64,000 nucleotides of DNA from Chryseolinea soli (GTDB lineage: Bacteria; Bacteroidota; Bacteroidia; Cytophagales; Cyclobacteriaceae). The position numbers were made by a program, and so were the translations under genes. Under the pieces are notes generated by a model that saw nothing but the letters and a program-made list of their open reading frames with translations, did no database searches and was not told where the DNA came from. Location of the stretch: positions 4,898,001 through 4,962,000 of the forward strand of contig NZ_CP032382.1 in NCBI RefSeq assembly GCF_003589925.1, given 5' to 3'. This document shows, in pieces, positions 1-64,000 of this stretch. The number at the start of each line of letters is the position of its first letter. The stretch's first letter is position 1.

Positions 1-105
1 TCGATTCCATACGCGTTAAGTTTTCTGATCCTCCAAAACAGCCCAAATAGGCCACCCCACAGGTGGCACTTTCATTGTGGCGTTGGTCTCAAACCTAATC
101 GCGCC

Positions 106-2508
106 ATGCTCAAAAACTACATCCTCACTACCCTCCGGAACATCTCCCGTCGCAAAGGCTTTTCCATCCTCAACGTGCTGGGCCTCTCCATTGGCCTGGC
201 GGCAAGTTTGCTCATCATGCAATACGTGAAAGACGAATTCAGCTACGACGATTTTCACGCCAACAAAGAAAACATCTATCGCGTACAATACGACCGCTAC
301 CGCGACAACGAGCTCGTGTTGCAGTGCGCCACAACATTTCCGAAAGTGGCACCGGCACTGCTGGCGGACTATCCTGAAGTGCAAAAGGCCTGTCGCTTGT
401 ATTTGCGTTATGGCGGAGGAGTGATTCGCTATGACGACATCCAAATGAAAGAGGACAACCTCTTCACGGCCGATCAGAGCTTCTTCGATATTTTTTCCTA
501 TCCCTTGTTGAAAGGCGATCGTGCAACGGCGTTGAAGGAGCCCAACACGGCGGTGGTGGAGGAAGAAACCGCACGCAAATATTTCGGCGATGCCGATCCG
601 CTCGGCAAGCGCATAAAGTTTGGCAACCGGGAAGAGTATGAGATCACCGGTGTGATCCGCTCGCCTGAAAATTCGCACCTCAAATTTTCATTCCTGCTTT
701 CCTATCCCACGTTGGTGAAACTCTTCGGCAACGATGTGGAGCAAGCCTGGGGTTGGTACGATTTCTATACCTACATTCAATTGAGCCCTGGCGCAGACCC
801 CAAAGCGCTTGAAGGCAAGTTCCCCGCGTTCATCAAAAAATACGGTGCAGAAGGAGACGACAAGAGAATCAAGTTTTCCCTCCAGCCCCTCACCGACATT
901 CACCTGAACTCCGACCTCCTCCAGGAGGCTCGCGTCAATGGCAACGGCCGCTCGGTATATTTTCTCTCCATCATCGCCTTCTTCATCCTCGTCATCGCCT
1001 GGGTGAACTACATCAACCTGGCTACGGCGCGGGCTGTGGAGCGTGCGAAGGAAGTGGGCGTGCGCAAAGCGATTGGGGCGGGACGCGTGCAACTGATGGG
1101 GCAGTTCATCGCCGAGGCGTTGATCGTAAACTTCGGTGCGGTAGTCACGGCAGTGGCCTTGATGAGCGCCACCATTCCGTTGTTCAATGCCCTTTCGGGA
1201 AAAGTGTTGACGACGAGCATCCTGACCGATCCAACCTTGTGGTACACCGCCACGGTATTGTTCCTGGCGGGCTCGGCGTTGTCGGGATTGTATCCGGCCT
1301 TTGTGTTGTCGTCCTATCAACCGGCGCGCGTGTTGAAAGGATCCATGAAGGGAACACACGAAGGCTTGTTGCTGCGAAAGATGCTTGTGGTGATGCAGTT
1401 TGTTGCTTCGGTGGCATTGATCGCCGGAACGCTCATCGTATACCGTCAATTGCAGTTCATGCAAAATCGCGACCTGGGTGTGGACATCGACCAGGTGCTG
1501 GTCATCAACGCGCCAGGTGTGACCGATAGCAGCACCTATGTTTCGCAGCTTCGCTCGTTTAAGAGTGAAGTACAGCGTCACCCGAATGTACAGTCATTCA
1601 CCGCTTCGTCGGAAGTGCCCGGCAACCTCATCTATTGGACCAACGGCGGCAAGCGCATCGGCGGCGACCAGGAGTTGCCGAGCATCGTCATGTATCGCAT
1701 GGGCATCGACCCCGATTTTTTCAACACCTACAAAAATAAAGTACTCGCCGGCCGCGTCTTCTCCGAGGATTTCACAGCCGACACCAGCAACGTGATCCTC
1801 AACCGAAAGGCCATCGAAGTGCTGGGCTTCAACACGCCCGAAAATGCCGTGGGAGGTCAGGTCAGGATCGGCGGCGATACGCTCACGGTGGTGGGTGTGG
1901 TGGAGAACTATCACCAGGAAGGATTGAAAAGCAACTTTCGTCAAACCGCGTTCCACTTGTTGCCCGCAAACCATTCTTACTACAGCGTGAAGGTCGAAGC
2001 CAAAGACCTCGAACAAACGCTGGCCTACATCAGAGAAAAATACAACCAACAATTCCCTGAAAATCCCTTCGACTATTTCTTCCTCGACACCTTCTTTCAA
2101 CGCCAATATCAAACCGACCGCCAGTTCGGCCAGGTCTTTGGTTTCTTTGCATTGCTGGCCATCTTCGTAGCCTCGCTGGGCTTGTTTGGTCTGGCATCGT
2201 TCACGGCCAGCCAACGCACCAAGGAGATCGGCATTCGCAAAGTGCTGGGCTCCACCGTACCCAATATTTTCCTGTTGCTGTCCAAAGATTTTCTAAAGCT
2301 GGTCATCATCGCCAACATCATCGCCATACCGTTGGTGGTATACTTCATGAATAAGTGGTTGCATACCTTTGCTTTCCGGATAGATATCAGCTATTGGATA
2401 TTTCTGGTCTCGGCCGTGCTCACACTTTTCATTGCTTTGATCACGGTGAGCTTTCAGTCCATTCGCGCGGCTATGGCAAATCCGGTGAAGTCGCTGCGGT
2501 ATGAATGA
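106..2508 (+). CDS. FtsX/MacB-type ABC transporter permease (orphan)
   Basis: An 800-residue inner-membrane permease of the MacB_PCD/FtsX class duplicated in tandem. It has a first membrane helix near residues 20-40, a large periplasmic domain to about 285, three helices to about 400, another helix near 430-448, a second periplasmic domain, and three C-terminal helices. The cytoplasmic coupling motifs RAKEVGVRKAIG and RTKEIGIRKVLG are present in the two FtsX halves. The family works with a MacB/LolD-like ATPase in mechanotransmission or lipoprotein/peptide export, but no ATPase gene adjoins this one. Three homologs of the same length lie in the window (22804, 41405, 44105). It starts at the first ATG after the window edge, opens with MLKNYILTTLRN and is followed by a strong terminator, so it is probably monocistronic. 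Substrate unknown. Confidence 0.93.
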   Translation: MLKNYILTTLRNISRRKGFSILNVLGLSIGLAASLLIMQYVKDEFSYDDFHANKENIYRVQYDRYRDNELVLQCATTFPKVAPALLADYPEVQKACRLYLRYGGGVIRYDDIQMKEDNLFTADQSFFDIFSYPLLKGDRATALKEPNTAVVEEETARKYFGDADPLGKRIKFGNREEYEITGVIRSPENSHLKFSFLLSYPTLVKLFGNDVEQAWGWYDFYTYIQLSPGADPKALEGKFPAFIKKYGAEGDDKRIKFSLQPLTDIHLNSDLLQEARVNGNGRSVYFLSIIAFFILVIAWVNYINLATARAVERAKEVGVRKAIGAGRVQLMGQFIAEALIVNFGAVVTAVALMSATIPLFNALSGKVLTTSILTDPTLWYTATVLFLAGSALSGLYPAFVLSSYQPARVLKGSMKGTHEGLLLRKMLVVMQFVASVALIAGTLIVYRQLQFMQNRDLGVDIDQVLVINAPGVTDSSTYVSQLRSFKSEVQRHPNVQSFTASSEVPGNLIYWTNGGKRIGGDQELPSIVMYRMGIDPDFFNTYKNKVLAGRVFSEDFTADTSNVILNRKAIEVLGFNTPENAVGGQVRIGGDTLTVVGVVENYHQEGLKSNFRQTAFHLLPANHSYYSVKVEAKDLEQTLAYIREKYNQQFPENPFDYFFLDTFFQRQYQTDRQFGQVFGFFALLAIFVASLGLFGLASFTASQRTKEIGIRKVLGSTVPNIFLLLSKDFLKLVIIANIIAIPLVVYFMNKWLHTFAFRIDISYWIFLVSAVLTLFIALITVSFQSIRAAMANPVKSLRYE

Positions 2509-2532
2509 AATTGAAAATAGACATCACGATAT

Positions 2533-2564
2533 AAGAAAGGGCGTCCGTTCGGGCGCCCTTTCTT
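2533..2564 (+). terminator. Hairpin terminator after the first permease
   Basis: Perfect 11-bp arms (AAGAAAGGGCG at 2533-2543 and its complement at 2554-2564) continue as three more pairs around a GTTC loop. It lies 25 bp after the stop codon. The descending arm carries T-rich bases rather than a long separate T-run. It may act in both directions. Confidence 0.75.
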
Positions 2565-2774
2565 CGTTAAAGGAGAAAATAGCATATTAATTTTGGAAAT
2601 AATTTTAATCAAACTGCAATTGATTTGCAGCAGGTCATTATTTCTTGGATGGTCTGTTTGTTTAAAATTACTTCCTCTATTGTCGGCATCAGCTTTCAAG
2701 AGATCTCTTGCTGTTTATCGAATAGTGCCAACGTTTCGCCTTAACTTTAAAGCAAGAATAATCGATGCAAATAG

Positions 2775-3242
2775 ATGAATGCGCTAACAAGAAACAATTT
2801 CTTGATGGATTGGCCATTGGCCTATGTTGGGATAACCAGAAACTGGCTCTCCGTCGATGAAGCCTTAAGGGAAATTTCGCCCGAGGAACTTGGTAAATTA
2901 AATAGCGAGAGGATTGCGTCCCTATACACCGCCAGCGAAAAATCGAAGGAGTCCTTTCTTGTCGTCATGAAAGAGATTGCAGCTATAAGTGACGATGCCC
3001 TTCGCGCGAGTCTTCGGATATGGGGTATAGCCTATCTTGACGACATCCTGAAATCCTTCAAAACAATTAGCAACAAATTAAAAGCCGTGGCAGATGTCTG
3101 GGCGATGGTTGACTATCCCGAAGAATGGAAACCCTTTATATACTATATGCCTGTTTCACCCGGAACAGATACCCGTATGGATCTTTTATATAAGAAGTGT
3201 ACCGAGTTTTTAAAAACGGAAAGACTAAAACTTCGCGTGTGA
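2775..3242 (+). CDS. DUF2247-like protein
   Basis: A 155-residue soluble protein with no signal peptide. The C-terminal motif DYPEEWKPFIYYMP followed by a short acidic/basic helix resembles the DUF2247 family, whose members carry a DYPEEIxPFVxYMP-like signature (recalled, not searched). Function unknown. Genes of this size and isolated placement often belong to contact-dependent or polymorphic toxin immunity sets, but nothing nearby proves that. The gene and its upstream region are clearly more AT-rich than the permease before it and the sigma cassette after it, which suggests separate acquisition. A TAACTTTA element at 2742-2749 is a near match to the Bacteroidota -7 box and would place transcription just before the ATG. 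Confidence 0.6.
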   Translation: MNALTRNNFLMDWPLAYVGITRNWLSVDEALREISPEELGKLNSERIASLYTASEKSKESFLVVMKEIAAISDDALRASLRIWGIAYLDDILKSFKTISNKLKAVADVWAMVDYPEEWKPFIYYMPVSPGTDTRMDLLYKKCTEFLKTERLKLRV

Positions 3243-3484
3243 ATATTATACCAACCGTGTAGGAGCGGAGGCATGGGATAGGAGCCTGGAGGTGAAATCG
3301 AAAAGATACGCATGCACACGCGCACACCACTATCCTAATCATCGTTCGCTTATCGTGTCAGCTAAAAAGCTTCGGGCACACACTTCACACACCACCTCCT
3401 TCACACGTTTCCAGCGAGCACTCGTCGCAAATTTGTTGACGGGTGTAGCAATTACGGACAGTTCCGTTTACATTGGTTTCCGGT

Positions 3485-4081
3485 ATGGAACTGGAACACG
3501 AGCGTGATATATGGGGTGACTTCAAGAAAGGCGACTGGCATGCATATACATTGCTCTATGACACGTACTATAAACGGCTGAATAATTATGGCTATAAATT
3601 CACCCGTGATGTGGCACTGATCGAAGATGCCATCCAGGATCTCTTTGTAAAACTATGGACCAACCGCGAAACGTTGGGGGAGCCCTCGTCAGTGAAGAAT
3701 TATCTCTACAAAGCCCTTCGCCACGCTTTGTTTCGAAAGATCAAATCGCAACGCAAGTTCACTTTAGCGCCCGCGGAGAACTATGACTATACGTTCGAGC
3801 TGTCGTGGCATGACCACCTGGTGGTGGATGAAGACGAACGCGAATTGCAACGCATTATAAAAGAGGTCACCGGGAAGCTTCCCGCGCGGCAGCAGGAGAT
3901 CGTATACATGCGCTTTTATGAAGGGCTCTCCTATGAAGAGATCGCCGAGATCATGTCCATCAACATCAATTCGGTGTACAAACTCTGGTATAAGACGGTC
4001 GACAATCTGAAAGACGCCTTGCGTCACCTGCTTTGCGTTTTGTTGGTCTATTGCGTTTCCAGGACCGGTACAGAAGGATAA
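3485..4081 (+). CDS. ECF RNA polymerase sigma factor (FecI-like)
   Basis: Sigma-70 family ECF factor of 198 residues. Region 2 lies around IEDAIQDLFVKLW and region 4 around LPARQQEIVYMRF with the helix-turn-helix LSYEEIAEIM. An in-frame TTG lies at 3473, but ATG 3485 (MELEHERDIWGD) fits the family N-terminus better. It is followed by a FecR anti-sigma factor, a SusC-type receptor with STN domain and a SusD lipoprotein, all on the same strand. In this arrangement the receptor senses substrate at the outer membrane, FecR relays the signal and this sigma factor transcribes the transporter genes. The regulation is inferred from family knowledge and context. Confidence 0.93.
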   Translation: MELEHERDIWGDFKKGDWHAYTLLYDTYYKRLNNYGYKFTRDVALIEDAIQDLFVKLWTNRETLGEPSSVKNYLYKALRHALFRKIKSQRKFTLAPAENYDYTFELSWHDHLVVDEDERELQRIIKEVTGKLPARQQEIVYMRFYEGLSYEEIAEIMSININSVYKLWYKTVDNLKDALRHLLCVLLVYCVSRTGTEG

Positions 4082-4167
4082 GGTTTTCCAACCGGGCCAT
4101 CCTCCCCACAATCCCCACTATTCGTTTTTTAGCCCCTCTGACAATGATTTTGTTAAAAATGACCCCC

Positions 4168-4188
4168 ATGTTAAAAAATAATTAACAT
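4168..4188. promoter_or_regulatory. Inverted repeat between sigma and FecR genes
   Basis: ATGTTAA at 4168-4174 and TTAACAT at 4182-4188 form a perfect 7-bp dyad with a 7-bp A/T spacer, in the 167-bp gap before the FecR gene. It could be an operator or part of an autoregulated promoter; no T-run follows, so it is not a standard terminator. Functional assignment is speculative. Confidence 0.35.
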
Positions 4189-4248
4189 ACGAGGGATAAT
4201 CGCGGGGGGTGCAGGTATAATAGTACTGTAAAAGCAAATGCCGACACC

Positions 4249-5289
4249 ATGCGCGTACAGGACTATTCTCATTATGCACTAACCGACTTCCTGGAAGACG
4301 ACTTCTTTATCCGTTGGGTCATCGCCCCCGACACGCAGGCCAACATTTTCTGGGAAGCCTTCTTGTTGCATTATCCGGAGAAGAGAGAGGTCGTGAGCGA
4401 GGCGACGTCCATCATCGGTACGTACCGCAGGTTGGAGACGTTCACGAACGAGTCGCGCAAGGATGTCGTGTGGGATAAGATCCGTTCCGAGATTCAGCAA
4501 AACCACGTGCCCGCGCAAAAGCAGGCAACCGTCATTCCTATGTACATGAAGGCGGCCGCCGCGATCGTATTGCTGGCCGTGTTTGGCGGTGTGCTTTGGT
4601 TGATGAAAGATCACCGTAACCTGGTGACCACGGCACACAACGAGATCACCAAAGTGATCTTGCCCGATCATTCCGTGGTCATGCTCAACGGCAACTCCAC
4701 ACTGCGCTATGAAAGCGATTGGCCGGCAGACGAACCCCGCGAAGTGTGGATCGATGGAGAGGCTTTCTTCAAGGTGAAACACATCAACCGCGATACGCTT
4801 CACATCGACCCGGCGCATCGTTTCATTGTGCACAGCAACAACCTCGACATCGAAGTGTTGGGCACATCGTTCAACGTGCAACAGCGCGAAGAAAAGACAA
4901 ACGTCACGCTGATCACCGGCAAGGTGAAAGTGCAATTCACCGGCACGCCCTCGGTACATGCGCCCGACGTGATCATGCTGCCCGGCGACTTTGTGGAGTA
5001 TGGATCACAGAAATTATTAGCCCGTAAAAAATTATCGCATCCGCAGCGCGCCACCAGTTGGATGAAGCAGGAGCTTCTGTTCACCAACCCCGCGCTCAAA
5101 GATATTGTGAAGACCCTGCAAGAGGACTATGGCTACACCGTAGAGGTGAAAGATCCGGCCCTCCTGGAGTTGCGCATCGAAGGGGAGATCAGCGTTTCCA
5201 GTGTCGAGGAATTGCTGTCGACCGTGTCGGTGACATTGGGTATTCGTATTGAAGAGGACCATAAACACATTACTATGTCAAGAAGATAA
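4249..5289 (+). CDS. FecR-family anti-sigma factor
   Basis: 346 residues. The cytoplasmic N-terminal part (about 1-95) would bind the sigma factor, a single membrane helix lies at about 99-118 (MKAAAAIVLLAVFGGVLWLM), a periplasmic FecR domain follows at about 125-225, and a C-terminal DUF4974-like domain covers about 275-345 and would contact the STN domain of the SusC receptor. The order sigma-FecR-SusC-SusD is the classic Bacteroidota trans-envelope signalling set. The start ATGCGCGTACAG is the first plausible one after the AT-rich gap. Only 38 bp separate it from the receptor gene, so co-transcription is likely. Confidence 0.93.
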   Translation: MRVQDYSHYALTDFLEDDFFIRWVIAPDTQANIFWEAFLLHYPEKREVVSEATSIIGTYRRLETFTNESRKDVVWDKIRSEIQQNHVPAQKQATVIPMYMKAAAAIVLLAVFGGVLWLMKDHRNLVTTAHNEITKVILPDHSVVMLNGNSTLRYESDWPADEPREVWIDGEAFFKVKHINRDTLHIDPAHRFIVHSNNLDIEVLGTSFNVQQREEKTNVTLITGKVKVQFTGTPSVHAPDVIMLPGDFVEYGSQKLLARKKLSHPQRATSWMKQELLFTNPALKDIVKTLQEDYGYTVEVKDPALLELRIEGEISVSSVEELLSTVSVTLGIRIEEDHKHITMSRR

Positions 5290-5327
5290 ATAATCGCAGC
5301 TTTTTCATCCAAACCTAACTAAACCTT

Positions 5328-8300
5328 ATGAACAGATTCGACTACACTTCATTCCTGAAGCGGTGGCTGATGGTGCTCGTCCTCCTGAGCGCCCCCGTGC
5401 TACGCGGCCTGGGCCAGTACTATGCTTCAGCCGGCAACGCCATCCGCTCCGCGCAGGCCGCCGCCGGATCAAACCCCACCACGGAGTCAACCACCGTGTC
5501 GCTCAAAGACGCGCTGCATGACTTGAAGAAACGTTTCCATTTACGCTTTGCATACCGCGAGGGCCTGCTGGATGGCAAAACGGTTTCTGCCACCTGGCTT
5601 CACCAGGAGCAGGCTCCGGAAGTTATCCTCGAAAAAATGCTCGCCTCCTGCATGTTGGGATATAAACAGATCAACAAAAAACAATTCACCATCTTCTCTA
5701 CCGCCACCACCGACCGTACCACCGGCAATGGGGTAACGAGTGGAACGCCTTCCGAAAACCTGGCAGCGACAGAAACCGCCGCACAGGAGCAGGCGGTTGC
5801 TACGGCCATCTCGGGAACCGTAACTTCCCAAGACGACGGCATGGCCCTCCCCGGCGTGAATGTGATCATTAAAGGAACAACAACCGGCACCACCACCGAT
5901 GCGAACGGCCACTTCACGCTGAACGCACCCGACGAGGGCGCTATCCTCATCTTTTCATTCATCGGCTTCCAAACCACGGAGGTGCCGTTCAGTGCCGGTC
6001 AAACGGTGGTGGACGTGGTGCTGCCCGTGGAGCTGAAATCCCTTAGCGAAGTGGTGGTGACCGCCCTCGGTATCGAGAAGGAGCGGAGCGCGCTGGCCTA
6101 TTCGGTAACGGAAGTGAAAGGCGAAGAATTTACACAAGCTCGTGAAAACAACGTAGCCAATGCACTCACCGGAAAGATCGCCGGCGTAAATGCTACGGGT
6201 CTTTCCACCGGCCCCGGCGGTTCAAGCCGCATCGTTATTCGCGGTAACGGATCGCTCACCGGCGCCAACCAACCGCTTTATGTAGTGAACGGTATGCCCA
6301 TCGACAACACGACACCCGGTGGTAGTGCTACCACGAACGGTGGCGCGGGCAACGTGGACCGCGGTGATGGTATCGGCGGCATCAACCCCGACGACATCGA
6401 GTCCATCAGCGTGTTGAAAGGAGGAACGGCCGCCGCCCTCTACGGATCGCGTGCAGCCAACGGTGTAATTGTGATCACCACCAAGAAGGGCAGGGCCCAA
6501 CGCGGTATCGGTGTGGAATACAATGGCACGTTCACGACCGAGCGAGTGTCGGTCTATCCCGACTGGCAATACGAATACGGCCAGGGCGACAATGGCGTGA
6601 AACCCATGACCCTGGCAGATGCCGTGACGACAGGCCGCCGTTCATTCGGAGCCAAGATCGACGGCACGGACTTCGTTGCCGTGGACGGCCTCACCCATCC
6701 CTACAATGCACAACGCAATAACGTCCGGAATTTTTATCAGACCGGAACATCGCTCACGAACACGCTGGCTTTCACCGGTGGGAGTGATGTGTTGAACTAT
6801 CGTCTTTCGATGTCGGACCTGAACAGCCGCAGCATCTTGCCGAATTCTACGTACAACCGGAAGACCGCCAACCTCAGCATCAATTCGAAACTGGGCGAGC
6901 GCATCACGGTGGACGCTACCATTCAATACAACCTGGAGAAAGCGCACAACCGTCCCACGGCCGGTGATGCGTTGGGCAATCCCAACTGGACGCCCTACAT
7001 GATGGCCAACACCGCCGACATCCGGTGGATCAAACCCGGCTATGATGCCAACGGAAACGAGATTGCGTGGAACGATGCGCCCATTGCTTCGAACGCCTAC
7101 TTTGTGGCCAACAAGTACCAGGAAGACGACATAAAGAATCGTTTCATCGGCCAGGCCGCCGTATCCTATAAGATTTCAAGGAATCTTTCGCTGAAAGGCG
7201 TGGTGAGCCGTGACTTTTATAATTACAACTATAACTACATCGTCCCCAGTGGAACATTGTATGTGCCGCTCGGTCAGCTCAATAATTACAAGACCGATGT
7301 GGCCGAGACCAACGGCATGCTGTCGCTGAACTACAACGCCCAGATCAAGGACTTCAGCATCACCGCCTTTGTGGCCGGCAATCAGCGTCGCTATGACTAC
7401 AAGCAGTTGAACATTGCGGGAAGCAACTTCACCATTCCCTACTTCTACAGCACGACGAACCTCGCGACGCAATCCACCACACCTTTGACGCAACGCACGG
7501 GCATCAACTCCATCTTTGGTTCTGCCGACTTTGGTTACAAAGACATGGCGTTTATTACCGTAACGGGCCGCCAGGATTGGTTCTCCACGCTGAGTCCGAA
7601 AAACAATACCATCTTCTATCCTTCGATCGGTGGAAGCTTCGTGTTGTCGGAAGCGTTGAACATGCCGAACACCATCGACTTTGCCAAGGTGCGTGCATCG
7701 TGGGCGCAGGTGGGCGGTGCAACGCCTGACCCGTATGCGATCAACCTCACCTATAGCATGGTGCCCAGCTCGGGCCAACCCCTGCAGAACGTGACGATGG
7801 ACCCGACCACGCAAACCAACATCATCACCAACCCCAACCTGAAGCCACTCACCTCGACCACCTATGAGGCGGGCTTTGAATTGCAGTTCTTCCGCAACCG
7901 CATTGGATTGGACGTGACGTATTACGACCGCAAAACAACGGACGACATCGTGAAGACCGCCATCACGCCTACATCGGGATATAACAGCGTGATCCTGAAC
8001 GTAGGGGAGCTGAGCAACAAGGGCATCGAGGTACTGCTCACCGGCTCGCCTGTCAAAAACACGGGCTTCACCTGGAACGTGAGCTACAACGTGGCCTACA
8101 ACAAGAACAAGGTGGTGCGTCTGGCCGACGGCCTGGATCAAATCCAGATGGCTTCTTCGGTGAATGGCTGGGCCTACATCAATAACATTGTTGGACAGCC
8201 CTTCGGAACTATTGTGGGCACTCGCACACAAACGGATGCTAACGGCAACATCGTCTTCAACAAGACTTCCGGTCTTCCGGTAGCCACAGGGTTGCAGAAC

Positions 8301-8837
8301 CTGGGACAAGGCGTGCCGCCGCTCACCATGGGTCTTACCAACGAGTTCCGCTACAAGAACTTTTCGCTGAACATTTTGATCGATGGCAAATACGGCAACA
8401 AGATCTTCTCCCTCATGGAAGTGTATGCCACGCGCTTGGGCAAAATGAAGAGCACACTGCCGGGTCGTGAAAACGGGCTCGACGTGTCGGGCGTAGACCA
8501 GGAAGGCAACCCGTACTCGCGCACGGTTCCGGTGACGGGCCTGCGGGTGTATTACGATAACTACAAGATCTACTCCGACAAGTTTATCCACGATGGCAGC
8601 TTTGTGAAACTCCGCCAGATCATCTTCAGCTACAACATCCCGGTGAAGAACCTGAAAGTGTTGAAGCTGCAGTCGGCCAGCATCTCGTTTGTGGCGCGCA
8701 ACCTGCTGACGCTTTATAAGAGCACCGACAACTTCGATCCCGAGCAAGGCTATACCAACAGCTCCGCCCAAGGTTTCGAATCGTTCGGTTTGCCGCGCAC
8801 CCGCAGCTATGGTATGAACCTGATGCTAAAATTCTAA
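5328..8837 (+). CDS. SusC/RagA-family TonB-dependent receptor with STN domain
   Basis: An 1169-residue outer-membrane receptor. A signal peptide is followed by an STN domain (about 55-125; VSLKDALHDLKKRF start), a carboxypeptidase-regulatory-like beta-sandwich (about 158-235; ISGTVTSQDDGMALPGVNV), a plug domain containing NALTGKIAGVNATG and RIVIRGNGSL, and a large beta-barrel ending in an aromatic residue (LMLKF), as expected for BAM recognition. The STN domain marks it as a transducer working with the upstream FecR and sigma factor. The substrate is not identifiable: no glycoside hydrolase, peptidase or siderophore gene lies in the cluster. The SusD partner follows after 23 bp. Confidence 0.96.
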   Translation: MNRFDYTSFLKRWLMVLVLLSAPVLRGLGQYYASAGNAIRSAQAAAGSNPTTESTTVSLKDALHDLKKRFHLRFAYREGLLDGKTVSATWLHQEQAPEVILEKMLASCMLGYKQINKKQFTIFSTATTDRTTGNGVTSGTPSENLAATETAAQEQAVATAISGTVTSQDDGMALPGVNVIIKGTTTGTTTDANGHFTLNAPDEGAILIFSFIGFQTTEVPFSAGQTVVDVVLPVELKSLSEVVVTALGIEKERSALAYSVTEVKGEEFTQARENNVANALTGKIAGVNATGLSTGPGGSSRIVIRGNGSLTGANQPLYVVNGMPIDNTTPGGSATTNGGAGNVDRGDGIGGINPDDIESISVLKGGTAAALYGSRAANGVIVITTKKGRAQRGIGVEYNGTFTTERVSVYPDWQYEYGQGDNGVKPMTLADAVTTGRRSFGAKIDGTDFVAVDGLTHPYNAQRNNVRNFYQTGTSLTNTLAFTGGSDVLNYRLSMSDLNSRSILPNSTYNRKTANLSINSKLGERITVDATIQYNLEKAHNRPTAGDALGNPNWTPYMMANTADIRWIKPGYDANGNEIAWNDAPIASNAYFVANKYQEDDIKNRFIGQAAVSYKISRNLSLKGVVSRDFYNYNYNYIVPSGTLYVPLGQLNNYKTDVAETNGMLSLNYNAQIKDFSITAFVAGNQRRYDYKQLNIAGSNFTIPYFYSTTNLATQSTTPLTQRTGINSIFGSADFGYKDMAFITVTGRQDWFSTLSPKNNTIFYPSIGGSFVLSEALNMPNTIDFAKVRASWAQVGGATPDPYAINLTYSMVPSSGQPLQNVTMDPTTQTNIITNPNLKPLTSTTYEAGFELQFFRNRIGLDVTYYDRKTTDDIVKTAITPTSGYNSVILNVGELSNKGIEVLLTGSPVKNTGFTWNVSYNVAYNKNKVVRLADGLDQIQMASSVNGWAYINNIVGQPFGTIVGTRTQTDANGNIVFNKTSGLPVATGLQNLGQGVPPLTMGLTNEFRYKNFSLNILIDGKYGNKIFSLMEVYATRLGKMKSTLPGRENGLDVSGVDQEGNPYSRTVPVTGLRVYYDNYKIYSDKFIHDGSFVKLRQIIFSYNIPVKNLKVLKLQSASISFVARNLLTLYKSTDNFDPEQGYTNSSAQGFESFGLPRTRSYGMNLMLKF

Positions 8838-8860
8838 GCATACATTAAAGCGAAACGAAA

Positions 8861-10390
8861 ATGAAAAAATATAATCACCCCCTTTCTTTTGGCAGTCTGC
8901 TGCTGGCCGCCTGCCTGGTTTGCTCCTCGTGCGACAAGGGATTTGAAGAAATGAACACCAACCCCGACGCATCCCCCGCGGTGACGCCCGGGTACATGTT
9001 CACCAAGGCGCAGTACGACGGAGCCTCCGACTTGCTCGTCCTGCTCATGGGCACCATGCAATACACCACCAGCTACAACGACGTGGCCGGCTTTGGATCC
9101 AAGTATGTGACCAGTCAGAATACGCAAGCCTATGGTTTGTTCACGACCGCCTATCCGAAAGAGATCAACGAGATCGGCGAAGTGATCCGCGCGGTTCAGG
9201 ACGATCCCACCAAGGTGAACTTGCTGTCCGCTGCCCGCGTGTGGCGCGTCTATTGTTTTAGCCGACTCACCGACATGTACGGTGACATTCCGTATTCCGA
9301 AGCCGCCCTCGGCTATGTGAACTCCGTCTACAAACCCAAATACGATGCGCAGGAGTCCATCTATGCCGATATGCTGAAGGAGCTGGACGAAGCCGGGTCC
9401 AGCTTCGACGCTTCCAAGCCCAATTTCGGTAACGCCGACCTCTTGTATAACGGCGACGTTACGAAGTGGAAGAAGTTCACCTATTCACTCATGCTCCGCC
9501 TGGCGATGCGCACGACCAAGGTCCCCAACGCCGGTGCAGAACAGTGGGCGAAGAAAGCGATCGCCGCCGGTGTGATCCGCGACGATGCCGATGTCGCCGA
9601 CATCAGCTACCTCAACACGGGCCAGGTGATCAACCAAAATCCGCTGTCCTACAACCTGCTGAACTCCGACTACATCCGCGCCGACGGCGTGAGCAACACC
9701 GAAGGAGGAAAGTATCAGGAGTCGTTCATCAATTTCCTGAAGACCAACAACGACCCACGCCTGCCGGTGTTGTCGATCGTGTATGTGAACAAATTGCCCG
9801 ACACCACGGTGGCGGTACAGAAAGGCATGCCGGCCACTTTCAGCGCCAAGCCCGCCGATTTTGTGACCTACTCCGAACCCAACCCCAAGACCATCCTGAA
9901 ACTGGATGCCCCCCTGGCCATTCTCACCAACGTGGAAACCAGTTTTCTCTTAGCCGAGGCCGCGCTGAAAGGATGGTATGCTACCGAAACGGCCAGCGAT
10001 CTCTATAGCAACGGCATCCGCGCCGCCATGCGTCAGTGGGCCTTGTTTGGTGCAGGGGGTGTCATCCCCGACGCTAAGATTGAAAAATATGTGAGCGATC
10101 ACGCCCTCAACACGGCGGGAACCGACGACGAGCAGATGGAACAGATCTATACGCAATTCTGGGTGGGTGTTTTCCCCAACGCTGTGGAAGTGTTCAGCAC
10201 CTATCGCCGCACGGGCTACCCGGCGCTGATCCCGAACAACTACGCAGGCAACGCCACCGGTGGGCAGATCTTTCGCCGCATGCTCTATCCGAACACCGAA
10301 CAGAACCTTAACGCACAAAACTACAACGATGCATTGACTCGCCAGGGTAAAGACGATTTCATGACACGGATGTGGTGGGATGCGCAATGA
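8861..10390 (+). CDS. SusD/RagB-family lipoprotein (SusD-like type 2)
   Basis: A 509-residue surface lipoprotein that would cap the SusC barrel and bind substrate. The signal peptide ends in a lipobox (VCSSC), and the mature N-terminus DKGFEEMNTNPDAS matches the SusD-like 2 subgroup, whose members start with a similar FxxxNxNPN/D motif. TPR-like helices typical of SusD fill the middle. It is the last gene of the sigma-FecR-SusC-SusD set and is followed by a strong terminator. Confidence 0.95.
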   Translation: MKKYNHPLSFGSLLLAACLVCSSCDKGFEEMNTNPDASPAVTPGYMFTKAQYDGASDLLVLLMGTMQYTTSYNDVAGFGSKYVTSQNTQAYGLFTTAYPKEINEIGEVIRAVQDDPTKVNLLSAARVWRVYCFSRLTDMYGDIPYSEAALGYVNSVYKPKYDAQESIYADMLKELDEAGSSFDASKPNFGNADLLYNGDVTKWKKFTYSLMLRLAMRTTKVPNAGAEQWAKKAIAAGVIRDDADVADISYLNTGQVINQNPLSYNLLNSDYIRADGVSNTEGGKYQESFINFLKTNNDPRLPVLSIVYVNKLPDTTVAVQKGMPATFSAKPADFVTYSEPNPKTILKLDAPLAILTNVETSFLLAEAALKGWYATETASDLYSNGIRAAMRQWALFGAGGVIPDAKIEKYVSDHALNTAGTDDEQMEQIYTQFWVGVFPNAVEVFSTYRRTGYPALIPNNYAGNATGGQIFRRMLYPNTEQNLNAQNYNDALTRQGKDDFMTRMWWDAQ

Positions 10391-10447
10391 AACGGTTAGT
10401 GAAACATGGTTAGCTTTTAGTTTGGTTTAAATTTCATAGTTAGTTAG

Positions 10448-10492
10448 CCCCGCGGCTTCCTTATCTCACAAGGAAGCGCGGGGATTTTTTTT
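10448..10492 (+). terminator. Rho-independent terminator after SusD
   Basis: A 14-bp GC-rich stem (CCCCGC..GCTTCCTT pairing with AAGGAAGCGCGGGG, one bulged G), loop ATCTCAC, then a run of eight T. It closes the SusCD operon. Confidence 0.9.
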
Positions 10493-10564
10493 GGCTTGCT
10501 TGCTGTGGGAAAAGTTGGTTAAATTCACCCCCTGTGGCCCCCCCTACAAATCAAAATCACACCT

Positions 10565-11323
10565 ATGCCAGCCATCCTCGAAGTAACCAACCTCACGAAG
10601 ACCTACCCAAACGGGGTGAATGCCGTGAAAGGCATTTCCTTTTCGGTGAACAAAGGCGAAGTATTTGGAATTCTCGGTCCCAACGGCGCCGGCAAAACCA
10701 CCACCCTCGAGATGATCGAGGGCCTGCGCCCCATCACGTCGGGCACGGTTTTGCTCGACGGCATTAAGACCGAAGAACAACCTTACCTGATCAAACAGCG
10801 CATCGGCATCCAGCTTCAGTCGTCGGCATTCTTTCAGAACCTGAAGCTCACGGAACTGCTGCAAATGTTTGCCGACCTCTATGGGGCCAAGATCGACACC
10901 GCCCAACTGCTGGCCGACGTGGGCCTGCAAGACAAGGCCGGCTTCCTGGTCAAGAATCTTTCCGGCGGCCAGAAGCAACGGTTTTCCATCGCCACCACCC
11001 TGGTGAACAAACCTGTGATGATCTTCCTCGACGAGCCCACCACCGGCCTCGATCCACAGGCGCGAAGAAACCTGTGGGAACTGATTGCCCAAATCAAAAA
11101 CCGCGGGACCACCGTCATCCTCACGACCCACTACATGGAAGAAGCCTCCTTCCTCTGCAACCGGGTGGCCATCATGGACGACGGAAGGATCGTCGCCCTC
11201 GACACGCCCGATCAACTCATCAAGCAACTGCTGGCCAAAGGCTTCGTGCCCCACACCGAAGTTCCCCCCGCCACACTGGAAGACGTATTCATCGACCTCA
11301 CCGGCAAAACCCTCCGCGACTAA
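10565..11323 (+). CDS. ABC transporter ATP-binding protein (ABC-2 / DrrA-like)
   Basis: 252 residues with Walker A GPNGAGKTT, signature LSGGQKQR, Walker B VMIFLDEPTTGLD and the H-loop TTHYMEEA. This is the nucleotide-binding subunit of an ABC-2 type exporter; its permease follows with the stop codon 1 bp before the permease ATG. DrrA/NatA/CcmA-like ATPases with such partners export drugs, lipids or ions; the substrate here is unknown. Confidence 0.95.
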   Translation: MPAILEVTNLTKTYPNGVNAVKGISFSVNKGEVFGILGPNGAGKTTTLEMIEGLRPITSGTVLLDGIKTEEQPYLIKQRIGIQLQSSAFFQNLKLTELLQMFADLYGAKIDTAQLLADVGLQDKAGFLVKNLSGGQKQRFSIATTLVNKPVMIFLDEPTTGLDPQARRNLWELIAQIKNRGTTVILTTHYMEEASFLCNRVAIMDDGRIVALDTPDQLIKQLLAKGFVPHTEVPPATLEDVFIDLTGKTLRD

Positions 11324-11324
11324 C

Positions 11325-12422
11325 ATGAACCAGAACACCCGCTCATTCCTGGCCCTGACAAAAGCCTCCCTGAAAATGTATTATCGCAACAAAGGGGCGA
11401 TCATTTTCACGTTGCTCATCCCCGTAGCCTTGTTGTCGATGTTTGGCTTTCTGTCTTCCGGCCGCGGTCCGCGCATCCAGGTGGGCCTCACCAACAAGGC
11501 TACCACCGAAATGGCACAACAATTTGTAGCGGCGCTCAAAAGCGTCGAAGCCTTCAACATACGCGAGGCCACCGAAACCGACGCCGCTACGGAACTCGGC
11601 AAAGGCGACATCGATCTCCAGGTGATCATTCCAGAAAACTTTGGCAAGACCGAAGAAGGTAAACCCACAGCCAGCACCATCCAGACCCGTTTCAACAAAG
11701 GCAAACCCCAAAGCGGTCACATGGCCAACATGGTGATCGTCCAGATCGTGACCGGCCTCGACAAGAAGGTGACCAACGCACCCACCGTGCTCGACGTGAA
11801 GAGCGAGGGCGTGGCCGTGAACAACCTCGGCTATTTTGATTTCATCCTCCCCGGCATCTTGTCCATGAGCATCATGCAGCTGGGCATCTTTGGTGTCGCG
11901 TTCAGCTTTGTGGCCATGAAGGCCAGCGGCGCGCTGCGCAGGATCCAGGCCACACCGGTGAAGCCGGTTTACTTTGTGTTTGCACAGGCCACGGTCAGGC
12001 TGTTGGTCACCTTGTCGACGGCTGTTATCTTATTGGTTTTTGGAACCTACTTTTTCGGGTTTCACATGATGGGCAGCTATGTGAATTTTTTTCTGGTCTG
12101 CATCTTCGGCATCCTGATCTTTCTGGGAATCGGTTTTGCCATCGCCGGCTGGGCCCGCGACGAAACCCAGGTCGCCCCGGTGGCCAACCTAATCCAACTC
12201 CCGTTGCTGTTGCTGTCGGGGATATTCTTCTCGCGCGATGGGTTTCCCACCTGGCTTAAAACCATCACCGACTATTCGCCACTCACGTATGTCAGTCATG
12301 CCCTTCGCAAAATAGCAAATGAAGGCGCGGGGTTGACTGAACTTCCCATGGATATGATTGGTATGGGCGTGTGGTTGATAATCGTGTATGCTGTGGCGGT
12401 GAAGTTGTTTCGGTGGGAGTGA
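11325..12422 (+). CDS. ABC-2 type transporter permease
   Basis: 365 residues. One membrane helix near residues 20-42 (GAIIFTLLIPVALLSMFGF) is followed by an extracytoplasmic domain of about 130 residues and then five hydrophobic segments, the ABC2_membrane_3 layout. The start is ATG 11325 (MNQNTRSFLALTKASL), directly after the ATPase stop. An open frame extends back to 11085 but it merely overlaps the ATPase gene out of frame. It forms the exporter with the preceding ATPase. Confidence 0.94.
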   Translation: MNQNTRSFLALTKASLKMYYRNKGAIIFTLLIPVALLSMFGFLSSGRGPRIQVGLTNKATTEMAQQFVAALKSVEAFNIREATETDAATELGKGDIDLQVIIPENFGKTEEGKPTASTIQTRFNKGKPQSGHMANMVIVQIVTGLDKKVTNAPTVLDVKSEGVAVNNLGYFDFILPGILSMSIMQLGIFGVAFSFVAMKASGALRRIQATPVKPVYFVFAQATVRLLVTLSTAVILLVFGTYFFGFHMMGSYVNFFLVCIFGILIFLGIGFAIAGWARDETQVAPVANLIQLPLLLLSGIFFSRDGFPTWLKTITDYSPLTYVSHALRKIANEGAGLTELPMDMIGMGVWLIIVYAVAVKLFRWE

Positions 12423-12551
12423 GGCTGTGGCGGCCCCCCTCAGAGGCTTCGGGGCCGGGCTTTCCGTTTCAAGTCCGTCCGCGCTTGAGCCAACGCACTT
12501 CGGGCTTTCCACTACAATCCCTGGCCGGGTGTCCTCTTATAAACTCTTGAG

Positions 12552-12803
12552 ATGATTCGAGCGGTGATTTATCTTTTCAATCTGCTGCTGATAGCAGTTA
12601 TTATCCAAAGGGTAATTGCCATTGACAATGACAAAGCCCACCTTATCTTTTTATTTTATTACCCTGCGCTATTGTTGCTTAATTTATTGATCGGCGTTGT
12701 TTTAAAAATAGCAAAACGGGAGAGCTACCGGGATTTCTGGCAACTTTGTATTTGGATGGGGTGTTTGTTTATTCCGACATATCTTATTTTGATTTCGCTA
12801 TAA
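12552..12803 (+). CDS. Small three-helix membrane protein, unknown
   Basis: 83 residues made almost entirely of three hydrophobic segments (about 5-22, 31-52 and 64-82) with a short basic loop KIAKRESYRD. No family recognised. It is separated by only 19 bp from the next gene and both are markedly AT-rich compared with the ABC exporter upstream, so they are probably one transcription unit of foreign or fast-evolving origin. Confidence 0.65.
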   Translation: MIRAVIYLFNLLLIAVIIQRVIAIDNDKAHLIFLFYYPALLLLNLLIGVVLKIAKRESYRDFWQLCIWMGCLFIPTYLILISL

Positions 12804-12822
12804 TTGCGATAACGCCTGCACT

Positions 12823-13197
12823 ATGGGTATTTATCTCGAAAATTCTCAGCTCATAACCTATCTAAGATTAGGAAAAAGAATTGAGCAATGGCTTGGAACA
12901 ACAAAGGAACAGGAGGAAACGATTATCAAATGGTTATCAATTGAGTTACAAAAAGATGGATCCTACGGGGTTACGTATCTTGAGGTATTCGATGAGGGAA
13001 ACGAAGATTTCCTGGATATTTATGAGTTTAGCGCGCCTGATCCTGATTTGGAATTTGGAGAAAGTGATTCCTTTGCAACCTGCGAAGAGGCTTTGGAGTT
13101 TTCCCGTCAAAAATACGGTTGCCGTGATGACAAATTTGTAACCGCGGGACAAATTCAAGAAGAATATCGACTATATCTATTGTCGCGAAATGAATAA
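12823..13197 (+). CDS. Acidic soluble protein, unknown
   Basis: 124 residues, acidic, no signal peptide or membrane segment. Charged and aromatic residues alternate in the middle (VTYLEVFDEGNEDFLDIYEF). Not recognised. Its AT-rich composition and pairing with a small membrane protein recall immunity or accessory gene pairs, but no toxin gene is visible nearby. The start ATGGGTATT is preceded by a purine-poor stretch, so translational coupling to the gene before it is possible. Confidence 0.65.
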   Translation: MGIYLENSQLITYLRLGKRIEQWLGTTKEQEETIIKWLSIELQKDGSYGVTYLEVFDEGNEDFLDIYEFSAPDPDLEFGESDSFATCEEALEFSRQKYGCRDDKFVTAGQIQEEYRLYLLSRNE

Positions 13198-13299
13198 CAA
13201 AGTCATAGGTAGAAATTCAGGCAAAGCAAATACGATTTATTCATCGCTTCTACGGTGACGATTCATAAGTAAAGTAATTTGACGTTGCTGCCTCACCCG

Positions 13300-13491
13300 C
13301 TAGACACCCTGACCTCCTTCTTGCTTTCCCGACGCCCGCAACCATCGCTTCAACTCCTCGTGTTCCGCGGGCGCCAGGTAAGCAAATGTCTTTTTATACT
13401 CCTTCCTGAAAAGCCTTCTGCTGAAACTCATTTTCTCCAGGATAATCTTGCAATACTCCAACATACTTTTCTTCAGGTCCTTCCTCCTCAT
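13300..13491 (-). CDS. Small basic protein, conserved-looking (63 aa)
   Basis: 63 residues, highly basic, with the pattern MRRKDLKKSMLEYCKIILEK then FSRRLFRKEYKKTF and a terminal helix EHEELKRWLR. This pattern resembles short conserved Cytophagales proteins I have seen repeatedly but cannot name; function unknown. It lies 63 bp downstream of the deaminase on the same strand, so it is probably the third gene of the Rnk-deaminase operon. Confidence 0.6.
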   Translation of the reverse strand: MRRKDLKKSMLEYCKIILEKMSFSRRLFRKEYKKTFAYLAPAEHEELKRWLRASGKQEGGQGV

Positions 13492-13554
13492 GCTTTTTTC
13501 AATTTATCCGAAAACTGTTTTCTTATGTCAAATTTTCCTGTGGAGCACACGCAC

Positions 13555-14157
13555 CTATCGTTTAATCCAGCCATCATCTCCAGCAAACTTTTCCAGATCT
13601 GACGGTTGCAAAACCAACTCCGGTATGGGCCGGTAGGCGGGATCTTGTTTCAAGGCCTCAGAGACCCTCCGGTTTGATGCGTTTGCAGCTTTCATTTGCG
13701 TGGTGTCCGACGGCATGTAGTACACAATCCTTTCAACATCAACCATGTAAAGCAGCGCCAGGCACATGGGGCATGGTTTGCTGCTCGTGTAGAGCACACT
13801 TCCTTCCAGTGTTGTGGCGCCCGAATAGTTACACGCCGCTTTCACGGCTTCCATTTCCCCGTGTGCCGAGGGATCGATGAGTTGTGCCGACCTGTCGCGC
13901 CCTTCGCCAATAACCTTCCCGTCTTTCACCACCAGGCTTGTTGGAGGCGCGTCATTTGCTGCATCCGTGAACGCAGCACTCATGTTCAAAACCTTTTTCA
14001 TAAAAGCATAGTCCTCTGCGGTGGCGTTGGCTTTCAATTTTGCCATGCGCTGTTGCCGTCGCCTTTGCTGCTCCATCCGACTCGCTGCGTTGTGGTTGAC
14101 ATACGCACCCATAATAAGCAACGTCAGGAGCAAAAGAAATTTCGGTAGCGTCGTCAT
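13555..14157 (-). CDS. Membrane-anchored nucleoside/guanine deaminase-like protein
   Basis: 200 residues of the cytidine/guanine deaminase fold. Zinc-ligand motifs are H99-G-E101 (usually HAE, here HGE) and PCPMC with Cys129 and Cys132. Unusually, an N-terminal hydrophobic segment (about 6-20) is followed by a strongly basic stretch (RMEQQRRRQQRMAKLK). By the positive-inside rule this suggests an anchor with the catalytic domain in the cytoplasm. Its start codon overlaps the stop of the upstream Rnk-like gene (ATGA), indicating translational coupling. Substrate could be guanine or another nucleobase; not determinable here. The Gly for Ala change next to the zinc ligand may be tolerated. Confidence 0.85.
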   Translation of the reverse strand: MTTLPKFLLLLTLLIMGAYVNHNAASRMEQQRRRQQRMAKLKANATAEDYAFMKKVLNMSAAFTDAANDAPPTSLVVKDGKVIGEGRDRSAQLIDPSAHGEMEAVKAACNYSGATTLEGSVLYTSSKPCPMCLALLYMVDVERIVYYMPSDTTQMKAANASNRRVSEALKQDPAYRPIPELVLQPSDLEKFAGDDGWIKR

Positions 14158-14564
14158 AACCAGACGTCACCCACCGATTCCGGTTGATAGGTAACTTTTA
14201 AGATTTGGAAATTCCCATGTCCGCCCGGCACCTTCCACGACACAATATCACCGGCCTGCATGCCCAGCAATGCTGTGCCGATGCTGGAAAATACAGAGAC
14301 TTTCCGCGCGCGATGGTCGGCGTCCTGGGGGTAGGTGATGGTGAGCTCAGCTTCGCGCCGGTTTGAAAGATCTTTCAGCAGCACCCTGGAGTTCATGGTG
14401 ACAACGTTTTCCGGAATCTGTTCCGGCAACACACGTTCAGCATCCCTGAGCGCGCGAAACAATTGCGCTATTACCTCGGGCATCTTGTTGGTTTCGGTTG
14501 AGAAGCCAATCAATCCGGTGAGTCGCTGATAATCATTATCGGTAACCATAATTTTCTTTTCCAT
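14154..14564 (-). CDS. Rnk/GreA-GreB family transcription factor
   Basis: 137 residues from ATG 14564 (MEKKIMVTDNDY); ATG 14570 is an alternative. The short N-terminal helical region and the GreA/B C-terminal domain (SSIGTALLGMQAGDIVSWKV) resemble Rnk-type regulators that bind RNA polymerase without the long GreA coiled coil. A good sigma-54 element at 14589-14604 lies immediately upstream and would lie inside the gene if the longer frame to 14690 were used, which supports the short start. It is the first gene of a leftward set with the deaminase and the 63-residue protein, divergent from the histidine kinase. Confidence 0.85.
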   Translation of the reverse strand: MEKKIMVTDNDYQRLTGLIGFSTETNKMPEVIAQLFRALRDAERVLPEQIPENVVTMNSRVLLKDLSNRREAELTITYPQDADHRARKVSVFSSIGTALLGMQAGDIVSWKVPGGHGNFQILKVTYQPESVGDVWL

Positions 14565-14588
14565 GACCATTCGATTTAAATACACCGT

Positions 14589-14604
14589 TGCAGTATCCAT
14601 GCCA
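14589..14604 (-). promoter_or_regulatory. Sigma-54 type -24/-12 promoter element
   Basis: Reading the minus strand: TGGCAT-GGATA-CTGCA, against the consensus TGGCAC-N5-TTGCA. The GG and GC dinucleotides have the exact 10-base spacing and only two positions differ. Transcription would begin near 14579, 9-15 bases before the Rnk-like start. It lies beside a sigma-54 activator gene pair. Identified by eye. Confidence 0.6.
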
Positions 14605-14778
14605 GACAAACACACCTCTGGCGCCTCCCTTTCCGTGGTGCCGGCGAGCCAGGCCGGCCAAAAACTACTCACTGGGGAGAATCTCTCCACCTGCGGTCTG
14701 CATCGGAAATGGAACGATTTGCTGCATTTAATCCTTCAGTCTTTATACCTTTAATGCATCGAATCCCCAAACTGAAAG

Positions 14779-15888
14779 ATGAATACTACTGACATAAAAC
14801 TGAAAGAAAGGGTCAAAGAGCTGAAATGTCTTTACGACTTATCCAAAATCGCATGGGAGGCCGATAACGATCTGAATGCTATCCTCACCAAGACACTCGC
14901 CATTCTTCCGCAGGCCATGCAGTATCCCGACGTAGCCGAAGTCTGCATTGTCGCAAACAAAGTAAACTACGCCACCAAAGGATTTTCAAAATGTCGCCGT
15001 CCGATGACGACGACGCTCGGAATGGGTAAAAAGAAATACGGAACGATACAGATCGGATACCGGGCTCCCTTAAAAAGCCACCCGGCAAAATATGCCTTCC
15101 TCGCCGAGGAAAAGAACCTGGTCAGGATCGTGGCGCGGGAATTGTCGCTGTTCATTAAACGGGCCTCTATCGAGGAGGAAAAGCAGAAATTGGAGATGCA
15201 ACTGCAGCACTCCGAGCGGCTCGCTTTTGTTGGGGAGCTGTCGGCCGGTATTGCGCACGAATTGAACGAGCCCCTGGGAAGGATATTGGGGTTTGCCCAA
15301 TTGATAAAAAAGACCGGGGCCTTGGATGAACAAAATGAAAGCGACATCGAACGGATCATCAAGGCTTCGCTCTATACGCGCGAGATCATCAAGAAGCTGA
15401 TGATCTTCTCCCGGCAGATGCCGCGCCAGATCAATAGCGTGAACCTCAATACAATCGTGTCCAATATTCTTTACTTTATCGATATCCGTTTTCAAAGCCG
15501 GGGGATAAAAATTGTGGAGAAGCTTGATCCCCACCTTCCGCTGATCCAAGCCGATGAGGTGCAGATGAGCCAGGTGCTGGTCAACCTCATCACGAATGCG
15601 ATTCATGCCATGACGCGCGGCGGCCAGCTCACGGTGACGACCGAACGCAAAACGAACCAGGTTAGCCTGACCGTCAAGGATACGGGCACCGGGATGTCGC
15701 CGGAGGTCAGAAAGAAGATCTTTGAACCCTTCTACTCCACCAAGCCGGTGGGGCAAGGCACCGGCTTGGGGCTTTCCGTGGTGCTGGGGATCGTGGAGGA
15801 TCACAAGGGAAAAATACTCGTGAGCAGCACGGCCGGCAAAGGTTCAAAATTTCAGGTGTTGCTTCCGCTAAAACAGAATGGTAAATGA
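14779..15888 (+). CDS. Sensor histidine kinase (NtrB-like, cytoplasmic)
   Basis: 369 residues, no membrane segment. A GAF-like sensor region covers about 10-125, a coiled linker about 132-150, then the HisKA domain with the phosphoacceptor in LSAGIAHELNEPLGR, and a HATPase domain with N-box QVLVNLITNAIHAM and G-boxes DTGTGMS and GQGTGLGLS. It would phosphorylate the adjacent sigma-54 activator, whose start overlaps this gene's end. The input signal is unknown; the absence of membrane helices suggests a cytoplasmic cue. Divergent from the Rnk-like operon. Confidence 0.93.
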   Translation: MNTTDIKLKERVKELKCLYDLSKIAWEADNDLNAILTKTLAILPQAMQYPDVAEVCIVANKVNYATKGFSKCRRPMTTTLGMGKKKYGTIQIGYRAPLKSHPAKYAFLAEEKNLVRIVARELSLFIKRASIEEEKQKLEMQLQHSERLAFVGELSAGIAHELNEPLGRILGFAQLIKKTGALDEQNESDIERIIKASLYTREIIKKLMIFSRQMPRQINSVNLNTIVSNILYFIDIRFQSRGIKIVEKLDPHLPLIQADEVQMSQVLVNLITNAIHAMTRGGQLTVTTERKTNQVSLTVKDTGTGMSPEVRKKIFEPFYSTKPVGQGTGLGLSVVLGIVEDHKGKILVSSTAGKGSKFQVLLPLKQNGK

Positions 15889-17233
15889 CATGAAGAAAGA
15901 AGAATTTGTTGCGATCAACGTATTGGTGGTGGATGATTCACCGGAAAGTGTGGAACTCATCAAACGCAACCTGCAGTCGAAGGGCTATGCCATCTATACG
16001 GCGCACAATGTTCAATCGGCCATCAAGCTTTTGGGAAGCGTGGCGTTTGACCTGTTGATCACCGATCTGCAAATGCCGGGAGGAAATGGAATCGAATTGG
16101 TGCGCCATACGTCGGAAAATTACAAAGGCATCGGCATTCTTGTGATCACGGGTTTCCCCTCCATTCAGGGAGCAGTTGAATCCATCAAGATCGGCGCGGA
16201 AGAATACCTCGTGAAGTCGTTTACCGACGAGGAATTGTTTACAGCCGTGGAAAGGGTTTTGCACAAGATGCACAAGCAAGCCAGGGCATCCTCCAAACCG
16301 GCGATGCAAAACTTCGGGATCATCGGACATTCCGAGGGGATGAAGAAAGTTTATAACACCATCAACAAGGCTAAACCCACGCGTGCCACCGTCCTGATTC
16401 AAGGCGAAAGCGGCACGGGAAAAGAATTGGTTGCGCGTGCCTTGCACTATGGCGGCCAGGCTTCGGCTGCCCCATTTGTGCCGGTGAACTGTGGCGGGAT
16501 CCCGGACGCGCTCCTGGAGAGCGAACTCTTTGGCTATGTGAAAGGGGCCTTTACGGGCGCCACCGAAACCCGGGCCGGCTTCTTCCAAACCGCCGACGGC
16601 GGCACCATCTTTTTGGATGAGATCAGCAACACGAGTCTGGCCATGCAGGCAAAACTATTGCGCGTGCTCCAGGAGAAGGAATTCTACATGGTGGGATCAA
16701 AAAAGACCCTCAAAGTGAACGTGCGGGTAGTGGCCGCGACCAACGTTGACCTGATGCAGTTGGTGAAGAAAGGACTGTTTCGCGAGGACCTTTACTATCG
16801 CCTGAATATTATTTCCATCGACCTGCCCCCGCTGCGCGAAAGAGGCGACGATCTGCTCGAGCTCATGGATTTCTTCCTGTCGAAATATGTTCATGAGCTA
16901 GGGAAACCACCTATGAAATTTACGCCGAAAGCGCTCCGGGCCATGCAAGCCTATGCGTGGCCGGGAAACGTCCGGGAACTTCAGAATCTTATCCACCGCG
17001 TGGTGATCCTGGCCGAGGACAACAGCATTGACATTCCCGACCTGCCCGAATCGTTTCGCTTTTCGGGGGTCAGAACAAAGGGACTTGACCGGCCCCTGGA
17101 AGATGTTGAACGCGAGTACATCCAGGATGCCTTGGCGGCTCACAAAAATAATATTTCAAAAACGGCCATCGTGCTGGGGATCGATCGGAAGACCCTCCGG
17201 GATAAGCTGAAGAAGTACAAACTGTCTGTTTAG
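15878..17233 (+). CDS. Sigma-54-dependent response regulator (NtrC family)
   Basis: 451 residues: REC domain with phosphoacceptor in LLITDLQMPG and the conserved Lys in YLVKSF (about 12-130), AAA+ domain with Walker A GESGTGKE, the sigma-54 contact loop GAFTGA and Walker B GTIFLDEIS (about 145-385), and a Fis-type helix-turn-helix at the end (KTAIVLGIDRKTLRDKLKKY). The start at 15878 overlaps the kinase gene by 11 bp; ATG 15890 is equally possible. Flanking sigma-54-like elements at 14589 and 17319 and a dyad cluster just after its stop suggest it controls both neighbouring gene sets. Confidence 0.95.
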   Translation: MVNDMKKEEFVAINVLVVDDSPESVELIKRNLQSKGYAIYTAHNVQSAIKLLGSVAFDLLITDLQMPGGNGIELVRHTSENYKGIGILVITGFPSIQGAVESIKIGAEEYLVKSFTDEELFTAVERVLHKMHKQARASSKPAMQNFGIIGHSEGMKKVYNTINKAKPTRATVLIQGESGTGKELVARALHYGGQASAAPFVPVNCGGIPDALLESELFGYVKGAFTGATETRAGFFQTADGGTIFLDEISNTSLAMQAKLLRVLQEKEFYMVGSKKTLKVNVRVVAATNVDLMQLVKKGLFREDLYYRLNIISIDLPPLRERGDDLLELMDFFLSKYVHELGKPPMKFTPKALRAMQAYAWPGNVRELQNLIHRVVILAEDNSIDIPDLPESFRFSGVRTKGLDRPLEDVEREYIQDALAAHKNNISKTAIVLGIDRKTLRDKLKKYKLSV

Positions 17234-17267
17234 TGGTACAAAAAGTACCACTGGTTCAAATTTGACC
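17233..17267. promoter_or_regulatory. Cluster of dyads: candidate activator-binding sites
   Basis: Directly after the activator stop codon, GTGGTAC (17233-17239) and GTACCAC (17245-17251) form a perfect 7-bp dyad with an AAAAA spacer. It is immediately followed by TGGTTCAAATTTGACCA, which contains the 10-bp palindrome TCAAATTTGA. Four TGGT-type half-sites are thus arrayed over about 35 bp, some 70-90 bp upstream of a sigma-54-like element at 17319, a usual distance for NtrC-type enhancer sites. A GGGGC..GCCCC hairpin follows around 17277-17291. The function is inferred. Confidence 0.5.
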
Positions 17268-17318
17268 ACTTCTTTCGGGGCAATTCGCCCCACACTTCCT
17301 TGTTTCGCCGACAATTCA

Positions 17319-17333
17319 TGGTACGGCTTTTGG
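17319..17333 (+). promoter_or_regulatory. Possible sigma-54 -24/-12 element
   Basis: TGGTAC-GGCTT-TTGG has the -24 GG and the right spacing but carries G instead of the usually invariant C of the -12 GC pair. Transcription would start near 17344, just before ATG 17357. Weaker than the element at 14589; judged mainly by its position downstream of the dyad cluster. Confidence 0.35.
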
Positions 17334-17356
17334 GTAGCACCTCCATAAAGCACCTT

Positions 17357-17626
17357 ATGCTTTCTGCTGAATGTCTCGAAACGCTACTTCACCATGCACT
17401 GCGGGAGCTTTGTCCGGATTGCGTTCATGTGGAGGGCTGTTCTTATCGAAGGACTACGAAAAAAATAATCGTCCAGTGTGAGTTGTATGTGGGCGTTGGG
17501 CAAACGGGAGTCGAGCACGCTAGTCCGGATGTTTCGCAAGGGCTTTGCAGGAGCTGTACCAAGGCAAATGTATGTCGGTTGCCCGGGCGGCACCTGGGGG
17601 TGTTCCATTGTGAGGACTACACATAA
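17357..17626 (+). CDS. Small cysteine-rich protein, putative metal binding
   Basis: 89 residues from ATG 17357; frames reaching 17300 or 17318 would overlap the putative promoter. Two cysteine clusters are seen: LCPDCVHVEGC near residue 18-28 and, at the C-terminus, GLCRSCTKANVC...GVFHCEDY. The latter resembles a short Bacteroidota motif, LCxxCxxxxxCxxxxxxxGVxxCxEY, that I recall from many uncharacterised small proteins. A zinc or iron site is likely; function unknown. Followed after 13 bp by the YwqK-like gene, forming a set that ends with TerC. Confidence 0.6.
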   Translation: MLSAECLETLLHHALRELCPDCVHVEGCSYRRTTKKIIVQCELYVGVGQTGVEHASPDVSQGLCRSCTKANVCRLPGRHLGVFHCEDYT

Positions 17627-17639
17627 ACAGGCACGATCC

Positions 17640-18035
17640 ATGACGGAAATTATAAACCACTTGCTCGGGAAAACGAAACCCAAACTCAAAGAAGGACGAT
17701 GGAAGGCTTTCAACCGCCACGCGGTCCTGATCGCGGAAGGTTGCTACGTCCACAACCTGAAACATGGGCCATGGCGCGAATATTATGATACCGGCGAATT
17801 GATGCTGGAGGAGTGTTACGAGAACGGACTGCCCCACGGCCGGTATGCTTCGTATCATCCTTGCGGCGCACTGGTGAGCGAAGGCGTCTACGTGCAGGGC
17901 AGGCGTGAAGGGTATTTTAAGATCTACGATAAAGCAGGGAAGCATATAAAGTCCCTTCTTTTTATAAATAACGATTTAATAAACGAAGTTCATGTCCATA
18001 GCCACGAAAAAGCAGAAGGAAGAGACGGGAGTTGA
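17640..18035 (+). CDS. YwqK/MORN-repeat protein
   Basis: 131 residues from ATG 17640 (MTEIINHLLGKTKPKLKEGR). It contains three to four MORN-like beta-hairpin repeats, each with a G-x-W/Y-x-x-Y pattern (HGPWREYYDTGELM, HGRYASYHPCGALV, EGYFKIYDKAG), as in the YwqK family often labelled toxin-antitoxin antitoxin. No signal peptide. The role is unknown; it could be a scaffold or binding platform. Its 3' end overlaps the start of a 38-residue membrane peptide by 44 bp in another frame. Confidence 0.75.
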   Translation: MTEIINHLLGKTKPKLKEGRWKAFNRHAVLIAEGCYVHNLKHGPWREYYDTGELMLEECYENGLPHGRYASYHPCGALVSEGVYVQGRREGYFKIYDKAGKHIKSLLFINNDLINEVHVHSHEKAEGRDGS

Positions 18036-18108
18036 CTATATGTTAATTGCCATTATTGCGGTATATTGGTTGACCACCTTGCTGCACGGGACCCTGTTCT
18101 ATGAATGA
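17992..18108 (+). CDS. 38-residue single-helix membrane peptide upstream of TerC
   Basis: ATG 17992 to TGA 18108 encodes a basic N-terminus (MSIATKKQKEETGVDY), one hydrophobic helix (MLIAIIAVYWLTTLLHG) and a short tail. It overlaps the YwqK-like gene by 44 bp and the TerC start by 8 bp, the layout of a translationally coupled small gene. No family recognised. It could be a TerC partner or simply a coupling leader. The overlap at both ends and the clean helix argue against chance. Confidence 0.55.
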   Translation: MSIATKKQKEETGVDYMLIAIIAVYWLTTLLHGTLFYE

Positions 18109-19027
18109 CACCACTATTCTCTGGATCGCTTTCAACCTTTTTGTGCTGGCGATGTTGGCCCTCGACCTGGGTGTATTTCATCGCAAATCGCACGACGTCA
18201 CCCCCAAAGAAGCGCTCACCTGGACGGCGGTGTGGGTGACGCTGGCGCTGCTTTTCAACGTCTTTCTGTATTACTATTTCGACAAAGAGACCGCGGTCCA
18301 ATTTTTCACCGGATACCTGATTGAAAAGTCGCTCAGCGTTGACAACATCTTTGTCATCATCATGATCTTTTCATACTTCAATGTTCCCACCGCCTATCAA
18401 CATAAGGTATTATTCTGGGGCATACTGGGTGCGTTGGTCATGCGGGTGATCTTTATTCTGTCGGGTGTGGAACTCATCCATCGGTTCCATTGGCTTATTT
18501 ACATTTTTGGAGGCTTCCTGGTGATCACCGGGATTCGCATGCTGGTCGCCGGGGATGCCAAATTAGAGCCCGAAAAAAATCCTTTGGTCAAGCTGGCCCG
18601 CAAACTATTTCCTTTCACACCAACCTTTGAAGGAGACCGGTTCTTTGTGAGACGTGATGCCAAGCGGTGGGCCACGCCATTGTTCCTGGTGGTGATCCTC
18701 ATCGAGGCAACGGACCTTATTTTTGCAGTCGATTCCATACCGGCCATCATCGCCATCTCCGACGATCCTTTTATTGTGTATACGTCCAACGTGTTCGCTA
18801 TCCTCGGATTGCGTTCACTATACTTTGCGCTCTCGGGAATAGAAAAATATTTTGAGTATCTAAAATACGGTCTTTCGGCCATCCTTATCTTTGTAGGGGT
18901 TAAAATGAGCATCACCGATCTTTACAAGATCCCGATCAATTGGTCACTCATTGTCATTGTCGCGATACTTGCCGTGGCCATGTTGGCGTCTGTATGGGCG
19001 CAGAAGAAAAAACCTGACGCCGCATAA
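18101..19027 (+). CDS. TerC/Alx-family integral membrane protein
   Basis: 308 residues with about nine hydrophobic segments and the TerC signature (ALDLGVFHRKSH near the start, LIEKSLSVDNIFVI, ATDLIFAVDSIPAI). Asp residues in the last two motifs are the conserved membrane acidic sites. Family members (Alx, TerC) act in manganese homeostasis or efflux and alkaline or tellurite stress, and some metallate exported proteins. It ends the Cys-rich/YwqK/38-aa set, which may be induced by the sigma-54 two-component system upstream (inferred). Confidence 0.93.
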   Translation: MNDTTILWIAFNLFVLAMLALDLGVFHRKSHDVTPKEALTWTAVWVTLALLFNVFLYYYFDKETAVQFFTGYLIEKSLSVDNIFVIIMIFSYFNVPTAYQHKVLFWGILGALVMRVIFILSGVELIHRFHWLIYIFGGFLVITGIRMLVAGDAKLEPEKNPLVKLARKLFPFTPTFEGDRFFVRRDAKRWATPLFLVVILIEATDLIFAVDSIPAIIAISDDPFIVYTSNVFAILGLRSLYFALSGIEKYFEYLKYGLSAILIFVGVKMSITDLYKIPINWSLIVIVAILAVAMLASVWAQKKKPDAA

Positions 19028-19131
19028 GTAAACCTTAAAAAAAATATCCGGTCCTTTGATGCTAAACAGGTATCCTGGAGATATCGTATATTGCGAAACG
19101 CTAATTTCCACAAATCTATCCCGTCTCGCCG

Positions 19132-21069
19132 ATGGCTTTTAGACTGCTCTTTTGCTGTTTCCTGTGCGGTGTAATGATCGACGCCCGCGCGCAATCCGAT
19201 CTGATCACCGAGAGCATTTTTGGTTACTTTGCTTCATCCAACAGGCTTCTCGAATATGAGAACATCACCGTCGATTGGAAGATGGACGGTCCCACCCAGG
19301 TCCAGTTCAACGAAGGACTCAACAACCTTTTTGAAAACAATCCAAACCAGGCCGAAGTCAATTTCAGCAACGTGATCGCCAAGGATTCTTTGTTGTGGCA
19401 AGCCTATTACTACCGGGGGATCTGCTATAAACAACTCGAAAAAAGAAAAAAAGCGCGAAGCGACCTGAAACGCGCCATGCAACAACACGGCCCCTTCTTT
19501 GAAGGCTACATGGAAATGGGCAAGGTGGAGCAATTGGAACTCAATGCGACTGAGGCACAAAAGAACTTTAACAAGGGAGAGCGATTGGCGCCATCAAAGG
19601 CGGTGATCTATTACCTGCAAGGCAACCTCGCGCTGGACATGACGCAGCGCAAAGAGGCCTTAAAGGACTACGCCACCTGTTTACAATACGATAGCCTTTT
19701 TTCCGACGCCCGCATCCACCTGGGACTGATCAAGATCGCGACCGAAGGCAAATCGGACGTGGCGCTCCCGTATTTGAACAAAGTGTTGCAATACGATTCG
19801 CTGAACCGTCATGCGTTGTTGTTCCGGAGCCTGCTCTCCGCCGATACCCGTCAAAACCTGGCCGATCTCAACAAGGCCGTACAGGTAGACCCGGCGAACA
19901 TCACGGTGCGCTATCTCCGCGGCCTGGCATTCACCCAACAAGGCAACTACGACCGCGCCTTTCCTGATTTCAACAAAGTGATCGAAGGAACCTTCGAAAG
20001 CGATAATAATTTTGAAGGACGGCAAACCTGGATCGACAAGAAGATCGATATCCAAAATGCCGGGTCCTACACGGTGCGGCGCGTATACGGACTGCCGGAT
20101 AAAGAGGCCGAAAAAATAAAGAAAGCCTTTTGTCTCCTGGTGCTCGGCTCGGATGCCGAAGCCCTGGCCACATTGGAGCAGACGAAATTGAAAAATTATG
20201 AACCGCTGTGTCTGTTCCTCCGTGGTGTGGCCAGCGAACACATGGGAAAACATATCGATGCCCTGGAGTTTTACAACCTCGCGCTGGCCCGCGACAACGA
20301 GATCCTGGATGCCCATAAAAAACGCGGCATCTATGAACAGGAGATGAAGGAGTGGGACAAATCCATCGCCGATTTCACCGACGTGCTGCGCCTGAGTCCG
20401 GAGACGTTTATTGCCTACAAATGGAGAGGTGTTTCCCACTACAACCTGGGCAAATACGAAAAAGCCATCGCAGACTACACGCAGTATCTCAAGCGCGACA
20501 CCACCGACCTCGAAACCATTGGCTACCGGGCCGTGGCCTACGAACAAACCGGCCAATACCTGGAGTCGTGCGTCGACTACGCCGACTCCCAAAACAGACA
20601 CGTGCTCGACCTGAACAAACTCGACGGTGCCCTGGATTCACTGCTCAGCCTAAAGGATACAGCGAAAGCCTATTACTATGCCGACCGGATCACGAAGAAC
20701 GTCCGCTACTTCACGGAAGGCTACGTGATAAAATTCAGGGTCATGATGAAGAAGGGGGACTGGGACGGTATCGAAAAAGAAGTGTATGTGGCGGCAAACA
20801 ATTTCCGCCAGGGCTTGAACAAGAAAGATCATTCCTATGTCCTCACCGTGGCCGGCGCCACCTCTACGCGGAACAAGCGATATGATGAAGCCATCAACAT
20901 GCTCACGGAAGCTATCAAGGTTGATAAGGAAAATGCATGGGCATTGTTGGAGCGCGGAAAGACCTGGCAAGCAATGGGCAAGAAAAGCAAAGCGTCTTCG
21001 GATTGGAAGAAGGCGATGGCGCTGGGGCATCCAGAGGCGGGCGGGTTATTGAGTGGGATAGGGGATTGA
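19132..21069 (+). CDS. Secreted tetratricopeptide-repeat protein
   Basis: 645 residues. A signal peptide ends near ARAQ (about residue 21), after which roughly fifteen TPR-like helical hairpins fill the protein (e.g. WQAYYYRGICYKQLEKRKKA, WALLERGKTWQAMGKKSKAS). No enzymatic domain is visible. Secreted TPR proteins usually assemble periplasmic or outer-membrane complexes; the partner is unknown. Separated from TerC by 104 bp with no terminator seen, so partial read-through is possible. The next gene starts 16 bp after the stop. Confidence 0.9.
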   Translation: MAFRLLFCCFLCGVMIDARAQSDLITESIFGYFASSNRLLEYENITVDWKMDGPTQVQFNEGLNNLFENNPNQAEVNFSNVIAKDSLLWQAYYYRGICYKQLEKRKKARSDLKRAMQQHGPFFEGYMEMGKVEQLELNATEAQKNFNKGERLAPSKAVIYYLQGNLALDMTQRKEALKDYATCLQYDSLFSDARIHLGLIKIATEGKSDVALPYLNKVLQYDSLNRHALLFRSLLSADTRQNLADLNKAVQVDPANITVRYLRGLAFTQQGNYDRAFPDFNKVIEGTFESDNNFEGRQTWIDKKIDIQNAGSYTVRRVYGLPDKEAEKIKKAFCLLVLGSDAEALATLEQTKLKNYEPLCLFLRGVASEHMGKHIDALEFYNLALARDNEILDAHKKRGIYEQEMKEWDKSIADFTDVLRLSPETFIAYKWRGVSHYNLGKYEKAIADYTQYLKRDTTDLETIGYRAVAYEQTGQYLESCVDYADSQNRHVLDLNKLDGALDSLLSLKDTAKAYYYADRITKNVRYFTEGYVIKFRVMMKKGDWDGIEKEVYVAANNFRQGLNKKDHSYVLTVAGATSTRNKRYDEAINMLTEAIKVDKENAWALLERGKTWQAMGKKSKASSDWKKAMALGHPEAGGLLSGIGD

Positions 21070-21085
21070 ACTGACAAAAAAAATT

Positions 21086-21595
21086 ATGAGGATTATTTTC
21101 TTAGCGTTGATTTTAAGCTTGTCCTTTTCATGCCAAAGGAAGGAGGGTAAAGATTCCATAATCCGCTATCAAGAAGGACGCCAACTACTGACTTTAAATA
21201 ATACGAGTTTAGAGGGTGAAAGAATTGAGACTCCGGTTGTGGGAAAAATATCTCTCGACTCTATCTCGGTAGGACAGGAGTTGCTCGTAAAGATTTTTAT
21301 CCAGGACCCCAAACTATACATCGCAAATGCATTTGTTAATTGCGAGCCAATAGAAAATCCAACAGTCGATACGACAACTTACAAAGTGAGTGGATGTTCA
21401 ACAGGGCTGGTGGTTCAAAACGATACTATTTATATCGGATTCAGACCCACGGTGATTGGCACGAAGAAATTTCCAGAGATAACGGTGTTGACCAGAGACC
21501 CATCGAGGGTGTTTAGAACTTTTGTGTATTCTTTCGAATACAAGGTTGTTGATGGAATAAGTAAGAATATTTCTGAAATTAAGGATGTGGAATAA
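21086..21595 (+). CDS. Putative lipoprotein, unknown
   Basis: 169 residues with a signal peptide and lipobox (LSLSFSC, Cys16). The mature part is beta-rich with NTSLEGERIETPVVGKISL and a Cys pair (CEPI..VSGC) that might form a disulphide. No family recognised. It is AT-rich compared with the TPR gene 16 bp upstream and shares this feature with the following 312-residue gene, suggesting a foreign or relaxed-composition patch. Confidence 0.7.
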   Translation: MRIIFLALILSLSFSCQRKEGKDSIIRYQEGRQLLTLNNTSLEGERIETPVVGKISLDSISVGQELLVKIFIQDPKLYIANAFVNCEPIENPTVDTTTYKVSGCSTGLVVQNDTIYIGFRPTVIGTKKFPEITVLTRDPSRVFRTFVYSFEYKVVDGISKNISEIKDVE

Positions 21596-21722
21596 CAGTA
21601 AAGCAAATATGGCAATTAGTGGAGAACTTTCGCATCAAAGCAGTTTGCGAATGGAATGCGAGATCCTCTGTGATGAAAAATTTACGAGGTGACAACACAA
21701 TCATGGGAGAGTACCATCGGAT

Positions 21723-22661
21723 ATGAAATTTGAAATAATCCCCTACAAGGCTTTTGGTAAAATTTTGTTGGGCATGTCCAAAGAGGAAGTCCGTTCGCTC
21801 ATCCGATCACCGGTTACCGAATTCTATAGGAATGAGTTTTCTATAACCCCAACGGATTCTTTTGAAGAATTGGGGTTGTTCGTAAGCTATGACGAGCAAT
21901 TGAAATGTGAGGCGTTTGAGATAAGGACGCCATCCGAACCAATTTTTCAGGGTGTAAATCTTTTAGCCGGCACGTATGAATCCCTCAGAAATTGGATTTC
22001 CGAGATGGACAAAGAGATCGTTGAAGACAATACGGGGCTTACGTCATTTAAATTTGGCTTTGGGTTATATGCCCCGGATAAAAATGAAGATCCTCTTCAG
22101 AATTGTGAAGGGGTAATTGTTTTTCGGGAGGGATACTATGATGTCCTGTATCAGGCGAATGCATTAGCAAGAGAAACAGGAAATGCTCAACGGCCGTGGA
22201 TCACGGACAAGGAATATGGAGTGATTGGAATCATCGTACTCGTTGTAACGGCGATTGCGCTGGTTGTTCTCGTATTCTTGGGTTGGCGAGAAGACGAGTT
22301 GATTAAGGAAATGAAGACCAGGCCAATCGTATATACTTACCTGGAATATGGTGACGGAAAGGTGACATCGTCGTACGCATCAAATGATCTTGAGTGTCTG
22401 AAACAAATGAAAGCGGAGTGCGATTCCTTTAAAGTGGGTGTACCCAAAATCGCGCTAAATTGTACCGAACGTCGCATTGGCATAGATGAACCCGTGCATC
22501 TGTTGGAAAGTGAGGACGACAGCGAGTATGGCAACGAATATGCACATATTGCTTTGTTCTATGTCAGTCAGAAACGCTTTCCTCGCTATTATGTTGGATA
22601 TGTCGTAAAAAGCACGATTCACGAGAAGCCGTTTCAGCCTCAGGTCAAAAGCAACAACTGA
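21723..22661 (+). CDS. Two-domain single-pass membrane protein, unknown
   Basis: 312 residues. The N-terminal 150 residues (MKFEIIPYKAFGKILLGMSK start, EEVRSLI, GVNLLAGTYESL, VFREGYYD) resemble a small uncharacterised soluble bacterial domain found alone in many genomes. Here it is followed by a membrane helix at about 167-190 (YGVIGIIVLVVTAIALVVLV) and a separate C-terminal domain of about 120 residues. This combination is unusual. No signal peptide is seen, so the first domain is probably cytoplasmic. AT-rich, probably linked to the preceding lipoprotein gene despite a 127-bp gap. Confidence 0.7.
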   Translation: MKFEIIPYKAFGKILLGMSKEEVRSLIRSPVTEFYRNEFSITPTDSFEELGLFVSYDEQLKCEAFEIRTPSEPIFQGVNLLAGTYESLRNWISEMDKEIVEDNTGLTSFKFGFGLYAPDKNEDPLQNCEGVIVFREGYYDVLYQANALARETGNAQRPWITDKEYGVIGIIVLVVTAIALVVLVFLGWREDELIKEMKTRPIVYTYLEYGDGKVTSSYASNDLECLKQMKAECDSFKVGVPKIALNCTERRIGIDEPVHLLESEDDSEYGNEYAHIALFYVSQKRFPRYYVGYVVKSTIHEKPFQPQVKSNN

Positions 22662-22803
22662 ATAGGATTCGCGTTTGCGCGAGTGAGACAGAACGATCCG
22701 CCCGAACCATACCACAACCGGACACTCCATTCTTTTTTCCAAAATACCCCTGTAACTTTTTACCCGTCCTTCGGTACTCATCAGTATCGAACTAACCCTT
22801 GCC

Positions 22804-25209
22804 ATGATAAAAAACTATCTCACCTCCGTCTTCCGCTACGTTTCCAAGAACAAGGCTTTCACGCTCATCAACATCTCCGGCCTGGCCATTGGCATGATCG
22901 CGTGTATGCTCATCGTCCAGTTCGTCATCCACGAATTCAGCTATGACACATTTCTCGACCACAAGGACCAGATCTTCCGCGTACAACTTGACCGCTATAA
23001 CAAAGGCGAGATATCCACGCGGTGGGCGTCCGGATGTGCCGGCATTGGCCCGGATTTGAAGGCGGAGTTCCCCGAGGTGAAGTACTATACCCGGATGCGG
23101 TGGGGCAATGCCATGCTGTCGCACGGCGACGTGTTCTTCAAGGAAGACAATGTGAAGTTCGCCACTGAGGATTTCTTTAAAATATTCTCCATCAAAATGC
23201 TGCAAGGCGACCGGGAGACGGCCTTGAAAGAACCCTATAAAATGGTCATGTCCCAGTCGTTGGCCAAGAAGTATTTTGGCAGCGAAAACCCGATGGGTAA
23301 GGTGATCCGCAACAACGGCAAGACCGACTATGAGATCACCGGCATCTTCGAAGACCTGCCCGACAATTCGCACATGGCGATCGACGGCTTGTTCTCTTTT
23401 GCCACGTACCAGGCCATGAACAATAACGACCCCATGACCACCTGGATGTGGGACGGGTTCACAACGTATATCATGCTGGACGACAAAGCCGATCCCAAAA
23501 CCTTCGAGTCCAAGATACCAGCCCTGGTGGAAAAGAAAGTCGGCAAGGAATTGAAAGATGGCAACGAGGACATGGTCTTCCACCTGCAGCCGGTCTCCTC
23601 CATTCACCTCGATTCGGATTTCATTGGCGAGTTCAAGGCGAATGGCAACCGGCAGTCGGTCTATTTTCTTTCGGTGGTGGCCATCCTCATTTTGTTTATT
23701 GCCTGGATCAACTACATCAACCTGTCCACTGCCAAGGCCATCGAACGGGCGCGCGAAGTGGGCGTGCGCAAGGTGATGGGAAGTTTTCGTTCGCAGTTGA
23801 TCCAGCAGTTCATGTTGGAGGCATTGGTGCTCAATGCCACGGCGGTGGGCATCGCCGTGGGGTTCGTGTTGTTGCTCACGCCCTGGTTCAGCGAACTGAC
23901 GGGGCGACCGCTGGGCTATGCGCTGTTTCAGCAAAGCGCGTTCTGGCTTGGGATAGGAGGGCTGATCTTGGGTGGCGCATTGCTCTCGGGGTTATACCCG
24001 GCCTTTGTGCTGTCGTCCTACAAGCCCGTCGAAGTATTAAAAGGAAGGTTTAAGAATACGAGTCGTGGCGTGTATTTCCGCAAGGGCATGGTGATCACAC
24101 AATTTGTGGCCTCCATCACGCTCATTGTCGGTACGTTCACAGTCTACCGGCAACTGCGGTATATGCAAGAACAGAAGCTTGGGGTGAACATCGACCAAAC
24201 GCTCGTCCTGAACTCGCCCAGCGTGACGGACTCCACCTATCAGCAAAAGTTCCAGGTGTTCAAGCAGGCGCTTTTACAATACCCCGAAGTTTCCTTTGTC
24301 ACGGCATCGACCGCGGTGCCTGGTTCGCGACCGGGATGGAACGCGGGGGGTATCCGCCGGTTGAGCCAGCGCGAGGACGAAGCCAATCAATATCGTGTCA
24401 TCATGATGGACCACGATTTCATCAAAGCCTATGGGCTGGAGATGGTCACCGGCCGGCCCTTTTCGGGCGACGTCGTGAACGAGAACGAGTCCGTGATCCT
24501 CAACGAATCGGCCGTACACCTCATGGGCTTTAGCAAGCCGGAAGAAGCCCTGAATGATCACATCTTTTTTTGGGGCGACACCTTTAAGATCGTGGGCGTG
24601 GTAAAGAACTATCACCAGGAGTCGCTCAAGAAAGCATTCGATCCCCTGGTCTTTCGCTATGACAAATCCCCTGGCGGAACCTACTCCATCAAGTTCAATA
24701 CCGCCAATGTGAAAACCTCGATGGCGAACTTCGAAGAACAATGGAAGGCCGTGTTCCCCGGCAACCCCTTCATCAGTTTCTTCCTCGACGATCACTACAA
24801 TCAGCAATACAAATCCGACCAGCAATTCGGTCGCATCTTCGGCATCTTCTCCACACTCGCGATCTTCATCGCCTGCCTCGGTCTGTTTGGCTTGTCGTCG
24901 CTCACCGCCCTCCAGCGCACCAAGGAGATCGGCGTGCGCAAAGTGCTGGGCGCCTCCATTCCCGGCATCCTGGGCCTGATGAGCCGCGACTACCTCTGGC
25001 TCATGGCCATCGCCATCACCCTGGCCGTGCCGTTGGCCTGGTGGACCATGCACACTTGGCTCCTCAACTTTGCCCAGCGCATCGACCTAACCTGGTGGAT
25101 CTTCGCGCTCCCCAGCGCAGCCGTGGTGCTGATCGCCCTTCTCACCGTGAGCATCCATACGTTAAAAGCGGCCCGGACCAATCCGGTGAAATCGTTGCGT
25201 TACGAATAG
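22804..25209 (+). CDS. FtsX/MacB-type ABC transporter permease (orphan)
   Basis: 801 residues, same duplicated MacB_PCD-FtsX layout as the permease at 106, with RAREVGVRKVMGS and RTKEIGVRKVLGA coupling motifs and the N-terminus MIKNYLTSVFRYVSKNKAF. No ATPase is encoded beside it. A TAACTTTT element around 22752 approximates a -7 box 45 bp upstream. The gene is followed by a hairpin and by heptamer repeats. Confidence 0.93.
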   Translation: MIKNYLTSVFRYVSKNKAFTLINISGLAIGMIACMLIVQFVIHEFSYDTFLDHKDQIFRVQLDRYNKGEISTRWASGCAGIGPDLKAEFPEVKYYTRMRWGNAMLSHGDVFFKEDNVKFATEDFFKIFSIKMLQGDRETALKEPYKMVMSQSLAKKYFGSENPMGKVIRNNGKTDYEITGIFEDLPDNSHMAIDGLFSFATYQAMNNNDPMTTWMWDGFTTYIMLDDKADPKTFESKIPALVEKKVGKELKDGNEDMVFHLQPVSSIHLDSDFIGEFKANGNRQSVYFLSVVAILILFIAWINYINLSTAKAIERAREVGVRKVMGSFRSQLIQQFMLEALVLNATAVGIAVGFVLLLTPWFSELTGRPLGYALFQQSAFWLGIGGLILGGALLSGLYPAFVLSSYKPVEVLKGRFKNTSRGVYFRKGMVITQFVASITLIVGTFTVYRQLRYMQEQKLGVNIDQTLVLNSPSVTDSTYQQKFQVFKQALLQYPEVSFVTASTAVPGSRPGWNAGGIRRLSQREDEANQYRVIMMDHDFIKAYGLEMVTGRPFSGDVVNENESVILNESAVHLMGFSKPEEALNDHIFFWGDTFKIVGVVKNYHQESLKKAFDPLVFRYDKSPGGTYSIKFNTANVKTSMANFEEQWKAVFPGNPFISFFLDDHYNQQYKSDQQFGRIFGIFSTLAIFIACLGLFGLSSLTALQRTKEIGVRKVLGASIPGILGLMSRDYLWLMAIAITLAVPLAWWTMHTWLLNFAQRIDLTWWIFALPSAAVVLIALLTVSIHTLKAARTNPVKSLRYE

Positions 25210-25221
25210 GGGGGACAAAAA

Positions 25222-25249
25222 AAGACGCAAAGCGTTAGCAATGCGTCTT
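25222..25249 (+). terminator. Hairpin downstream of permease
   Basis: AAGACGCA (25222-25229) and TGCGTCTT (25242-25249) form an 8-bp perfect stem with a 12-base loop, 12 bp after the stop codon. No T-run follows, so it may act as an mRNA 3' stabiliser rather than a terminator. Confidence 0.4.
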
Positions 25250-25264
25250 GATACTTATGGTGTA

Positions 25265-25428
25265 GAATTCAGTAGCCAGTAGTCAGTAGCCAGTAGTCAG
25301 AATTTAGACTTGATATCTTGGGTGTCGCTTTTGGATTTGGTCTCTGAATCCTTGCTTCCGGATCCTCGCTCGAGGATTTCTAATCCCAGGCGCTGAATTC
25401 TGGCTACTGACTACTGGCTACTGAATTC
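25265..25428. repeat. Inverted pair of heptamer-repeat elements
   Basis: A 29-bp sequence at 25265-25293 built of CAGTAGC/CAGTAGT heptamers flanked by GAATTC is repeated as an exact inverted copy at 25400-25428. Each arm reads in the sense direction of the gene that ends beside it: the permease on plus and the PepSY-like gene on minus. A degenerate extension (AGGAGCC heptamers on the minus strand) lies at about 25441-25459. Related copies occur at 30231 and 38041. Confidence 0.85.
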
Positions 25429-25459
25429 CAACTCCCAAATTCAGGCTCCTGGCTCCTGA

Positions 25460-25783
25460 TTATTTCCCTTCCATTTTGGTCAACCCCTTCGACGATTCCA
25501 ATTTCGCTTCCGGAGTGTACCTCACTTCGATCTTATCACTTCCCTTTCCCTTCGTATACTGATACCAGATCGGTTTAGCAGATGTGCGGTTGCCATCGGT
25601 GATCATTGTGTAGGAAACGGTCCATGAACCATCCTCGGGAATTTTGCCGAAGTCTTTTTCGAACGCCAAGCGTACGGAAACGGGCACTTCATCGGTCTGA
25701 ATCTTTTCCGTCTTCTTCACTTGCGCCATCACCGAAACGCCAAAGGCGGCGGCGAAGATGAGGGTGAGCATTAATTTTTTCAT
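25460..25783 (-). CDS. Small periplasmic protein, PepSY-like
   Basis: 107 residues with a signal peptide ending in MAQ (about residue 21). The mature domain begins EVPVSVRLAFEKDFGKIPED and contains WTVSY, a pattern similar to Bacteroidota PepSY-like (DUF2874) proteins, in which VPxxVxxAFxxxFP precedes a beta-sheet. Likely a periplasmic binding or inhibitor-like protein, function unproven. The 3' side carries an inverted heptamer-repeat element. Confidence 0.7.
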   Translation of the reverse strand: MKKLMLTLIFAAAFGVSVMAQVKKTEKIQTDEVPVSVRLAFEKDFGKIPEDGSWTVSYTMITDGNRTSAKPIWYQYTKGKGSDKIEVRYTPEAKLESSKGLTKMEGK

Positions 25784-25963
25784 GGTCTGATTGTTTTGGT
25801 TTAACCGTAAGTATATACGGCTGTCGTTGAAGGAAGGCTACGCAATTATGTCACGTAACGCGGTGGATTTTTTTAAAGATGTTTTCACCGGGATAGAATG
25901 CGATAGACTAGGGTGAGTGGTTCTATTTTGTACTTTTAGGTGTTGCACAACAAAATCAATTAC

Positions 25964-26431
25964 ATGAACGGAAAATGGAAATTATGGCCCATCCTAGGTT
26001 TGCTGGCTTGTACCGCAAACCCTAGGCCGGCGCCGGCGTCGCTGCCCATAGAAGGTACGTGGCAACTGCTCTCATCGGCCTACATCAAGAAGGATACGAC
26101 GATCCGTAACGATGCCCCGGGCACGCGCATGATCAAGATCCTCAACGGGTCGCACTTTGCGTTCCTGCTGCACGAGGTCCGCACACCGGGCGATACACTC
26201 GCGCCCCGCACGTTTTCGGCTGGGGGTGGATCGTATACGCTGGTGAATGATCACTACACCGAACACCTGGAGTATTGCAGCGCCCGCGACTATGAAGGCA
26301 AAGATTTCGAATTCACCGTGGCGCTTCATGGCGACACGCTGATCCAATCCGGCGTCGAGAAGTTGAAGGAGTACGGTATCGGCGAAGAAGACTTGCCGTT
26401 GGTGGAGAAGTATCTCCGGGTTAATCCTTAG
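25964..26431 (+). CDS. Putative lipoprotein, lipocalin-like
   Basis: 155 residues from ATG 25964 (MNGKWKLWPILGLLACTANP), giving a lipobox GLLAC. The mature part starts with IEGTWQLLSSAY, typical of lipocalin-like small Bacteroidota lipoproteins, and is beta-rich. A GTG at 25940 would spoil the signal peptide. It converges on the AI-2E transporter gene, and the two 3' ends overlap by 11 bp. Confidence 0.75.
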   Translation: MNGKWKLWPILGLLACTANPRPAPASLPIEGTWQLLSSAYIKKDTTIRNDAPGTRMIKILNGSHFAFLLHEVRTPGDTLAPRTFSAGGGSYTLVNDHYTEHLEYCSARDYEGKDFEFTVALHGDTLIQSGVEKLKEYGIGEEDLPLVEKYLRVNP

Positions 26432-27566
26432 AAGCTTTTGGAACAGAAGGTTTTGCGGCCTTCGGAGTTTTGGGTGTCTTGCCGGTGACGGCCGCGACGA
26501 TCTTACTCTCTTTGTTATCGGTGTCATCGCCCAGCAACATGCCCCAGGGCTTGAGACTTTCCACGCGATCGAAGATGACCTTGAGCACAGCAATGCCCGG
26601 GATGGCCAGGAACATACCGCTGATGCCACAGAGTGCGCCACCAATGATCACGCCGACAATGGTGACCAGCGCGTTGATGCGCACGCGGTTGCCCACGATC
26701 AACGGCATCATAAAATTATTGTCGATGAATTGAACGATGGCCAGAATAACCGCTACCCAAACCACATCGCTGAGATTCTCGGAGGTGATCAGCGTAATGA
26801 GCATACAAAACACATTGGCCACCAGCATGCCGATGTAGGGAACGAGGTTCAGCAAAGCTCCGACCAAGGCCAGGAAGATGGGATACTTGATGCCCAGGAT
26901 CAGAAAGCCGACCGAGTTCAACGCAAACACCAGGGTCATGTCCATGAGCAAGCCGAGAATGTAATGCTGACCGATGGTGCGCGATTCGTGCAGGATCTCG
27001 TTGACATTTTCTTCTTTCGTAGACTCGAACACCGACACGATGAACCGTTTGATGAGGTCCTTATAGAACAATAAAAGAAACGTATACACGGGCAAGAACA
27101 CCACATACGACAGCGCCTCGGTGATGTTCACCACCGTTTGTCCGACAATGCCCGCCCCTGAGTCTTTCATGTTCTCTGCCGTGTCTTTGAGATATTGATT
27201 TTGTTTCCCCGTGCTGATGTGGAAGGTGGTGTTGATCCAACCCTGCAGTGAGTGGATGAGTGAATTCAGCCGCGTCTTGATGGCGTCGCTGTCTTCCAGG
27301 AAGTTGGCCACCTGGGTGGAGAGCAGGTAGATGATGCCCGCAATAAGGGCCAGCGATATAAAGATGGCCAGGATGATGGCGGGGACCTTCGGAAAGCGGA
27401 TGCGCTGCAAAAAATTGGTGACCGGCAATAGCAATGTCGCCAGCAGGATGGCAAAGAACAGCGGCACCAAAATGCCCTGTCCGATGTAGAGGGCCGCACC
27501 CAGCAAGGCCAGGCTGATCAGGTTGAGGCTAAGCTTTTTGTAGAACGGTTCCGTTTGTGAAGTCAT
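26421..27566 (-). CDS. AI-2E family transporter (UPF0118)
   Basis: 381 residues with about eight membrane segments, beginning with the pair LISLALLGAALYIGQGILVP and FFAILLATLLLPVTNFL, then a soluble loop and the C-terminal helices NFMMPLIVGNRVRINALV and GISGMFLAIPGIAVLKVIFD that define the family. Some members export the autoinducer AI-2 or act as Na+/H+ antiporters; which applies here cannot be told. The tail is basic and low in complexity (KTPKTPKAAKPSVPKASKD). Confidence 0.93.
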   Translation of the reverse strand: MTSQTEPFYKKLSLNLISLALLGAALYIGQGILVPLFFAILLATLLLPVTNFLQRIRFPKVPAIILAIFISLALIAGIIYLLSTQVANFLEDSDAIKTRLNSLIHSLQGWINTTFHISTGKQNQYLKDTAENMKDSGAGIVGQTVVNITEALSYVVFLPVYTFLLLFYKDLIKRFIVSVFESTKEENVNEILHESRTIGQHYILGLLMDMTLVFALNSVGFLILGIKYPIFLALVGALLNLVPYIGMLVANVFCMLITLITSENLSDVVWVAVILAIVQFIDNNFMMPLIVGNRVRINALVTIVGVIIGGALCGISGMFLAIPGIAVLKVIFDRVESLKPWGMLLGDDTDNKESKIVAAVTGKTPKTPKAAKPSVPKASKD

Positions 27567-27737
27567 TGGGTCAAGTTAAAGAAAAGGCAGCAGTTTTTAG
27601 GAAGTCCGGTGTGTTTTTAGACTGGCGTCATTTGCCGGTCACACAAAAAATGTTTTCGTGAAGGCGGCGAGACTAACAACAGAATGAAACGAATGTTACC
27701 TTTCGCCCTTAGTGAAATTGCGTATTTGTTTATCCGT

Positions 27738-28556
27738 ATGAAATTCAACGCCCTTTGCTCCGATATCGATGGCACCTTGCTGGACAGCCACCGGGCCTTA
27801 TCGGTTCGCACGATCGCGGCCATCCACCGGCTGCCCGCTTCCGTACCCGTCATCCTGGCTTCCTCGCGCATGCCCGCCGCCATGCGTCATTTACAGGTTG
27901 AGTTGGGAAGACCTCACGAGCCCCTCATTTGTTTCAACGGCGGCTATGTGCTGTGGGAACGCAACGGAACAGAGGCTCCGGAGGTGTGGACGTCGATCTA
28001 TATTCCGCTCTCCATTTGTCAACATATCGTGACGCTGGCAAAGTCTACGCCATTGCACGTCAGCCTTTTTGAAAGCGATCATTGGTATGCCGCAGGAGAA
28101 GACTCCTGGACCTTGCGCGAAGCAGGGATCACGAAAGTGCGCCCTACCTTCAAAGCGCTGGACCGTGTTTTGAAGGATTGGGAGGAACAAAGAAAGGGTG
28201 CTCACAAGATCATGTGCATGGGGCCCGAAGCCGATATCGAGACGATGTACCACACCCTCACCGAAACTTTTCCCGACGACCTGCACGTATACCGCTCCAA
28301 GTCCACCTACCTGGAACTGGCGCCCAAATCCATCTCAAAGGCCACCGGCCTGGCACTGGTCATGCACAAGCTGAACATCGATATGCAAACCGTCATTGCC
28401 TTTGGCGATAACTACAACGACATTGAAATGCTGCAGGCGGTAGGATGGGGGGTGGCCGTCGCCAACGCACGCGACGAAGTGAAGGCCGTGGCCCGCGAGA
28501 TTGCCCCGACTCATAAAGCCGACGGCGTGGCCATCACGGTGGAAAAATATTTTTAG
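27738..28556 (+). CDS. HAD-superfamily phosphatase, Cof type
   Basis: 272 residues from ATG 27738. Motif I is DIDGTLLDS at the N-terminus, motif II is in VPVILASSR, and motif III/IV is FGDNYNDIEMLQAVG. The C2 cap of Cof/YidA-type sugar-phosphate or nucleotide phosphatases fills the middle. An in-frame ATG at 27684 gives an 18-residue extension without homology. The physiological substrate is unknown. Confidence 0.92.
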   Translation: MKFNALCSDIDGTLLDSHRALSVRTIAAIHRLPASVPVILASSRMPAAMRHLQVELGRPHEPLICFNGGYVLWERNGTEAPEVWTSIYIPLSICQHIVTLAKSTPLHVSLFESDHWYAAGEDSWTLREAGITKVRPTFKALDRVLKDWEEQRKGAHKIMCMGPEADIETMYHTLTETFPDDLHVYRSKSTYLELAPKSISKATGLALVMHKLNIDMQTVIAFGDNYNDIEMLQAVGWGVAVANARDEVKAVAREIAPTHKADGVAITVEKYF

Positions 28557-28725
28557 TACAAAAGCACTACACGGTTGGGGTGTGAATTCCTCACCGGCGC
28601 GCCATGATAAAAATGTTATACTTGGGTAAATCCGTCATTTTCACGCGCTTTCACGGGAAATAAGCCTTTCAAAAGTTGGCCTGATTTTTTGATGTTTCTG
28701 GGTCAGATACAAATTTTGATCTTTT

Positions 28726-28902
28726 ATGAAATTCAAAAAACTGAGTGCTTTTGCATTCTTTATTTTCCTGCTGGTCACCATCACCAGCTGTCAGGTCATC
28801 GGCGACATCTTTGGAGCGGGCGTGTACACGGGCATCTTCATTGTGATCGTTATCATTGTCCTCATCTTCATTCTCCTCTCCAAAGTATTCCGCAAACCTT
28901 AG
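28726..28902 (+). CDS. 58-residue membrane lipoprotein-like protein
   Basis: ATG 28726 to TAG 28902. The N-terminus MKFKKLSAFAFFIFLLVTI leads to a lipobox ITSC (Cys22), followed by QVIGDIFGAGVYTGIFIVIV and a second hydrophobic helix with a basic tail SKVFRKP. This compact pattern (CQVIGDIFKAGxxxGI) is common in Bacteroidota and is sometimes labelled phosphatidate cytidylyltransferase, which the length excludes. Role unknown, probably envelope stress or membrane. Confidence 0.75.
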   Translation: MKFKKLSAFAFFIFLLVTITSCQVIGDIFGAGVYTGIFIVIVIIVLIFILLSKVFRKP

Positions 28903-28914
28903 CCTCCGTAAACT

Positions 28915-29427
28915 TCAGGACTTTGCCGAAAGGTCCAATTCATAGCGTTGCTCGATCACGGGCTTGCCAAAGGTCGTGGAGGGGATCTCCTGGGTGAGCT
29001 TGAAGCCATAGCGATCATATAAAGCGGCGGCGGCCAGCAGGCCACGCGTTGTCATGAGATAGCATGACGTGTAGCCTTTTTCTTTTAGAAATTCCATAAA
29101 CAATTCCATGAGCAGTTTCCCAAGCCCGATGCCGCGATAGTTGGGGTGGATCACAAAATAACGCAACTGCGCCGCCGTGCCGCGGTCGACCAGCAACAGA
29201 AAACCGATGATGCGGCCTTCGTGCTCGCAGACCCAAGCGCGCTCGCGTTCGGGGTTGTAGTGTTGGTAGAATTCGTACAAGCCTTGCGCCACGTAGGTCT
29301 CGAAAAGGATGCCGAACCCGTGCTCGCGCCCATAAAAATGTCCATGCATATAAATGACATAGCCGATGTCGCCGGCCTTCAGTTCGGTGCGGATGGTGAT
29401 TTGTTCGAGTGTAACTTTTGTGGGCAT
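28915..29427 (-). CDS. GNAT-family N-acetyltransferase
   Basis: 170 residues. The acetyl-CoA loop is in YRGIGLGKLLMELFME and beta-4 is LRYFVIHPN. The sequence resembles the acetyltransferase half of MarR-GNAT fusion proteins (TIRTELKAGDIGYVIYMHG, YGREHGFG), but the helix-turn-helix half is absent. Substrate unknown. Confidence 0.9.
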   Translation of the reverse strand: MPTKVTLEQITIRTELKAGDIGYVIYMHGHFYGREHGFGILFETYVAQGLYEFYQHYNPERERAWVCEHEGRIIGFLLLVDRGTAAQLRYFVIHPNYRGIGLGKLLMELFMEFLKEKGYTSCYLMTTRGLLAAAALYDRYGFKLTQEIPSTTFGKPVIEQRYELDLSAKS

Positions 29428-29550
29428 CCTACAAGTTATAAAAACCTCTGAATCTTTCTTTTTTCGGTGTTTTTATATTTTTTCCGGGTCCTGAAAAAAA
29501 AATTGAGGAGGCCATGGGGGTATCTCGCGGGGCGGTTGTCTAAGCTGCAT

Positions 29551-30228
29551 ATGAAACAAATGAACCGTATGAAAACCCCAATCAGATCCCTTGCATTTGC
29601 CCTCCTGTCCACACTGAGCATAGCAGCTTTCGGACAGGACAACGAGACCACGACCAACCGCGATAGCGAGATCCAAACCGTATTCAAAACCAGCGGAAAA
29701 GCCTCCGGCGGCTATGGTGCCCTCACCAACAAATTCACCCAAATCGGCGGCGACTTTGCAAACCTGGCCGGTGTCTATGGCGGATGGTATGTGAACCACA
29801 AATTTCTGCTGGGTCTTAGTGCCGCTGCGGCCACCAACAACATTCCTGTACCCGACCGCTACAGTGTAGATCCCCTTCGCAACATGAGCTATGAATATGG
29901 CCAGTTTGGGTTGATTACCGAATATGTAGTAGGTTCCAATAAACCCGTGCACTTGGCTTTCAACCTCTTCTCCGGCGCAGGTTTCACCGTCCAGTACGAA
30001 CGCCACAACTGGGAACACAACGACTTTGATCACCACGACAACCACGACGAGAACTGGTTCTTTGTCGCCGAGCCCGGCGTGCAGGTGGAGGTGAATCTTT
30101 TTAAATGGATGCGCTTTAGTCCTGGCGTATCGTATCGTGCAGCTTTTGGCAGCGATGCGGTGGGGCTGAGGGACAGTGATCTTAGCAATATCTCTTATAA
30201 TGCTACGTTGAAGTTTGGAAGATTTTGA
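29551..30228 (+). CDS. Small outer-membrane beta-barrel protein with His/Asp-rich loop
   Basis: About 225 residues from ATG 29551; ATG 29569 is also possible. Signal peptide ends in AAFGQ. Alternating aromatic strands (GGYGALTNKFTQIG, FANLAGVYGGWYV, YEYGQFGLITEYV) and a terminal strand ending in Phe indicate an 8-10-stranded barrel. A loop between two late strands is extremely rich in His and Asp (HNWEHNDFDHHDNHDENW), which could bind metal ions. No partner gene adjoins it. A heptamer repeat begins 2 bp after the stop. Confidence 0.75.
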   Translation: MKQMNRMKTPIRSLAFALLSTLSIAAFGQDNETTTNRDSEIQTVFKTSGKASGGYGALTNKFTQIGGDFANLAGVYGGWYVNHKFLLGLSAAAATNNIPVPDRYSVDPLRNMSYEYGQFGLITEYVVGSNKPVHLAFNLFSGAGFTVQYERHNWEHNDFDHHDNHDENWFFVAEPGVQVEVNLFKWMRFSPGVSYRAAFGSDAVGLRDSDLSNISYNATLKFGRF

Positions 30229-30230
30229 GA

Positions 30231-30253
30231 AGTCAGTAGCCAGTAGTCAGTAG
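30231..30253 (+). repeat. Heptamer repeat directly after the stop codon
   Basis: AGTCAGTAGCCAGTAGTCAG is followed by TAG, three CAGTAGY-type heptamers reading in the sense of the outer-membrane protein gene. Third locus of the same family as 25265 and 38041. Confidence 0.75.
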
Positions 30254-30585
30254 TAGTGATCAGCCATCAGGGGATAGTATCTGTATTCTTTGATGGGGTA
30301 GTTGATGAGATCGTTTAGTGATTTTTTTATAAACCAACCCTACCGTTAGCGCAGGATGTACGTTAAAATTCTGGCAAGAGAGAAGGCTGTCTCGTGAGAG
30401 CGGCCTTTCTTTATTTATTCCAGGCTTGGGGTGCTGAGATGTCGCCTCACGTCCACGTCGGTTGCTACTCATGGGCATTCCTGACCGATTACCCTAAAAA
30501 TCAATGGTTGTGTTTCAATGCGTGGGGTGATTGTTCAGCTTTCCTCAATTTCTTTATTATCTTTCGATTCATAATTCTCCTCGAT
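30254..30585. other. Intergenic region, no gene seen
   Basis: The 357-bp gap (30229-30585) starts with the heptamer repeat, contains an imperfect terminator at about 30383-30416, and then the upstream region of the SGNH hydrolase. An open frame runs through from 30394 in frame with the hydrolase, but the signal peptide places the real start at 30586. No coding capacity supported. Confidence 0.6.
30383..30416 (+). terminator. Imperfect hairpin with T-rich tail
   Basis: AAGGCTGT (30383-30390) pairs with GCGGCCTT, using two G-U pairs, across a loop containing CTCGTGAG, then TCTTTATTTATT. Likely ends the outer-membrane protein transcript. Confidence 0.5.
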
Positions 30586-31257
30586 ATGAAGAAATTTCTC
30601 CTGCCAGCCCTGGCTGCGTTCCTCGTGCTAACTGCGTTTACCTCCATGCAAAAAAAGAAAGTCGTATTCTTTGGCGATTCGATCACCGAAGCGGGCGCCA
30701 AGCCCGGTGGGTATATAGTGAAGATCGGCGAGCGTGCTACGGCCGAGAAGCTGGCCGATCAATACGACCTGGTGGGGGCTGGCATTGGCGGCAATAAAGT
30801 ATATGATCTTTACCTGCGCATGGACGACGATGTGCTGGCAAAAAATCCGGACATCGTTTTTATCTATATCGGCGTGAACGACGTCTGGCATAAACGCTCC
30901 TATGGCACCGGCACTGACCCCGACAAGTTTGAGAAGTTCTATACGGCCATCATCAAAAAACTGCAAGCCAGGAACATCAAGATCGTGTTGGTGACACCCG
31001 CCGTGGTGGGCGAGCGCCCCGACGCCAGCAACGAACTCGATGGCGATCTGAATTTCTACAGCAACATCGTGCGCAACCTCGCCAAGAAGAACAGCCTGCC
31101 CCTGGTGGATTTGCGCCAGGCTTTTCTGGACTATAGCAAGCAAAACAATCCCGACAACAAAGACTCCGGCATACTCACCACCGACCGCGTGCACCTGAAC
31201 GAAAAGGGCAATCAGTTGGTGGCCGATGAGATGTGGAAGGTGCTGAAGACCCTCTAA
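30586..31257 (+). CDS. SGNH/GDSL-family hydrolase, secreted
   Basis: 223 residues from ATG 30586 (MKKFLLPALAAFLVLTAFTS signal). SGNH blocks are all present: block I FFGDSITEAG, block II Gly in GAGIGGNK, block III GVND, block V DRVHLNEKG with the catalytic Asp and His. Periplasmic or surface esterase, perhaps an acyl-sugar or rhamnogalacturonan acetylesterase-like enzyme; substrate unknown. The TauE-like gene starts 9 bp downstream (GTG), so co-transcription is likely. Confidence 0.92.
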   Translation: MKKFLLPALAAFLVLTAFTSMQKKKVVFFGDSITEAGAKPGGYIVKIGERATAEKLADQYDLVGAGIGGNKVYDLYLRMDDDVLAKNPDIVFIYIGVNDVWHKRSYGTGTDPDKFEKFYTAIIKKLQARNIKIVLVTPAVVGERPDASNELDGDLNFYSNIVRNLAKKNSLPLVDLRQAFLDYSKQNNPDNKDSGILTTDRVHLNEKGNQLVADEMWKVLKTL

Positions 31258-31266
31258 CCGCCCACT

Positions 31267-32022
31267 GTGATCACACTGTTCTCTTTTCAGTTTGCCTATG
31301 TGCAACTGGCGCTCGTATGCCTGGTGGCAATTTTCATCGGCATGTCTAAAACCGGTGTGCACGGCGCGGGCATGCTGGCGGTGCCGTTGCTGGCTACCAT
31401 CTTTGGCGGGCAGCATTCCAGCGGCGTGCTACTGCCCATCCTGGTCCTGGCCGATGTGATGGGCGTTTGGTACTATCACCGGCACGCGTCCTGGGAGCAC
31501 TTGAAATTGCTGTTCCCCTGGGCGGCGCTGGGCGTAGTGTTGGGCACGGTGATCGGCAGTTATATCGACGATAAAATGTTCAGGATCATCATGGCCACTG
31601 TCATTGTCGGCAGTGTGATCGTGATGCTGTGGTTGGAGCGTGGACACAAAGAAGCCGTGCCTCACAACAAAGCATTCGGCGTGACAACGGGAGTGCTGGG
31701 CGGCTTCACGTCCATGGTGGGCAACCTGGCCGGCACCGTGATGGCCGTGTACTTTTTGTCGATGCGCCTCCCGAAGAATACGTTCATTGGCACCACCGCT
31801 TGGTTCTTTATGGTGACCAATTGGTTCAAGGTACCCTTCCATGTGTTCGCCTGGCACACCATTACCTGGAACACCTTCCTGCTCGACCTGCTCACCCTGC
31901 CCTTCATCCTGCTGGGCGCGGTTGCCGGTATCTGGATCGTGAAGAAACTATCCGAAAAAGCCTACCGCTGGTTCATCATTGCTATGACGCTGGTGGCTGC
32001 CATCGTGATGATATTGCGGTAA
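31267..32022 (+). CDS. TauE/SafE-family sulfite/organosulfur exporter
   Basis: 251 residues, about eight membrane helices, GTG start. The repeat motif GMSKTGVHGAGMLAVPLL near residues 26-43 and GGFTSMVGNLAGTVMAVYF in the second half match the DUF81/TauE family of anion transporters. Position upstream of serine acetyltransferase and cysteine synthase suggests handling of sulfite or sulfonates, although 83 bp separate it from the next gene. Confidence 0.92.
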   Translation: MITLFSFQFAYVQLALVCLVAIFIGMSKTGVHGAGMLAVPLLATIFGGQHSSGVLLPILVLADVMGVWYYHRHASWEHLKLLFPWAALGVVLGTVIGSYIDDKMFRIIMATVIVGSVIVMLWLERGHKEAVPHNKAFGVTTGVLGGFTSMVGNLAGTVMAVYFLSMRLPKNTFIGTTAWFFMVTNWFKVPFHVFAWHTITWNTFLLDLLTLPFILLGAVAGIWIVKKLSEKAYRWFIIAMTLVAAIVMILR

Positions 32023-32105
32023 TGCCGGTTGCCCTTTCAATAACGAATTTCTTTTTTTTGTCACTTTAATTTGAACCTTCCCGTTAAATACTGTATTTAA
32101 CACGT

Positions 32106-32942
32106 ATGGATAAAGCTTTTATCAGCAAACTGTATATCACGCACCAGGCCTGCCCCACGTGCCCGGCGCCGGTGGAGGTATCGAAATTTTTTGAGGACCT
32201 GTTGGGTGCGCTGTTTGCCGATTTCACGCAATTGGCCCACTTGTCGGAAGATCAGTTTGAGGCATTGCTGGAAACATTACAGATCGAATTGGTGCGCATT
32301 CTGCGTCATAATCCTACGCGGGGCGTAGTGGATGCGCCGCAGTTGGCCGAGGATTTTTTTCAATCCCTTCCGGTGATCTATGACAAGCTGCAGGAAGACG
32401 TCACCGCCATGTTCGAAGGAGACCCGGCGGCCAAAAGTCGCAATGAAGTCGTGCGCAGCTACCCGGGATTTTACGCCATCGCGGCCTATCGCATGGCCCA
32501 TCATCTCCACACATTGGGTGTGCCGGGCATACCCCGCATCATCACCGAACATGCCCACGGCAAAACAGGAATAGACATTCACCCTGCCGCCAAGATCGGC
32601 GAACATTTCTGCATCGACCATGGCACCGGTGTCGTGATCGGTGAAACTTCTGTCATCGGCAACCATGTAAAGCTCTATCAAGGCGTCACGTTGGGTGCGC
32701 TCAGTGTCAACAAAGAAGATGCGGAGAAGAAACGGCACCCCACGCTGGAAGACCGGGTGGTGATTTATGCCGGGGCCACGATCCTGGGCGGCGAGACCGT
32801 CATTGGCCACGACAGTGTGGTGGGTGGAAACGTGTGGCTCACGCGCAGTGTTGCGCCGCATTCAAAAGTATATTACCAGGCAAAAATGTATAACGGCGAT
32901 ACGCACGAGATGGACCTTGTTATTTTCAAGGGCGATCAGTAA
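32106..32942 (+). CDS. cysE: Serine O-acetyltransferase (EpsC/CysE)
   Basis: 278 residues. The N-terminal helical domain includes PGFYAIAAYRMAHHL; the C-terminal left-handed beta-helix contains the active-site HGTGVVIGET and hexapeptide repeats (VIGNHVKLYQGVTLGA). Converts serine and acetyl-CoA to O-acetylserine, the substrate of the cysteine synthase encoded 20 bp downstream. The longer N-terminus (about 110 residues before PGFY) is typical of EpsC forms in Bacteroidota. Confidence 0.95.
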   Translation: MDKAFISKLYITHQACPTCPAPVEVSKFFEDLLGALFADFTQLAHLSEDQFEALLETLQIELVRILRHNPTRGVVDAPQLAEDFFQSLPVIYDKLQEDVTAMFEGDPAAKSRNEVVRSYPGFYAIAAYRMAHHLHTLGVPGIPRIITEHAHGKTGIDIHPAAKIGEHFCIDHGTGVVIGETSVIGNHVKLYQGVTLGALSVNKEDAEKKRHPTLEDRVVIYAGATILGGETVIGHDSVVGGNVWLTRSVAPHSKVYYQAKMYNGDTHEMDLVIFKGDQ

Positions 32943-32962
32943 CCCCGTATCCTTCAGCAACC

Positions 32963-33841
32963 ATGAAACTTTCAGAATTGATCGGCAACACCCCGCTGGT
33001 GGAACTTCAACGCATTCCCGTGAAGAAGGGCGTGACACTCTATGGCAAATTGGAAGGCAACAACCCCGGGGGCAGTGTGAAAGACCGCGCCGCCTATGGC
33101 ATGATCACCGCCGCTTTGCAACGCGGCGACATCAAACCCGGCGACAAACTGGTGGAAGCTACCAGCGGCAACACCGGCATCGCCCTGGCCATGATCGCCA
33201 GCATCATGGGCGTGGAGATGACGCTCATCATGCCCGACAATTCCACGCGCGAACGCGTGCTGTCCATGGAAGCGTATGGAGCAAAAGTTATTCTTACACC
33301 GTCCGCGCGCACGATCGAATACTCGCGTGAACTGGCCGAAAAAATGGCTGCGAACGAAGGCTATCGCATGCTGGACCAGTTTGCCAACGCCGACAACTAT
33401 GGCATGCACTACAAGACCACCGGCCCCGAAATATGGCGCGACACCGGAGGAAAGATCACGCACTTTGTGTCGGCCATGGGAACCACCGGCACCATCATGG
33501 GCGTGTCGCGCTATTTGAAAGAGCAAAATCCTTCCATACAAATTGTGGGGACACAACCTACAGACGGTTCATGCATCCCAGGCATACGCCGATGGTCGCC
33601 GGAATTTCTCCCGAAAATTTTTGAGCCGAAGCGAGTGGATCGCGTGCTCGACGTGAGCGAAGCCGATGCCCGGCACTTCACCCGGCGAATGGCAAAAGAA
33701 GAGGGAATACTGGCCGGCATGAGCAGCGGCGGAGCCCTGAGCGCAGCGATGAAGATAGCGTCAGAGATCGAATCCGGGGTGATTGTCTTTATTGTTTGTG
33801 ATCGCGGCGACCGTTATCTGAGCTCCGATCTGTTCGGATGA
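32963..33841 (+). CDS. cysM: Cysteine synthase (O-acetylserine sulfhydrylase B type)
   Basis: 292 residues, PLP fold type II. The Schiff-base Lys is in GGSVKDRAAYGMI, and the substrate loop is TSGNTGIALAM. The short length and the loop EGNNPGGSVKDR fit CysM rather than CysK, though the distinction is not certain. Forms cysteine from O-acetylserine and sulfide or thiosulfate. With CysE it forms a two-gene cysteine operon downstream of the TauE-like transporter. Confidence 0.94.
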   Translation: MKLSELIGNTPLVELQRIPVKKGVTLYGKLEGNNPGGSVKDRAAYGMITAALQRGDIKPGDKLVEATSGNTGIALAMIASIMGVEMTLIMPDNSTRERVLSMEAYGAKVILTPSARTIEYSRELAEKMAANEGYRMLDQFANADNYGMHYKTTGPEIWRDTGGKITHFVSAMGTTGTIMGVSRYLKEQNPSIQIVGTQPTDGSCIPGIRRWSPEFLPKIFEPKRVDRVLDVSEADARHFTRRMAKEEGILAGMSSGGALSAAMKIASEIESGVIVFIVCDRGDRYLSSDLFG

Positions 33842-33919
33842 GCGAATGTCGAATCACGGGGATTCAGGTCCCGCGTTTTATATCGTGATAGTTCTCTGCA
33901 GGGTCGTTTCTACCCAACA

Positions 33920-34921
33920 CTATTTTTGCAAGACCATGACGTCATTCATCAGGAATGGAGTTCCATCGCCGGCAATGATGTTGTAGACCTTTTGGACGCC
34001 TCCTGCATATTCTTTTTTGCTGATCACGGTGAATGGTTCGTAGTCCCCTGAAGCCTTGTTAAGACAAAGCACCGTATCGTTCTCCCTCACATCTCCCATT
34101 TTAGTAGTGCCCGTATGTGTTTGTACGGGATGGTTTGGTGTGGCTTCCAGCGTGCGGGTGGAGAGGACGATTTCGGAACCAAGCGGCGTCATGCGCTTGT
34201 CGGCGCGTTGCAATACGAGTTGGGTGATGGCGTAGTTCTTGGCCTCGTGCTCCACCAGCGTGTTCACTTTGATAACGGACGTGGCCTTGGTGAGCGGGTT
34301 CACCGTGAGCACTTCGTCGCCGCGTTTTAGCGAAGCCAGGGTTTTGCGGGTGCCGTTGGCCAGGGTCACTTGCTGATCGCCGGGAAAGCAGATGTCGTTG
34401 CCATACGTGGCCGATTCTTTCGACAGATCTTTGCCCTGGTTCTGGGCCTTATACAATTGGTAGCCCACTTCTTTCGACAACACATAGGAAAGCTTGAGCA
34501 CGAAGTTTTGTTCCAGTTTATCGATGGCGTGGATGTCTTCGAAATATTTCTCCCACACTTTGGCATCGGCGGTGAAGTTGGGGAGACAGGCTTTGTACTG
34601 CGTGCCCTTTTCGTTGGTGTAGAAGATGACGAGTCCCAATTCCTGCATGCCTTCCTTGGCCAGCAGCTTGTAGAGGTCCATACGTTTTTTCAGACCGTCG
34701 TCGCCCGTGATGAAATAGGGTTTGCGCAATTCGTAACGGTCCAGGATGTAGGTGTTCTCGAACTTTACATACGTTTCGTTGTCGAGGTCTTTGATCACAA
34801 ACGTCTTGGCCTTTTCATATTCGGCCATGGTCAAGGGCCGCGGCTTTACCACGTCCTGTGCTTTCAGACCGATGGCTAAAACAAACATGCACGCTAAGGC
34901 GATGGCAAACTTCCTATTCAT
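33920..34921 (-). CDS. Secreted protein with C-terminal Hint (hedgehog/intein) domain
   Basis: 333 residues. Signal peptide 1-22 (ends GLKAQ). Residues 23-170 form an unrecognised alpha/beta domain. From Cys178 on there is a Hint domain: block A CFPGDQQVTLANG with LASLKRGDEVL, block B TPNHP (Thr261, His264), and the terminal strand PFLMNDVMVLQK where inteins have a VHN ending. The splice-completing His-Asn is missing, so at most N-terminal thioester cleavage at the Ile177-Cys178 bond would be possible, as in hedgehog-type or BIL domains. Periplasmic and stand-alone; a possible target or crosslink partner is unknown. Confidence 0.8.
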   Translation of the reverse strand: MNRKFAIALACMFVLAIGLKAQDVVKPRPLTMAEYEKAKTFVIKDLDNETYVKFENTYILDRYELRKPYFITGDDGLKKRMDLYKLLAKEGMQELGLVIFYTNEKGTQYKACLPNFTADAKVWEKYFEDIHAIDKLEQNFVLKLSYVLSKEVGYQLYKAQNQGKDLSKESATYGNDICFPGDQQVTLANGTRKTLASLKRGDEVLTVNPLTKATSVIKVNTLVEHEAKNYAITQLVLQRADKRMTPLGSEIVLSTRTLEATPNHPVQTHTGTTKMGDVRENDTVLCLNKASGDYEPFTVISKKEYAGGVQKVYNIIAGDGTPFLMNDVMVLQK

Positions 34922-35000
34922 AGATAGTATTTAAACAGTGGATATACGGATGTAATCGAGTCAATGGTAAAATCAAAAATGAAAATACAGCGTTAGCGGA

Positions 35001-36173
35001 CTACGACAATTGTTTGAAAGCTTCTTCAAAGGCTTTCATCTCGTCCATGCGGCCAATGCTGATGCGGCACCACTCTTTGTTGTTGAATTTCCAGAAGCGC
35101 ACGCCTACGCCGCGTTTTGTCATCTCGTCCACAAAGCGTTGTCCTTCCATATTGATGGGAAACATCACAAAATTGGTTACCGACGGAATGTAGGTGTAGC
35201 CTTCTTTTTTCAGGACGCTGTACAGATATTCTTTCGACTCCAATGTCTTCTTCAATGCGCCTTGCAGATATTCCGTATCGTCGTAGGTAGCGAGCGCTGC
35301 GCTGGCCGATAGGGCAGAGAGGGCACCGAAGGGTACCGTGTAGGGCAATAGATTCTTTAACATTTCGGTTTGGCCAACGAAGTAACCGATGCGCATGCCG
35401 GCCAGTGCGTGCAGCTTGGAGAAGGTGCGGGCGACGATCACATTCTGACCTTTTCGTACACAGTCGATCAGCGTCATGCCCTTGGGATCGGAAAGATAGT
35501 TGATGTAGGCTTCGTCGATAATGACCGGCACTTTTGGCGACACGCGTTCACAAAACGCCCGCATCTTTTCGGCATCCACATAGGTGCCTGTGGGATTGTT
35601 GGGATTGCAAATGTATACCAGCTTCGTATCCTTGTCGATGGCCTTCTCCATGGCGTCGAGGTCGTATTTGTAGTCGGCCGTGAGCGGCACCTTCACCCAC
35701 TTGGCGCCAAAATTCTTTTCGGCTTCGTCCGGCAGATATTCATAGGCCGGATCGCCACATATAATCGATCCTCCGTTTTTTGCAAAAAAGACGGCCGACG
35801 CTTGCAACAGGGGAGTGGACCCGGTGCCCACCATGATCTGTTCCGGCTTGACGTTTTCTGCCGCGGCGATCTTGCCAACCAACTGCTCGACCACCTGGAT
35901 TGGATATTGGTAGCTGGTGGCCATGGCATCTGTCATCGCTTTCTTTGCTTTCTCGGATGGTCCGAATGGATTTTCATTGGCAAACAGGCGTGCCTTCAGG
36001 TTCGGGAAGTCTTGCGCCATGCGTTGTTCAATATTGTGCTGGGAAGTTGAACGAAGGGTCACAAGGGGAGTGGCCGACGCGGTGTTGAAAATACCGTCTG
36101 GAAGCGTAAGGGCGCCAGTCGTGACGAGAGCACTGGTCTTTAACCAATTTCGTCTGTTCATTGAAGTTGCCAT
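35001..36173 (-). CDS. Tat-exported PLP aminotransferase, HisC-like
   Basis: About 390 residues from ATG 36173 (36161 possible). The N-terminus MNRRNWLKTSALVTTGAL is a twin-arginine signal. A class I/II fold follows: PNNPTGTY, the PLP lysine in ARTFSKLHALAGMRIGYF, and RISIGRMDEM near the end, most like histidinol-phosphate aminotransferase. Export of such an enzyme is unusual; histidine biosynthesis would be cytoplasmic. It lies 55 bp downstream of a Tat-exported flavin amine oxidase on the same strand, suggesting they act on the same amino acid or amine in the periplasm. Confidence 0.88.
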   Translation of the reverse strand: MATSMNRRNWLKTSALVTTGALTLPDGIFNTASATPLVTLRSTSQHNIEQRMAQDFPNLKARLFANENPFGPSEKAKKAMTDAMATSYQYPIQVVEQLVGKIAAAENVKPEQIMVGTGSTPLLQASAVFFAKNGGSIICGDPAYEYLPDEAEKNFGAKWVKVPLTADYKYDLDAMEKAIDKDTKLVYICNPNNPTGTYVDAEKMRAFCERVSPKVPVIIDEAYINYLSDPKGMTLIDCVRKGQNVIVARTFSKLHALAGMRIGYFVGQTEMLKNLLPYTVPFGALSALSASAALATYDDTEYLQGALKKTLESKEYLYSVLKKEGYTYIPSVTNFVMFPINMEGQRFVDEMTKRGVGVRFWKFNNKEWCRISIGRMDEMKAFEEAFKQLS

Positions 36174-36228
36174 GGTGGGTGGGTTTAGGGTACTGTATTT
36201 TACGGTATAGGGTTTATTAGGGTTCCGT

Positions 36229-37824
36229 TCATCCGCCTTCTTTGGTGGAGGCTGGGTATTGAAGGCGTTGTTCGGTGAAGCGGGCATGCACGTCGGCCAC
36301 CGCCTTGCGTGCCGATTCGAAGGCACCGGCCATCCAGGCGTTCAAATAGGTGGTGTGCTCGCCGGCAAAGTATACCCGTTTGTCGGGTTTGATAAACGCC
36401 TTGTACAAGGTTTGACGGGTGTCGCCGGAATACAAAGCCCAGCCGCCGAGGCTATAGGGCGTGAGGTGCCAGCTCACGGAAAATGAATGCTCAAACTCGG
36501 TTTTGTATTGGGGGTGAATAAGACTTCCCTTCTCCAGGGCCAGTTGCTCCCTTTCCTTCAGCGACAGGGTCCCTACCTTTTTCGCTTTCTCATTGAAATT
36601 GTAATAGCCGATCAGCACGCCTTTCTTTCCGAGGTAGTCGTTGGAGGGATAAAAGATTTGGGTGAGGTCGTTGTTGGTGTGCGTGATGCCGCCAAAGATC
36701 TGCTCGTCTTCTTCCCAAAACCGCCGTTTGAATTGCAGGCCGATCTTCCCCGTTTGGATGTAGGGCACGAAGTCGATGGCGCGGCTCACGTCGGAAGAAA
36801 AATTATGGTCAAGGTTGCTCAATATGGGCAGGGGTAGCGTGCAGATGCAGGCTTCGGCTTCGATTTCCTGGGGCGCTCCTTTGAGTGTGTATTTCACGCG
36901 CACCGTGTTCTCCAGGTTTTGGATGGACGACACCACGGCCCCGGTGCGGATCATGCCGGGCAACTTCTTTTCGAGCGCACGCGCAATGTTGTCCATACCG
37001 CCCTTGGCCTGGAACATGGTCATCTGCAGCTCATAGGTGTACTCGGCCACATTATAAAAGTCGGGCGACAGCAAGCCGGATTGAAGAAGGTCGGCCAGTG
37101 TATGCGGGTCGGCGATCTTACCCGGTTTGTCGCCGGCGCCGGGGGCCTCAACGTATCCCCTGCGCGCAGACGCTTTGTAGAGCTTGTCGGCATCCAGGCC
37201 GCCTTCGGCCCGCAGGTATTCTATGATCTTGGTTACGTCTTCGGTGGTCAGCGCTGCGTCGAGCTTGTGCTGATCGATGGCTTTGGCCAGCATCTCGGTC
37301 ACATAACCACGCATGTCGTTGTGCACTTCGCGGATGCGGATCTTTTTATTGGAAAGCGCGCCCTGGCCTTCGCTGAAGTGATAGGCACCTTCATTCACAT
37401 TGTTATAGATCTCGATGGGCACCCCCAACTCGCGGCAGTACTGCAGCGTGAGTTGATGATGGTGGGGGATACGGGACGGGCCTGCGTTGAAGTAGAGGCC
37501 CTCATCGAGCTGCGCCGTTTGAGTAGGATTGACGGTCTCTGTATGCGTCGACCCCTTGCGTATACTCCAACACCGGCCTCCTGTGCGCTCGCGTGCTTCC
37601 AAAACCGTGCAGCGATAGCCAAGCTTCGTGAGCTCATAGGCCGTGGTCATGCCGGCCAACCCTGCCCCCAGAATGATAACACTTTTCCCCTGACCGCTTC
37701 CCGGAAGCGAGAAAGCATGCGCCGGCGCTGCCGGCAACATTTCGAGCGCCATCATGGCTGCATACATGCCTCCACTGAGGGCACCACTTTGTCTTAGAAA
37801 TGTTCTTCGTGAAAGCGTTTTCAC
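36229..37824 (-). CDS. Tat-exported flavin monoamine/L-amino-acid oxidase
   Basis: 531 residues. Tat motif SRRTFLRQSG at the N-terminus, cleavage near APAHA. FAD-binding GxGxxG in ILGAGLAGMTTAYEL, ERTGGRCWSIR, and the C-terminal FAD loop GEHTTYLNAWMAGAFES. The amine oxidase family oxidises amines or L-amino acids to aldehydes/keto acids with H2O2. Followed by the exported aminotransferase, so the pair likely forms one operon. Substrate unknown. Confidence 0.92.
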   Translation of the reverse strand: MKTLSRRTFLRQSGALSGGMYAAMMALEMLPAAPAHAFSLPGSGQGKSVIILGAGLAGMTTAYELTKLGYRCTVLEARERTGGRCWSIRKGSTHTETVNPTQTAQLDEGLYFNAGPSRIPHHHQLTLQYCRELGVPIEIYNNVNEGAYHFSEGQGALSNKKIRIREVHNDMRGYVTEMLAKAIDQHKLDAALTTEDVTKIIEYLRAEGGLDADKLYKASARRGYVEAPGAGDKPGKIADPHTLADLLQSGLLSPDFYNVAEYTYELQMTMFQAKGGMDNIARALEKKLPGMIRTGAVVSSIQNLENTVRVKYTLKGAPQEIEAEACICTLPLPILSNLDHNFSSDVSRAIDFVPYIQTGKIGLQFKRRFWEEDEQIFGGITHTNNDLTQIFYPSNDYLGKKGVLIGYYNFNEKAKKVGTLSLKEREQLALEKGSLIHPQYKTEFEHSFSVSWHLTPYSLGGWALYSGDTRQTLYKAFIKPDKRVYFAGEHTTYLNAWMAGAFESARKAVADVHARFTEQRLQYPASTKEGG

Positions 37825-38040
37825 CCTGCAAGAATGGTTAGGATCCTTATGCTATCGAACATAGCACAAGTTTTCATAAAAAGAAAGCAGGATTGTCTCA
37901 AGGACCCTTCACGCTGTCACCCATAAAGCGACCGCCATCGTTTGAAGCGTTTTAATAACCCCCCGAATTGAAAAATAATTCGACCCAAAAATAACCACCC
38001 TGAGCCCTAGGACTGGAACGCAAGACTAACTACCAAATAT

Positions 38041-38074
38041 TGACTACTGGCTACTGACTACTGGCTGCTGACTC
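38041..38074 (-). repeat. Heptamer repeat after DUF4142 gene
   Basis: On the minus strand this reads GTCAGCAGCCAGTAGTCAGT followed by AGCCAGTAGTCA, about four CAGTAGY-type heptamers starting about 10 bp after the stop of the minus-strand DUF4142 gene. Again in the sense direction of the gene that ends there. Confidence 0.75.
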
Positions 38075-38082
38075 CCGACTCC

Positions 38083-38742
38083 TTACTTTCTCAATTTCTG
38101 AACGTCCTCAAGATGAGCCTCCACCACCGGCAAATACTTAAGCGCAAACGCCCGCACCTCAAGATCGTGCGATTGCGCCGCCTTCTTGAATTTTTTCACA
38201 TCGCGTTTGTGATCAATGATCATCATTTTGATAAACTTCTTATCGAACGAATTGCCTTCTTCCCCTTGCAGGTCGGCCAGTGCTTTTTGTTGATTCTCGT
38301 CAGGCGTGTCGGGCAACGTAATATGTTTGGCCGCGGCCAGGGCGCGAAGGTCTGTCAGCATCTTACTTTGATCGCGGACCATCAGGCTACCGTAATCTTT
38401 AATGGCATCGACTGCGCTTTTCTGTTGTGCTGTTTTTCCTTCTTCAAAATCCATGATGCGCGACTCGGCGGTCTTGATCAAAAAGGTCTCTACCACCTGG
38501 TCGATGGGCGTGTCGTCCAGGTCGGCCAGGAGATCGCTCATGGTGACTTCCTGGGCTTGGGGGACGACGTGCACAGGAGCAGGTTTTTCAAGCGAGGCTT
38601 CTCGCACGATCACGATGTCGGCGGAAGGGGAAGTCTCCTGGGAAGGGGTCTGTTGGGGAGGGGTCATGTCTTCTGCGCCCGAAAAGATGTAGGCCAGCCC
38701 GGCGAGGATCAGCAAGTTCAGAAAAAGGAGAAAATTCTTCAT
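38083..38742 (-). CDS. DUF4142-like membrane-anchored protein
   Basis: 219 residues from ATG 38742 (MKNFLLFLNLLILAGLAYIF). One N-terminal hydrophobic segment acts as signal or anchor, followed by a Pro/Ser/Glu-rich linker and helical region ending with MMIIDHKRDVKKFKKAAQS, the DUF4142 signature (MxxDHxxxVxxF). DUF4142 proteins are four-helix-bundle periplasmic proteins of unknown function. A longer frame to 38853 lacks support. Start lies 317 bp from the divergent dps gene. Confidence 0.8.
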   Translation of the reverse strand: MKNFLLFLNLLILAGLAYIFSGAEDMTPPQQTPSQETSPSADIVIVREASLEKPAPVHVVPQAQEVTMSDLLADLDDTPIDQVVETFLIKTAESRIMDFEEGKTAQQKSAVDAIKDYGSLMVRDQSKMLTDLRALAAAKHITLPDTPDENQQKALADLQGEEGNSFDKKFIKMMIIDHKRDVKKFKKAAQSHDLEVRAFALKYLPVVEAHLEDVQKLRK

Positions 38743-39059
38743 GACGTTACACGAGGACGTGTTTTTAGTTTCACCTTGATGGATATAAAGAACGTGCCAT
38801 TTTTTAATGCCCATCCCAAGCCCAAGGATCCACGGGAGAGGGCGAGTTGCCAACGTGTGAAATCACCGAAAACCGGGTGGAAATACAGGCAACGACTTGT
38901 GGACTTCTTACACAGCCGGGCACGTTTCTCCTCAGGGAAACCGGCAGTTCCGTGGGCCTGGAGCCTCCCATGGCCCATCGAAGGATGGAACGGTAATGGC
39001 CATTCCAGAGGAAGAAGCCATACCGGCTTTGCGTTAGGAACGTTAAAATTTTAAGCCTT
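38743..39059. other. Divergent intergenic region between DUF4142 gene and dps
   Basis: 317 bp with no coding potential on either strand. An isolated TGGCAC at 38794-38799 (minus) lacks a matching -12 box. An imperfect dyad TGGAACGG...CCATTCCA lies near 38982-39004. It must hold both divergent promoters, but none was clearly recognised. Confidence 0.5.
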
Positions 39060-39620
39060 ATGAAAACGACAAAAGAAAGTATCGCCCTGAAAGACGACGG
39101 TCTGAAGGACATGCCGCAGACACAGATCGACACCCGCATGGCAAAGGCTAAACCGGTTAAGTTAGGATGGTCGAGCGAAGAAGTGGAAAACATCACGCAC
39201 GCCCTGAACGATCTGTTGGTCAACTACAGTGTGCACTATCAAAAGCTGAGGAACTATCACTGGAACGTGAAAGGCTCGGACTTTTTCGATCTGCACATCG
39301 AGTTCGAACAGCAATACAAAGAAGCCCAGGACCACATCGATGACATTGCCGAACGCATCCGCGTCTTTTCCAAGACGCCTGTCAGCACGATGGGTGAATA
39401 CCTTGAACAGTCGGAGATCAAGGAGACTACGTCACAACTCTCATCCGAGATCATGGTGCGGGAACTCATCGCCGACTACACGATCTTGCTGGGCTATATG
39501 TTTGCCGTAATCGAGATCGCTTCCGCGCAACACGACGCGGGCACGGAAGAAATGGTGAAGGTTTTCATCCACCAGATCGAAAAACATCATTGGATGCTGT
39601 CGGCTTTCCTGGCGAAGTAA
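39060..39620 (+). CDS. dps: Dps-family DNA-binding/iron-storage protein
   Basis: 186 residues. The ferroxidase signature is complete: NYHWNVKGSDFFDLH and then FEQQYKEAQDHIDDIAERI; HWMLSAFLA is at the C-terminus. The ~45-residue N-terminal tail is rich in Lys, as in DNA-binding Dps. It stores iron and consumes H2O2. Encoded near an H2O2-producing oxidase (37 kb), though not in an operon. Terminator-like hairpin after the stop. Confidence 0.95.
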   Translation: MKTTKESIALKDDGLKDMPQTQIDTRMAKAKPVKLGWSSEEVENITHALNDLLVNYSVHYQKLRNYHWNVKGSDFFDLHIEFEQQYKEAQDHIDDIAERIRVFSKTPVSTMGEYLEQSEIKETTSQLSSEIMVRELIADYTILLGYMFAVIEIASAQHDAGTEEMVKVFIHQIEKHHWMLSAFLAK

Positions 39621-39655
39621 AAAAACAACGGAGTTTTTTGCCGAACTTATCAAAC

Positions 39656-39687
39656 TAGGCGAGGCCGCATAGTAGCAGCCTCGCCTA
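39656..39687 (+). terminator. Hairpin after dps
   Basis: TAGGCGAGGC (39656-39665) pairs exactly with GCCTCGCCTA (39678-39687), with partial extension CGC/GCA and loop ATAGTA. It lies 36 bp after the stop and is followed only by AATTTG, so termination may be weak. Confidence 0.55.
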
Positions 39688-39731
39688 AATTTGATATCTT
39701 GAAGGTCCCTAAGTATACAGGATCTTTTGAC

Positions 39732-41207
39732 ATGACGGTATCGGCTGAAAACATTTTGCTCCTCGGATCGCTTTTGCTATTTCTTAGCATCATTGCGAGC
39801 AAAACCTCTTTTAAGCTGGGCATCCCCACGCTCATCCTCTTCCTGGTGGTGGGCATGTTGGCCGGGTCGGATGGTTTAGGGGGGATCTATTTCAACGACC
39901 CCAAGATCGCGCAGTTGCTGGGCGTGATGGCGTTGACGTTCATTCTTTTTTCCGGCGGACTGGAAACAAAGTGGGAGAGCATCCAGCCCATTATCTGGCA
40001 GGGGGTTTCGGTCTCCACGTTAGGCGTACTCATCACCGCCATGTCTGTCGGTGTATTCTCTTCTTATTTATTGGGGTATTCCTGGCAGGAAGGCATGTTG
40101 CTGGGAGCCATCGTATCGTCTACGGATGCCGCGGCGGTGTTCTCCATTTTGCGTTCGCGCAGTGTAGGCCTCAAAGGCAACCTTCGCCCCATGCTGGAAT
40201 TGGAGAGCGGCAGCAACGACCCGATGGCATATTTTCTCACCGTTAGTTTTGTCTACCTGATCTCCGAACCCGATGCCACGATCATCTCGTTAGTGCCAAA
40301 GTTCTTTAAAGGGATGATCCTGGGTGCTGTGGCGGGCTATGCTTTCGGCAAGATCATGATCTGGATCGTGAACCGCATCAAGCTCGACGTCGACGGCCTG
40401 TATCCTGTACTCATCCTTTCAATGGTATTTTTTACATTCTCCTTCACCGACGTGGTGGGAGGGAACGGATTTTTGGCGGTCTACATTTCTGCCGTTATCC
40501 TGGGTAACAGCAGTTTCCTGCATAAGAAAAGCCTTATCAAATTTTATGACGGCCAGGCGTGGCTGATGCAAATCGTCATGTTCATTACGCTGGGGCTACT
40601 GGTCTATCCTTCGGAGATCGTGCCGGTCATTGGCCCGGGCGTACTCATTGCGTTATTCCTTATTTTTATTGCCCGTCCGGCGGCTATTTTCATATCGTTA
40701 TCTTTTTCGAACGGTTTGAACGCACGAAAAAAACTATTCCTTTCCTGGGTGGGCCTGCGGGGTGCCGTGCCTATTATTTTTGCAACGTATCCGTTACTGG
40801 CCGGAATCGAGTCGGCCCGCACGATCTTTAACCTGGTGTTTTTTATCTCTGTATCGTCGGTCCTGCTGCAGGGCACCACGCTCCCCATGGTGGCCCGCTG
40901 GCTTCGGGTGAGCGTTCCTGAAAAACTAAAGCGCAAGTTCCCGCTCGACATCGAGTTGAAAGACAACTCCAAATCAGAACTGGTAGAGCTCGACATCCCC
41001 GAAAATTCCCCCGCCGTCGGCAAGCTCGTCATGAAACTCGATCTTCCGAAAACAGCGCTCATCGTGCTCATTCACCGCGACGGCAAATACATCACGGCCA
41101 ACGGCGACACTGAAATTCGTCCCCGGGACCACCTCTTGGTGATGGCGGATAATAAATCTACGGTGGAGAAAGTATTCGAGAGCTTTAATCTAAGCCCGAC
41201 GCATTGA
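39732..41207 (+). CDS. K+/H+ antiporter NhaP2/CvrA-like
   Basis: 491 residues from ATG 39732 (MTVSAENILLLGSLLLFLS). About twelve membrane helices of the CPA1 family, with the ion-binding region in SSTDAAAVFSILRS and ESGSNDP. A C-terminal TrkA-C/RCK_C domain (about 415-485; ELVELDIPENSPAVGKLV) marks the NhaP2-type potassium/proton antiporters. A TTG at 39699 would add 11 residues without homology. Confidence 0.92.
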   Translation: MTVSAENILLLGSLLLFLSIIASKTSFKLGIPTLILFLVVGMLAGSDGLGGIYFNDPKIAQLLGVMALTFILFSGGLETKWESIQPIIWQGVSVSTLGVLITAMSVGVFSSYLLGYSWQEGMLLGAIVSSTDAAAVFSILRSRSVGLKGNLRPMLELESGSNDPMAYFLTVSFVYLISEPDATIISLVPKFFKGMILGAVAGYAFGKIMIWIVNRIKLDVDGLYPVLILSMVFFTFSFTDVVGGNGFLAVYISAVILGNSSFLHKKSLIKFYDGQAWLMQIVMFITLGLLVYPSEIVPVIGPGVLIALFLIFIARPAAIFISLSFSNGLNARKKLFLSWVGLRGAVPIIFATYPLLAGIESARTIFNLVFFISVSSVLLQGTTLPMVARWLRVSVPEKLKRKFPLDIELKDNSKSELVELDIPENSPAVGKLVMKLDLPKTALIVLIHRDGKYITANGDTEIRPRDHLLVMADNKSTVEKVFESFNLSPTH

Positions 41208-41404
41208 ACAACATCCCGGTGATTAGCCGGGGATAACGTCGCAGAGAAATTAAATAGGGTTGATAAAAATACGAATGCCATTTCTTCCCCGTTATAAAGC
41301 TGATTTCTTGTTGTGAAGCATAGGGATTGAACCGTGCGTGACGGAGGCATTCACCAGGAGGATTAGGATGGTGTGGTTTCATCGCGAATCTTTAAAACCT
41401 GTTT

Positions 41405-43885
41405 ATGATAAGAAACAACTTCCTACTGGCCTGCCGCAGTCTGTTCAGGAACAAGTCCCACACGTTGATCCATATCCTGGGTTTGTCGATTGGCATGACC
41501 GTCGGGCTGCTGATCCTGGCCTATGTCCGGTTTGAATTCAGCTATGACAATTTTCATGTTCACGCAGACCGTACCTACCGCATCGCCACGAAGGTGACGC
41601 TCCAAGAAGAGGTGATCGCCGAAGAAACCAACACCTATGACGGCATCCGCAATGCGGTACAGGCAGATCTTCCTGATGTGCAAGCCGCCACGTCTATCTA
41701 TGGCTTCGACTCCGACCAGTTGTTCATTCGCTATGAAGGGAGTGATAAAAAGATAACCCCCCTGGAGTCGTTCAAAGGCTTTAACACAGACGCTCATTTT
41801 TTTGAAGTATTTTCTTTTCCCTTGCTCCACGGTGATCCCGGGCAGGTGCTCGCACACGAATACTCGGCCGTGATTTCCGAAACCCTGGCCCGCCGCTACT
41901 TTGACAACGATGCGCTCGGAAAAGTGTTGGTGACCAACGATGGCGAAGCACAATACCGCTATGTCATCACGGGCATCGCCAAAGACACGCCGCCCAACGC
42001 CCATTTCTCGTTCGACTTGTTGTTGCGCGCCGCCGACCCCAACCTAACCCAAAAAGATAATTCGTTCTGGACCTGGGGTGGACAACTATACGCCGTATTA
42101 AGCGACCACGTCAAACCTGAAAATGTGGCAGCTCAACTCAATCACCTGGCGCGTGAAAAGAACGGGCTGAAAGTGAACCAGGATGACTATGGCCAGGTGA
42201 GCACCTTCCAACTGCAACCTTTGCGCGACATCCACCTCTTCTCGCACCTGCAATACGAGCTCGAAGCGAATGGCAGCGGCGTATGGGTTTACGTCCTGGC
42301 ATTGCTGGCACTGGTCATCCTGGCCCTGGCGTGGGTGAACTATATTAACCTGTCGACCGCCATCGCGGCAGAGAAGATCCGCGCGGTGGGCATCCGCAAA
42401 GTGATGGGTGCTTCGCGGACAAGTTTGTGGATGCAAGTGTTCACCGAAGCTGCCCTCTACAACCTGGTCTCCATTTTTGTGGCCATCACCGCGGTGATGA
42501 TCGTGTTTCCCTACTTCGCTGCATTTGTAGGCATGCCCCGGGCGCTTGGCGGATGGGTGGATGGAAACGTGGTGATGTTGCTCGCGGTCCTCGCGATGGT
42601 GAGCACGCTGGTTTCGGGTGGATATCCAGCCTATGTCATCGCTTCCTATTATCCCGTGCGGGCCTTGAAGGGCAAGAGCGAGCGGGGGAGTGTGACGCTG
42701 AGAAAATTTCTCGTGGTGTTTCAATTTTCCCTGGCGCTGATATTGATCGTGGTTACCGTGGTAGCCAACCGCCAGTTGTCTTTTATGCACTCGCGCGAAC
42801 TGGGGATCAACATGGACCAGGTGTTGATCATCAAGGCCCTGAATTTTGACAAAGAGACGTGGTCCGATTCCGCCGGGGGATACGTCGTAGACGAAATGTA
42901 TTTGCAAAAAGCAGAAGCCTTTAAGCAGACCCTTCGTCAATCGGCGCTGGTGGCGAGTGCGGCCACGCTCTCGCATTTGCCCGGACAGACCGTGAACTGG
43001 GGCACCGAGTTCAAGGCCACGGCCATCGATCCGGACAAAGCCTATCGGCTCAAGGCCGTGGGCGTGGACTATGATTTTGTAAAAACGCTGGGTCTCCACC
43101 TGCTGGCAGGACGCAACTTTTCGGTTGACATCCCGGCCGACCGGGGCAACGAAGGCCGGCGTGCCGTACTCCTGAACGAAGCGGCCGTACACCGGCTGGG
43201 CTTCAAAGATGCGGCGTCGGCTGTTCACGGTCACATTCAAACCTACTGGGGAGCCGACTATGAGATCATCGGTGTGGTAAATTCCTATCACCAACTTTCG
43301 CTGAAAGAAAACCTCGAACCCCTGTATTTCATACTCCAGCCCAGGGCATTATCGTACTACGCATTGCAACTGCAAACGGGTGACATGACCGCGGCCATTG
43401 CCGGCGTGGCGCAGGTGTGGCACCGGCATTTCCCGGACTACCCGTTCCAGTATTTTTTCCTCGATAATTTCTATGACAAACAATATCAATACGACAAGCG
43501 ATTCAGCGATGTGATGCTTTTCTTTTCAGGATTGGCGGTTTTTATAGCCGGCATGGGCTTGTTTGGACTGACCGCCTTTGCCGTCGTGCAACGCACAAAA
43601 GAGATCGGCATCCGCAAGGTACTGGGCGCGTCGGCCCTCAACCTGATCCAACTCTTCACCCGCAACTTTATCGGGCTGATCGTGATCTCCTATGCAGCCG
43701 CCACCCCTTTGCTATATTGGGGTGTGCAGCGGTGGCTGGAAAACTATGCGTTCCGGTTGGAGCTAAAACCATGGTTCTTTATAGCACCCCTGGCCATCAT
43801 GCTGCTGTTCGCCCTCGCGGTGATGAGTCTCCAGGTAATCAAAGTATCCCTAAGAAACCCCGTGGACAGCCTGCGACACGAATAG
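41405..43885 (+). CDS. FtsX/MacB-type ABC transporter permease (orphan)
   Basis: 826 residues of the same duplicated family as 106 and 22804. N-terminus MIRNNFLLACRSLFRNKSH, coupling motifs EKIRAVGIRKVMGA and RTKEIGIRKVLGA. The first half is more divergent (IAAEKIRAVG in place of ERAREVG). No ATPase nearby; 219 bp upstream of a fourth homolog. The spacer (43886-44104) contains a CTTCGCGCCTTACGTTGCGC/CTTTGCGTC stretch of a kind I recall from intergenic DNA of many bacteria. Confidence 0.93.
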   Translation: MIRNNFLLACRSLFRNKSHTLIHILGLSIGMTVGLLILAYVRFEFSYDNFHVHADRTYRIATKVTLQEEVIAEETNTYDGIRNAVQADLPDVQAATSIYGFDSDQLFIRYEGSDKKITPLESFKGFNTDAHFFEVFSFPLLHGDPGQVLAHEYSAVISETLARRYFDNDALGKVLVTNDGEAQYRYVITGIAKDTPPNAHFSFDLLLRAADPNLTQKDNSFWTWGGQLYAVLSDHVKPENVAAQLNHLAREKNGLKVNQDDYGQVSTFQLQPLRDIHLFSHLQYELEANGSGVWVYVLALLALVILALAWVNYINLSTAIAAEKIRAVGIRKVMGASRTSLWMQVFTEAALYNLVSIFVAITAVMIVFPYFAAFVGMPRALGGWVDGNVVMLLAVLAMVSTLVSGGYPAYVIASYYPVRALKGKSERGSVTLRKFLVVFQFSLALILIVVTVVANRQLSFMHSRELGINMDQVLIIKALNFDKETWSDSAGGYVVDEMYLQKAEAFKQTLRQSALVASAATLSHLPGQTVNWGTEFKATAIDPDKAYRLKAVGVDYDFVKTLGLHLLAGRNFSVDIPADRGNEGRRAVLLNEAAVHRLGFKDAASAVHGHIQTYWGADYEIIGVVNSYHQLSLKENLEPLYFILQPRALSYYALQLQTGDMTAAIAGVAQVWHRHFPDYPFQYFFLDNFYDKQYQYDKRFSDVMLFFSGLAVFIAGMGLFGLTAFAVVQRTKEIGIRKVLGASALNLIQLFTRNFIGLIVISYAAATPLLYWGVQRWLENYAFRLELKPWFFIAPLAIMLLFALAVMSLQVIKVSLRNPVDSLRHE

Positions 43886-44104
43886 ACGTCAATACCGAGG
43901 AGATTGTCTAACCCCTTCGCGCCTTACGTTGCGCCTTTGCGTCTCTGCGGTTCAATATGATTTTCTAACGCGCCTGGGGGTATATCCATACCCCCTTCAC
44001 TACAACTTTTCAACAACTCAATACATCCTCACTTTAGCGTCACAGAAAAAATCAATCCCTGTCGTAACTTACAGAAAGCATGAACCCTCAACCCCTTCAT
44101 CCCA

Positions 44105-46537
44105 ATGCTGCACAACTATCTGAAAGTAGCCGGGCGCAACATTATTAAGCGCAAGCTGTATTCTTTTATCAACGCGTTCGGTCTCAGCATCGGCATTGCG
44201 TTTTGCGTGCTCATCTGCCTCTATATCCGCGACGAAAAGAGCTTCGACCAGTTTCACGCCCACAAGGACCATATTTTACGCCTCGAAGAAAAGAGCTACA
44301 ATCGCTGGGAAAAAGATCCAACAAATCTCTATCAACGCTCAGCCTACCTGCCAGCCGGCCTTCTACCCGCCGTGCTCGACGAGATCCCGGAAGTGGAGTG
44401 TGGCACCCGTTTCACATCAGGCTCCGGCGTCATGCGTTACCAGGACAAGATCTTTACCGAACAACTCAACTATATCGACCCGGGGTTCTTTAAAGTCTTT
44501 TCCTTCACCCTGCGCGAAGGCAACCCCGACAAACTATTTCAAACCCCGGACGAGATCGTGTTGACCCCCGCCGTAGCCAAGAAATATTTCGGAGACGAAA
44601 GCCCCTTGGGAAAGACCATTTCGATGGACAACAACGGGGAGAAAACACTAACGGTGACCGGCGTCATCGAGGCGCCTCCCGCAAATTCCAGCATCAATTT
44701 CTCCGTGTTGATGCCCATCACGCAACAACCATTTTTCGACAAGAACAAAGACCAATGGGGGAATTTTTCATTTCCGATCTTTATCCGCCTCAACGACCAG
44801 GCCAAGCTAGCCGATCTTCCTCCTAAACTGGAGCGGGTGGTCCAGAAATACATGGGCGACCGTCTGGAAAAGTGGCGCAAGCAGGGAAACGTTTCCCCGG
44901 ATATAAAAATATTCGAGCTGCAATTTTCTGTTCTCACCGACATCCATATGAACACGGCCGTGTCGTGGGACAAGGTGAGTGATCCGCAATATTCGCTCAT
45001 CCTCGGCGGCATCGCTTTGCTCATCCTCGTCATCGCCTGCATCAACTATGTTTCCCTGGCGCTCACCACCTCTACGGCGCGGCGCACCGAGGTGGGCGTG
45101 CGCAAAGTTGTGGGGGCACAGAAAAAACAACTCGTCTACCAGTTTGGGTTGGAGTCTCTGATGCTGGCTTTTGTTTCGATGCTCCTGGGGCTGGGCCTCG
45201 TGTTTCTGTTCTTGCCGGCGTTCAATGAATTTACGGGTAAAAACATCCGGATTGGGTTGGACGATGCAAGCCTTTTGCTGGGCGCGAGCACCTCCATCAC
45301 ACTCGTCGTGGGCGTGTTGGCGGGAAGTTACCCGGCGCTTTTCCTTTCCGGCTTCCGGCCGGCGCAAGTGTTGAAAGGAAGCTTCACGGCCAGGCTGCAG
45401 GCAGGCTTCACACGGCCCCTGGTGGTGCTCCAGTTTGCCTTGTCGGCTTTTCTCATCATCAGTTCGGTGATCATGTACCGGCAAATGCAGTATGTCACCA
45501 CCAAGGATCTCGGCTACAACAAAGATCAACTCCTGGTCATCCCCACCCAAACCAGTTGGAGCGAAGAGGCCAACAAAATGGTGGAGCGCTTCCGCACCCG
45601 CCTGCAACAGGAACCGTCGGTGGTGTCGGTGGCCGGAACGAGCATTTCGTTTAACCAGGGATGGTCGCACTATGGCTACAAGGTGAACGGCGAACACAAA
45701 GCGGCGTATGTCTATGCCGTTGACCCCTACTATCTCCATACCCTGGGTGTAGAGATGGCCATGGGAAGAAATTTTGATGCCCGCATTCCCGCCGATACCA
45801 GCGCTGTGATTGTCAATGAAGCGCTGGTGCGCGACATGCAATGGTCAGATCCGCTAAACGAATATTTGAACTGGAAAGAGGACACCGTGGGGCTGGGGGC
45901 GAAAGTCATTGGCGTGGTAAAAGACTATCACTTCCTTTCGCTGGAAAAGGACATCGAGCCGCTTTTTCTCTCCATGGATAAAAAGAACGTCGGCTACCTG
46001 GGTACCATGCTGGTGAAAGTGAACGCCACCAACCTCCCGGCTACTGTTGAAAAACTGCGCGGCGCCTGGAAGGAACTTTCACCCGACAAACCGTTCGACT
46101 ATACCTTCCTGGATGAGGACGTGGCCCGCCAATATGAAAGTTACCGGCGTTGGATGGGCATCATGGGATTGTCTACGGCGTTTGCCATTCTCATTGCTTG
46201 TTTGGGACTGTTTGGATTGTCCGGTATAAACGCGGTGAATCGCACCAAGGAGATCGGTATTCGCAAAGTGATGGGAGCGACCCTTGCGCATATTTTTGTA
46301 CTGCTGAATCGTCAGTATCTGACACTCGCTGTGATTGCGTTTGTGGGCGCCATTCCTGCCGCATGGTACGTGATGACGCATTGGTGGCTGGCAGATTTCA
46401 AATTCCGGATTGAATTGGGATGGGAATTGTTTGCCGTCGGCATGCTCATCGGCGTGGCCGTGGCACTGCTCACGGTGAGCTATCACGCCGTAAAAGCCGC
46501 CATGACCAATCCGGCCGAAACCCTGAAATACGAGTAG
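44105..46537 (+). CDS. FtsX/MacB-type ABC transporter permease (orphan)
   Basis: 810 residues, N-terminus MLHNYLKVAGRNIIKRKLYS. Coupling motifs RRTEVGVRKVVGA and RTKEIGIRKVMGA. Adjacent to the 41405 permease in the same direction, which suggests local duplication followed by divergence. No ATPase encoded nearby. Confidence 0.93.
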   Translation: MLHNYLKVAGRNIIKRKLYSFINAFGLSIGIAFCVLICLYIRDEKSFDQFHAHKDHILRLEEKSYNRWEKDPTNLYQRSAYLPAGLLPAVLDEIPEVECGTRFTSGSGVMRYQDKIFTEQLNYIDPGFFKVFSFTLREGNPDKLFQTPDEIVLTPAVAKKYFGDESPLGKTISMDNNGEKTLTVTGVIEAPPANSSINFSVLMPITQQPFFDKNKDQWGNFSFPIFIRLNDQAKLADLPPKLERVVQKYMGDRLEKWRKQGNVSPDIKIFELQFSVLTDIHMNTAVSWDKVSDPQYSLILGGIALLILVIACINYVSLALTTSTARRTEVGVRKVVGAQKKQLVYQFGLESLMLAFVSMLLGLGLVFLFLPAFNEFTGKNIRIGLDDASLLLGASTSITLVVGVLAGSYPALFLSGFRPAQVLKGSFTARLQAGFTRPLVVLQFALSAFLIISSVIMYRQMQYVTTKDLGYNKDQLLVIPTQTSWSEEANKMVERFRTRLQQEPSVVSVAGTSISFNQGWSHYGYKVNGEHKAAYVYAVDPYYLHTLGVEMAMGRNFDARIPADTSAVIVNEALVRDMQWSDPLNEYLNWKEDTVGLGAKVIGVVKDYHFLSLEKDIEPLFLSMDKKNVGYLGTMLVKVNATNLPATVEKLRGAWKELSPDKPFDYTFLDEDVARQYESYRRWMGIMGLSTAFAILIACLGLFGLSGINAVNRTKEIGIRKVMGATLAHIFVLLNRQYLTLAVIAFVGAIPAAWYVMTHWWLADFKFRIELGWELFAVGMLIGVAVALLTVSYHAVKAAMTNPAETLKYE

Positions 46538-46727
46538 GACAAACGCAAAAAAGGATGCGTTGCGGGAACCGCAGGCTTAGGATGGTCGCCCTCAACGGAT
46601 TGCAATGCAGGAAAGCGCGATTCCCGATAGAAATAGAGATAAAGGTCTGAAATTTGGAGACGTCCAACTTTTAAATTGAAGGGACAATTGCTACATTTAG
46701 AATACCTAACATTTTAAAAGAGAAACT

Positions 46728-47285
46728 ATGAAAAGAAATTTTTACCGGGGATTGCTGCTGTTGGTAGGGTTTCCATTGGTTTTCGGCGCCTGTAACAAGG
46801 ACGACGATCCGGCACCGGATCCGCTCGTGGGCACATGGAAACGCGACGTGTATAGATTGAAGGACTTGCCTGCTAATTTTTCGAATTACGAGGATTTCCC
46901 TTTCGATACCTACTACTACGGCTCGGCAGAAGCAGGGCTGACCTTAACGATCACCAACGATAAAAACTACACGCGCAAATTCGATCTTTATCTCAATCCG
47001 GATGTTTCGGAAGGCGGAACCTGGACAAAGGAAGGAACGAAGTTGACCTTAAAGTCTACGGACACCAATTTCGGCGAAGAAGAATTTACGATCGAGGGCG
47101 ATATAACCTCCTCGTCTGTGTCGATGGTGCTTTCGCAGGCGGCGACCTTCTCGTTGCTTCCGAATGCCGTAAGCGACACCTTGACCACGGCCTGGGCCAA
47201 CGCACATCCTGAAACCGTAACGCCCTATCAGCAAAGCGTGGATGTCACCGTGGAGTTGGTTTTTGATAAAGTAACAACGCCTTAA
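46728..47285 (+). CDS. Putative lipoprotein, lipocalin-like fold
   Basis: 185 residues. Signal peptide with lipobox VFGAC, then NKDDDPAPDPLVGTWKRDVY. An LVGTWK start after an acidic linker is typical of lipocalin-like Bacteroidota lipoproteins. Beta-rich remainder, unknown ligand. Followed by a good terminator, so monocistronic. Confidence 0.8.
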   Translation: MKRNFYRGLLLLVGFPLVFGACNKDDDPAPDPLVGTWKRDVYRLKDLPANFSNYEDFPFDTYYYGSAEAGLTLTITNDKNYTRKFDLYLNPDVSEGGTWTKEGTKLTLKSTDTNFGEEEFTIEGDITSSSVSMVLSQAATFSLLPNAVSDTLTTAWANAHPETVTPYQQSVDVTVELVFDKVTTP

Positions 47286-47308
47286 TAAAGGACGATCGAT
47301 TGTCATTG

Positions 47309-47337
47309 AAAGCCGTGAAGAAATTCACGGCTTTTTT
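47309..47337 (+). terminator. Rho-independent terminator
   Basis: AAAGCCGTGAA (47309-47319), loop GAAA, TTCACGGCTTT (47324-47334), continuing into more T. Perfect 11-bp stem with a GAAA tetraloop. It separates the lipoprotein gene from the convergent hydroxyglutarate oxidase gene. Confidence 0.9.
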
Positions 47338-47350
47338 ATTTATCGGAAGT

Positions 47351-48547
47351 TCAGAACCGGCTCTGCGCCCATTTCGCTACGGTCTCCCCAATGGCCAGCG
47401 ACGACGTGGCGGCGGGGGAGGGGGCGTTGCAAACGTTGATCACCTGTTTGTCTTCCAGGATCAGGAAGTCGTCCAATAGCCCACCCGTTCGGTCGCACGC
47501 CTGGGCCCGCACGCCGGCGCCACCTTCGATGAGGTCTTCTTCGCGAATTTCGGGCATCAATTTTTGCAGCGCCTTGGTGAAAGCTGCTTTGGAATAGGAT
47601 CGTTGCATTTCGCCCAGGCCTGTGCGCCAGTATTTGGCAACGATCTTCCGGAATCCAGGCCACGCCAGTGTTTCGGCAAGCTCCGAAAAATTGATGGTCG
47701 ATTTTTTATACCCTTCCCGGGCAAACGCCAGCACCGCGTTCGGCCCGCACTCTACACCGCCTCCCACCATCGTGGTGAAGTGCACGCCCAAAAAAGGGAA
47801 ATTCGGGTCGGGCACCGGGTAGATGAGGGTCTTCACCAGGTACTCTTTTTCTTTTTTTAGCTTGTAATATTCTCCCCGGAAAGGAATGATCTTCACGTCC
47901 ACATTCGGCGATGTGAGTTTCGCGATCTTGTCGGAATAGAGCCCCGCGCAGTTCACCATCAGCTTGCCCGTGTAGCTGGCCTTTTGTGTGACGACCACCA
48001 CTTTGTCGCTGGCCATCTGGACATCGAGCACTTTTTCACCCAGGCGCAGTTCGCCGCCCCGTTGCTGGAAAACGCTGGCGTATTTTTCGGCCACGACGCG
48101 ATAGTCGACAATGCCCGTTTGGGGCACATGTATGCCCGCAATGCCGGCCACGTGGGGTTCGTAGTGTTTCAGTTCGTTGGCATTCAACATCTTCAGGTTA
48201 GTCAACCCGTTCTGCTGCCCACGGTCGAAGATATTTTTCAGGTAGGGGAGTTCGGTTTCGCTGGTGGCCACGATGACCTTGCCGCAAAGCTCGAACGGAA
48301 TTTCGTGTTGACGGCAAAAGTCGATGAGCAAGTGGTAGCCGCGGATACAATTCGTGGCCTTCAGGCTGCCGGGTTTATAATAAATGCCCGAGTGGATCAC
48401 ATTGCTGTTGTTACCGGTCTGGTGGTTGGCCACCGCGGTTTCTTTTTCGATGACCACCACCTTCAAAGCGGGCGATCCTTGCTTGAGTTGCAAGGCCGTG
48501 GCCAGGCCGACGGCTCCGCCACCTACAATGATAACGTCGTATTGCAC
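47351..48547 (-). CDS. lhgO: L-2-hydroxyglutarate oxidase (LhgO-like)
   Basis: 398 residues. FAD-binding motif YDVIIVGGGAVGLATALQL at the N-terminus and QTGNNSNVIHSGIYYKPGS, a hallmark of the LhgO/YgaF group. C-terminal GGAGVRAQACDRTGGLLDDF. The start is GTG 48547 directly before QYDVII; the frame extends 36 residues upstream but with low-complexity sequence. Oxidises L-2-hydroxyglutarate to 2-oxoglutarate and passes electrons to oxygen or the quinone pool. Lies 55 bp downstream of the class II amidotransferase on the same strand. Confidence 0.93.
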   Translation of the reverse strand: MQYDVIIVGGGAVGLATALQLKQGSPALKVVVIEKETAVANHQTGNNSNVIHSGIYYKPGSLKATNCIRGYHLLIDFCRQHEIPFELCGKVIVATSETELPYLKNIFDRGQQNGLTNLKMLNANELKHYEPHVAGIAGIHVPQTGIVDYRVVAEKYASVFQQRGGELRLGEKVLDVQMASDKVVVVTQKASYTGKLMVNCAGLYSDKIAKLTSPNVDVKIIPFRGEYYKLKKEKEYLVKTLIYPVPDPNFPFLGVHFTTMVGGGVECGPNAVLAFAREGYKKSTINFSELAETLAWPGFRKIVAKYWRTGLGEMQRSYSKAAFTKALQKLMPEIREEDLIEGGAGVRAQACDRTGGLLDDFLILEDKQVINVCNAPSPAATSSLAIGETVAKWAQSRF

Positions 48548-48602
48548 GTACTTTTTTTTTGCGAAGCTAAGGATAAATTCAATGGTGGTAAAATCCCACC
48601 GC

Positions 48603-49457
48603 TCAGGCCTTGATGGGGATGATGCGTACCGTGAGCGTTGGGTCCACCACCACAAAATGATTTTCAGGAATAAGCGTCCACGTGGCGTCGTCGGTTAGTT
48701 TTTCGGACACCACCAGCACGGCGTGGTCGTCGTCTTCCGGGGCCACCATCTGGCTGATGCCGTCTTCCACCACATAGCGGCTGCCTTCGGAGTGGTATAG
48801 GGTGAGCGGTGGCTCGCCGGGACTGGTGTTGTAGCGCGTGCCCACGGTGAACAGCCCGTTGGTCACGACCATGTTCAGATAGGCTGCTTCGTCGATACCG
48901 TTCTCGGCCATGAGTTTCTTCAAGGTCATGAACGTGTGCTCGAAGGCGTCGATGACGGCCTCGGGGCCGATGGTTTTGTGGTGTTCGAACAGGTAGTTCA
49001 GGAAGTAGGCAAAGATGTGTTCGGAGTCCGTTTGCCCTTTGATCCAGTTATACAACTCGTCGTTCAGGGGCTCGCGGAGCTTTCGTTTGATGCGCGTAAA
49101 GTTTTCCACGCCACCGTTGTGCATCATGAGCAGATTTTTGTACTGGAACGGATGGCAGTTGGATTCCGACACTTCGCCCACGCTGGCCGCCCGCACGTGC
49201 GCCACAAAACAGTGCGCGCGGATTTTGGGGGCGAGGTTGCGCAGGTTTCGGTTGCTCCAGGCTGGGCTCACCGACACAAACGTAACGGGTTCGGCATAGA
49301 CTTCGGGAACATACCAGCCAATACCAAATCCGTCGCCGTTGAGCGGCTCTTCCAGTTCGCGGGCGTTGATGCTTTGGTTGACGAGAGAATTTTTGGGTTG
49401 ATACAGCAGCTTGTCAATGACAATGGGCGTGCCCAGGTAGGCCATGAGTCGACACAT
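48603..49457 (-). CDS. Class II glutamine amidotransferase (YafJ/EgtC-like)
   Basis: 284 residues beginning MCRLMAYLG, so Cys2 becomes the N-terminal nucleophile after Met removal. NGDGFGIGWYVPE, FVAHVRAAS and HNGGVENF match the Ntn-hydrolase glutaminase fold of the YafJ family. The amidotransfer partner is unknown; no partner enzyme is adjacent. Confidence 0.93.
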   Translation of the reverse strand: MCRLMAYLGTPIVIDKLLYQPKNSLVNQSINARELEEPLNGDGFGIGWYVPEVYAEPVTFVSVSPAWSNRNLRNLAPKIRAHCFVAHVRAASVGEVSESNCHPFQYKNLLMMHNGGVENFTRIKRKLREPLNDELYNWIKGQTDSEHIFAYFLNYLFEHHKTIGPEAVIDAFEHTFMTLKKLMAENGIDEAAYLNMVVTNGLFTVGTRYNTSPGEPPLTLYHSEGSRYVVEDGISQMVAPEDDDHAVLVVSEKLTDDATWTLIPENHFVVVDPTLTVRIIPIKA

Positions 49458-49759
49458 AATTTTTTCAAGGTGTTATGGTAGGAAAAGATACGGTTTTACC
49501 GCCAATAAAAAATCAGGGCCGTTTCCGTGTAGCGTTCCCGCGGTTTGCTAACTTAGCTTATCCGTGGCCGGTTTGGGTCGGAACAAATACGCGGGAATAC
49601 GCCTGTGCCCGGGAAGAAAAAAGCCCTTGAAAAGCATAAAAACGTCGAACTGATGACAATCCTTACCCGATGTCAGAAAAGCGCTAAATTGAACACATTT
49701 TGCGTTCGAAGCGGGTATATTTTTGCATGCTCTTCAAAGAAACAGTATAATTACCGATC
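49458..49759. other. Divergent intergenic region, promoters only
   Basis: 302 bp between the minus-strand amidotransferase and the plus-strand YfiR gene. No open frame supported. It holds TATTTTTG at 49718-49725, a full TAnnTTTG match, with a TTTTG 15 bp upstream, as promoter for the YfiR gene. No clear promoter was found for the other side. Confidence 0.55.
49718..49725 (+). promoter_or_regulatory. Bacteroidota -7 element for yfiR-sensor operon
   Basis: TATTTTTG matches TAnnTTTG. A TTTTG at 49698-49702 could be the -33 box although spacing is shorter than usual. The start codon is 35 bp downstream. Confidence 0.45.
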
Positions 49760-50263
49760 ATGAGAAAAGTCCCTTTTATTGTGCTTTTTCTGGCTGTAAG
49801 TTTTCTTCCGGCTTTTTCACAGAATTACAAAATGCACTCGGTCTTCGTCTATAGCTTCACCCGCTATGTGCAGTGGCCGGATGCCTACAACCAGGGCGAC
49901 TTTGAGATCTTGGTACTGGGCGATTCCCCCATCATCGCCGAATTGAAAGCACTGGCCTCTGCCAAAAAGGTAGGCGACCGCAACATCAAGGTCACCAAGA
50001 TCAAGAGCCCAGCCGAAATCAAAAAATGCAACATGTTGTTTGTTCCCGCCGACCACGCCGCCCAGATCACTGAGGTGATGGACAAGGTCAACACACAGCC
50101 CATCCTCATCGTGACCGAAGAGCAAGGTCTTGGCGCCAAGGGAAGCAATATTAATTTTATTGTGAAAGACGGTAAACTGGCGTTCGAACTCAACCAGGCC
50201 ACCGTGAACAGACAAGGACTCAAGGTCAGCAACGAATTGACCCGCCTCGCGATATTGATCTAA
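49760..50263 (+). CDS. YfiR-family periplasmic protein (DUF4154)
   Basis: 167 residues with a signal peptide ending PAFSQ. The mature protein starts NYKMHSVFVYSFTRYVQWP, the YfiR signature, and ends VNRQGLKVSNELTRLAI. In Pseudomonas YfiR restrains the diguanylate cyclase YfiN from the periplasm. Here it is followed 8 bp later by a HAMP-GAF-PAS membrane sensor, which probably takes the YfiN place. Confidence 0.92.
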   Translation: MRKVPFIVLFLAVSFLPAFSQNYKMHSVFVYSFTRYVQWPDAYNQGDFEILVLGDSPIIAELKALASAKKVGDRNIKVTKIKSPAEIKKCNMLFVPADHAAQITEVMDKVNTQPILIVTEEQGLGAKGSNINFIVKDGKLAFELNQATVNRQGLKVSNELTRLAILI

Positions 50264-50271
50264 CTCAACTT

Positions 50272-52215
50272 ATGGAAGAAACACAAAAGAAGAAGTCACG
50301 ACTTCGACTCACCATCGGGAATAAAATACTCGCTGGTTTTCTAGCATTGATAGCCCTGTTTATTGTTATCGTAGTGATCGTTATCTGGAAAGGCGATGTC
50401 ATCGATAACGTTGTGAATAGCTCCAGTAAAAATTACCGACCATCCCAGTCCGCCATCAAGGACTTCGGCACCATGGTCATCCGCTCCAAGATGCTCGTGA
50501 CCAACTGGGTTTACCTGCAAACCAACGCCGACGACAAGAATGCTTTGCGCCAGTTGCAAGACTACGATTACCCGGCCCTCAAACAAAAGATCACCGAGCT
50601 GAAAAGCACCTGGGAAAGCGACAGCCAAAAGATGTGGATGGACACCATCTTCCTCAAGTTCGACACGCTGCTCAATGTGCAGAAAGAGTCGATCATGGCC
50701 AACCTCCAGTCCTTTGAAAACTACGAAGATCCACTCACCAAGCTGCTGGCGGAAGACGCCATCGAAAGCCAGGTGATCCCCCGCACCACCGACCTGCTCG
50801 CCCGCATCAACCGCGTGGCCGCCAAGCAAGACCAGGTGACAGCCCTGTCGGATAGCGACATTAAAGATTCGATCAAGAGCCTGCGAAACTACACGCTCTT
50901 CCTCGGTACCAGCATTATCATCCTCGGGTTGTTCAGCGCGTTCTTCCTGCGCCGTGCCATCACCAAGCCCGTCAACTTCCTAAAGAATGTGGTGGTGAAA
51001 CTCGGAAAAGGCGAGTTGGTGGAAGAGAAGCAAACCAATTTCAGCAACGACGAGATCGGGGACATGGCTATCGCCATGGACAACCTGGTGACCGGTCTGA
51101 AAGCCACCAGCCTCTTCGCAGAAAATATCGGTAACGGAAATTATCAGACCGAATTCAAACCCCTTAGCGAGCACGACGTGCTGGGCAACGCGCTGATCAA
51201 CATGCGCAACAACCTCTCGAAGGTGGCCGAAGACGATAAGAAACGCAACTGGGCAACAGAAGGTATGGCCAAGTTTGGCGAGATCCTTCGCACCAACACC
51301 AACGACCTCGGCAAACTCTCCGACGAAATTGTGGGCAACCTGGTGAAGTACCTCAAAGCCAACCAAGGCGCCCTCTACATCATCGACGATGCCGACGAAA
51401 ACGAAGAGGCAACGATGTCGATGAAAGCATGCTATGCCTGGGATAAAAAGAAATACCTCAACCACAAGATCTACCGCGGCGAAGGCCTGGCCGGTCAGGC
51501 GTGGCAGGAAGGCGACATGGTCTATCTGACCGAAGTGCCGCAAAACTATATCAAGATCGTTTCCGGCTTGGGCGACGCCAATCCTACCAGCGTGCTCATC
51601 GTGCCGCTGAAAGTGAACGATCAGATCTTCGGTGTTGTGGAGATTGCTTCCTTCAACATCTTCCATGATTTTGAAATGGAATTCGTACAAAAGATTGCCG
51701 AGACCATCGCGTCCACGATCTCGACCGTGAAGATCAATGCCCGCACACAGCGCCTCCTCGAAGAATCGCAGGAGATGACCGAGCAGATGCGTGCCCAGGA
51801 AGAAGAGATGCGCCAGAACATGGAAGAACTCCAGGCCACCCAGGAGGAAATGCAGCGCAGCCAGGCAGAGACCGACAGCACGTTATCGGCCATCCACGGA
51901 TCACTGTCCGTAGCCGACTACAGCATCGACGGCGCCCTCACCAAGGTGAACAGCAACTTCCTCGATTTGTTTGGCTATACGCAAGACGACGTGATGGGCG
52001 AACACCACCGGATCTTCGCCACCAAGGAAGACAAGAACAGCGACGAGTACCGTCAGTTCTGGAAAGACCTGGCCGCCGGCTATCCGAAGAAGGGAACCTT
52101 CAGACGGATGAATCGCAAAGGGGAGATCATCAACGTACGCTCCAGCTTCTCGTCCATCAAGAACCGTTCGGGTGAAGTGGTGAAAGTGATGGAGATCACC
52201 TACGAATTGAGATAG
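50272..52215 (+). CDS. Membrane sensor: 4HB-HAMP-GAF-PAS without output domain
   Basis: 647 residues. TM1 about 17-39, periplasmic four-helix-bundle-like region about 40-205, TM2 about 206-225, HAMP about 226-280, GAF about 328-480, coiled coil about 494-534 (MEELQATQEEMQRSQAE), PAS about 540-647 ending VMEITYELR. No histidine kinase, GGDEF or methyl-accepting domain follows, and a terminator comes 26 bp after the stop, so this is not a truncation by the window. Periplasmic YfiR is encoded just upstream. It might signal through protein partners or act as a c-di-GMP-independent switch. Confidence 0.88.
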   Translation: MEETQKKKSRLRLTIGNKILAGFLALIALFIVIVVIVIWKGDVIDNVVNSSSKNYRPSQSAIKDFGTMVIRSKMLVTNWVYLQTNADDKNALRQLQDYDYPALKQKITELKSTWESDSQKMWMDTIFLKFDTLLNVQKESIMANLQSFENYEDPLTKLLAEDAIESQVIPRTTDLLARINRVAAKQDQVTALSDSDIKDSIKSLRNYTLFLGTSIIILGLFSAFFLRRAITKPVNFLKNVVVKLGKGELVEEKQTNFSNDEIGDMAIAMDNLVTGLKATSLFAENIGNGNYQTEFKPLSEHDVLGNALINMRNNLSKVAEDDKKRNWATEGMAKFGEILRTNTNDLGKLSDEIVGNLVKYLKANQGALYIIDDADENEEATMSMKACYAWDKKKYLNHKIYRGEGLAGQAWQEGDMVYLTEVPQNYIKIVSGLGDANPTSVLIVPLKVNDQIFGVVEIASFNIFHDFEMEFVQKIAETIASTISTVKINARTQRLLEESQEMTEQMRAQEEEMRQNMEELQATQEEMQRSQAETDSTLSAIHGSLSVADYSIDGALTKVNSNFLDLFGYTQDDVMGEHHRIFATKEDKNSDEYRQFWKDLAAGYPKKGTFRRMNRKGEIINVRSSFSSIKNRSGEVVKVMEITYELR

Positions 52216-52241
52216 AACGAAAGTGTATTCACCATAAAAAG

Positions 52242-52276
52242 AAAACCCCGCAGCATCTTGCGGGGTTTTTCTTTTT
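52242..52276 (+). terminator. Rho-independent terminator
   Basis: CCCCGCA (52246-52252) pairs with TGCGGGG (52259-52265), loop GCATCT, extended by AAAA/TTTT, then TCTTTTT. Ends the YfiR-sensor operon. Confidence 0.9.
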
Positions 52277-52300
52277 ATGAAAGTTTTGTATCGCGTGGAA

Positions 52301-53020
52301 TTAGAATTCGGTCATCAGTTCAAAAGGAGCCTCAGCCGAATCCATCACCTTTCCTTCTTCACACTTGAGTACACGCGCCGGGAATTTTTTTATAAGCCCG
52401 TAGCTGTGCGTGGCCATTAGTACGGCCGTACCGGTCTTGTTGATCTGTTGAAAGATCTTCATGATGCCGCCCGAAACTTCCGGGTCGAGATTTCCCGTGG
52501 GCTCGTCGGCCAACAGAATTTGAGGCTCGTTCAGCAGGGCCCGGGCAATCACAACGCGTTGTTGCTCGCCGCCGGAAAGCTGGTGTGGCATTTTCTTTTC
52601 CACGGATCCCAGTCCAACCTGCATCAGTACTTCCGATGATCGTGCACGCATTTTCACATTGTCGCGCCAACCGGTGGCCTTCATCACAAACATGAGGTTC
52701 TCGCCGACACTCCTGTCGTTGAAGAGCTGAAAGTCCTGGAAGATGATGCCGAGCCTGCGCCGCAGCAACGGGATCTCGCCGGGTTTGATGCCGCGAATGT
52801 TGAAATTGCAGACATCGATGTCACCCAACCGCAGGGGCAGATCGGCATACAGTGTTTTGAGCAATGACGATTTGCCGGAGCCCGTGCGGCCGACCAGGTA
52901 AACAAACTCACCCTTTTCTATATTAAAAGAGATATTGCCCAGCACCGTATGATGGTCCTGGAAAATGCTGGCGTCGAGCACGCGCACGACCGGGTCGGTA
53001 GAGAACATTTCGGTATCCAC
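52301..53020 (-). CDS. ftsE: Cell-division ATP-binding protein FtsE-like
   Basis: 239 residues with Walker A VGRTGSGKSS, signature QLSGGEQQRVVIARALL, Walker B LLADEPTGNLDP. The N-terminus and the LGIIFQDFQLF Q-loop resemble FtsE, the ATPase of the FtsEX septal complex. In Bacteroidota ftsE often stands apart from ftsX; no ftsX follows. The other option is a LolD-like ATPase for the orphan permeases. MFSTDPVV at 53008 is an alternative start. Confidence 0.9.
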   Translation of the reverse strand: MDTEMFSTDPVVRVLDASIFQDHHTVLGNISFNIEKGEFVYLVGRTGSGKSSLLKTLYADLPLRLGDIDVCNFNIRGIKPGEIPLLRRRLGIIFQDFQLFNDRSVGENLMFVMKATGWRDNVKMRARSSEVLMQVGLGSVEKKMPHQLSGGEQQRVVIARALLNEPQILLADEPTGNLDPEVSGGIMKIFQQINKTGTAVLMATHSYGLIKKFPARVLKCEEGKVMDSAEAPFELMTEF

Positions 53021-53078
53021 TTAGTTGTAACGTATGGTGGCGGCGATTTATTTCAATAAGCTCCGCCGGGGCAAAGGC

Positions 53079-53735
53079 TTAGCCGTTGCCCTTCTTATAG
53101 TCGGCCAGGAATTTTGCCAGGCCGGCATCGGTGAGCGGATGTTTCAACAGGCCGGTGATCACATTCAGCGGGCAGGTCACGACGTCGGCACCCAACTCGG
53201 CGCATTGCAGCAAGTGGATGGTGTGACGAATCGATGCCGCGAGGATCTGTGTTTCAAAGCCGTAGTTGTTATAGATGTTCACGATCTGGGCGATTAGCTC
53301 CATACCGTCTTGTCCCACATCGTCGAGACGGCCGATGAAAGGCGACATATAGGTGGCACCGGCTTTGGCGGCAAGGATGGCCTGACCTGCGGAGAACACC
53401 AGGGTGCAATTGGTCTTGATGCCGTCGCTGCTGAATTTCTTGATGGCTTTCACGCCGTCTTTGATCATCGGGACCTTTACCACAATCTTATCGTCGATCT
53501 TGGCCAGTTCGCGACCTTCTTTGATGATGTTGTCAAAATCCGTGGAGATAACTTCGGCGCTAACGTTGTCGTCTACGATCTTGCAAATGGCCTTGTAGTG
53601 GGCGCGGATATTTTCTGTGCCGGTGATGCCTTCCTTGGCCATCAGGCTGGGGTTGGTCGTTACGCCGTCCAGGACGCCGAGGTCATAGGCTTCTTTGATT
53701 TCGTTCAGATTTGCGGTGTCGATGAAAAATTTCAT
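53079..53735 (-). CDS. fsa: Fructose-6-phosphate aldolase / transaldolase-like
   Basis: 218 residues of the small transaldolase family: [33 protein letters not shown], the Schiff-base Lys in [28 protein letters not shown]. TalC/Fsa-type; true transaldolase versus aldolase activity cannot be decided from sequence. Upstream of ftsE on the minus strand with 58 bp between. Confidence 0.92.
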
Positions 53736-53871
53736 GTGTATTTATGGTTTTTTACAGTTCGTTACGGCCGCCACAGGTCGGGGGTGGCAAACCGTCTTTA
53801 CGCCTAAAGGTAAGCATGATTTAAGAAATCTGCCGAAAAAAACCGTGTAAAGGCTGGATTGGGGTGGGGAG

Positions 53872-53974
53872 AAAAAAATGGCAAACCGAACATCGCACCG
53901 CTACAACCGCCTACCCTTGCTCCCTTCCGGTCCTGGGGGAGTTCAGCAGGAGCTGGTCGTGCCGATTTGCCGGT
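53872..53974 (-). ncRNA. ffs: Bacterial small signal recognition particle RNA (4.5S-like)
   Basis: On the minus strand the conserved SRP core AGGACCGGAAGGGAGCAAGG is present. It is flanked by a terminal helix GGCAAATCG (from 53971) pairing with CGGTTTGCC (to 53880), followed by seven T as terminator. This matches the Bacteroidota form, where the tetraloop is GGAA. RNA of about 100 nt, partner of Ffh in membrane targeting. Ends judged from the helix. Confidence 0.88.
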
Positions 53975-54037
53975 GCAAAGATACGACGCGCTGGACGTAA
54001 TTGACAAACAGACTCTACAAAAATCCAGCGAAGGCGG

Positions 54038-54280
54038 CTATCCTACTAGTCCTGAGAGATATAAATTAAATTCCATGGCGCTGGCCTCCTCAAAACCATC
54101 CACTTTCAGATCTTCCAGGATGTCCTCACCGAATTCAAGTTCCCGCCGCTCCACCTTTCCGGAGGGAAGCAACGTGAGTTCCGTCCCTTTCCAGAGGATG
54201 GGATTGACCTTCACGAGAATGATCATCTCGTCGAATTCTTTCCGGAAATACTGGTGGACGATATTGCTGTCTTTGCCCAT
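54038..54280 (-). CDS. Small conserved-looking protein, unknown (80 aa)
   Basis: 80 residues, acidic, no signal. VNPILWKGTELTLLPSGKVE and RRELEFGEDILEDLK form a plausible alpha/beta mini-domain. Not recognised. It lies upstream of the SRP RNA on the same strand and divergent to the GNAT gene, 18 bp apart. Confidence 0.65.
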   Translation of the reverse strand: MGKDSNIVHQYFRKEFDEMIILVKVNPILWKGTELTLLPSGKVERRELEFGEDILEDLKVDGFEEASAMEFNLYLSGLVG

Positions 54281-54298
54281 TTAGCGTTTCTTTAAACC

Positions 54299-54850
54299 AT
54301 GGTTCGACTGGACTTGCCCGAACATTTTCATACGGATCGCCTATCGGTCCGGCGGCTAAGGTACGAAGATGCAGAGGAAATTTTTTACGCCTACGCCAGC
54401 AAGCCCGAAGCTACCCGCTACATTTCCTGGCCCACGCACGAATCGCTCGCCGACACAAAATCCTTTCTCCGCTACGCCGTGGCCGCATGGGACGCCGGGA
54501 CGGATTATTCCTTCTCTGTCCGCTTGAAAGAAAGCAACCGCCTCATCGGCAGCTTTGGGGTGATCAATGAAGACGGGAAGTTGCAGTTCGGCTACATCTT
54601 CAGTCCGTCGCAATGGGGCAGGGGCTATGCCACCGAGGTGTGCCGCGCCATGATGATGTTGCTCCGTGATCAGTATGGTGTCTACCGCATTCAAAGCTTT
54701 GTCGATGCCGAAAATGTAGCCTCCGCCCGGGTGCTCGAAAAAAGCGGGCTGGTGGAAGAGGCGCGGCTGCCAAATTGGTTCCGATTTGTCAACCAGCGCT
54801 ACAAAGTGAAAGACTGTATCCATTACAGATTGCCGATGGACTTGCGTTGA
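54299..54850 (+). CDS. GNAT-family N-acetyltransferase, RimJ-like
   Basis: 183 residues. TDRLSVRRLRYEDAEEIF at the N-terminus, FGYIFSPSQWGRGYATEV with the acetyl-CoA loop, and ENVASARVLEKSGLVEEARL at the C-terminus are typical of RimJ/RimL-type acetyltransferases. Target unknown. Confidence 0.92.
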   Translation: MVRLDLPEHFHTDRLSVRRLRYEDAEEIFYAYASKPEATRYISWPTHESLADTKSFLRYAVAAWDAGTDYSFSVRLKESNRLIGSFGVINEDGKLQFGYIFSPSQWGRGYATEVCRAMMMLLRDQYGVYRIQSFVDAENVASARVLEKSGLVEEARLPNWFRFVNQRYKVKDCIHYRLPMDLR

Positions 54851-54938
54851 AAAGAAATCATTTTTTAGGCATTTCAATCGATTGTAGTCAAATAAATGCT
54901 ACATTCAGGATCACCAAAACCACCTATGCGCGCTGTGT

Positions 54939-55550
54939 ATGTTTGTTAACGCACACACCGATTTGCCCAAAGACCCAACCTCCGGCACTACCGGAAAAGG
55001 GCAGATCCTGGACGATCACTACCTGTGGCAAAATTTCCGCAAGGACAACGAGCTGGCTTTTTCCATGCTCTACAATAAATACACCCCCAAGCTTTTTAAT
55101 TATGGCATGCACTATTGCGCCGACCGCGACCTGGTGTTGGACTGCCTGCAAGAATTATTCTCGTCTTTCTGGGCAAAGCGCAAAACCCTGCCCGATGTAT
55201 ACTCGATCAGTTCCTATCTCTTCAAATCCTTCCGCCGGCTGCTGTTGAAAAAGCTGAATTGGCGCAGGCGGTTCCTGATTTCACTGGACACAAATTCACG
55301 TCACAGCTTCGAGATCACACTGCCCTTCGAACACACCCTCGAGCAACAGGAACTGGAAACCGAGCGCAGCGAGATGCTAAAGCGCAACTTGCAAAAGCTT
55401 ACCCGCCGCCAACGCGAAGCGCTCTTCCTGAAATTCTACAACGACCTGAACTATGCCGACATCGCTTCCATCATGGAACTGCAGGTGGATTCGGTATACA
55501 ACATCATCTCCAAAGCTTTGGACAGCCTCCGGCAGGAAATGAAGCACTGA
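54939..55550 (+). CDS. ECF sigma factor without adjacent anti-sigma gene
   Basis: 203 residues, region 2 around DLVLDCLQELFSSFWAKR, region 4 LTRRQREALFLKFYNDLNYA with helix-turn-helix ADIASIMELQVDSVYN. Bacteroidota FecI-type factors usually precede a fecR gene; here the next gene (convergent) is a dioxygenase. So the anti-sigma factor and targets are elsewhere or the sigma is controlled differently. A TACATTCA at 54900-54907 approximates a -7 box. Confidence 0.9.
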   Translation: MFVNAHTDLPKDPTSGTTGKGQILDDHYLWQNFRKDNELAFSMLYNKYTPKLFNYGMHYCADRDLVLDCLQELFSSFWAKRKTLPDVYSISSYLFKSFRRLLLKKLNWRRRFLISLDTNSRHSFEITLPFEHTLEQQELETERSEMLKRNLQKLTRRQREALFLKFYNDLNYADIASIMELQVDSVYNIISKALDSLRQEMKH

Positions 55551-56543
55551 TCACAGGGAAGCTGTCCGCACCGCTTCAAAGGAATTTTGCTCATCCCAGG
55601 CTAGCACAAGCCTGTTCACTTTCTCGTCGGCGCCCCTTTTGAAAACCAGCGACATGTTATAGAACGCGTTGGCATCGAACGTGTCTTTCGCTTTCCAGAT
55701 CACCTCCATGGTGGGCGTAATCGGCATGGTCATGTAGAGCGTTTCGCCGCGGTTGGTGATTTCGATGATCATGCTGGTGAATTCTTTTCCATACAATTCG
55801 TTGACCAATCTTTCGATGCCGCCGGTGCAATCCAATTTGTATTTGCCCGTATAGGACTGCAATACCTTCTCTGTTACCTTACCCGGTTTTGCCTGACGGA
55901 TGTGGATGTCGAAATCCATTTTTGCGAGGGCACTGCTGCGGTCGATAGTACGGGTGACTTGTTTTTGTTCTTCGTGCGTGAGGTCGTTATAGATACCATC
56001 GGTTTTGTTTCGCTCCTCGCCATCGAAATAGAGTTGTGTCACCATCTCGTGGTAGCCGCGTTTAGAAACTTTGTAGTGAATATGGCGTGCCCGCGAGGCG
56101 TACAGGCCCGGAACAACGGTTTTGAAAGAAAAGCGGCCTTCGGCATTCGTGATGGCCTGCCCCCAGCCTTGAAAGTTCGGGTCATGTTCGCCTTTGGTGT
56201 TGAATTCATGATTGTACTTTCCAAAATGATTCGCTTGCCACGTCTCCACGATCGCACCTTCCACAGGTTTGCAGTCGTCATCCAATATTCTTCCGGATAC
56301 TTCCAGCAGTTCGCCTTTTGCTGTTCCGCTTTGGCCGGTCACCTGCGTGAGGTCAACGTCGTGGTCCAACTGGCTACGCGATTTCATAGGTGGAAATGGC
56401 CCCAGCTCCAGGGCCGGAGTAGTTTCGCAAGTGTCGGGGTCAGTGGCCTTTCCGATCGCAGAGAGGCCTGCCATGGATCCGGTGGCCACGCCTAGTCCGA
56501 GGCGCAACCAATGGCGCCGGTTGAATTTGGTTGGGGTTTTCAT
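55551..56543 (-). CDS. Tat-exported intradiol ring-cleavage dioxygenase with DUF3471-like tail
   Basis: 330 residues from ATG 56543. Tat motif NRRHWLRLGLG. The intradiol core (about 60-235) has GRILDDDCKPVEGAIVETWQ, the iron ligands Tyr in FGKYNHEF and PGLYASRARHIHYKV with the HxH pair, so the Fe(III) site appears intact. Intradiol enzymes cleave catechols to muconates. The last ~95 residues (YTGKYKLDCTGG...LVLAWDEQNSFEAVR) resemble DUF3471, a domain usually attached to beta-lactamase-like proteins, making an unusual fusion. Stop codons of this and the convergent sigma gene adjoin. Confidence 0.85.
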   Translation of the reverse strand: MKTPTKFNRRHWLRLGLGVATGSMAGLSAIGKATDPDTCETTPALELGPFPPMKSRSQLDHDVDLTQVTGQSGTAKGELLEVSGRILDDDCKPVEGAIVETWQANHFGKYNHEFNTKGEHDPNFQGWGQAITNAEGRFSFKTVVPGLYASRARHIHYKVSKRGYHEMVTQLYFDGEERNKTDGIYNDLTHEEQKQVTRTIDRSSALAKMDFDIHIRQAKPGKVTEKVLQSYTGKYKLDCTGGIERLVNELYGKEFTSMIIEITNRGETLYMTMPITPTMEVIWKAKDTFDANAFYNMSLVFKRGADEKVNRLVLAWDEQNSFEAVRTASL

Positions 56544-56676
56544 AGGGGTTTTTGATGGTTGGTCTAAGCTACCCAAGGGGTCCCACAATTCATAGACTTT
56601 CGATGAAAGCTGGGCCGAGAGAGCGGTTAAATAGACCGCGATGTGGTATTTTTAGTGAACACAAAACCCTCTCGTT

Positions 56677-57498
56677 ATGGAACAAATAAACACGTACACC
56701 AAAGCCTTCACGGATTGGATCATCGTCTTCGGTCCCAAAGTGTTGGGCGCCTTGATCGTTTTTATTGTTGGTCTTTACATTACCAACTGGCTCTCGCGGC
56801 TCGTCTGGAAGTCCATGAATCGCCGCAACTTCGACGTGTCGCTGCAATCATTCCTCAGCAGCCTGATCAGCGTGGGCTTGAAGATTCTGTTGCTGGTCAC
56901 GGTCGCCGGCATGTTGGGCATTCAAACCACTTCCTTTGTGGCCTTGATCGGTGCACTGGGACTTGCAGTAGGCCTGGCGTTGCAAGGCTCGCTGGCCAAC
57001 TTCGCGGGCGGTGTCCTCATCCTCGTGTTCAAGCCCTTCAAGGTAGGTGACGTCATCGAAACCCTGGGGCAAACCGGCGTGGTGCAGGAGATCCAGATCT
57101 TCAACACCATTTTGCTTACGGGCGAAAACAAGACCGTGATCCTCGCCAACGGAGCGGTCTCCAATGGAACCATCGTCAACCATTCCAAACACGGAACTCT
57201 CCGGGTGGACATCACCCTGGGCATTGCGCCTGATAACGATATGCAAAAGGTGCGGCAGGTGGTGGAGAACACGATGATTGCCAATCCTCATGTTCTAAAG
57301 GATCCTAAACCAACGGTCAACATCCTCAAAGTCGCCGACGGCATGGTGACACTCGCGGTGAGGCCCTATGCGGAAACCGGTCATTATTGGGACGTGTACT
57401 TTGAATTACAGGAAACGCTGAAGACGGCGTTTGAGAAGAACGCTATAGCGCCGCCCTTGCATACCTATGTGGTGGTGAACAAAAACCAGGCAGCCTAA
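56677..57498 (+). CDS. Small-conductance mechanosensitive channel (MscS)
   Basis: 273 residues. Three membrane helices; the pore-lining segment contains ALGLAVGLALQGSLANFAGG, followed by the beta-domain entry FKPFKVGDVIETLGQTG. Typical MscS core without N-terminal extension. Relieves hypo-osmotic pressure. Converges with the TrpF-like gene with a 4-bp overlap. Confidence 0.95.
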   Translation: MEQINTYTKAFTDWIIVFGPKVLGALIVFIVGLYITNWLSRLVWKSMNRRNFDVSLQSFLSSLISVGLKILLLVTVAGMLGIQTTSFVALIGALGLAVGLALQGSLANFAGGVLILVFKPFKVGDVIETLGQTGVVQEIQIFNTILLTGENKTVILANGAVSNGTIVNHSKHGTLRVDITLGIAPDNDMQKVRQVVENTMIANPHVLKDPKPTVNILKVADGMVTLAVRPYAETGHYWDVYFELQETLKTAFEKNAIAPPLHTYVVVNKNQAA

Positions 57499-58049
57499 TC
57501 TGCGTCCAATTCCTCCAGGATGGCGGCCAGGGCATCGAAGTCTTTCAACCCGGGTCTGATCTCGGCGCTGCCATTCAGGGCGATGCCTTTCATGATGGGA
57601 TCGTGGAGGGCGCGCTCCAGGTCTTCCTTGGTCTCTATAGAAAGTAGCGAAGGGTATGGAGAAGCCACGGCCGTGTCATGGCGCTGAAGCAGGTAGGACG
57701 GCTGCAGGGAGGCCTGTGTTGGTACGTCGCCCGGATCAACGCGGAGAATGAATGACAGGGGAAGGGTTTCGAACAATTTCAGTTCGGCAGGGGACAGCTC
57801 TACATAATCGGGTTTGTAATCTTCCAGGATCCGCTCCAGGTCCTCCTTCCGGCGAAGGCCATAGATCTCGGCCACCATCGAAGGTCCGGTCACCCACCCG
57901 CGGATTTCCTGGTAAAGCTTGGGTTCCATGTAGTGCGGTGTTCCCTCGACAACCGAAAATCCCAACAGGTCCACACCCATTCCCGCAAAATAGCGGGCAT
58001 CGCTCAGGTTGGTGATGTTTCCGGCTTTTACTAACGTTTTAAGCGGCAT
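57495..58049 (-). CDS. TrpF-like beta/alpha-barrel protein, catalytic Cys missing
   Basis: 184 residues of the phosphoribosylanthranilate isomerase family, starting LVKAGNITNLSDARYFAGMG. TrpF has VKICG at this place, where Cys is the general base; here it is VKAGN. The barrel strand that should carry the catalytic Asp reads LQRHDTAV rather than LLDS. ALNGSAEIRPGLKDFDAL keeps the phosphate-binding region. So it is probably not a functional TrpF but a paralog with another role. No other trp gene lies in the window. Confidence 0.7.
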   Translation of the reverse strand: MPLKTLVKAGNITNLSDARYFAGMGVDLLGFSVVEGTPHYMEPKLYQEIRGWVTGPSMVAEIYGLRRKEDLERILEDYKPDYVELSPAELKLFETLPLSFILRVDPGDVPTQASLQPSYLLQRHDTAVASPYPSLLSIETKEDLERALHDPIMKGIALNGSAEIRPGLKDFDALAAILEELDAD

Positions 58050-58071
58050 AGTTTTAATACTGGATAAAAAA

Positions 58072-58079
58072 TAACTTTG
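58072..58079 (+). promoter_or_regulatory. -7 promoter element TAACTTTG
   Basis: Exact match to TAnnTTTG. Transcription would begin near 58086, downstream of TTG 58077, supporting GTG 58131 as the start of the following gene. No clear -33 TTG was found. Confidence 0.5.
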
Positions 58080-58130
58080 TACCCAATTACGTTCAAAGGT
58101 GTGCCGGGATTAAAGAAAAACCAATTATCG

Positions 58131-58823
58131 GTGAAGCATTTTTTAAGATTCTTATGCGCCCTGGTGGGGTTGGCGGCCGTTTCCTGTTCTTCCGATGAGG
58201 TGCGCAAGACCGATGCCGGCATAGACTTTTATCCCCTTCAAAAAGGCCGCTACCAGATCTATGACGTGAACCAGATCAAATACACGCTGGGCGTGCCCGA
58301 AACCCTCGCCTACGAATTGAAGATCTTGGTGACGGACTCCTTTGCCGTCCAGGAAGGTTATTCTTATGTCACGTATCGCTACAAACGCACCGGGGGAGAA
58401 ACCGACTGGACCTACCTGGACACGTGGTCGTCGACGGTGAACGACCGGCAAGCCGTCCAGAGTGAAGCCAATACATCTTATCTAAAACTCAAATTTCCGT
58501 TGAAAGAAGGCGCCACCTGGAACGGCAACCTCTATAACAATGGCACAGCCGAAGACTATCTGCTCCAGGATGTCGACCAATCCCAAACGTTCAATCAAAA
58601 AGCATTCGACAACTGCGTCACGGTGAAGCAAAGCGACAACGAAGATCTCATTGTCTTCCTGGACAAGCGAAAAGAGGTCTATGCAAAAAACGTTGGCTTG
58701 GTCTACAAGGAAACCACGCAGCTCCATTATTGCACCGACACCAACGAGGGTTGTCTCGGACAACAGGTCGTGAACGAAGGGATCATCTACACGCAAACCA
58801 TAAAAGCATATGGCTTGGAATAG
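58131..58823 (+). CDS. Putative lipoprotein, unknown
   Basis: 230 residues from GTG 58131 (MKHFLRFLCALVGLAAVSC), which gives a clean signal peptide with Cys as lipidation site. A frame to TTG 58077 would start inside the promoter; GTG 58101 is a third option. Mature part beta-rich with paired Cys residues (CVTVK, HYCTDTNEGC). Unrecognised. It overlaps the subtilase gene by 14 bp, so translation is probably coupled. Confidence 0.8.
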   Translation: MKHFLRFLCALVGLAAVSCSSDEVRKTDAGIDFYPLQKGRYQIYDVNQIKYTLGVPETLAYELKILVTDSFAVQEGYSYVTYRYKRTGGETDWTYLDTWSSTVNDRQAVQSEANTSYLKLKFPLKEGATWNGNLYNNGTAEDYLLQDVDQSQTFNQKAFDNCVTVKQSDNEDLIVFLDKRKEVYAKNVGLVYKETTQLHYCTDTNEGCLGQQVVNEGIIYTQTIKAYGLE

Positions 58824-60429
58824 GTTGATCGTTTTGCTGGGGTTTATTTTCATTTCCTCGGTGGCCACCGCCCAGGTGAATCGCTACATGGTATTCTTTA
58901 AAGACAAAGCCGGCACATCCTACAGCACCAGTGCACCTAAAGCCTTTCTTTCTCAACGCGCCGTTGATCGCCGGATCCAACAAGACATTGCCATTACCGA
59001 ACAGGATTTTCCCGTGAATGCCGGCTATGTTCAAAGCGTCGCAGCAACCGGAGCATCCGTATTTTTCCCCACGCGTTGGATGAATGGTGTGCTGGTGCAA
59101 TGCGATGTTTCCGTGTTGACCGCTGTGCAGGCGCTGTCCTTTGTAGACCACGTTGAATGGGTTGCCCCCAATGCGAGGTTGGCCAACGGTCGCAAAAAGA
59201 ACAACAAGGCAGTGAAAGCCCAGGAAGCGCCGGCCAAGACCCAGGCGCAACTCCAGTTAATTGGTCTTGACGAAATGCAGGAAGCCGGCTACAAAGGCGA
59301 GAACATGCTGGTAGCGATTTTCGACGGCGGCTTTCCCGGTGTGAACACCGCTACGCCTTTTCACCACCTGATCCAGGAGAACCGCATCGACTTGCTCGCT
59401 TCGCATGATTTTGTGGGCAACACCGACAATGTGTTTCAATACGACGAACACGGCACCGAAGTATTCTCCGTCATCGCCGCCAACCAGGACGGCGTGTTCA
59501 CGGGCGGGTCTTATGAAGCAAACTACCAGCTCTACGTCACGGAAGATACCGACAGCGAATATCGCATCGAAGAATACAACTGGCTCTTTGCCGCCGAGCG
59601 CGCGGATAGCGCGGGCGTTGACATCGTCAACTCTTCATTAGGCTATTACGACTTCGACGACGCCACCATGAACTATGCTAAGAACGCCATGGATGGAAAG
59701 ACCACGGTGATCTCGCGGGCAGCGCAATGGGCGGCAGACCGGGGCATGGTCATCGTGTGCAGCGCAGGCAACGAAGGCGCCACGGCCTGGCAGATCATTA
59801 CCGCCCCGGCCGACGCCAAAGATGTGTTGGCCGTAGCCAGCGTCACCAGCGGTGGCGCGCGTTCCGCCTCCAGTTCGATCGGCCCTTCGGCCGATGGCCG
59901 GATAAAGCCGGATGTGGCAGCCATGGGGGTGAGCACGAGCATCATCCGTCCCGACGGCACTACCAGCATAGCGACGGGCACGTCGTTGTCGGCGCCCCTC
60001 ATCACCAGCCTTGCCGCCGGCGTGTGGGAGCGGTACCCGAAACTGAGCAACAAGGAAGTGATCGATGTCATCCGCAAATCCGCCTCCCAGGCCAAGAATC
60101 CGGACAATCTTTTAGGTTACGGCATCCCTAATTTCAGAGCGGTGGTGAACTACATTGAGCAGATGCCTCAAGAGGACACGTTCGATGTATATCCCAATCC
60201 CGTCAACCACGATACATTGACCATTCGCCCGTTCGATCCCAACCAGGTGGCCACCTGTCGGCTGGAGCTTTTGTCGGCCCAAGGGGCCGTCGTGTTTCAA
60301 GGCGAAACCACGTTCTCGTGGCTGAACCGTGCCTACACCGTCAACCTCGCCCCGGTATCGTCGGGATATTATGTTCTGCGGGTTACATGGGGCGATAAAC
60401 GATTCACCTATAAGCTCATAAAAATATAA
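58810..60429 (+). CDS. Secreted S8 subtilisin-like protease with T9SS sorting domain
   Basis: 539 residues. Signal peptide ends TAQ (22). Catalytic triad Asp172 (IFDGG), His214 (EHGTEV), Ser392 (GTSLSAP) and oxyanion Asn321 (SAGNEG). The C-terminal ~75 residues (DVYPNPVNHDTLTIRPFDPN start, SSGYYVLRVTWGDKRFTYKL end) are a type A T9SS sorting domain. So it is secreted to the surface by the type IX system, which implies gliding/T9SS machinery elsewhere. Substrate unknown. Coupled to the upstream lipoprotein gene. Confidence 0.94.
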   Translation: MAWNRLIVLLGFIFISSVATAQVNRYMVFFKDKAGTSYSTSAPKAFLSQRAVDRRIQQDIAITEQDFPVNAGYVQSVAATGASVFFPTRWMNGVLVQCDVSVLTAVQALSFVDHVEWVAPNARLANGRKKNNKAVKAQEAPAKTQAQLQLIGLDEMQEAGYKGENMLVAIFDGGFPGVNTATPFHHLIQENRIDLLASHDFVGNTDNVFQYDEHGTEVFSVIAANQDGVFTGGSYEANYQLYVTEDTDSEYRIEEYNWLFAAERADSAGVDIVNSSLGYYDFDDATMNYAKNAMDGKTTVISRAAQWAADRGMVIVCSAGNEGATAWQIITAPADAKDVLAVASVTSGGARSASSSIGPSADGRIKPDVAAMGVSTSIIRPDGTTSIATGTSLSAPLITSLAAGVWERYPKLSNKEVIDVIRKSASQAKNPDNLLGYGIPNFRAVVNYIEQMPQEDTFDVYPNPVNHDTLTIRPFDPNQVATCRLELLSAQGAVVFQGETTFSWLNRAYTVNLAPVSSGYYVLRVTWGDKRFTYKLIKI

Positions 60430-60473
60430 GCCCCTCGGGTGCCGATCGCGCGTAGAAGATAGAACTTTACGCT

Positions 60474-60481
60474 TATTTTTG
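60474..60481 (+). promoter_or_regulatory. -7 promoter element for rpe
   Basis: TATTTTTG matches TAnnTTTG, 18 bp before the rpe start codon, implying a very short leader. Confidence 0.4.
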
Positions 60482-60498
60482 CGGCAGAACAACGCACC

Positions 60499-61155
60499 AT
60501 GCAAACTCCGGTAATCGCTCCCTCCATACTCGCCGCCGACTTCGGCAACCTTGAACGCGAGGTGAAAATGATCAACGACAGCCAGGCCGACTGGATTCAC
60601 GTGGACATTATGGACGGGGTCTTTGTCCCCAACTTTTCCATGGGATTGCCGGTGGTCGAAGCCGTGAAGCGCCACGCCAAGAAACCCCTGGATGTTCACC
60701 TGATGATCGTGAATCCCGACCATTACCTGGCTGCCTTTTGCAAGGCCGGCGCGCATAGCATTTCCGTGCACGTGGAGGCTTGCCCGCATTTGCACAGCAC
60801 GATCCAGCAGATCAAGGCGTTGGGTTGCAAAGCTGGCGTGGCCATCAATCCGCATACCCCGGTGGTGCAGTTGGAGAACATCATTGCCGACATCGACCTG
60901 GTTTGTGTCATGTCGGTGAATCCCGGTTTCGGGGGGCAGAAATTCATCGAGCACACCTATCGCAAGGTGGAGAAGCTCAAAAAGATGATCCTCGATGCCA
61001 ACGCGAGCGCCCTCATCGAAATAGACGGCGGTGTGAACCAGCAAAATGCGAAGCCTCTGCTGGATGCGGGCGCCGATGTGCTGGTGGCCGGAAACTTCGT
61101 ATTCAGCGCGGCGAATCCCATAGACGTGATCGCCCGGCTGAAGGCCACACATTAA
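60499..61155 (+). CDS. rpe: Ribulose-phosphate 3-epimerase
   Basis: 218 residues. Metal-binding and catalytic motifs intact: IHVDIMDGVFVPNFSMG, LDVHLMIVNP, MSVNPGFGGQKFI, IEIDGGVNQQN. Interconverts ribulose-5-phosphate and xylulose-5-phosphate in the pentose phosphate pathway. Housekeeping gene, own promoter. Confidence 0.97.
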   Translation: MQTPVIAPSILAADFGNLEREVKMINDSQADWIHVDIMDGVFVPNFSMGLPVVEAVKRHAKKPLDVHLMIVNPDHYLAAFCKAGAHSISVHVEACPHLHSTIQQIKALGCKAGVAINPHTPVVQLENIIADIDLVCVMSVNPGFGGQKFIEHTYRKVEKLKKMILDANASALIEIDGGVNQQNAKPLLDAGADVLVAGNFVFSAANPIDVIARLKATH

Positions 61156-61244
61156 TTTTACCGCCCGCGAAGGATGTAAAAACTTTCACGGAACATTCTG
61201 CGTATCTTCGGCAAGATTCTTGTTTTCCTCTATCAAATTTCCGT

Positions 61245-61820
61245 ATGAAGAAGCCTTTTGCGATCATTCTGCTGGCCACCCTGTTTTCCTGTCAGCAAAG
61301 TGTAACCCGCGTGGCCCCCGACACCCAAATCGATCTCAGCGGCCGCTGGAACGATTCCGATTCCCGGCTGGTAGCCGACAAGATGATCTCCGAGCTCATG
61401 GCGTCGGAACGATTCAAGGAATACGCCAAAGAAAAAGGACGAAAGCCCGCCATCGTCGTGGGCCTCATCCGCAACAAAACCAGCGAGCACATCGACTCCG
61501 ATACCTACATCAAGAAACTGGAAGTAGCCATCTACAACTCCAATGTGGCCGAGGTGGTGGAGTCGGAAGAATTTCGTGACAAGCTACGCCTGGAGCGCGC
61601 CCAGCAACAAGACTTTGCCGACCCGGCCACCGTGGCCCAATGGGGCAAGGAGATCGGCGCCAACCTCATGCTCTTTGGAGAAATGACCTCGGAGACGGAC
61701 ACCAGCAACAAAAAGCGCGTCGTCAACTACATCACGACGCTCTACCTCACCGACATCGAGACGGGCAAGCGGGTGTGGTACGGACAGCAGGAGATCAAGA
61801 AATTTGTGAAGAACGGATGA
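61245..61820 (+). CDS. LpoB-like lipoprotein (PBP activator family)
   Basis: 191 residues from ATG 61245. Signal peptide with lipobox LFSC. Mature domain includes PAIVVGLIRNKTSEHIDSDT and GEMTSETDT, as in the LpoB/CsgG-like fold. LpoB activates the peptidoglycan synthase PBP1B in enterobacteria. The stop overlaps the next gene's start (ATGA). Confidence 0.85.
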   Translation: MKKPFAIILLATLFSCQQSVTRVAPDTQIDLSGRWNDSDSRLVADKMISELMASERFKEYAKEKGRKPAIVVGLIRNKTSEHIDSDTYIKKLEVAIYNSNVAEVVESEEFRDKLRLERAQQQDFADPATVAQWGKEIGANLMLFGEMTSETDTSNKKRVVNYITTLYLTDIETGKRVWYGQQEIKKFVKNG

Positions 61821-63220
61821 ACACCGCGAAGTCGTTACGGCTTGCCTTTTCCTTTTTCGCGCTGGTCACCTTGCAGGCGTGCGCCACCTACTATCAGCAA
61901 CACCTCGACTTCAATTATGAATTCGAACACGGCGACTTGCAGCAGGCGCTCAACGCGCTGAAGGGCAGCGAGGCCGAAAGCAAATCAAGGTTTCTCTTCT
62001 TTGCCAATAAAGGTTTGCTCCTCTCGGTTCTTGGAGACTACGAAGAGAGCAATGCTTTTCTGGAAAAAGCTTTTCTTTTTGGAGAAGACTATCGCATCAA
62101 CTATTTCAACGAAGGGGTTTCCTATTTCACCAATCCCAATTTCACCGTCTATCGCGGCGAGGACCACGAACATCTGATGGTGTTGTATTTCAAAGCGATC
62201 AACTACTTGAAAATGAATCAACCGCAGGATGCGCTGGTGGAGTGCCGCCGGCTCAACATCCGGTTGAACCAGCTCACGGATAAATATTCTTCGCCACACA
62301 AGTTGCAACGCGACGCCTTCATCCATGCGCTGATGGGCATCATCTATCAATCGACCAAAGACTACAACAACGCTTTCATTGCCTATCGCAATGCCTTGGA
62401 TGTGTATGAGAATGAGTATGCAAAAATGTTTCACATGACCGTTCCCGAGCAATTGCAAAAGGACCTGGTGAACACAGCCTATTGGACCGGCTTTATGGAT
62501 GAGTTTGAAAACTATAAGACCAAATTCGGCATGCAGGACTACACACCAGTTCAACCCGACGCCGAGCTGGTATTTTTCTGGCACAACGGACTGGCTCCTG
62601 TAAAGACAGAATGGGGCATCAACTTTGTGATTGCGCCCGGCCCGGGCAACACGATGTTGTTCACCAACGAGTCCATGGGCATGGTTTTTTCATTTCCGGT
62701 GGAAGAAGAAAACGATCGCCGGGGTCTGGCCGCCTTGCAGATCTATCGTGTGGTGTTCCCGCGCTATGTGGAGCGCCCCCTGTATTTTCAAACCGCCAAC
62801 CTGGAAACCAATGGCACCGAATATCCGCTGCAACTGGCCGAAGACGTGAGCAAGGTCGCCTTCCAAAGCCTGCGGCAGCGCATGCTGCAAGAGTTCGCCA
62901 AAGGATTGCTGCGGGCCGCCCTGAAAAAAGTGACCGAACAAAGTCTGCGCAAAAAAGATGAGGGCCTGGGCGCTTTGCTGGGCGTGGTGAACGCGGCCAC
63001 CGAAAAAGCCGACACGCGCAACTGGCAAACCCTTCCGCACAGCATTTTTTATTCGCGGATCCCGCTGGTGGCCGATGAGAAAAATGAAGTGAAGCTAAAA
63101 CTGCTGCCGGGCGAGGGGAGTGGCACGGACTATTCGTTCACCTACCAGCCCCAAAAAGGAAGGACACTATTTCACACGTTCTCGTCGTTAGAGTCGTTGG
63201 CGCCGAGCTATAGTTTTTAG
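61817..63220 (+). CDS. COG3014-like lipoprotein with TPR region
   Basis: 467 residues from ATG 61817. Signal peptide with lipobox LQAC (about residue 22), TPR-like helices (ALNALKGSEAESKSRFLFFA, NAFIAYRNALDVYE), then a beta-rich domain (VFFWHNGLAPVKTEWGINFV). Matches uncharacterised COG3014 proteins that occur next to LpoB-like genes. Start overlaps the LpoB stop. Role in cell envelope inferred. Confidence 0.82.
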   Translation: MNTAKSLRLAFSFFALVTLQACATYYQQHLDFNYEFEHGDLQQALNALKGSEAESKSRFLFFANKGLLLSVLGDYEESNAFLEKAFLFGEDYRINYFNEGVSYFTNPNFTVYRGEDHEHLMVLYFKAINYLKMNQPQDALVECRRLNIRLNQLTDKYSSPHKLQRDAFIHALMGIIYQSTKDYNNAFIAYRNALDVYENEYAKMFHMTVPEQLQKDLVNTAYWTGFMDEFENYKTKFGMQDYTPVQPDAELVFFWHNGLAPVKTEWGINFVIAPGPGNTMLFTNESMGMVFSFPVEEENDRRGLAALQIYRVVFPRYVERPLYFQTANLETNGTEYPLQLAEDVSKVAFQSLRQRMLQEFAKGLLRAALKKVTEQSLRKKDEGLGALLGVVNAATEKADTRNWQTLPHSIFYSRIPLVADEKNEVKLKLLPGEGSGTDYSFTYQPQKGRTLFHTFSSLESLAPSYSF

Positions 63221-63393
63221 GATGAAACCGGATGAAATTCATAGGGCGTTCCGACGCGATGACGCGCAGGACACAGCACTTCGCCGACATTCCGGTTCCA
63301 AATTTCGCCCCGCACGGCCCGGCAATAGGATGATTCCGGAATTTGAGTTACCTTTAAAACCCAATGGCCAGATTATGAACGGCTTACATTTTT

Positions 63394-63401
63394 TAACTTT
63401 G
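63394..63401 (+). promoter_or_regulatory. -7 promoter element for the terminal OMP gene
   Basis: TAACTTTG, exact match to TAnnTTTG. Transcription near 63408 means the 62-codon frame 63222-63410 is not the gene and the next gene starts at 63422 or later. Confidence 0.45.
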
Positions 63402-63421
63402 GAAGCATAAACCGGTTTTTT

Positions 63422-64000
63422 CTGAGACGTTTTACAGCAATAGTGGCGCTTGTTGTCGTTTGCCTGGCTACCCTGCCGGAAAAGGCGTTGGCGCAATACG
63501 AAAGTGAAAGCGATGCATCGATCCCCCTGGAAAATTTCTACATCAAACGTCAGGGCGTCGGCACGCTGCGCAAGATCCTGAGCAAGGTCACCTTTGGCCT
63601 GAGCACGGGGTATGGTAGCACCACGTTCAAGCACGACCTGAGCGGCTATGGCATCTTGCAAAACCCGGATTCCATGCCCAAACTCTTCAAGCCCGCCAGT
63701 GTCGGGGCCGGTTACACCAATTGGGTGAACAAGATGACCGCCACGGGCAACACCGTGCAACCCGGGTCGTTCCAGGTGAACTCCGACACCACCAAGCTGG
63801 GGTTTAAAAGCAAATCGTTTAGTATCCCCATCAAGGCCACGCTCCACGTGGAGTTCGATCGCTACCGGATCGGCGGAGGATATTCCATCGAATACATGAA
63901 CATGGGCACGTTCAAGCCCACGAGCTATGGCGACAAGATCAATTCGTTTAACACGGACTTCTCCAGCTTTTTCCTGAAGAAATATTTCGGGATGATCGGT
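63422..64000 (+). CDS. Outer-membrane protein, partial (cut by window end)
   Basis: Incomplete 3' end. A signal peptide (RRFTAIVALVVVCLATLP, cleavage after ALAQ) precedes ESESDASIPLENFYIKRQGV and beta-strands (FGLSTGYGSTTFKHDL, VGAGYTNWVNKMT, YRIGGGYSIEYMNMG), suggesting a barrel. No ATG is available: CTG 63422 gives a perfect signal peptide, GTG 63443 a shorter one. Unknown function, follows the LpoB/COG3014 pair by about 200 bp. Confidence 0.65.
   Translation, partial: MRRFTAIVALVVVCLATLPEKALAQYESESDASIPLENFYIKRQGVGTLRKILSKVTFGLSTGYGSTTFKHDLSGYGILQNPDSMPKLFKPASVGAGYTNWVNKMTATGNTVQPGSFQVNSDTTKLGFKSKSFSIPIKATLHVEFDRYRIGGGYSIEYMNMGTFKPTSYGDKINSFNTDFSSFFLKKYFGMIG

Follow-up and report, generated by a model that had tools for sequence, protein, structure and literature searches.

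The question raised by this locus is whether a two-component system drives the gene sets on both sides of it from sigma-54 promoters. The window, meaning the whole 64-kb stretch of Chryseolinea soli DNA that was analyzed, contains a sensor kinase and an NtrC-type activator (14779-17233) that sit between two predicted sigma-54 promoters. All genes named in the original prediction are present at 13300-19027, and the features of this region are, from left to right:

13300-13491, minus strand: p63, a small basic protein, an ORF without family assignment
13555-14157, minus strand: zinc deaminase, guanine-deaminase-like (PF14437 and PF00383 above cut-off)
14154-14570, minus strand: Rnk/GreA-type protein (PF01272, 67.5 bits against a cut-off of 26.9)
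14604 to 14589, minus strand: left -24/-12 element, TGGCATGGATACTGCA, GG/GC spacing exact
14673-14689, minus strand: left upstream activating dyad (predicted), 17 bp, TGGAGAGATTCTCCCCA, 85 bp above the -24
14746-14753, plus strand: housekeeping-type box (TAnnTTTG-like) ahead of the kinase and regulator genes, TACCTTTA, in the form TAnnTTTA
14779-15888, plus strand: soluble sensor histidine kinase (GAF-like N-terminus, HisKA, HATPase_c)
15878-17233, plus strand: NtrC-type response regulator (receiver, sigma-54 AAA+ domain with GAFTGA, Fis-type HTH)
17234-17250, plus strand: right dyad 1, TGGTACAAAAAGTACCA, 85 bp above the -24, identical in L032 and L033
17252-17268, plus strand: right dyad 2, TGGTTCAAATTTGACCA, 67 bp above the -24
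17276-17292, plus strand: right dyad 3, CGGGGCAATTCGCCCCA, 43 bp above the -24; of the loci compared, only L032 shares it with the window
17319-17334, plus strand: right -24/-12 element, TGGTACGGCTTTTGGG, with GG rather than GC at -12
17357-17626, plus strand: two-repeat Cys4 protein (the "Cys-rich" gene), CxxC-x5-C-x(~10)-C-E-x-Y twice
17640-18035, plus strand: YwqK-like MORN_2 protein (PF07661), also in L032, L033, L034 and L037
17992-18108, plus strand: 38-aa peptide, overlapping both neighbors
18101-19027, plus strand: TerC/Alx membrane protein (PF03741; TIGR03718 passed with 434.1 bits against a cut-off of 246.4)

The reading that we favor, with a probability of roughly 85% judged from sequence, is that the kinase and activator stand at the center of a sigma-54 regulon of their own. 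This was the core of the original prediction, and it agrees with the presence of rpoN in the genome and with an activator whose Walker motifs, GAFTGA and Fis-type HTH are intact, as are the catalytic motifs of the kinase. The kinase (369 aa) has a soluble domain at its very start and lacks a periplasmic one, by sequence and in its AlphaFold model (mean pLDDT 80.5, pTM 0.46). The N-terminal order of the model is alpha-alpha-beta4-alpha; the predicted strand order fits GAF, and one of 17 members matches Pfam GAF_3 (E 0.0063), while a PDB sequence search with the N-terminus returned nothing below E 0.2. Ahead of the kinase lies a TAnnTTTA box, a form of TAnnTTTG, which we take to be the housekeeping promoter box of Bacteroidota. 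Such a box (TAnnTTTG or TAnnTTTA) precedes the kinase in all seven loci looked at, the window included, with 0.04 expected per 90 bases. Neither form occurs upstream of either flanking operon of the window, so that, at the sequence level, the check between TAnnTTTG boxes and -24/-12 elements comes out in favor of the latter.

Sigma-54 promoters have a -24/-12 consensus with GG and GC 10 bp apart. The left element has exactly the position and the correct GG/GC spacing first claimed for it, and it is recognizable in each of the seven loci with which the window was compared (L032-L038), with TGCA, TGTA or TGCG as its -12 part. Counterparts of the left dyad are clear in L032-L036 and degenerate in L037 and ahead of the first Rnk gene of L038. 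For the Rnk/GreA-type gene we prefer an ATG start, at 14570 or 14564, because a 178-aa GTG form would enclose the promoter. The protein passes NF004396 (nucleoside diphosphate kinase regulator) with 115.7 bits against a cut-off of 109, a score taken on the 178-aa form in which the match covers residues 44-176, and it presumably binds RNA polymerase.

The deaminase has the guanine deaminases 1wkq and 1tiy as its top matches in a PDB sequence search. By eye, its N-terminus shows a hydrophobic segment. The third leftward gene, p63, has no Pfam or NCBIfam match, and its 22 database relatives, itself included, are all named just "hypothetical protein". Homologs lie close to Rnk in L032, L033 and L037 and farther off in L036, where a -24/-12 is predicted for the homolog, along with a weak dyad; p63 is likely a regulon member in the window's clade. 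L036 is the same locus as L050, on the same contig.

On the right, the Cys4 protein matches no Pfam or NCBIfam family and nothing below E 0.2 in a PDB sequence search; its AlphaFold model (mean pLDDT 55.8) was set aside. Judged by its motifs, it probably binds zinc or another metal. The 38-aa peptide is 93% identical over 30 residues in L032 and 54% over 39 in L033. A single hydrophobic stretch is visible in it by eye. TerC/Alx genes can be controlled by an upstream yybP-ykoY riboswitch; here Rfam gave no match up to E 0.1 over 12800-19500, neither this riboswitch nor any other RNA.

How specific are these promoter elements? A combination of dyad and -24/-12 occurs exactly twice in the window, both times flanking the kinase-activator pair, compared to 0.03 per 64 kb by chance (30 Markov shuffles); the pattern was drawn up after these sites had been seen. 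The strict combination was found nowhere in 80 stretches of the same genome (1.6 Mb, 19%). In the genome scan that had been proposed, the bare hexamers are not enriched genome-wide (TGGCAYNNNNNYTGCW, 24 matches versus 36 for the reversed control). Both -24/-12 sites are nevertheless above chance because they are conserved in related loci and each has a dyad 85 bp upstream.

More independent support comes from other loci, since the same elements recur there behind the regulator. The scan took in those of the 67 loci L037-L103, 58 in all, in which the regulator lies on the plus strand with a 300-bp flank. Its pattern was settled only once these same loci had been looked at, and the controls were the opposite strand, the regulator gene and shuffles. 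A -24/-12 lies within 250 bp past the regulator stop in 19/58 loci, 18 of which have it between +116 and +141; neither the reverse strand nor the gene's last 250 bp gave any, and shuffles gave 0.24. The pattern is absent from the other 39. The dyad is found in the first 60 bp past the stop in 17 of the 58 loci and is absent from these bases in 41, whereas the controls gave 0 (bases 60-120), 3 (bases 120-180), 0 (the gene's last 60 bp) and 0.35 (shuffles). The consensus of 28 collected sites is YGGGKA-N5-TMCCCR. In L055 and L066, which come from Arenibacter strains, the predicted promoter and the Cys protein occur together.

In the genome, the strict dyad occurs in five places, and a promoter scan of all flanks, together with a reading of L118 and L120, revealed no convincing target. 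The genome's own glutamate dehydrogenase (GDH) and Usp loci lack the strict combination. The loosest pattern gives weak matches at a second GreA-like gene (L127), a second GDH-like gene (L129) and a Usp gene with the site on the other strand (L137/L140). It should also be noted that the sigma-54 activator domain has 15 strong matches in the genome, so this activator and these dyads are paired by neighborhood; among the 15 activator loci, the combination was found only at the window's own pair, plus one weak match in L236.

Comparison with related genomes showed that the neighborhood is conserved, and it changed the picture of what the core genes are. The motif CxxC-x5-C-x(~10)-C-[ESN]-x-[YFH] is found in 34 of 63 related loci, no farther than 2.5 kb downstream from the regulator, against a background of one match per 1.76 Mb strand-bases. 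The other neighbors of the regulator are GDH (31/63), Rnk/GreA downstream (31/63) and Usp (12/63); Cys, GDH and Rnk are all missing nearby in 20/63 loci. The partners that persist are Rnk/GreA and the Cys protein, with GDH and Usp in other groups. The deaminase, in contrast, was found in 2/5 loci of a first set and 0/80 of a second, so that its only carriers among the loci compared are the window, L032 and L033. TerC adjoins in the same two loci, lies about 4 kb off in L037 and was not found in the rest of the 85. The theme first suggested, of TerC-type metal/pH handling and nucleobase deamination, is not upheld by this distribution, in which the deaminase and the adjacent TerC appear as accessories of the closest relatives.

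The kinase itself is patchily distributed: it is found in 4/58 relatives, in 3/5 of the same genus (E 1e-40), and in at least 9 of 395 genomes sampled from the phylum, its own included (E 1e-55; best five or fewer candidates per genome). A Cys profile recovered only the window's own protein (E 1e-5) among the best 12 or fewer candidates per genome in the same 395 genomes; single-repeat forms were probably missed because no more than 12 were scored. A protein search with the first Cys profile returned 15 proteins, and the loci marked by the Cys protein are labelled as five phyla. As judged from these neighborhoods, the Cys4 protein is the signature gene of the module, and the module is older than the original prediction took it to be.

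Could the left promoter alone depend on sigma-54? Read-through or a different promoter would then serve the rightward genes, and the right-hand dyads would be terminator-like or repressor-binding structures. The right element is indeed the weaker one, as had been predicted, with TTGG instead of TTGC at -12. Dyad 1 begins right at the regulator's stop codon (17234), a possible place for a terminator, the right dyads are degenerate in L034 and L037, and no comparable right-hand element was found in three of the seven loci compared (L035, L036, L038). However, the remaining four (L032, L033, L034, L037) share TGGTAYGSCTTTTGGR with the window, and in L034 the element precedes the MORN gene, no Cys gene having been found at that locus. 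The three dyads keep the register 85/67/43 in the window and L032, the same place holds a -24/-12 in the 19 loci described above, and a scan of 17150-17450 detected no terminator, sigma-70-type promoter or TAnnTTTG/A box. We consider this explanation quite improbable.

Two known systems offer other identities for the pair. That it is the lineage's NtrB/NtrC nitrogen-regulation pair, with GDH and the deaminase as nitrogen genes, would fit the 31/63 loci with GDH, the guanine-deaminase-like neighbor and the best NCBIfam model of the activator, which is ntrC. The domain plan of the activator is also that of NtrC, and the 17-bp dyads with their 5-bp spacer have the size of NtrC sites, 17 bp. This identity is improbable, as the scores fall far under cut-off (NtrB 104.6/240 bits, NtrC 399.5/558.6 bits) and a link to glutamine synthetase is lacking: no combined element was found within 1.5-kb flanks of the genome's two glutamine synthetase-family matches. 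Furthermore, Rnk, the Cys protein, Usp and TerC are not known to be nitrogen genes. ZraPSR, the Escherichia coli zinc/envelope-stress sigma-54 system, is the other candidate; its zraP and zraSR are divergent, with dyads between them, and its sensor ZraS has a periplasmic zinc-sensing domain. Here too an NtrC-type pair is predicted to drive flanking sigma-54 operons from dyads, with a divergent target gene, and the best solved Foldseek match of the kinase is the ZraS cytoplasmic core. With its Cys4 motifs and with TerC/Alx alongside, the Cys protein might be the ZraP of this system, a metal binder that acts back on the kinase. Yet both proteins score far under cut-off (ZraS 187.1/479 bits, ZraR 360.4/760 bits), the sensor is soluble and GAF-like rather than periplasmic, and the neighbors are Rnk/GreA, the Cys4 protein and GDH. 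A ZraSR-like metal/envelope-stress system is possible, if on the unlikely side.

For a sigma-54 regulon around its own pair, the DNA itself shows which genes are there, that the catalytic motifs are intact, that the promoters and dyads are conserved and that synteny is kept. The soluble kinase would be made from its housekeeping-type promoter and would phosphorylate the activator on the aspartate of ITDLQMP. Activator dimers would bind the 17-bp dyads 84-87 and/or 66-69 bp above the -24 and oligomerize, and the AAA+ domain would open sigma-54 RNA polymerase at both promoters flanking its own genes, a mechanism that is ordinary for an NtrC-type system. Transcription in vivo would yield the Rnk/GreA-type protein, the deaminase and p63 leftward, and the two-repeat Cys4 protein, MORN protein, micropeptide and TerC rightward. 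Because the commonest neighbors of the pair are the Cys protein, GDH and Rnk, we infer a stress or redox/metal response that may retune RNA polymerase and pyridine-nucleotide metabolism. A bolder version, which we hold to be doubtful, is an ancient cross-phylum module: the Cys4 protein would report metal or redox state to the kinase, the Rnk-type protein would retune RNA polymerase, and GDH or NuoEF-type subunits would retune pyridine-nucleotide balance.

Glutamate dehydrogenase of Bacillota is reportedly under sigma-54 control, as studied for rocG and RocR. The GDH-bearing loci resemble those systems in a predicted tie of GDH to sigma-54, and differ from them in having a two-component regulator as activator and the Cys protein, Rnk and Usp as further neighbors. 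The window's Rnk/GreA-type protein is like Rnk in passing NF004396; unlike Rnk, its gene lies under a predicted sigma-54 promoter next to a two-component system. As originally supposed, no description of this gene content or of its Cys-protein signature was found in the open-licence literature, largely abstracts. One broad survey lists GDH for Bacillota, finds Usp enriched in Planctomycetia and describes sigma-54 as less studied outside Pseudomonadota; its main text does not contain "TerC", "COG0782" or "COG0861" (PMC12316311). Regulons of this sigma factor have apparently received little attention in Bacteroidota. With cis-elements and gene content as well conserved as they are, this locus offers a convenient test case: it has two promoters, a predicted operator and a small Cys protein that marks the system across loci labelled as five phyla.

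All of the genes named in the original prediction were found in the window, with the following families:

14154-14570, minus strand, Rnk/GreA protein (leftward operon)
13555-14157, minus strand, deaminase (leftward operon)
13300-13491, minus strand, protein p63 (leftward operon)
14779-15888, plus strand, kinase
15878-17233, plus strand, NtrC-type regulator
17357-17626, plus strand, small Cys protein (rightward operon)
17640-18035, plus strand, YwqK/MORN_2 protein (rightward operon)
17992-18108, plus strand, 38-aa peptide (rightward operon)
18101-19027, plus strand, TerC/Alx protein (rightward operon)

The regulator has the phospho-acceptor, Walker A and B, GAFTGA and a Fis-type helix-turn-helix; HisKA and HATPase_c were recognised in the kinase, whose sequence shows no visible membrane segment on inspection. 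The genome (8.24 Mb, single contig) contains one match to the sigma-54 factor and 15 strong and three weak matches to the sigma-54 activator domain. An ordinary NtrC-type mechanism is well supported by these sequences.

The proposed genome scan for bare -24/-12 elements revealed no excess (24 matches, compared to 36 for a reversed control). Since a bare element therefore proves nothing, support for the predicted promoters is their conservation and the companion 17-bp dyad, a putative activator site. Two composites of dyad and -24/-12 occur in the window, each with the dyad at 85 bp, where 0.03 are expected from Markov shuffles. Across 80 stretches of the same genome (1.6 Mb), 148 bare promoters included 0 strict and 7 relaxed composites. 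A profile search of genome contigs with the kinase alignment identified at least 80 loci, and the 80 listed (1.2 Mb) contain 9 composites compared to 0.6 expected; four lie directly behind the regulator, one lies before an Rnk gene, and the other four do neither. Locus L053 has a strict composite at 1408, 48 bp before a 364-aa ORF and far upstream of the kinase.

For the leftward promoter, the window's spacer between the divergent Rnk and kinase genes was aligned with its counterparts in related loci L032, L033, L034 and L035. The -24/-12 element, TGGCAYGGATACTGCA, is retained to 65% kinase identity, and reads TGGCATGCTTCCTGTA in L035. Rnk has the opposite orientation in L036 (same genome as L035, G036; same contig as L050) and is preceded by TGGCATACTTCATGTA; the elements of L037 and L038 are TGGCACGGATACTGCG and TGGCATGCTTCATGTA, respectively. 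The window and L032-L036 each have the dyad 84-87 bp or 66-69 bp above -24, or at both distances; its counterparts in L037 and ahead of the first Rnk gene of L038 are degenerate. Second Rnk/GreA copies, each with a separate dyad (67 bp) and -24/-12, are present in L035 (13947-14416) and L038 (11617-12087), a pattern suggestive of regulon growth through duplication.

The rightward element TGGTAYGSCTTTTGGR and YwqK are both common to the window, L032, L033, L034 and L037; no right-hand element of this kind was found in L035, L036 or L038. In the window, L032 and L033, the dyads 85 and 67 bp away can be clearly recognised; those of L034 and L037 are degenerate. L034 yielded no Cys gene, and its promoter is followed by YwqK.

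Conserved synteny, suggested as a check, was borne out by recurrent neighbours of the regulator. The regulator was recognised in 63 of the 80 listed loci; the remaining 17 were left out of these counts, although two of them (L051, L092) do have the Cys motif. A small Cys protein is encoded within 2.5 kb in 34/63 loci and glutamate dehydrogenase (GDH) within 4 kb in 31/63. Rnk/GreA lies up to 5.5 kb downstream in 31/63 and is divergent in 2, a 130-aa protein, c4, is found near the regulator in 29/63, and the Usp family in 12/63. Where several co-occur, the usual order is Cys, GDH, Rnk, c4, Usp; Cys, GDH and Rnk are all absent nearby in 20/63. Recurring families c4 (L059 13048-13440, ~130 aa) and c9 (L096 11161-11505, ~120 aa) had no Pfam match when one representative of each was searched, and 10/63 loci encode a protein of ~200 aa with similarity to the four-helix-bundle sensor 4HB_MCP_1 (L037 5227-5835, L075 8237-8821).

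The Cys motif, fixed in form after a looser first look with a few more background matches, occurs elsewhere in the listed loci once in 1.76 Mb strand-bases. Records of the protein in these loci are labelled Bacteroidota, WOR-3, Planctomycetaceae, Neomarinimicrobiota and Myxococcota; the four non-Bacteroidota labels may be wrong, since all are MAGs. In L043 (11068-14571) and L044 (10990-15122), the Cys gene is followed by NuoE-like and NuoF-type genes, together with a pyridine nucleotide-disulphide (oxidoreductase) domain.

Elements behind the regulator were scanned in the 58 of 67 loci (L037-L103) with enough flank. At the patterns used, 19 loci have a -24/-12, at +116 to +141 in 18 cases, and 39 have none; a dyad within the first 60 bp was present in 17 and absent in 41. 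Controls gave 0 on the other strand and 0 inside the gene; shuffles gave 0.24 for -24/-12 and 0.35 for the dyad.

Compared to the flavobacterial order, the window locus lacks GDH and Usp, and its Rnk is divergent, together with p63. The deaminase and TerC are shared with L032 and L033; in L037, TerC is ~4 kb off. L037, a Cyclobacteriaceae MAG with a 74% identical kinase, is the nearest named relative among the matches listed and places the organism in the Bacteroidota. The TerC/Alx family model is named R_switched_Alx, suggesting riboswitch control, and no riboswitch was found at the window gene. There are hints that p63 may be a regulon member, because in L036, where it is located elsewhere, it is preceded by a predicted promoter and weak dyad, with the caveat that relaxed composites arise by chance (7 in 1.6 Mb).

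Transcription from TAnnTTTG boxes had been named as the alternative to the -24/-12 elements. All 7 loci examined have such a box, which we take to be the Bacteroidota housekeeping box, upstream of the kinase (TAnnTTTG in four; TAnnTTTA in three, including the window; 0.04 expected per 90-base stretch). Boxes of either form were absent from the stretches upstream of both window operons. From the usual -12 to +1 distance, transcription would be expected to start near 14578 (minus strand) and 17345 (plus strand), 8-14 and 12 bases ahead of start codons, respectively.

The nearest solved structure to the kinase core is ZraS. The kinase N-terminus (~135 residues; alpha-alpha-beta4-alpha order in a structure model) matched no Pfam model above cut-off, with a weak GAF_3 match in 1/17 family members. 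Residues E10, R11, K13, E14, L15, C17 and L18 are invariant in 30 sequences; the cysteine is at most a candidate sensing residue. No description of the module's gene content was found in searches of the open-licence literature, including passages of PMC12316311. The original prediction holds at the sequence level for gene content and NtrC-type control; the theme of the module may be redox or metal stress.
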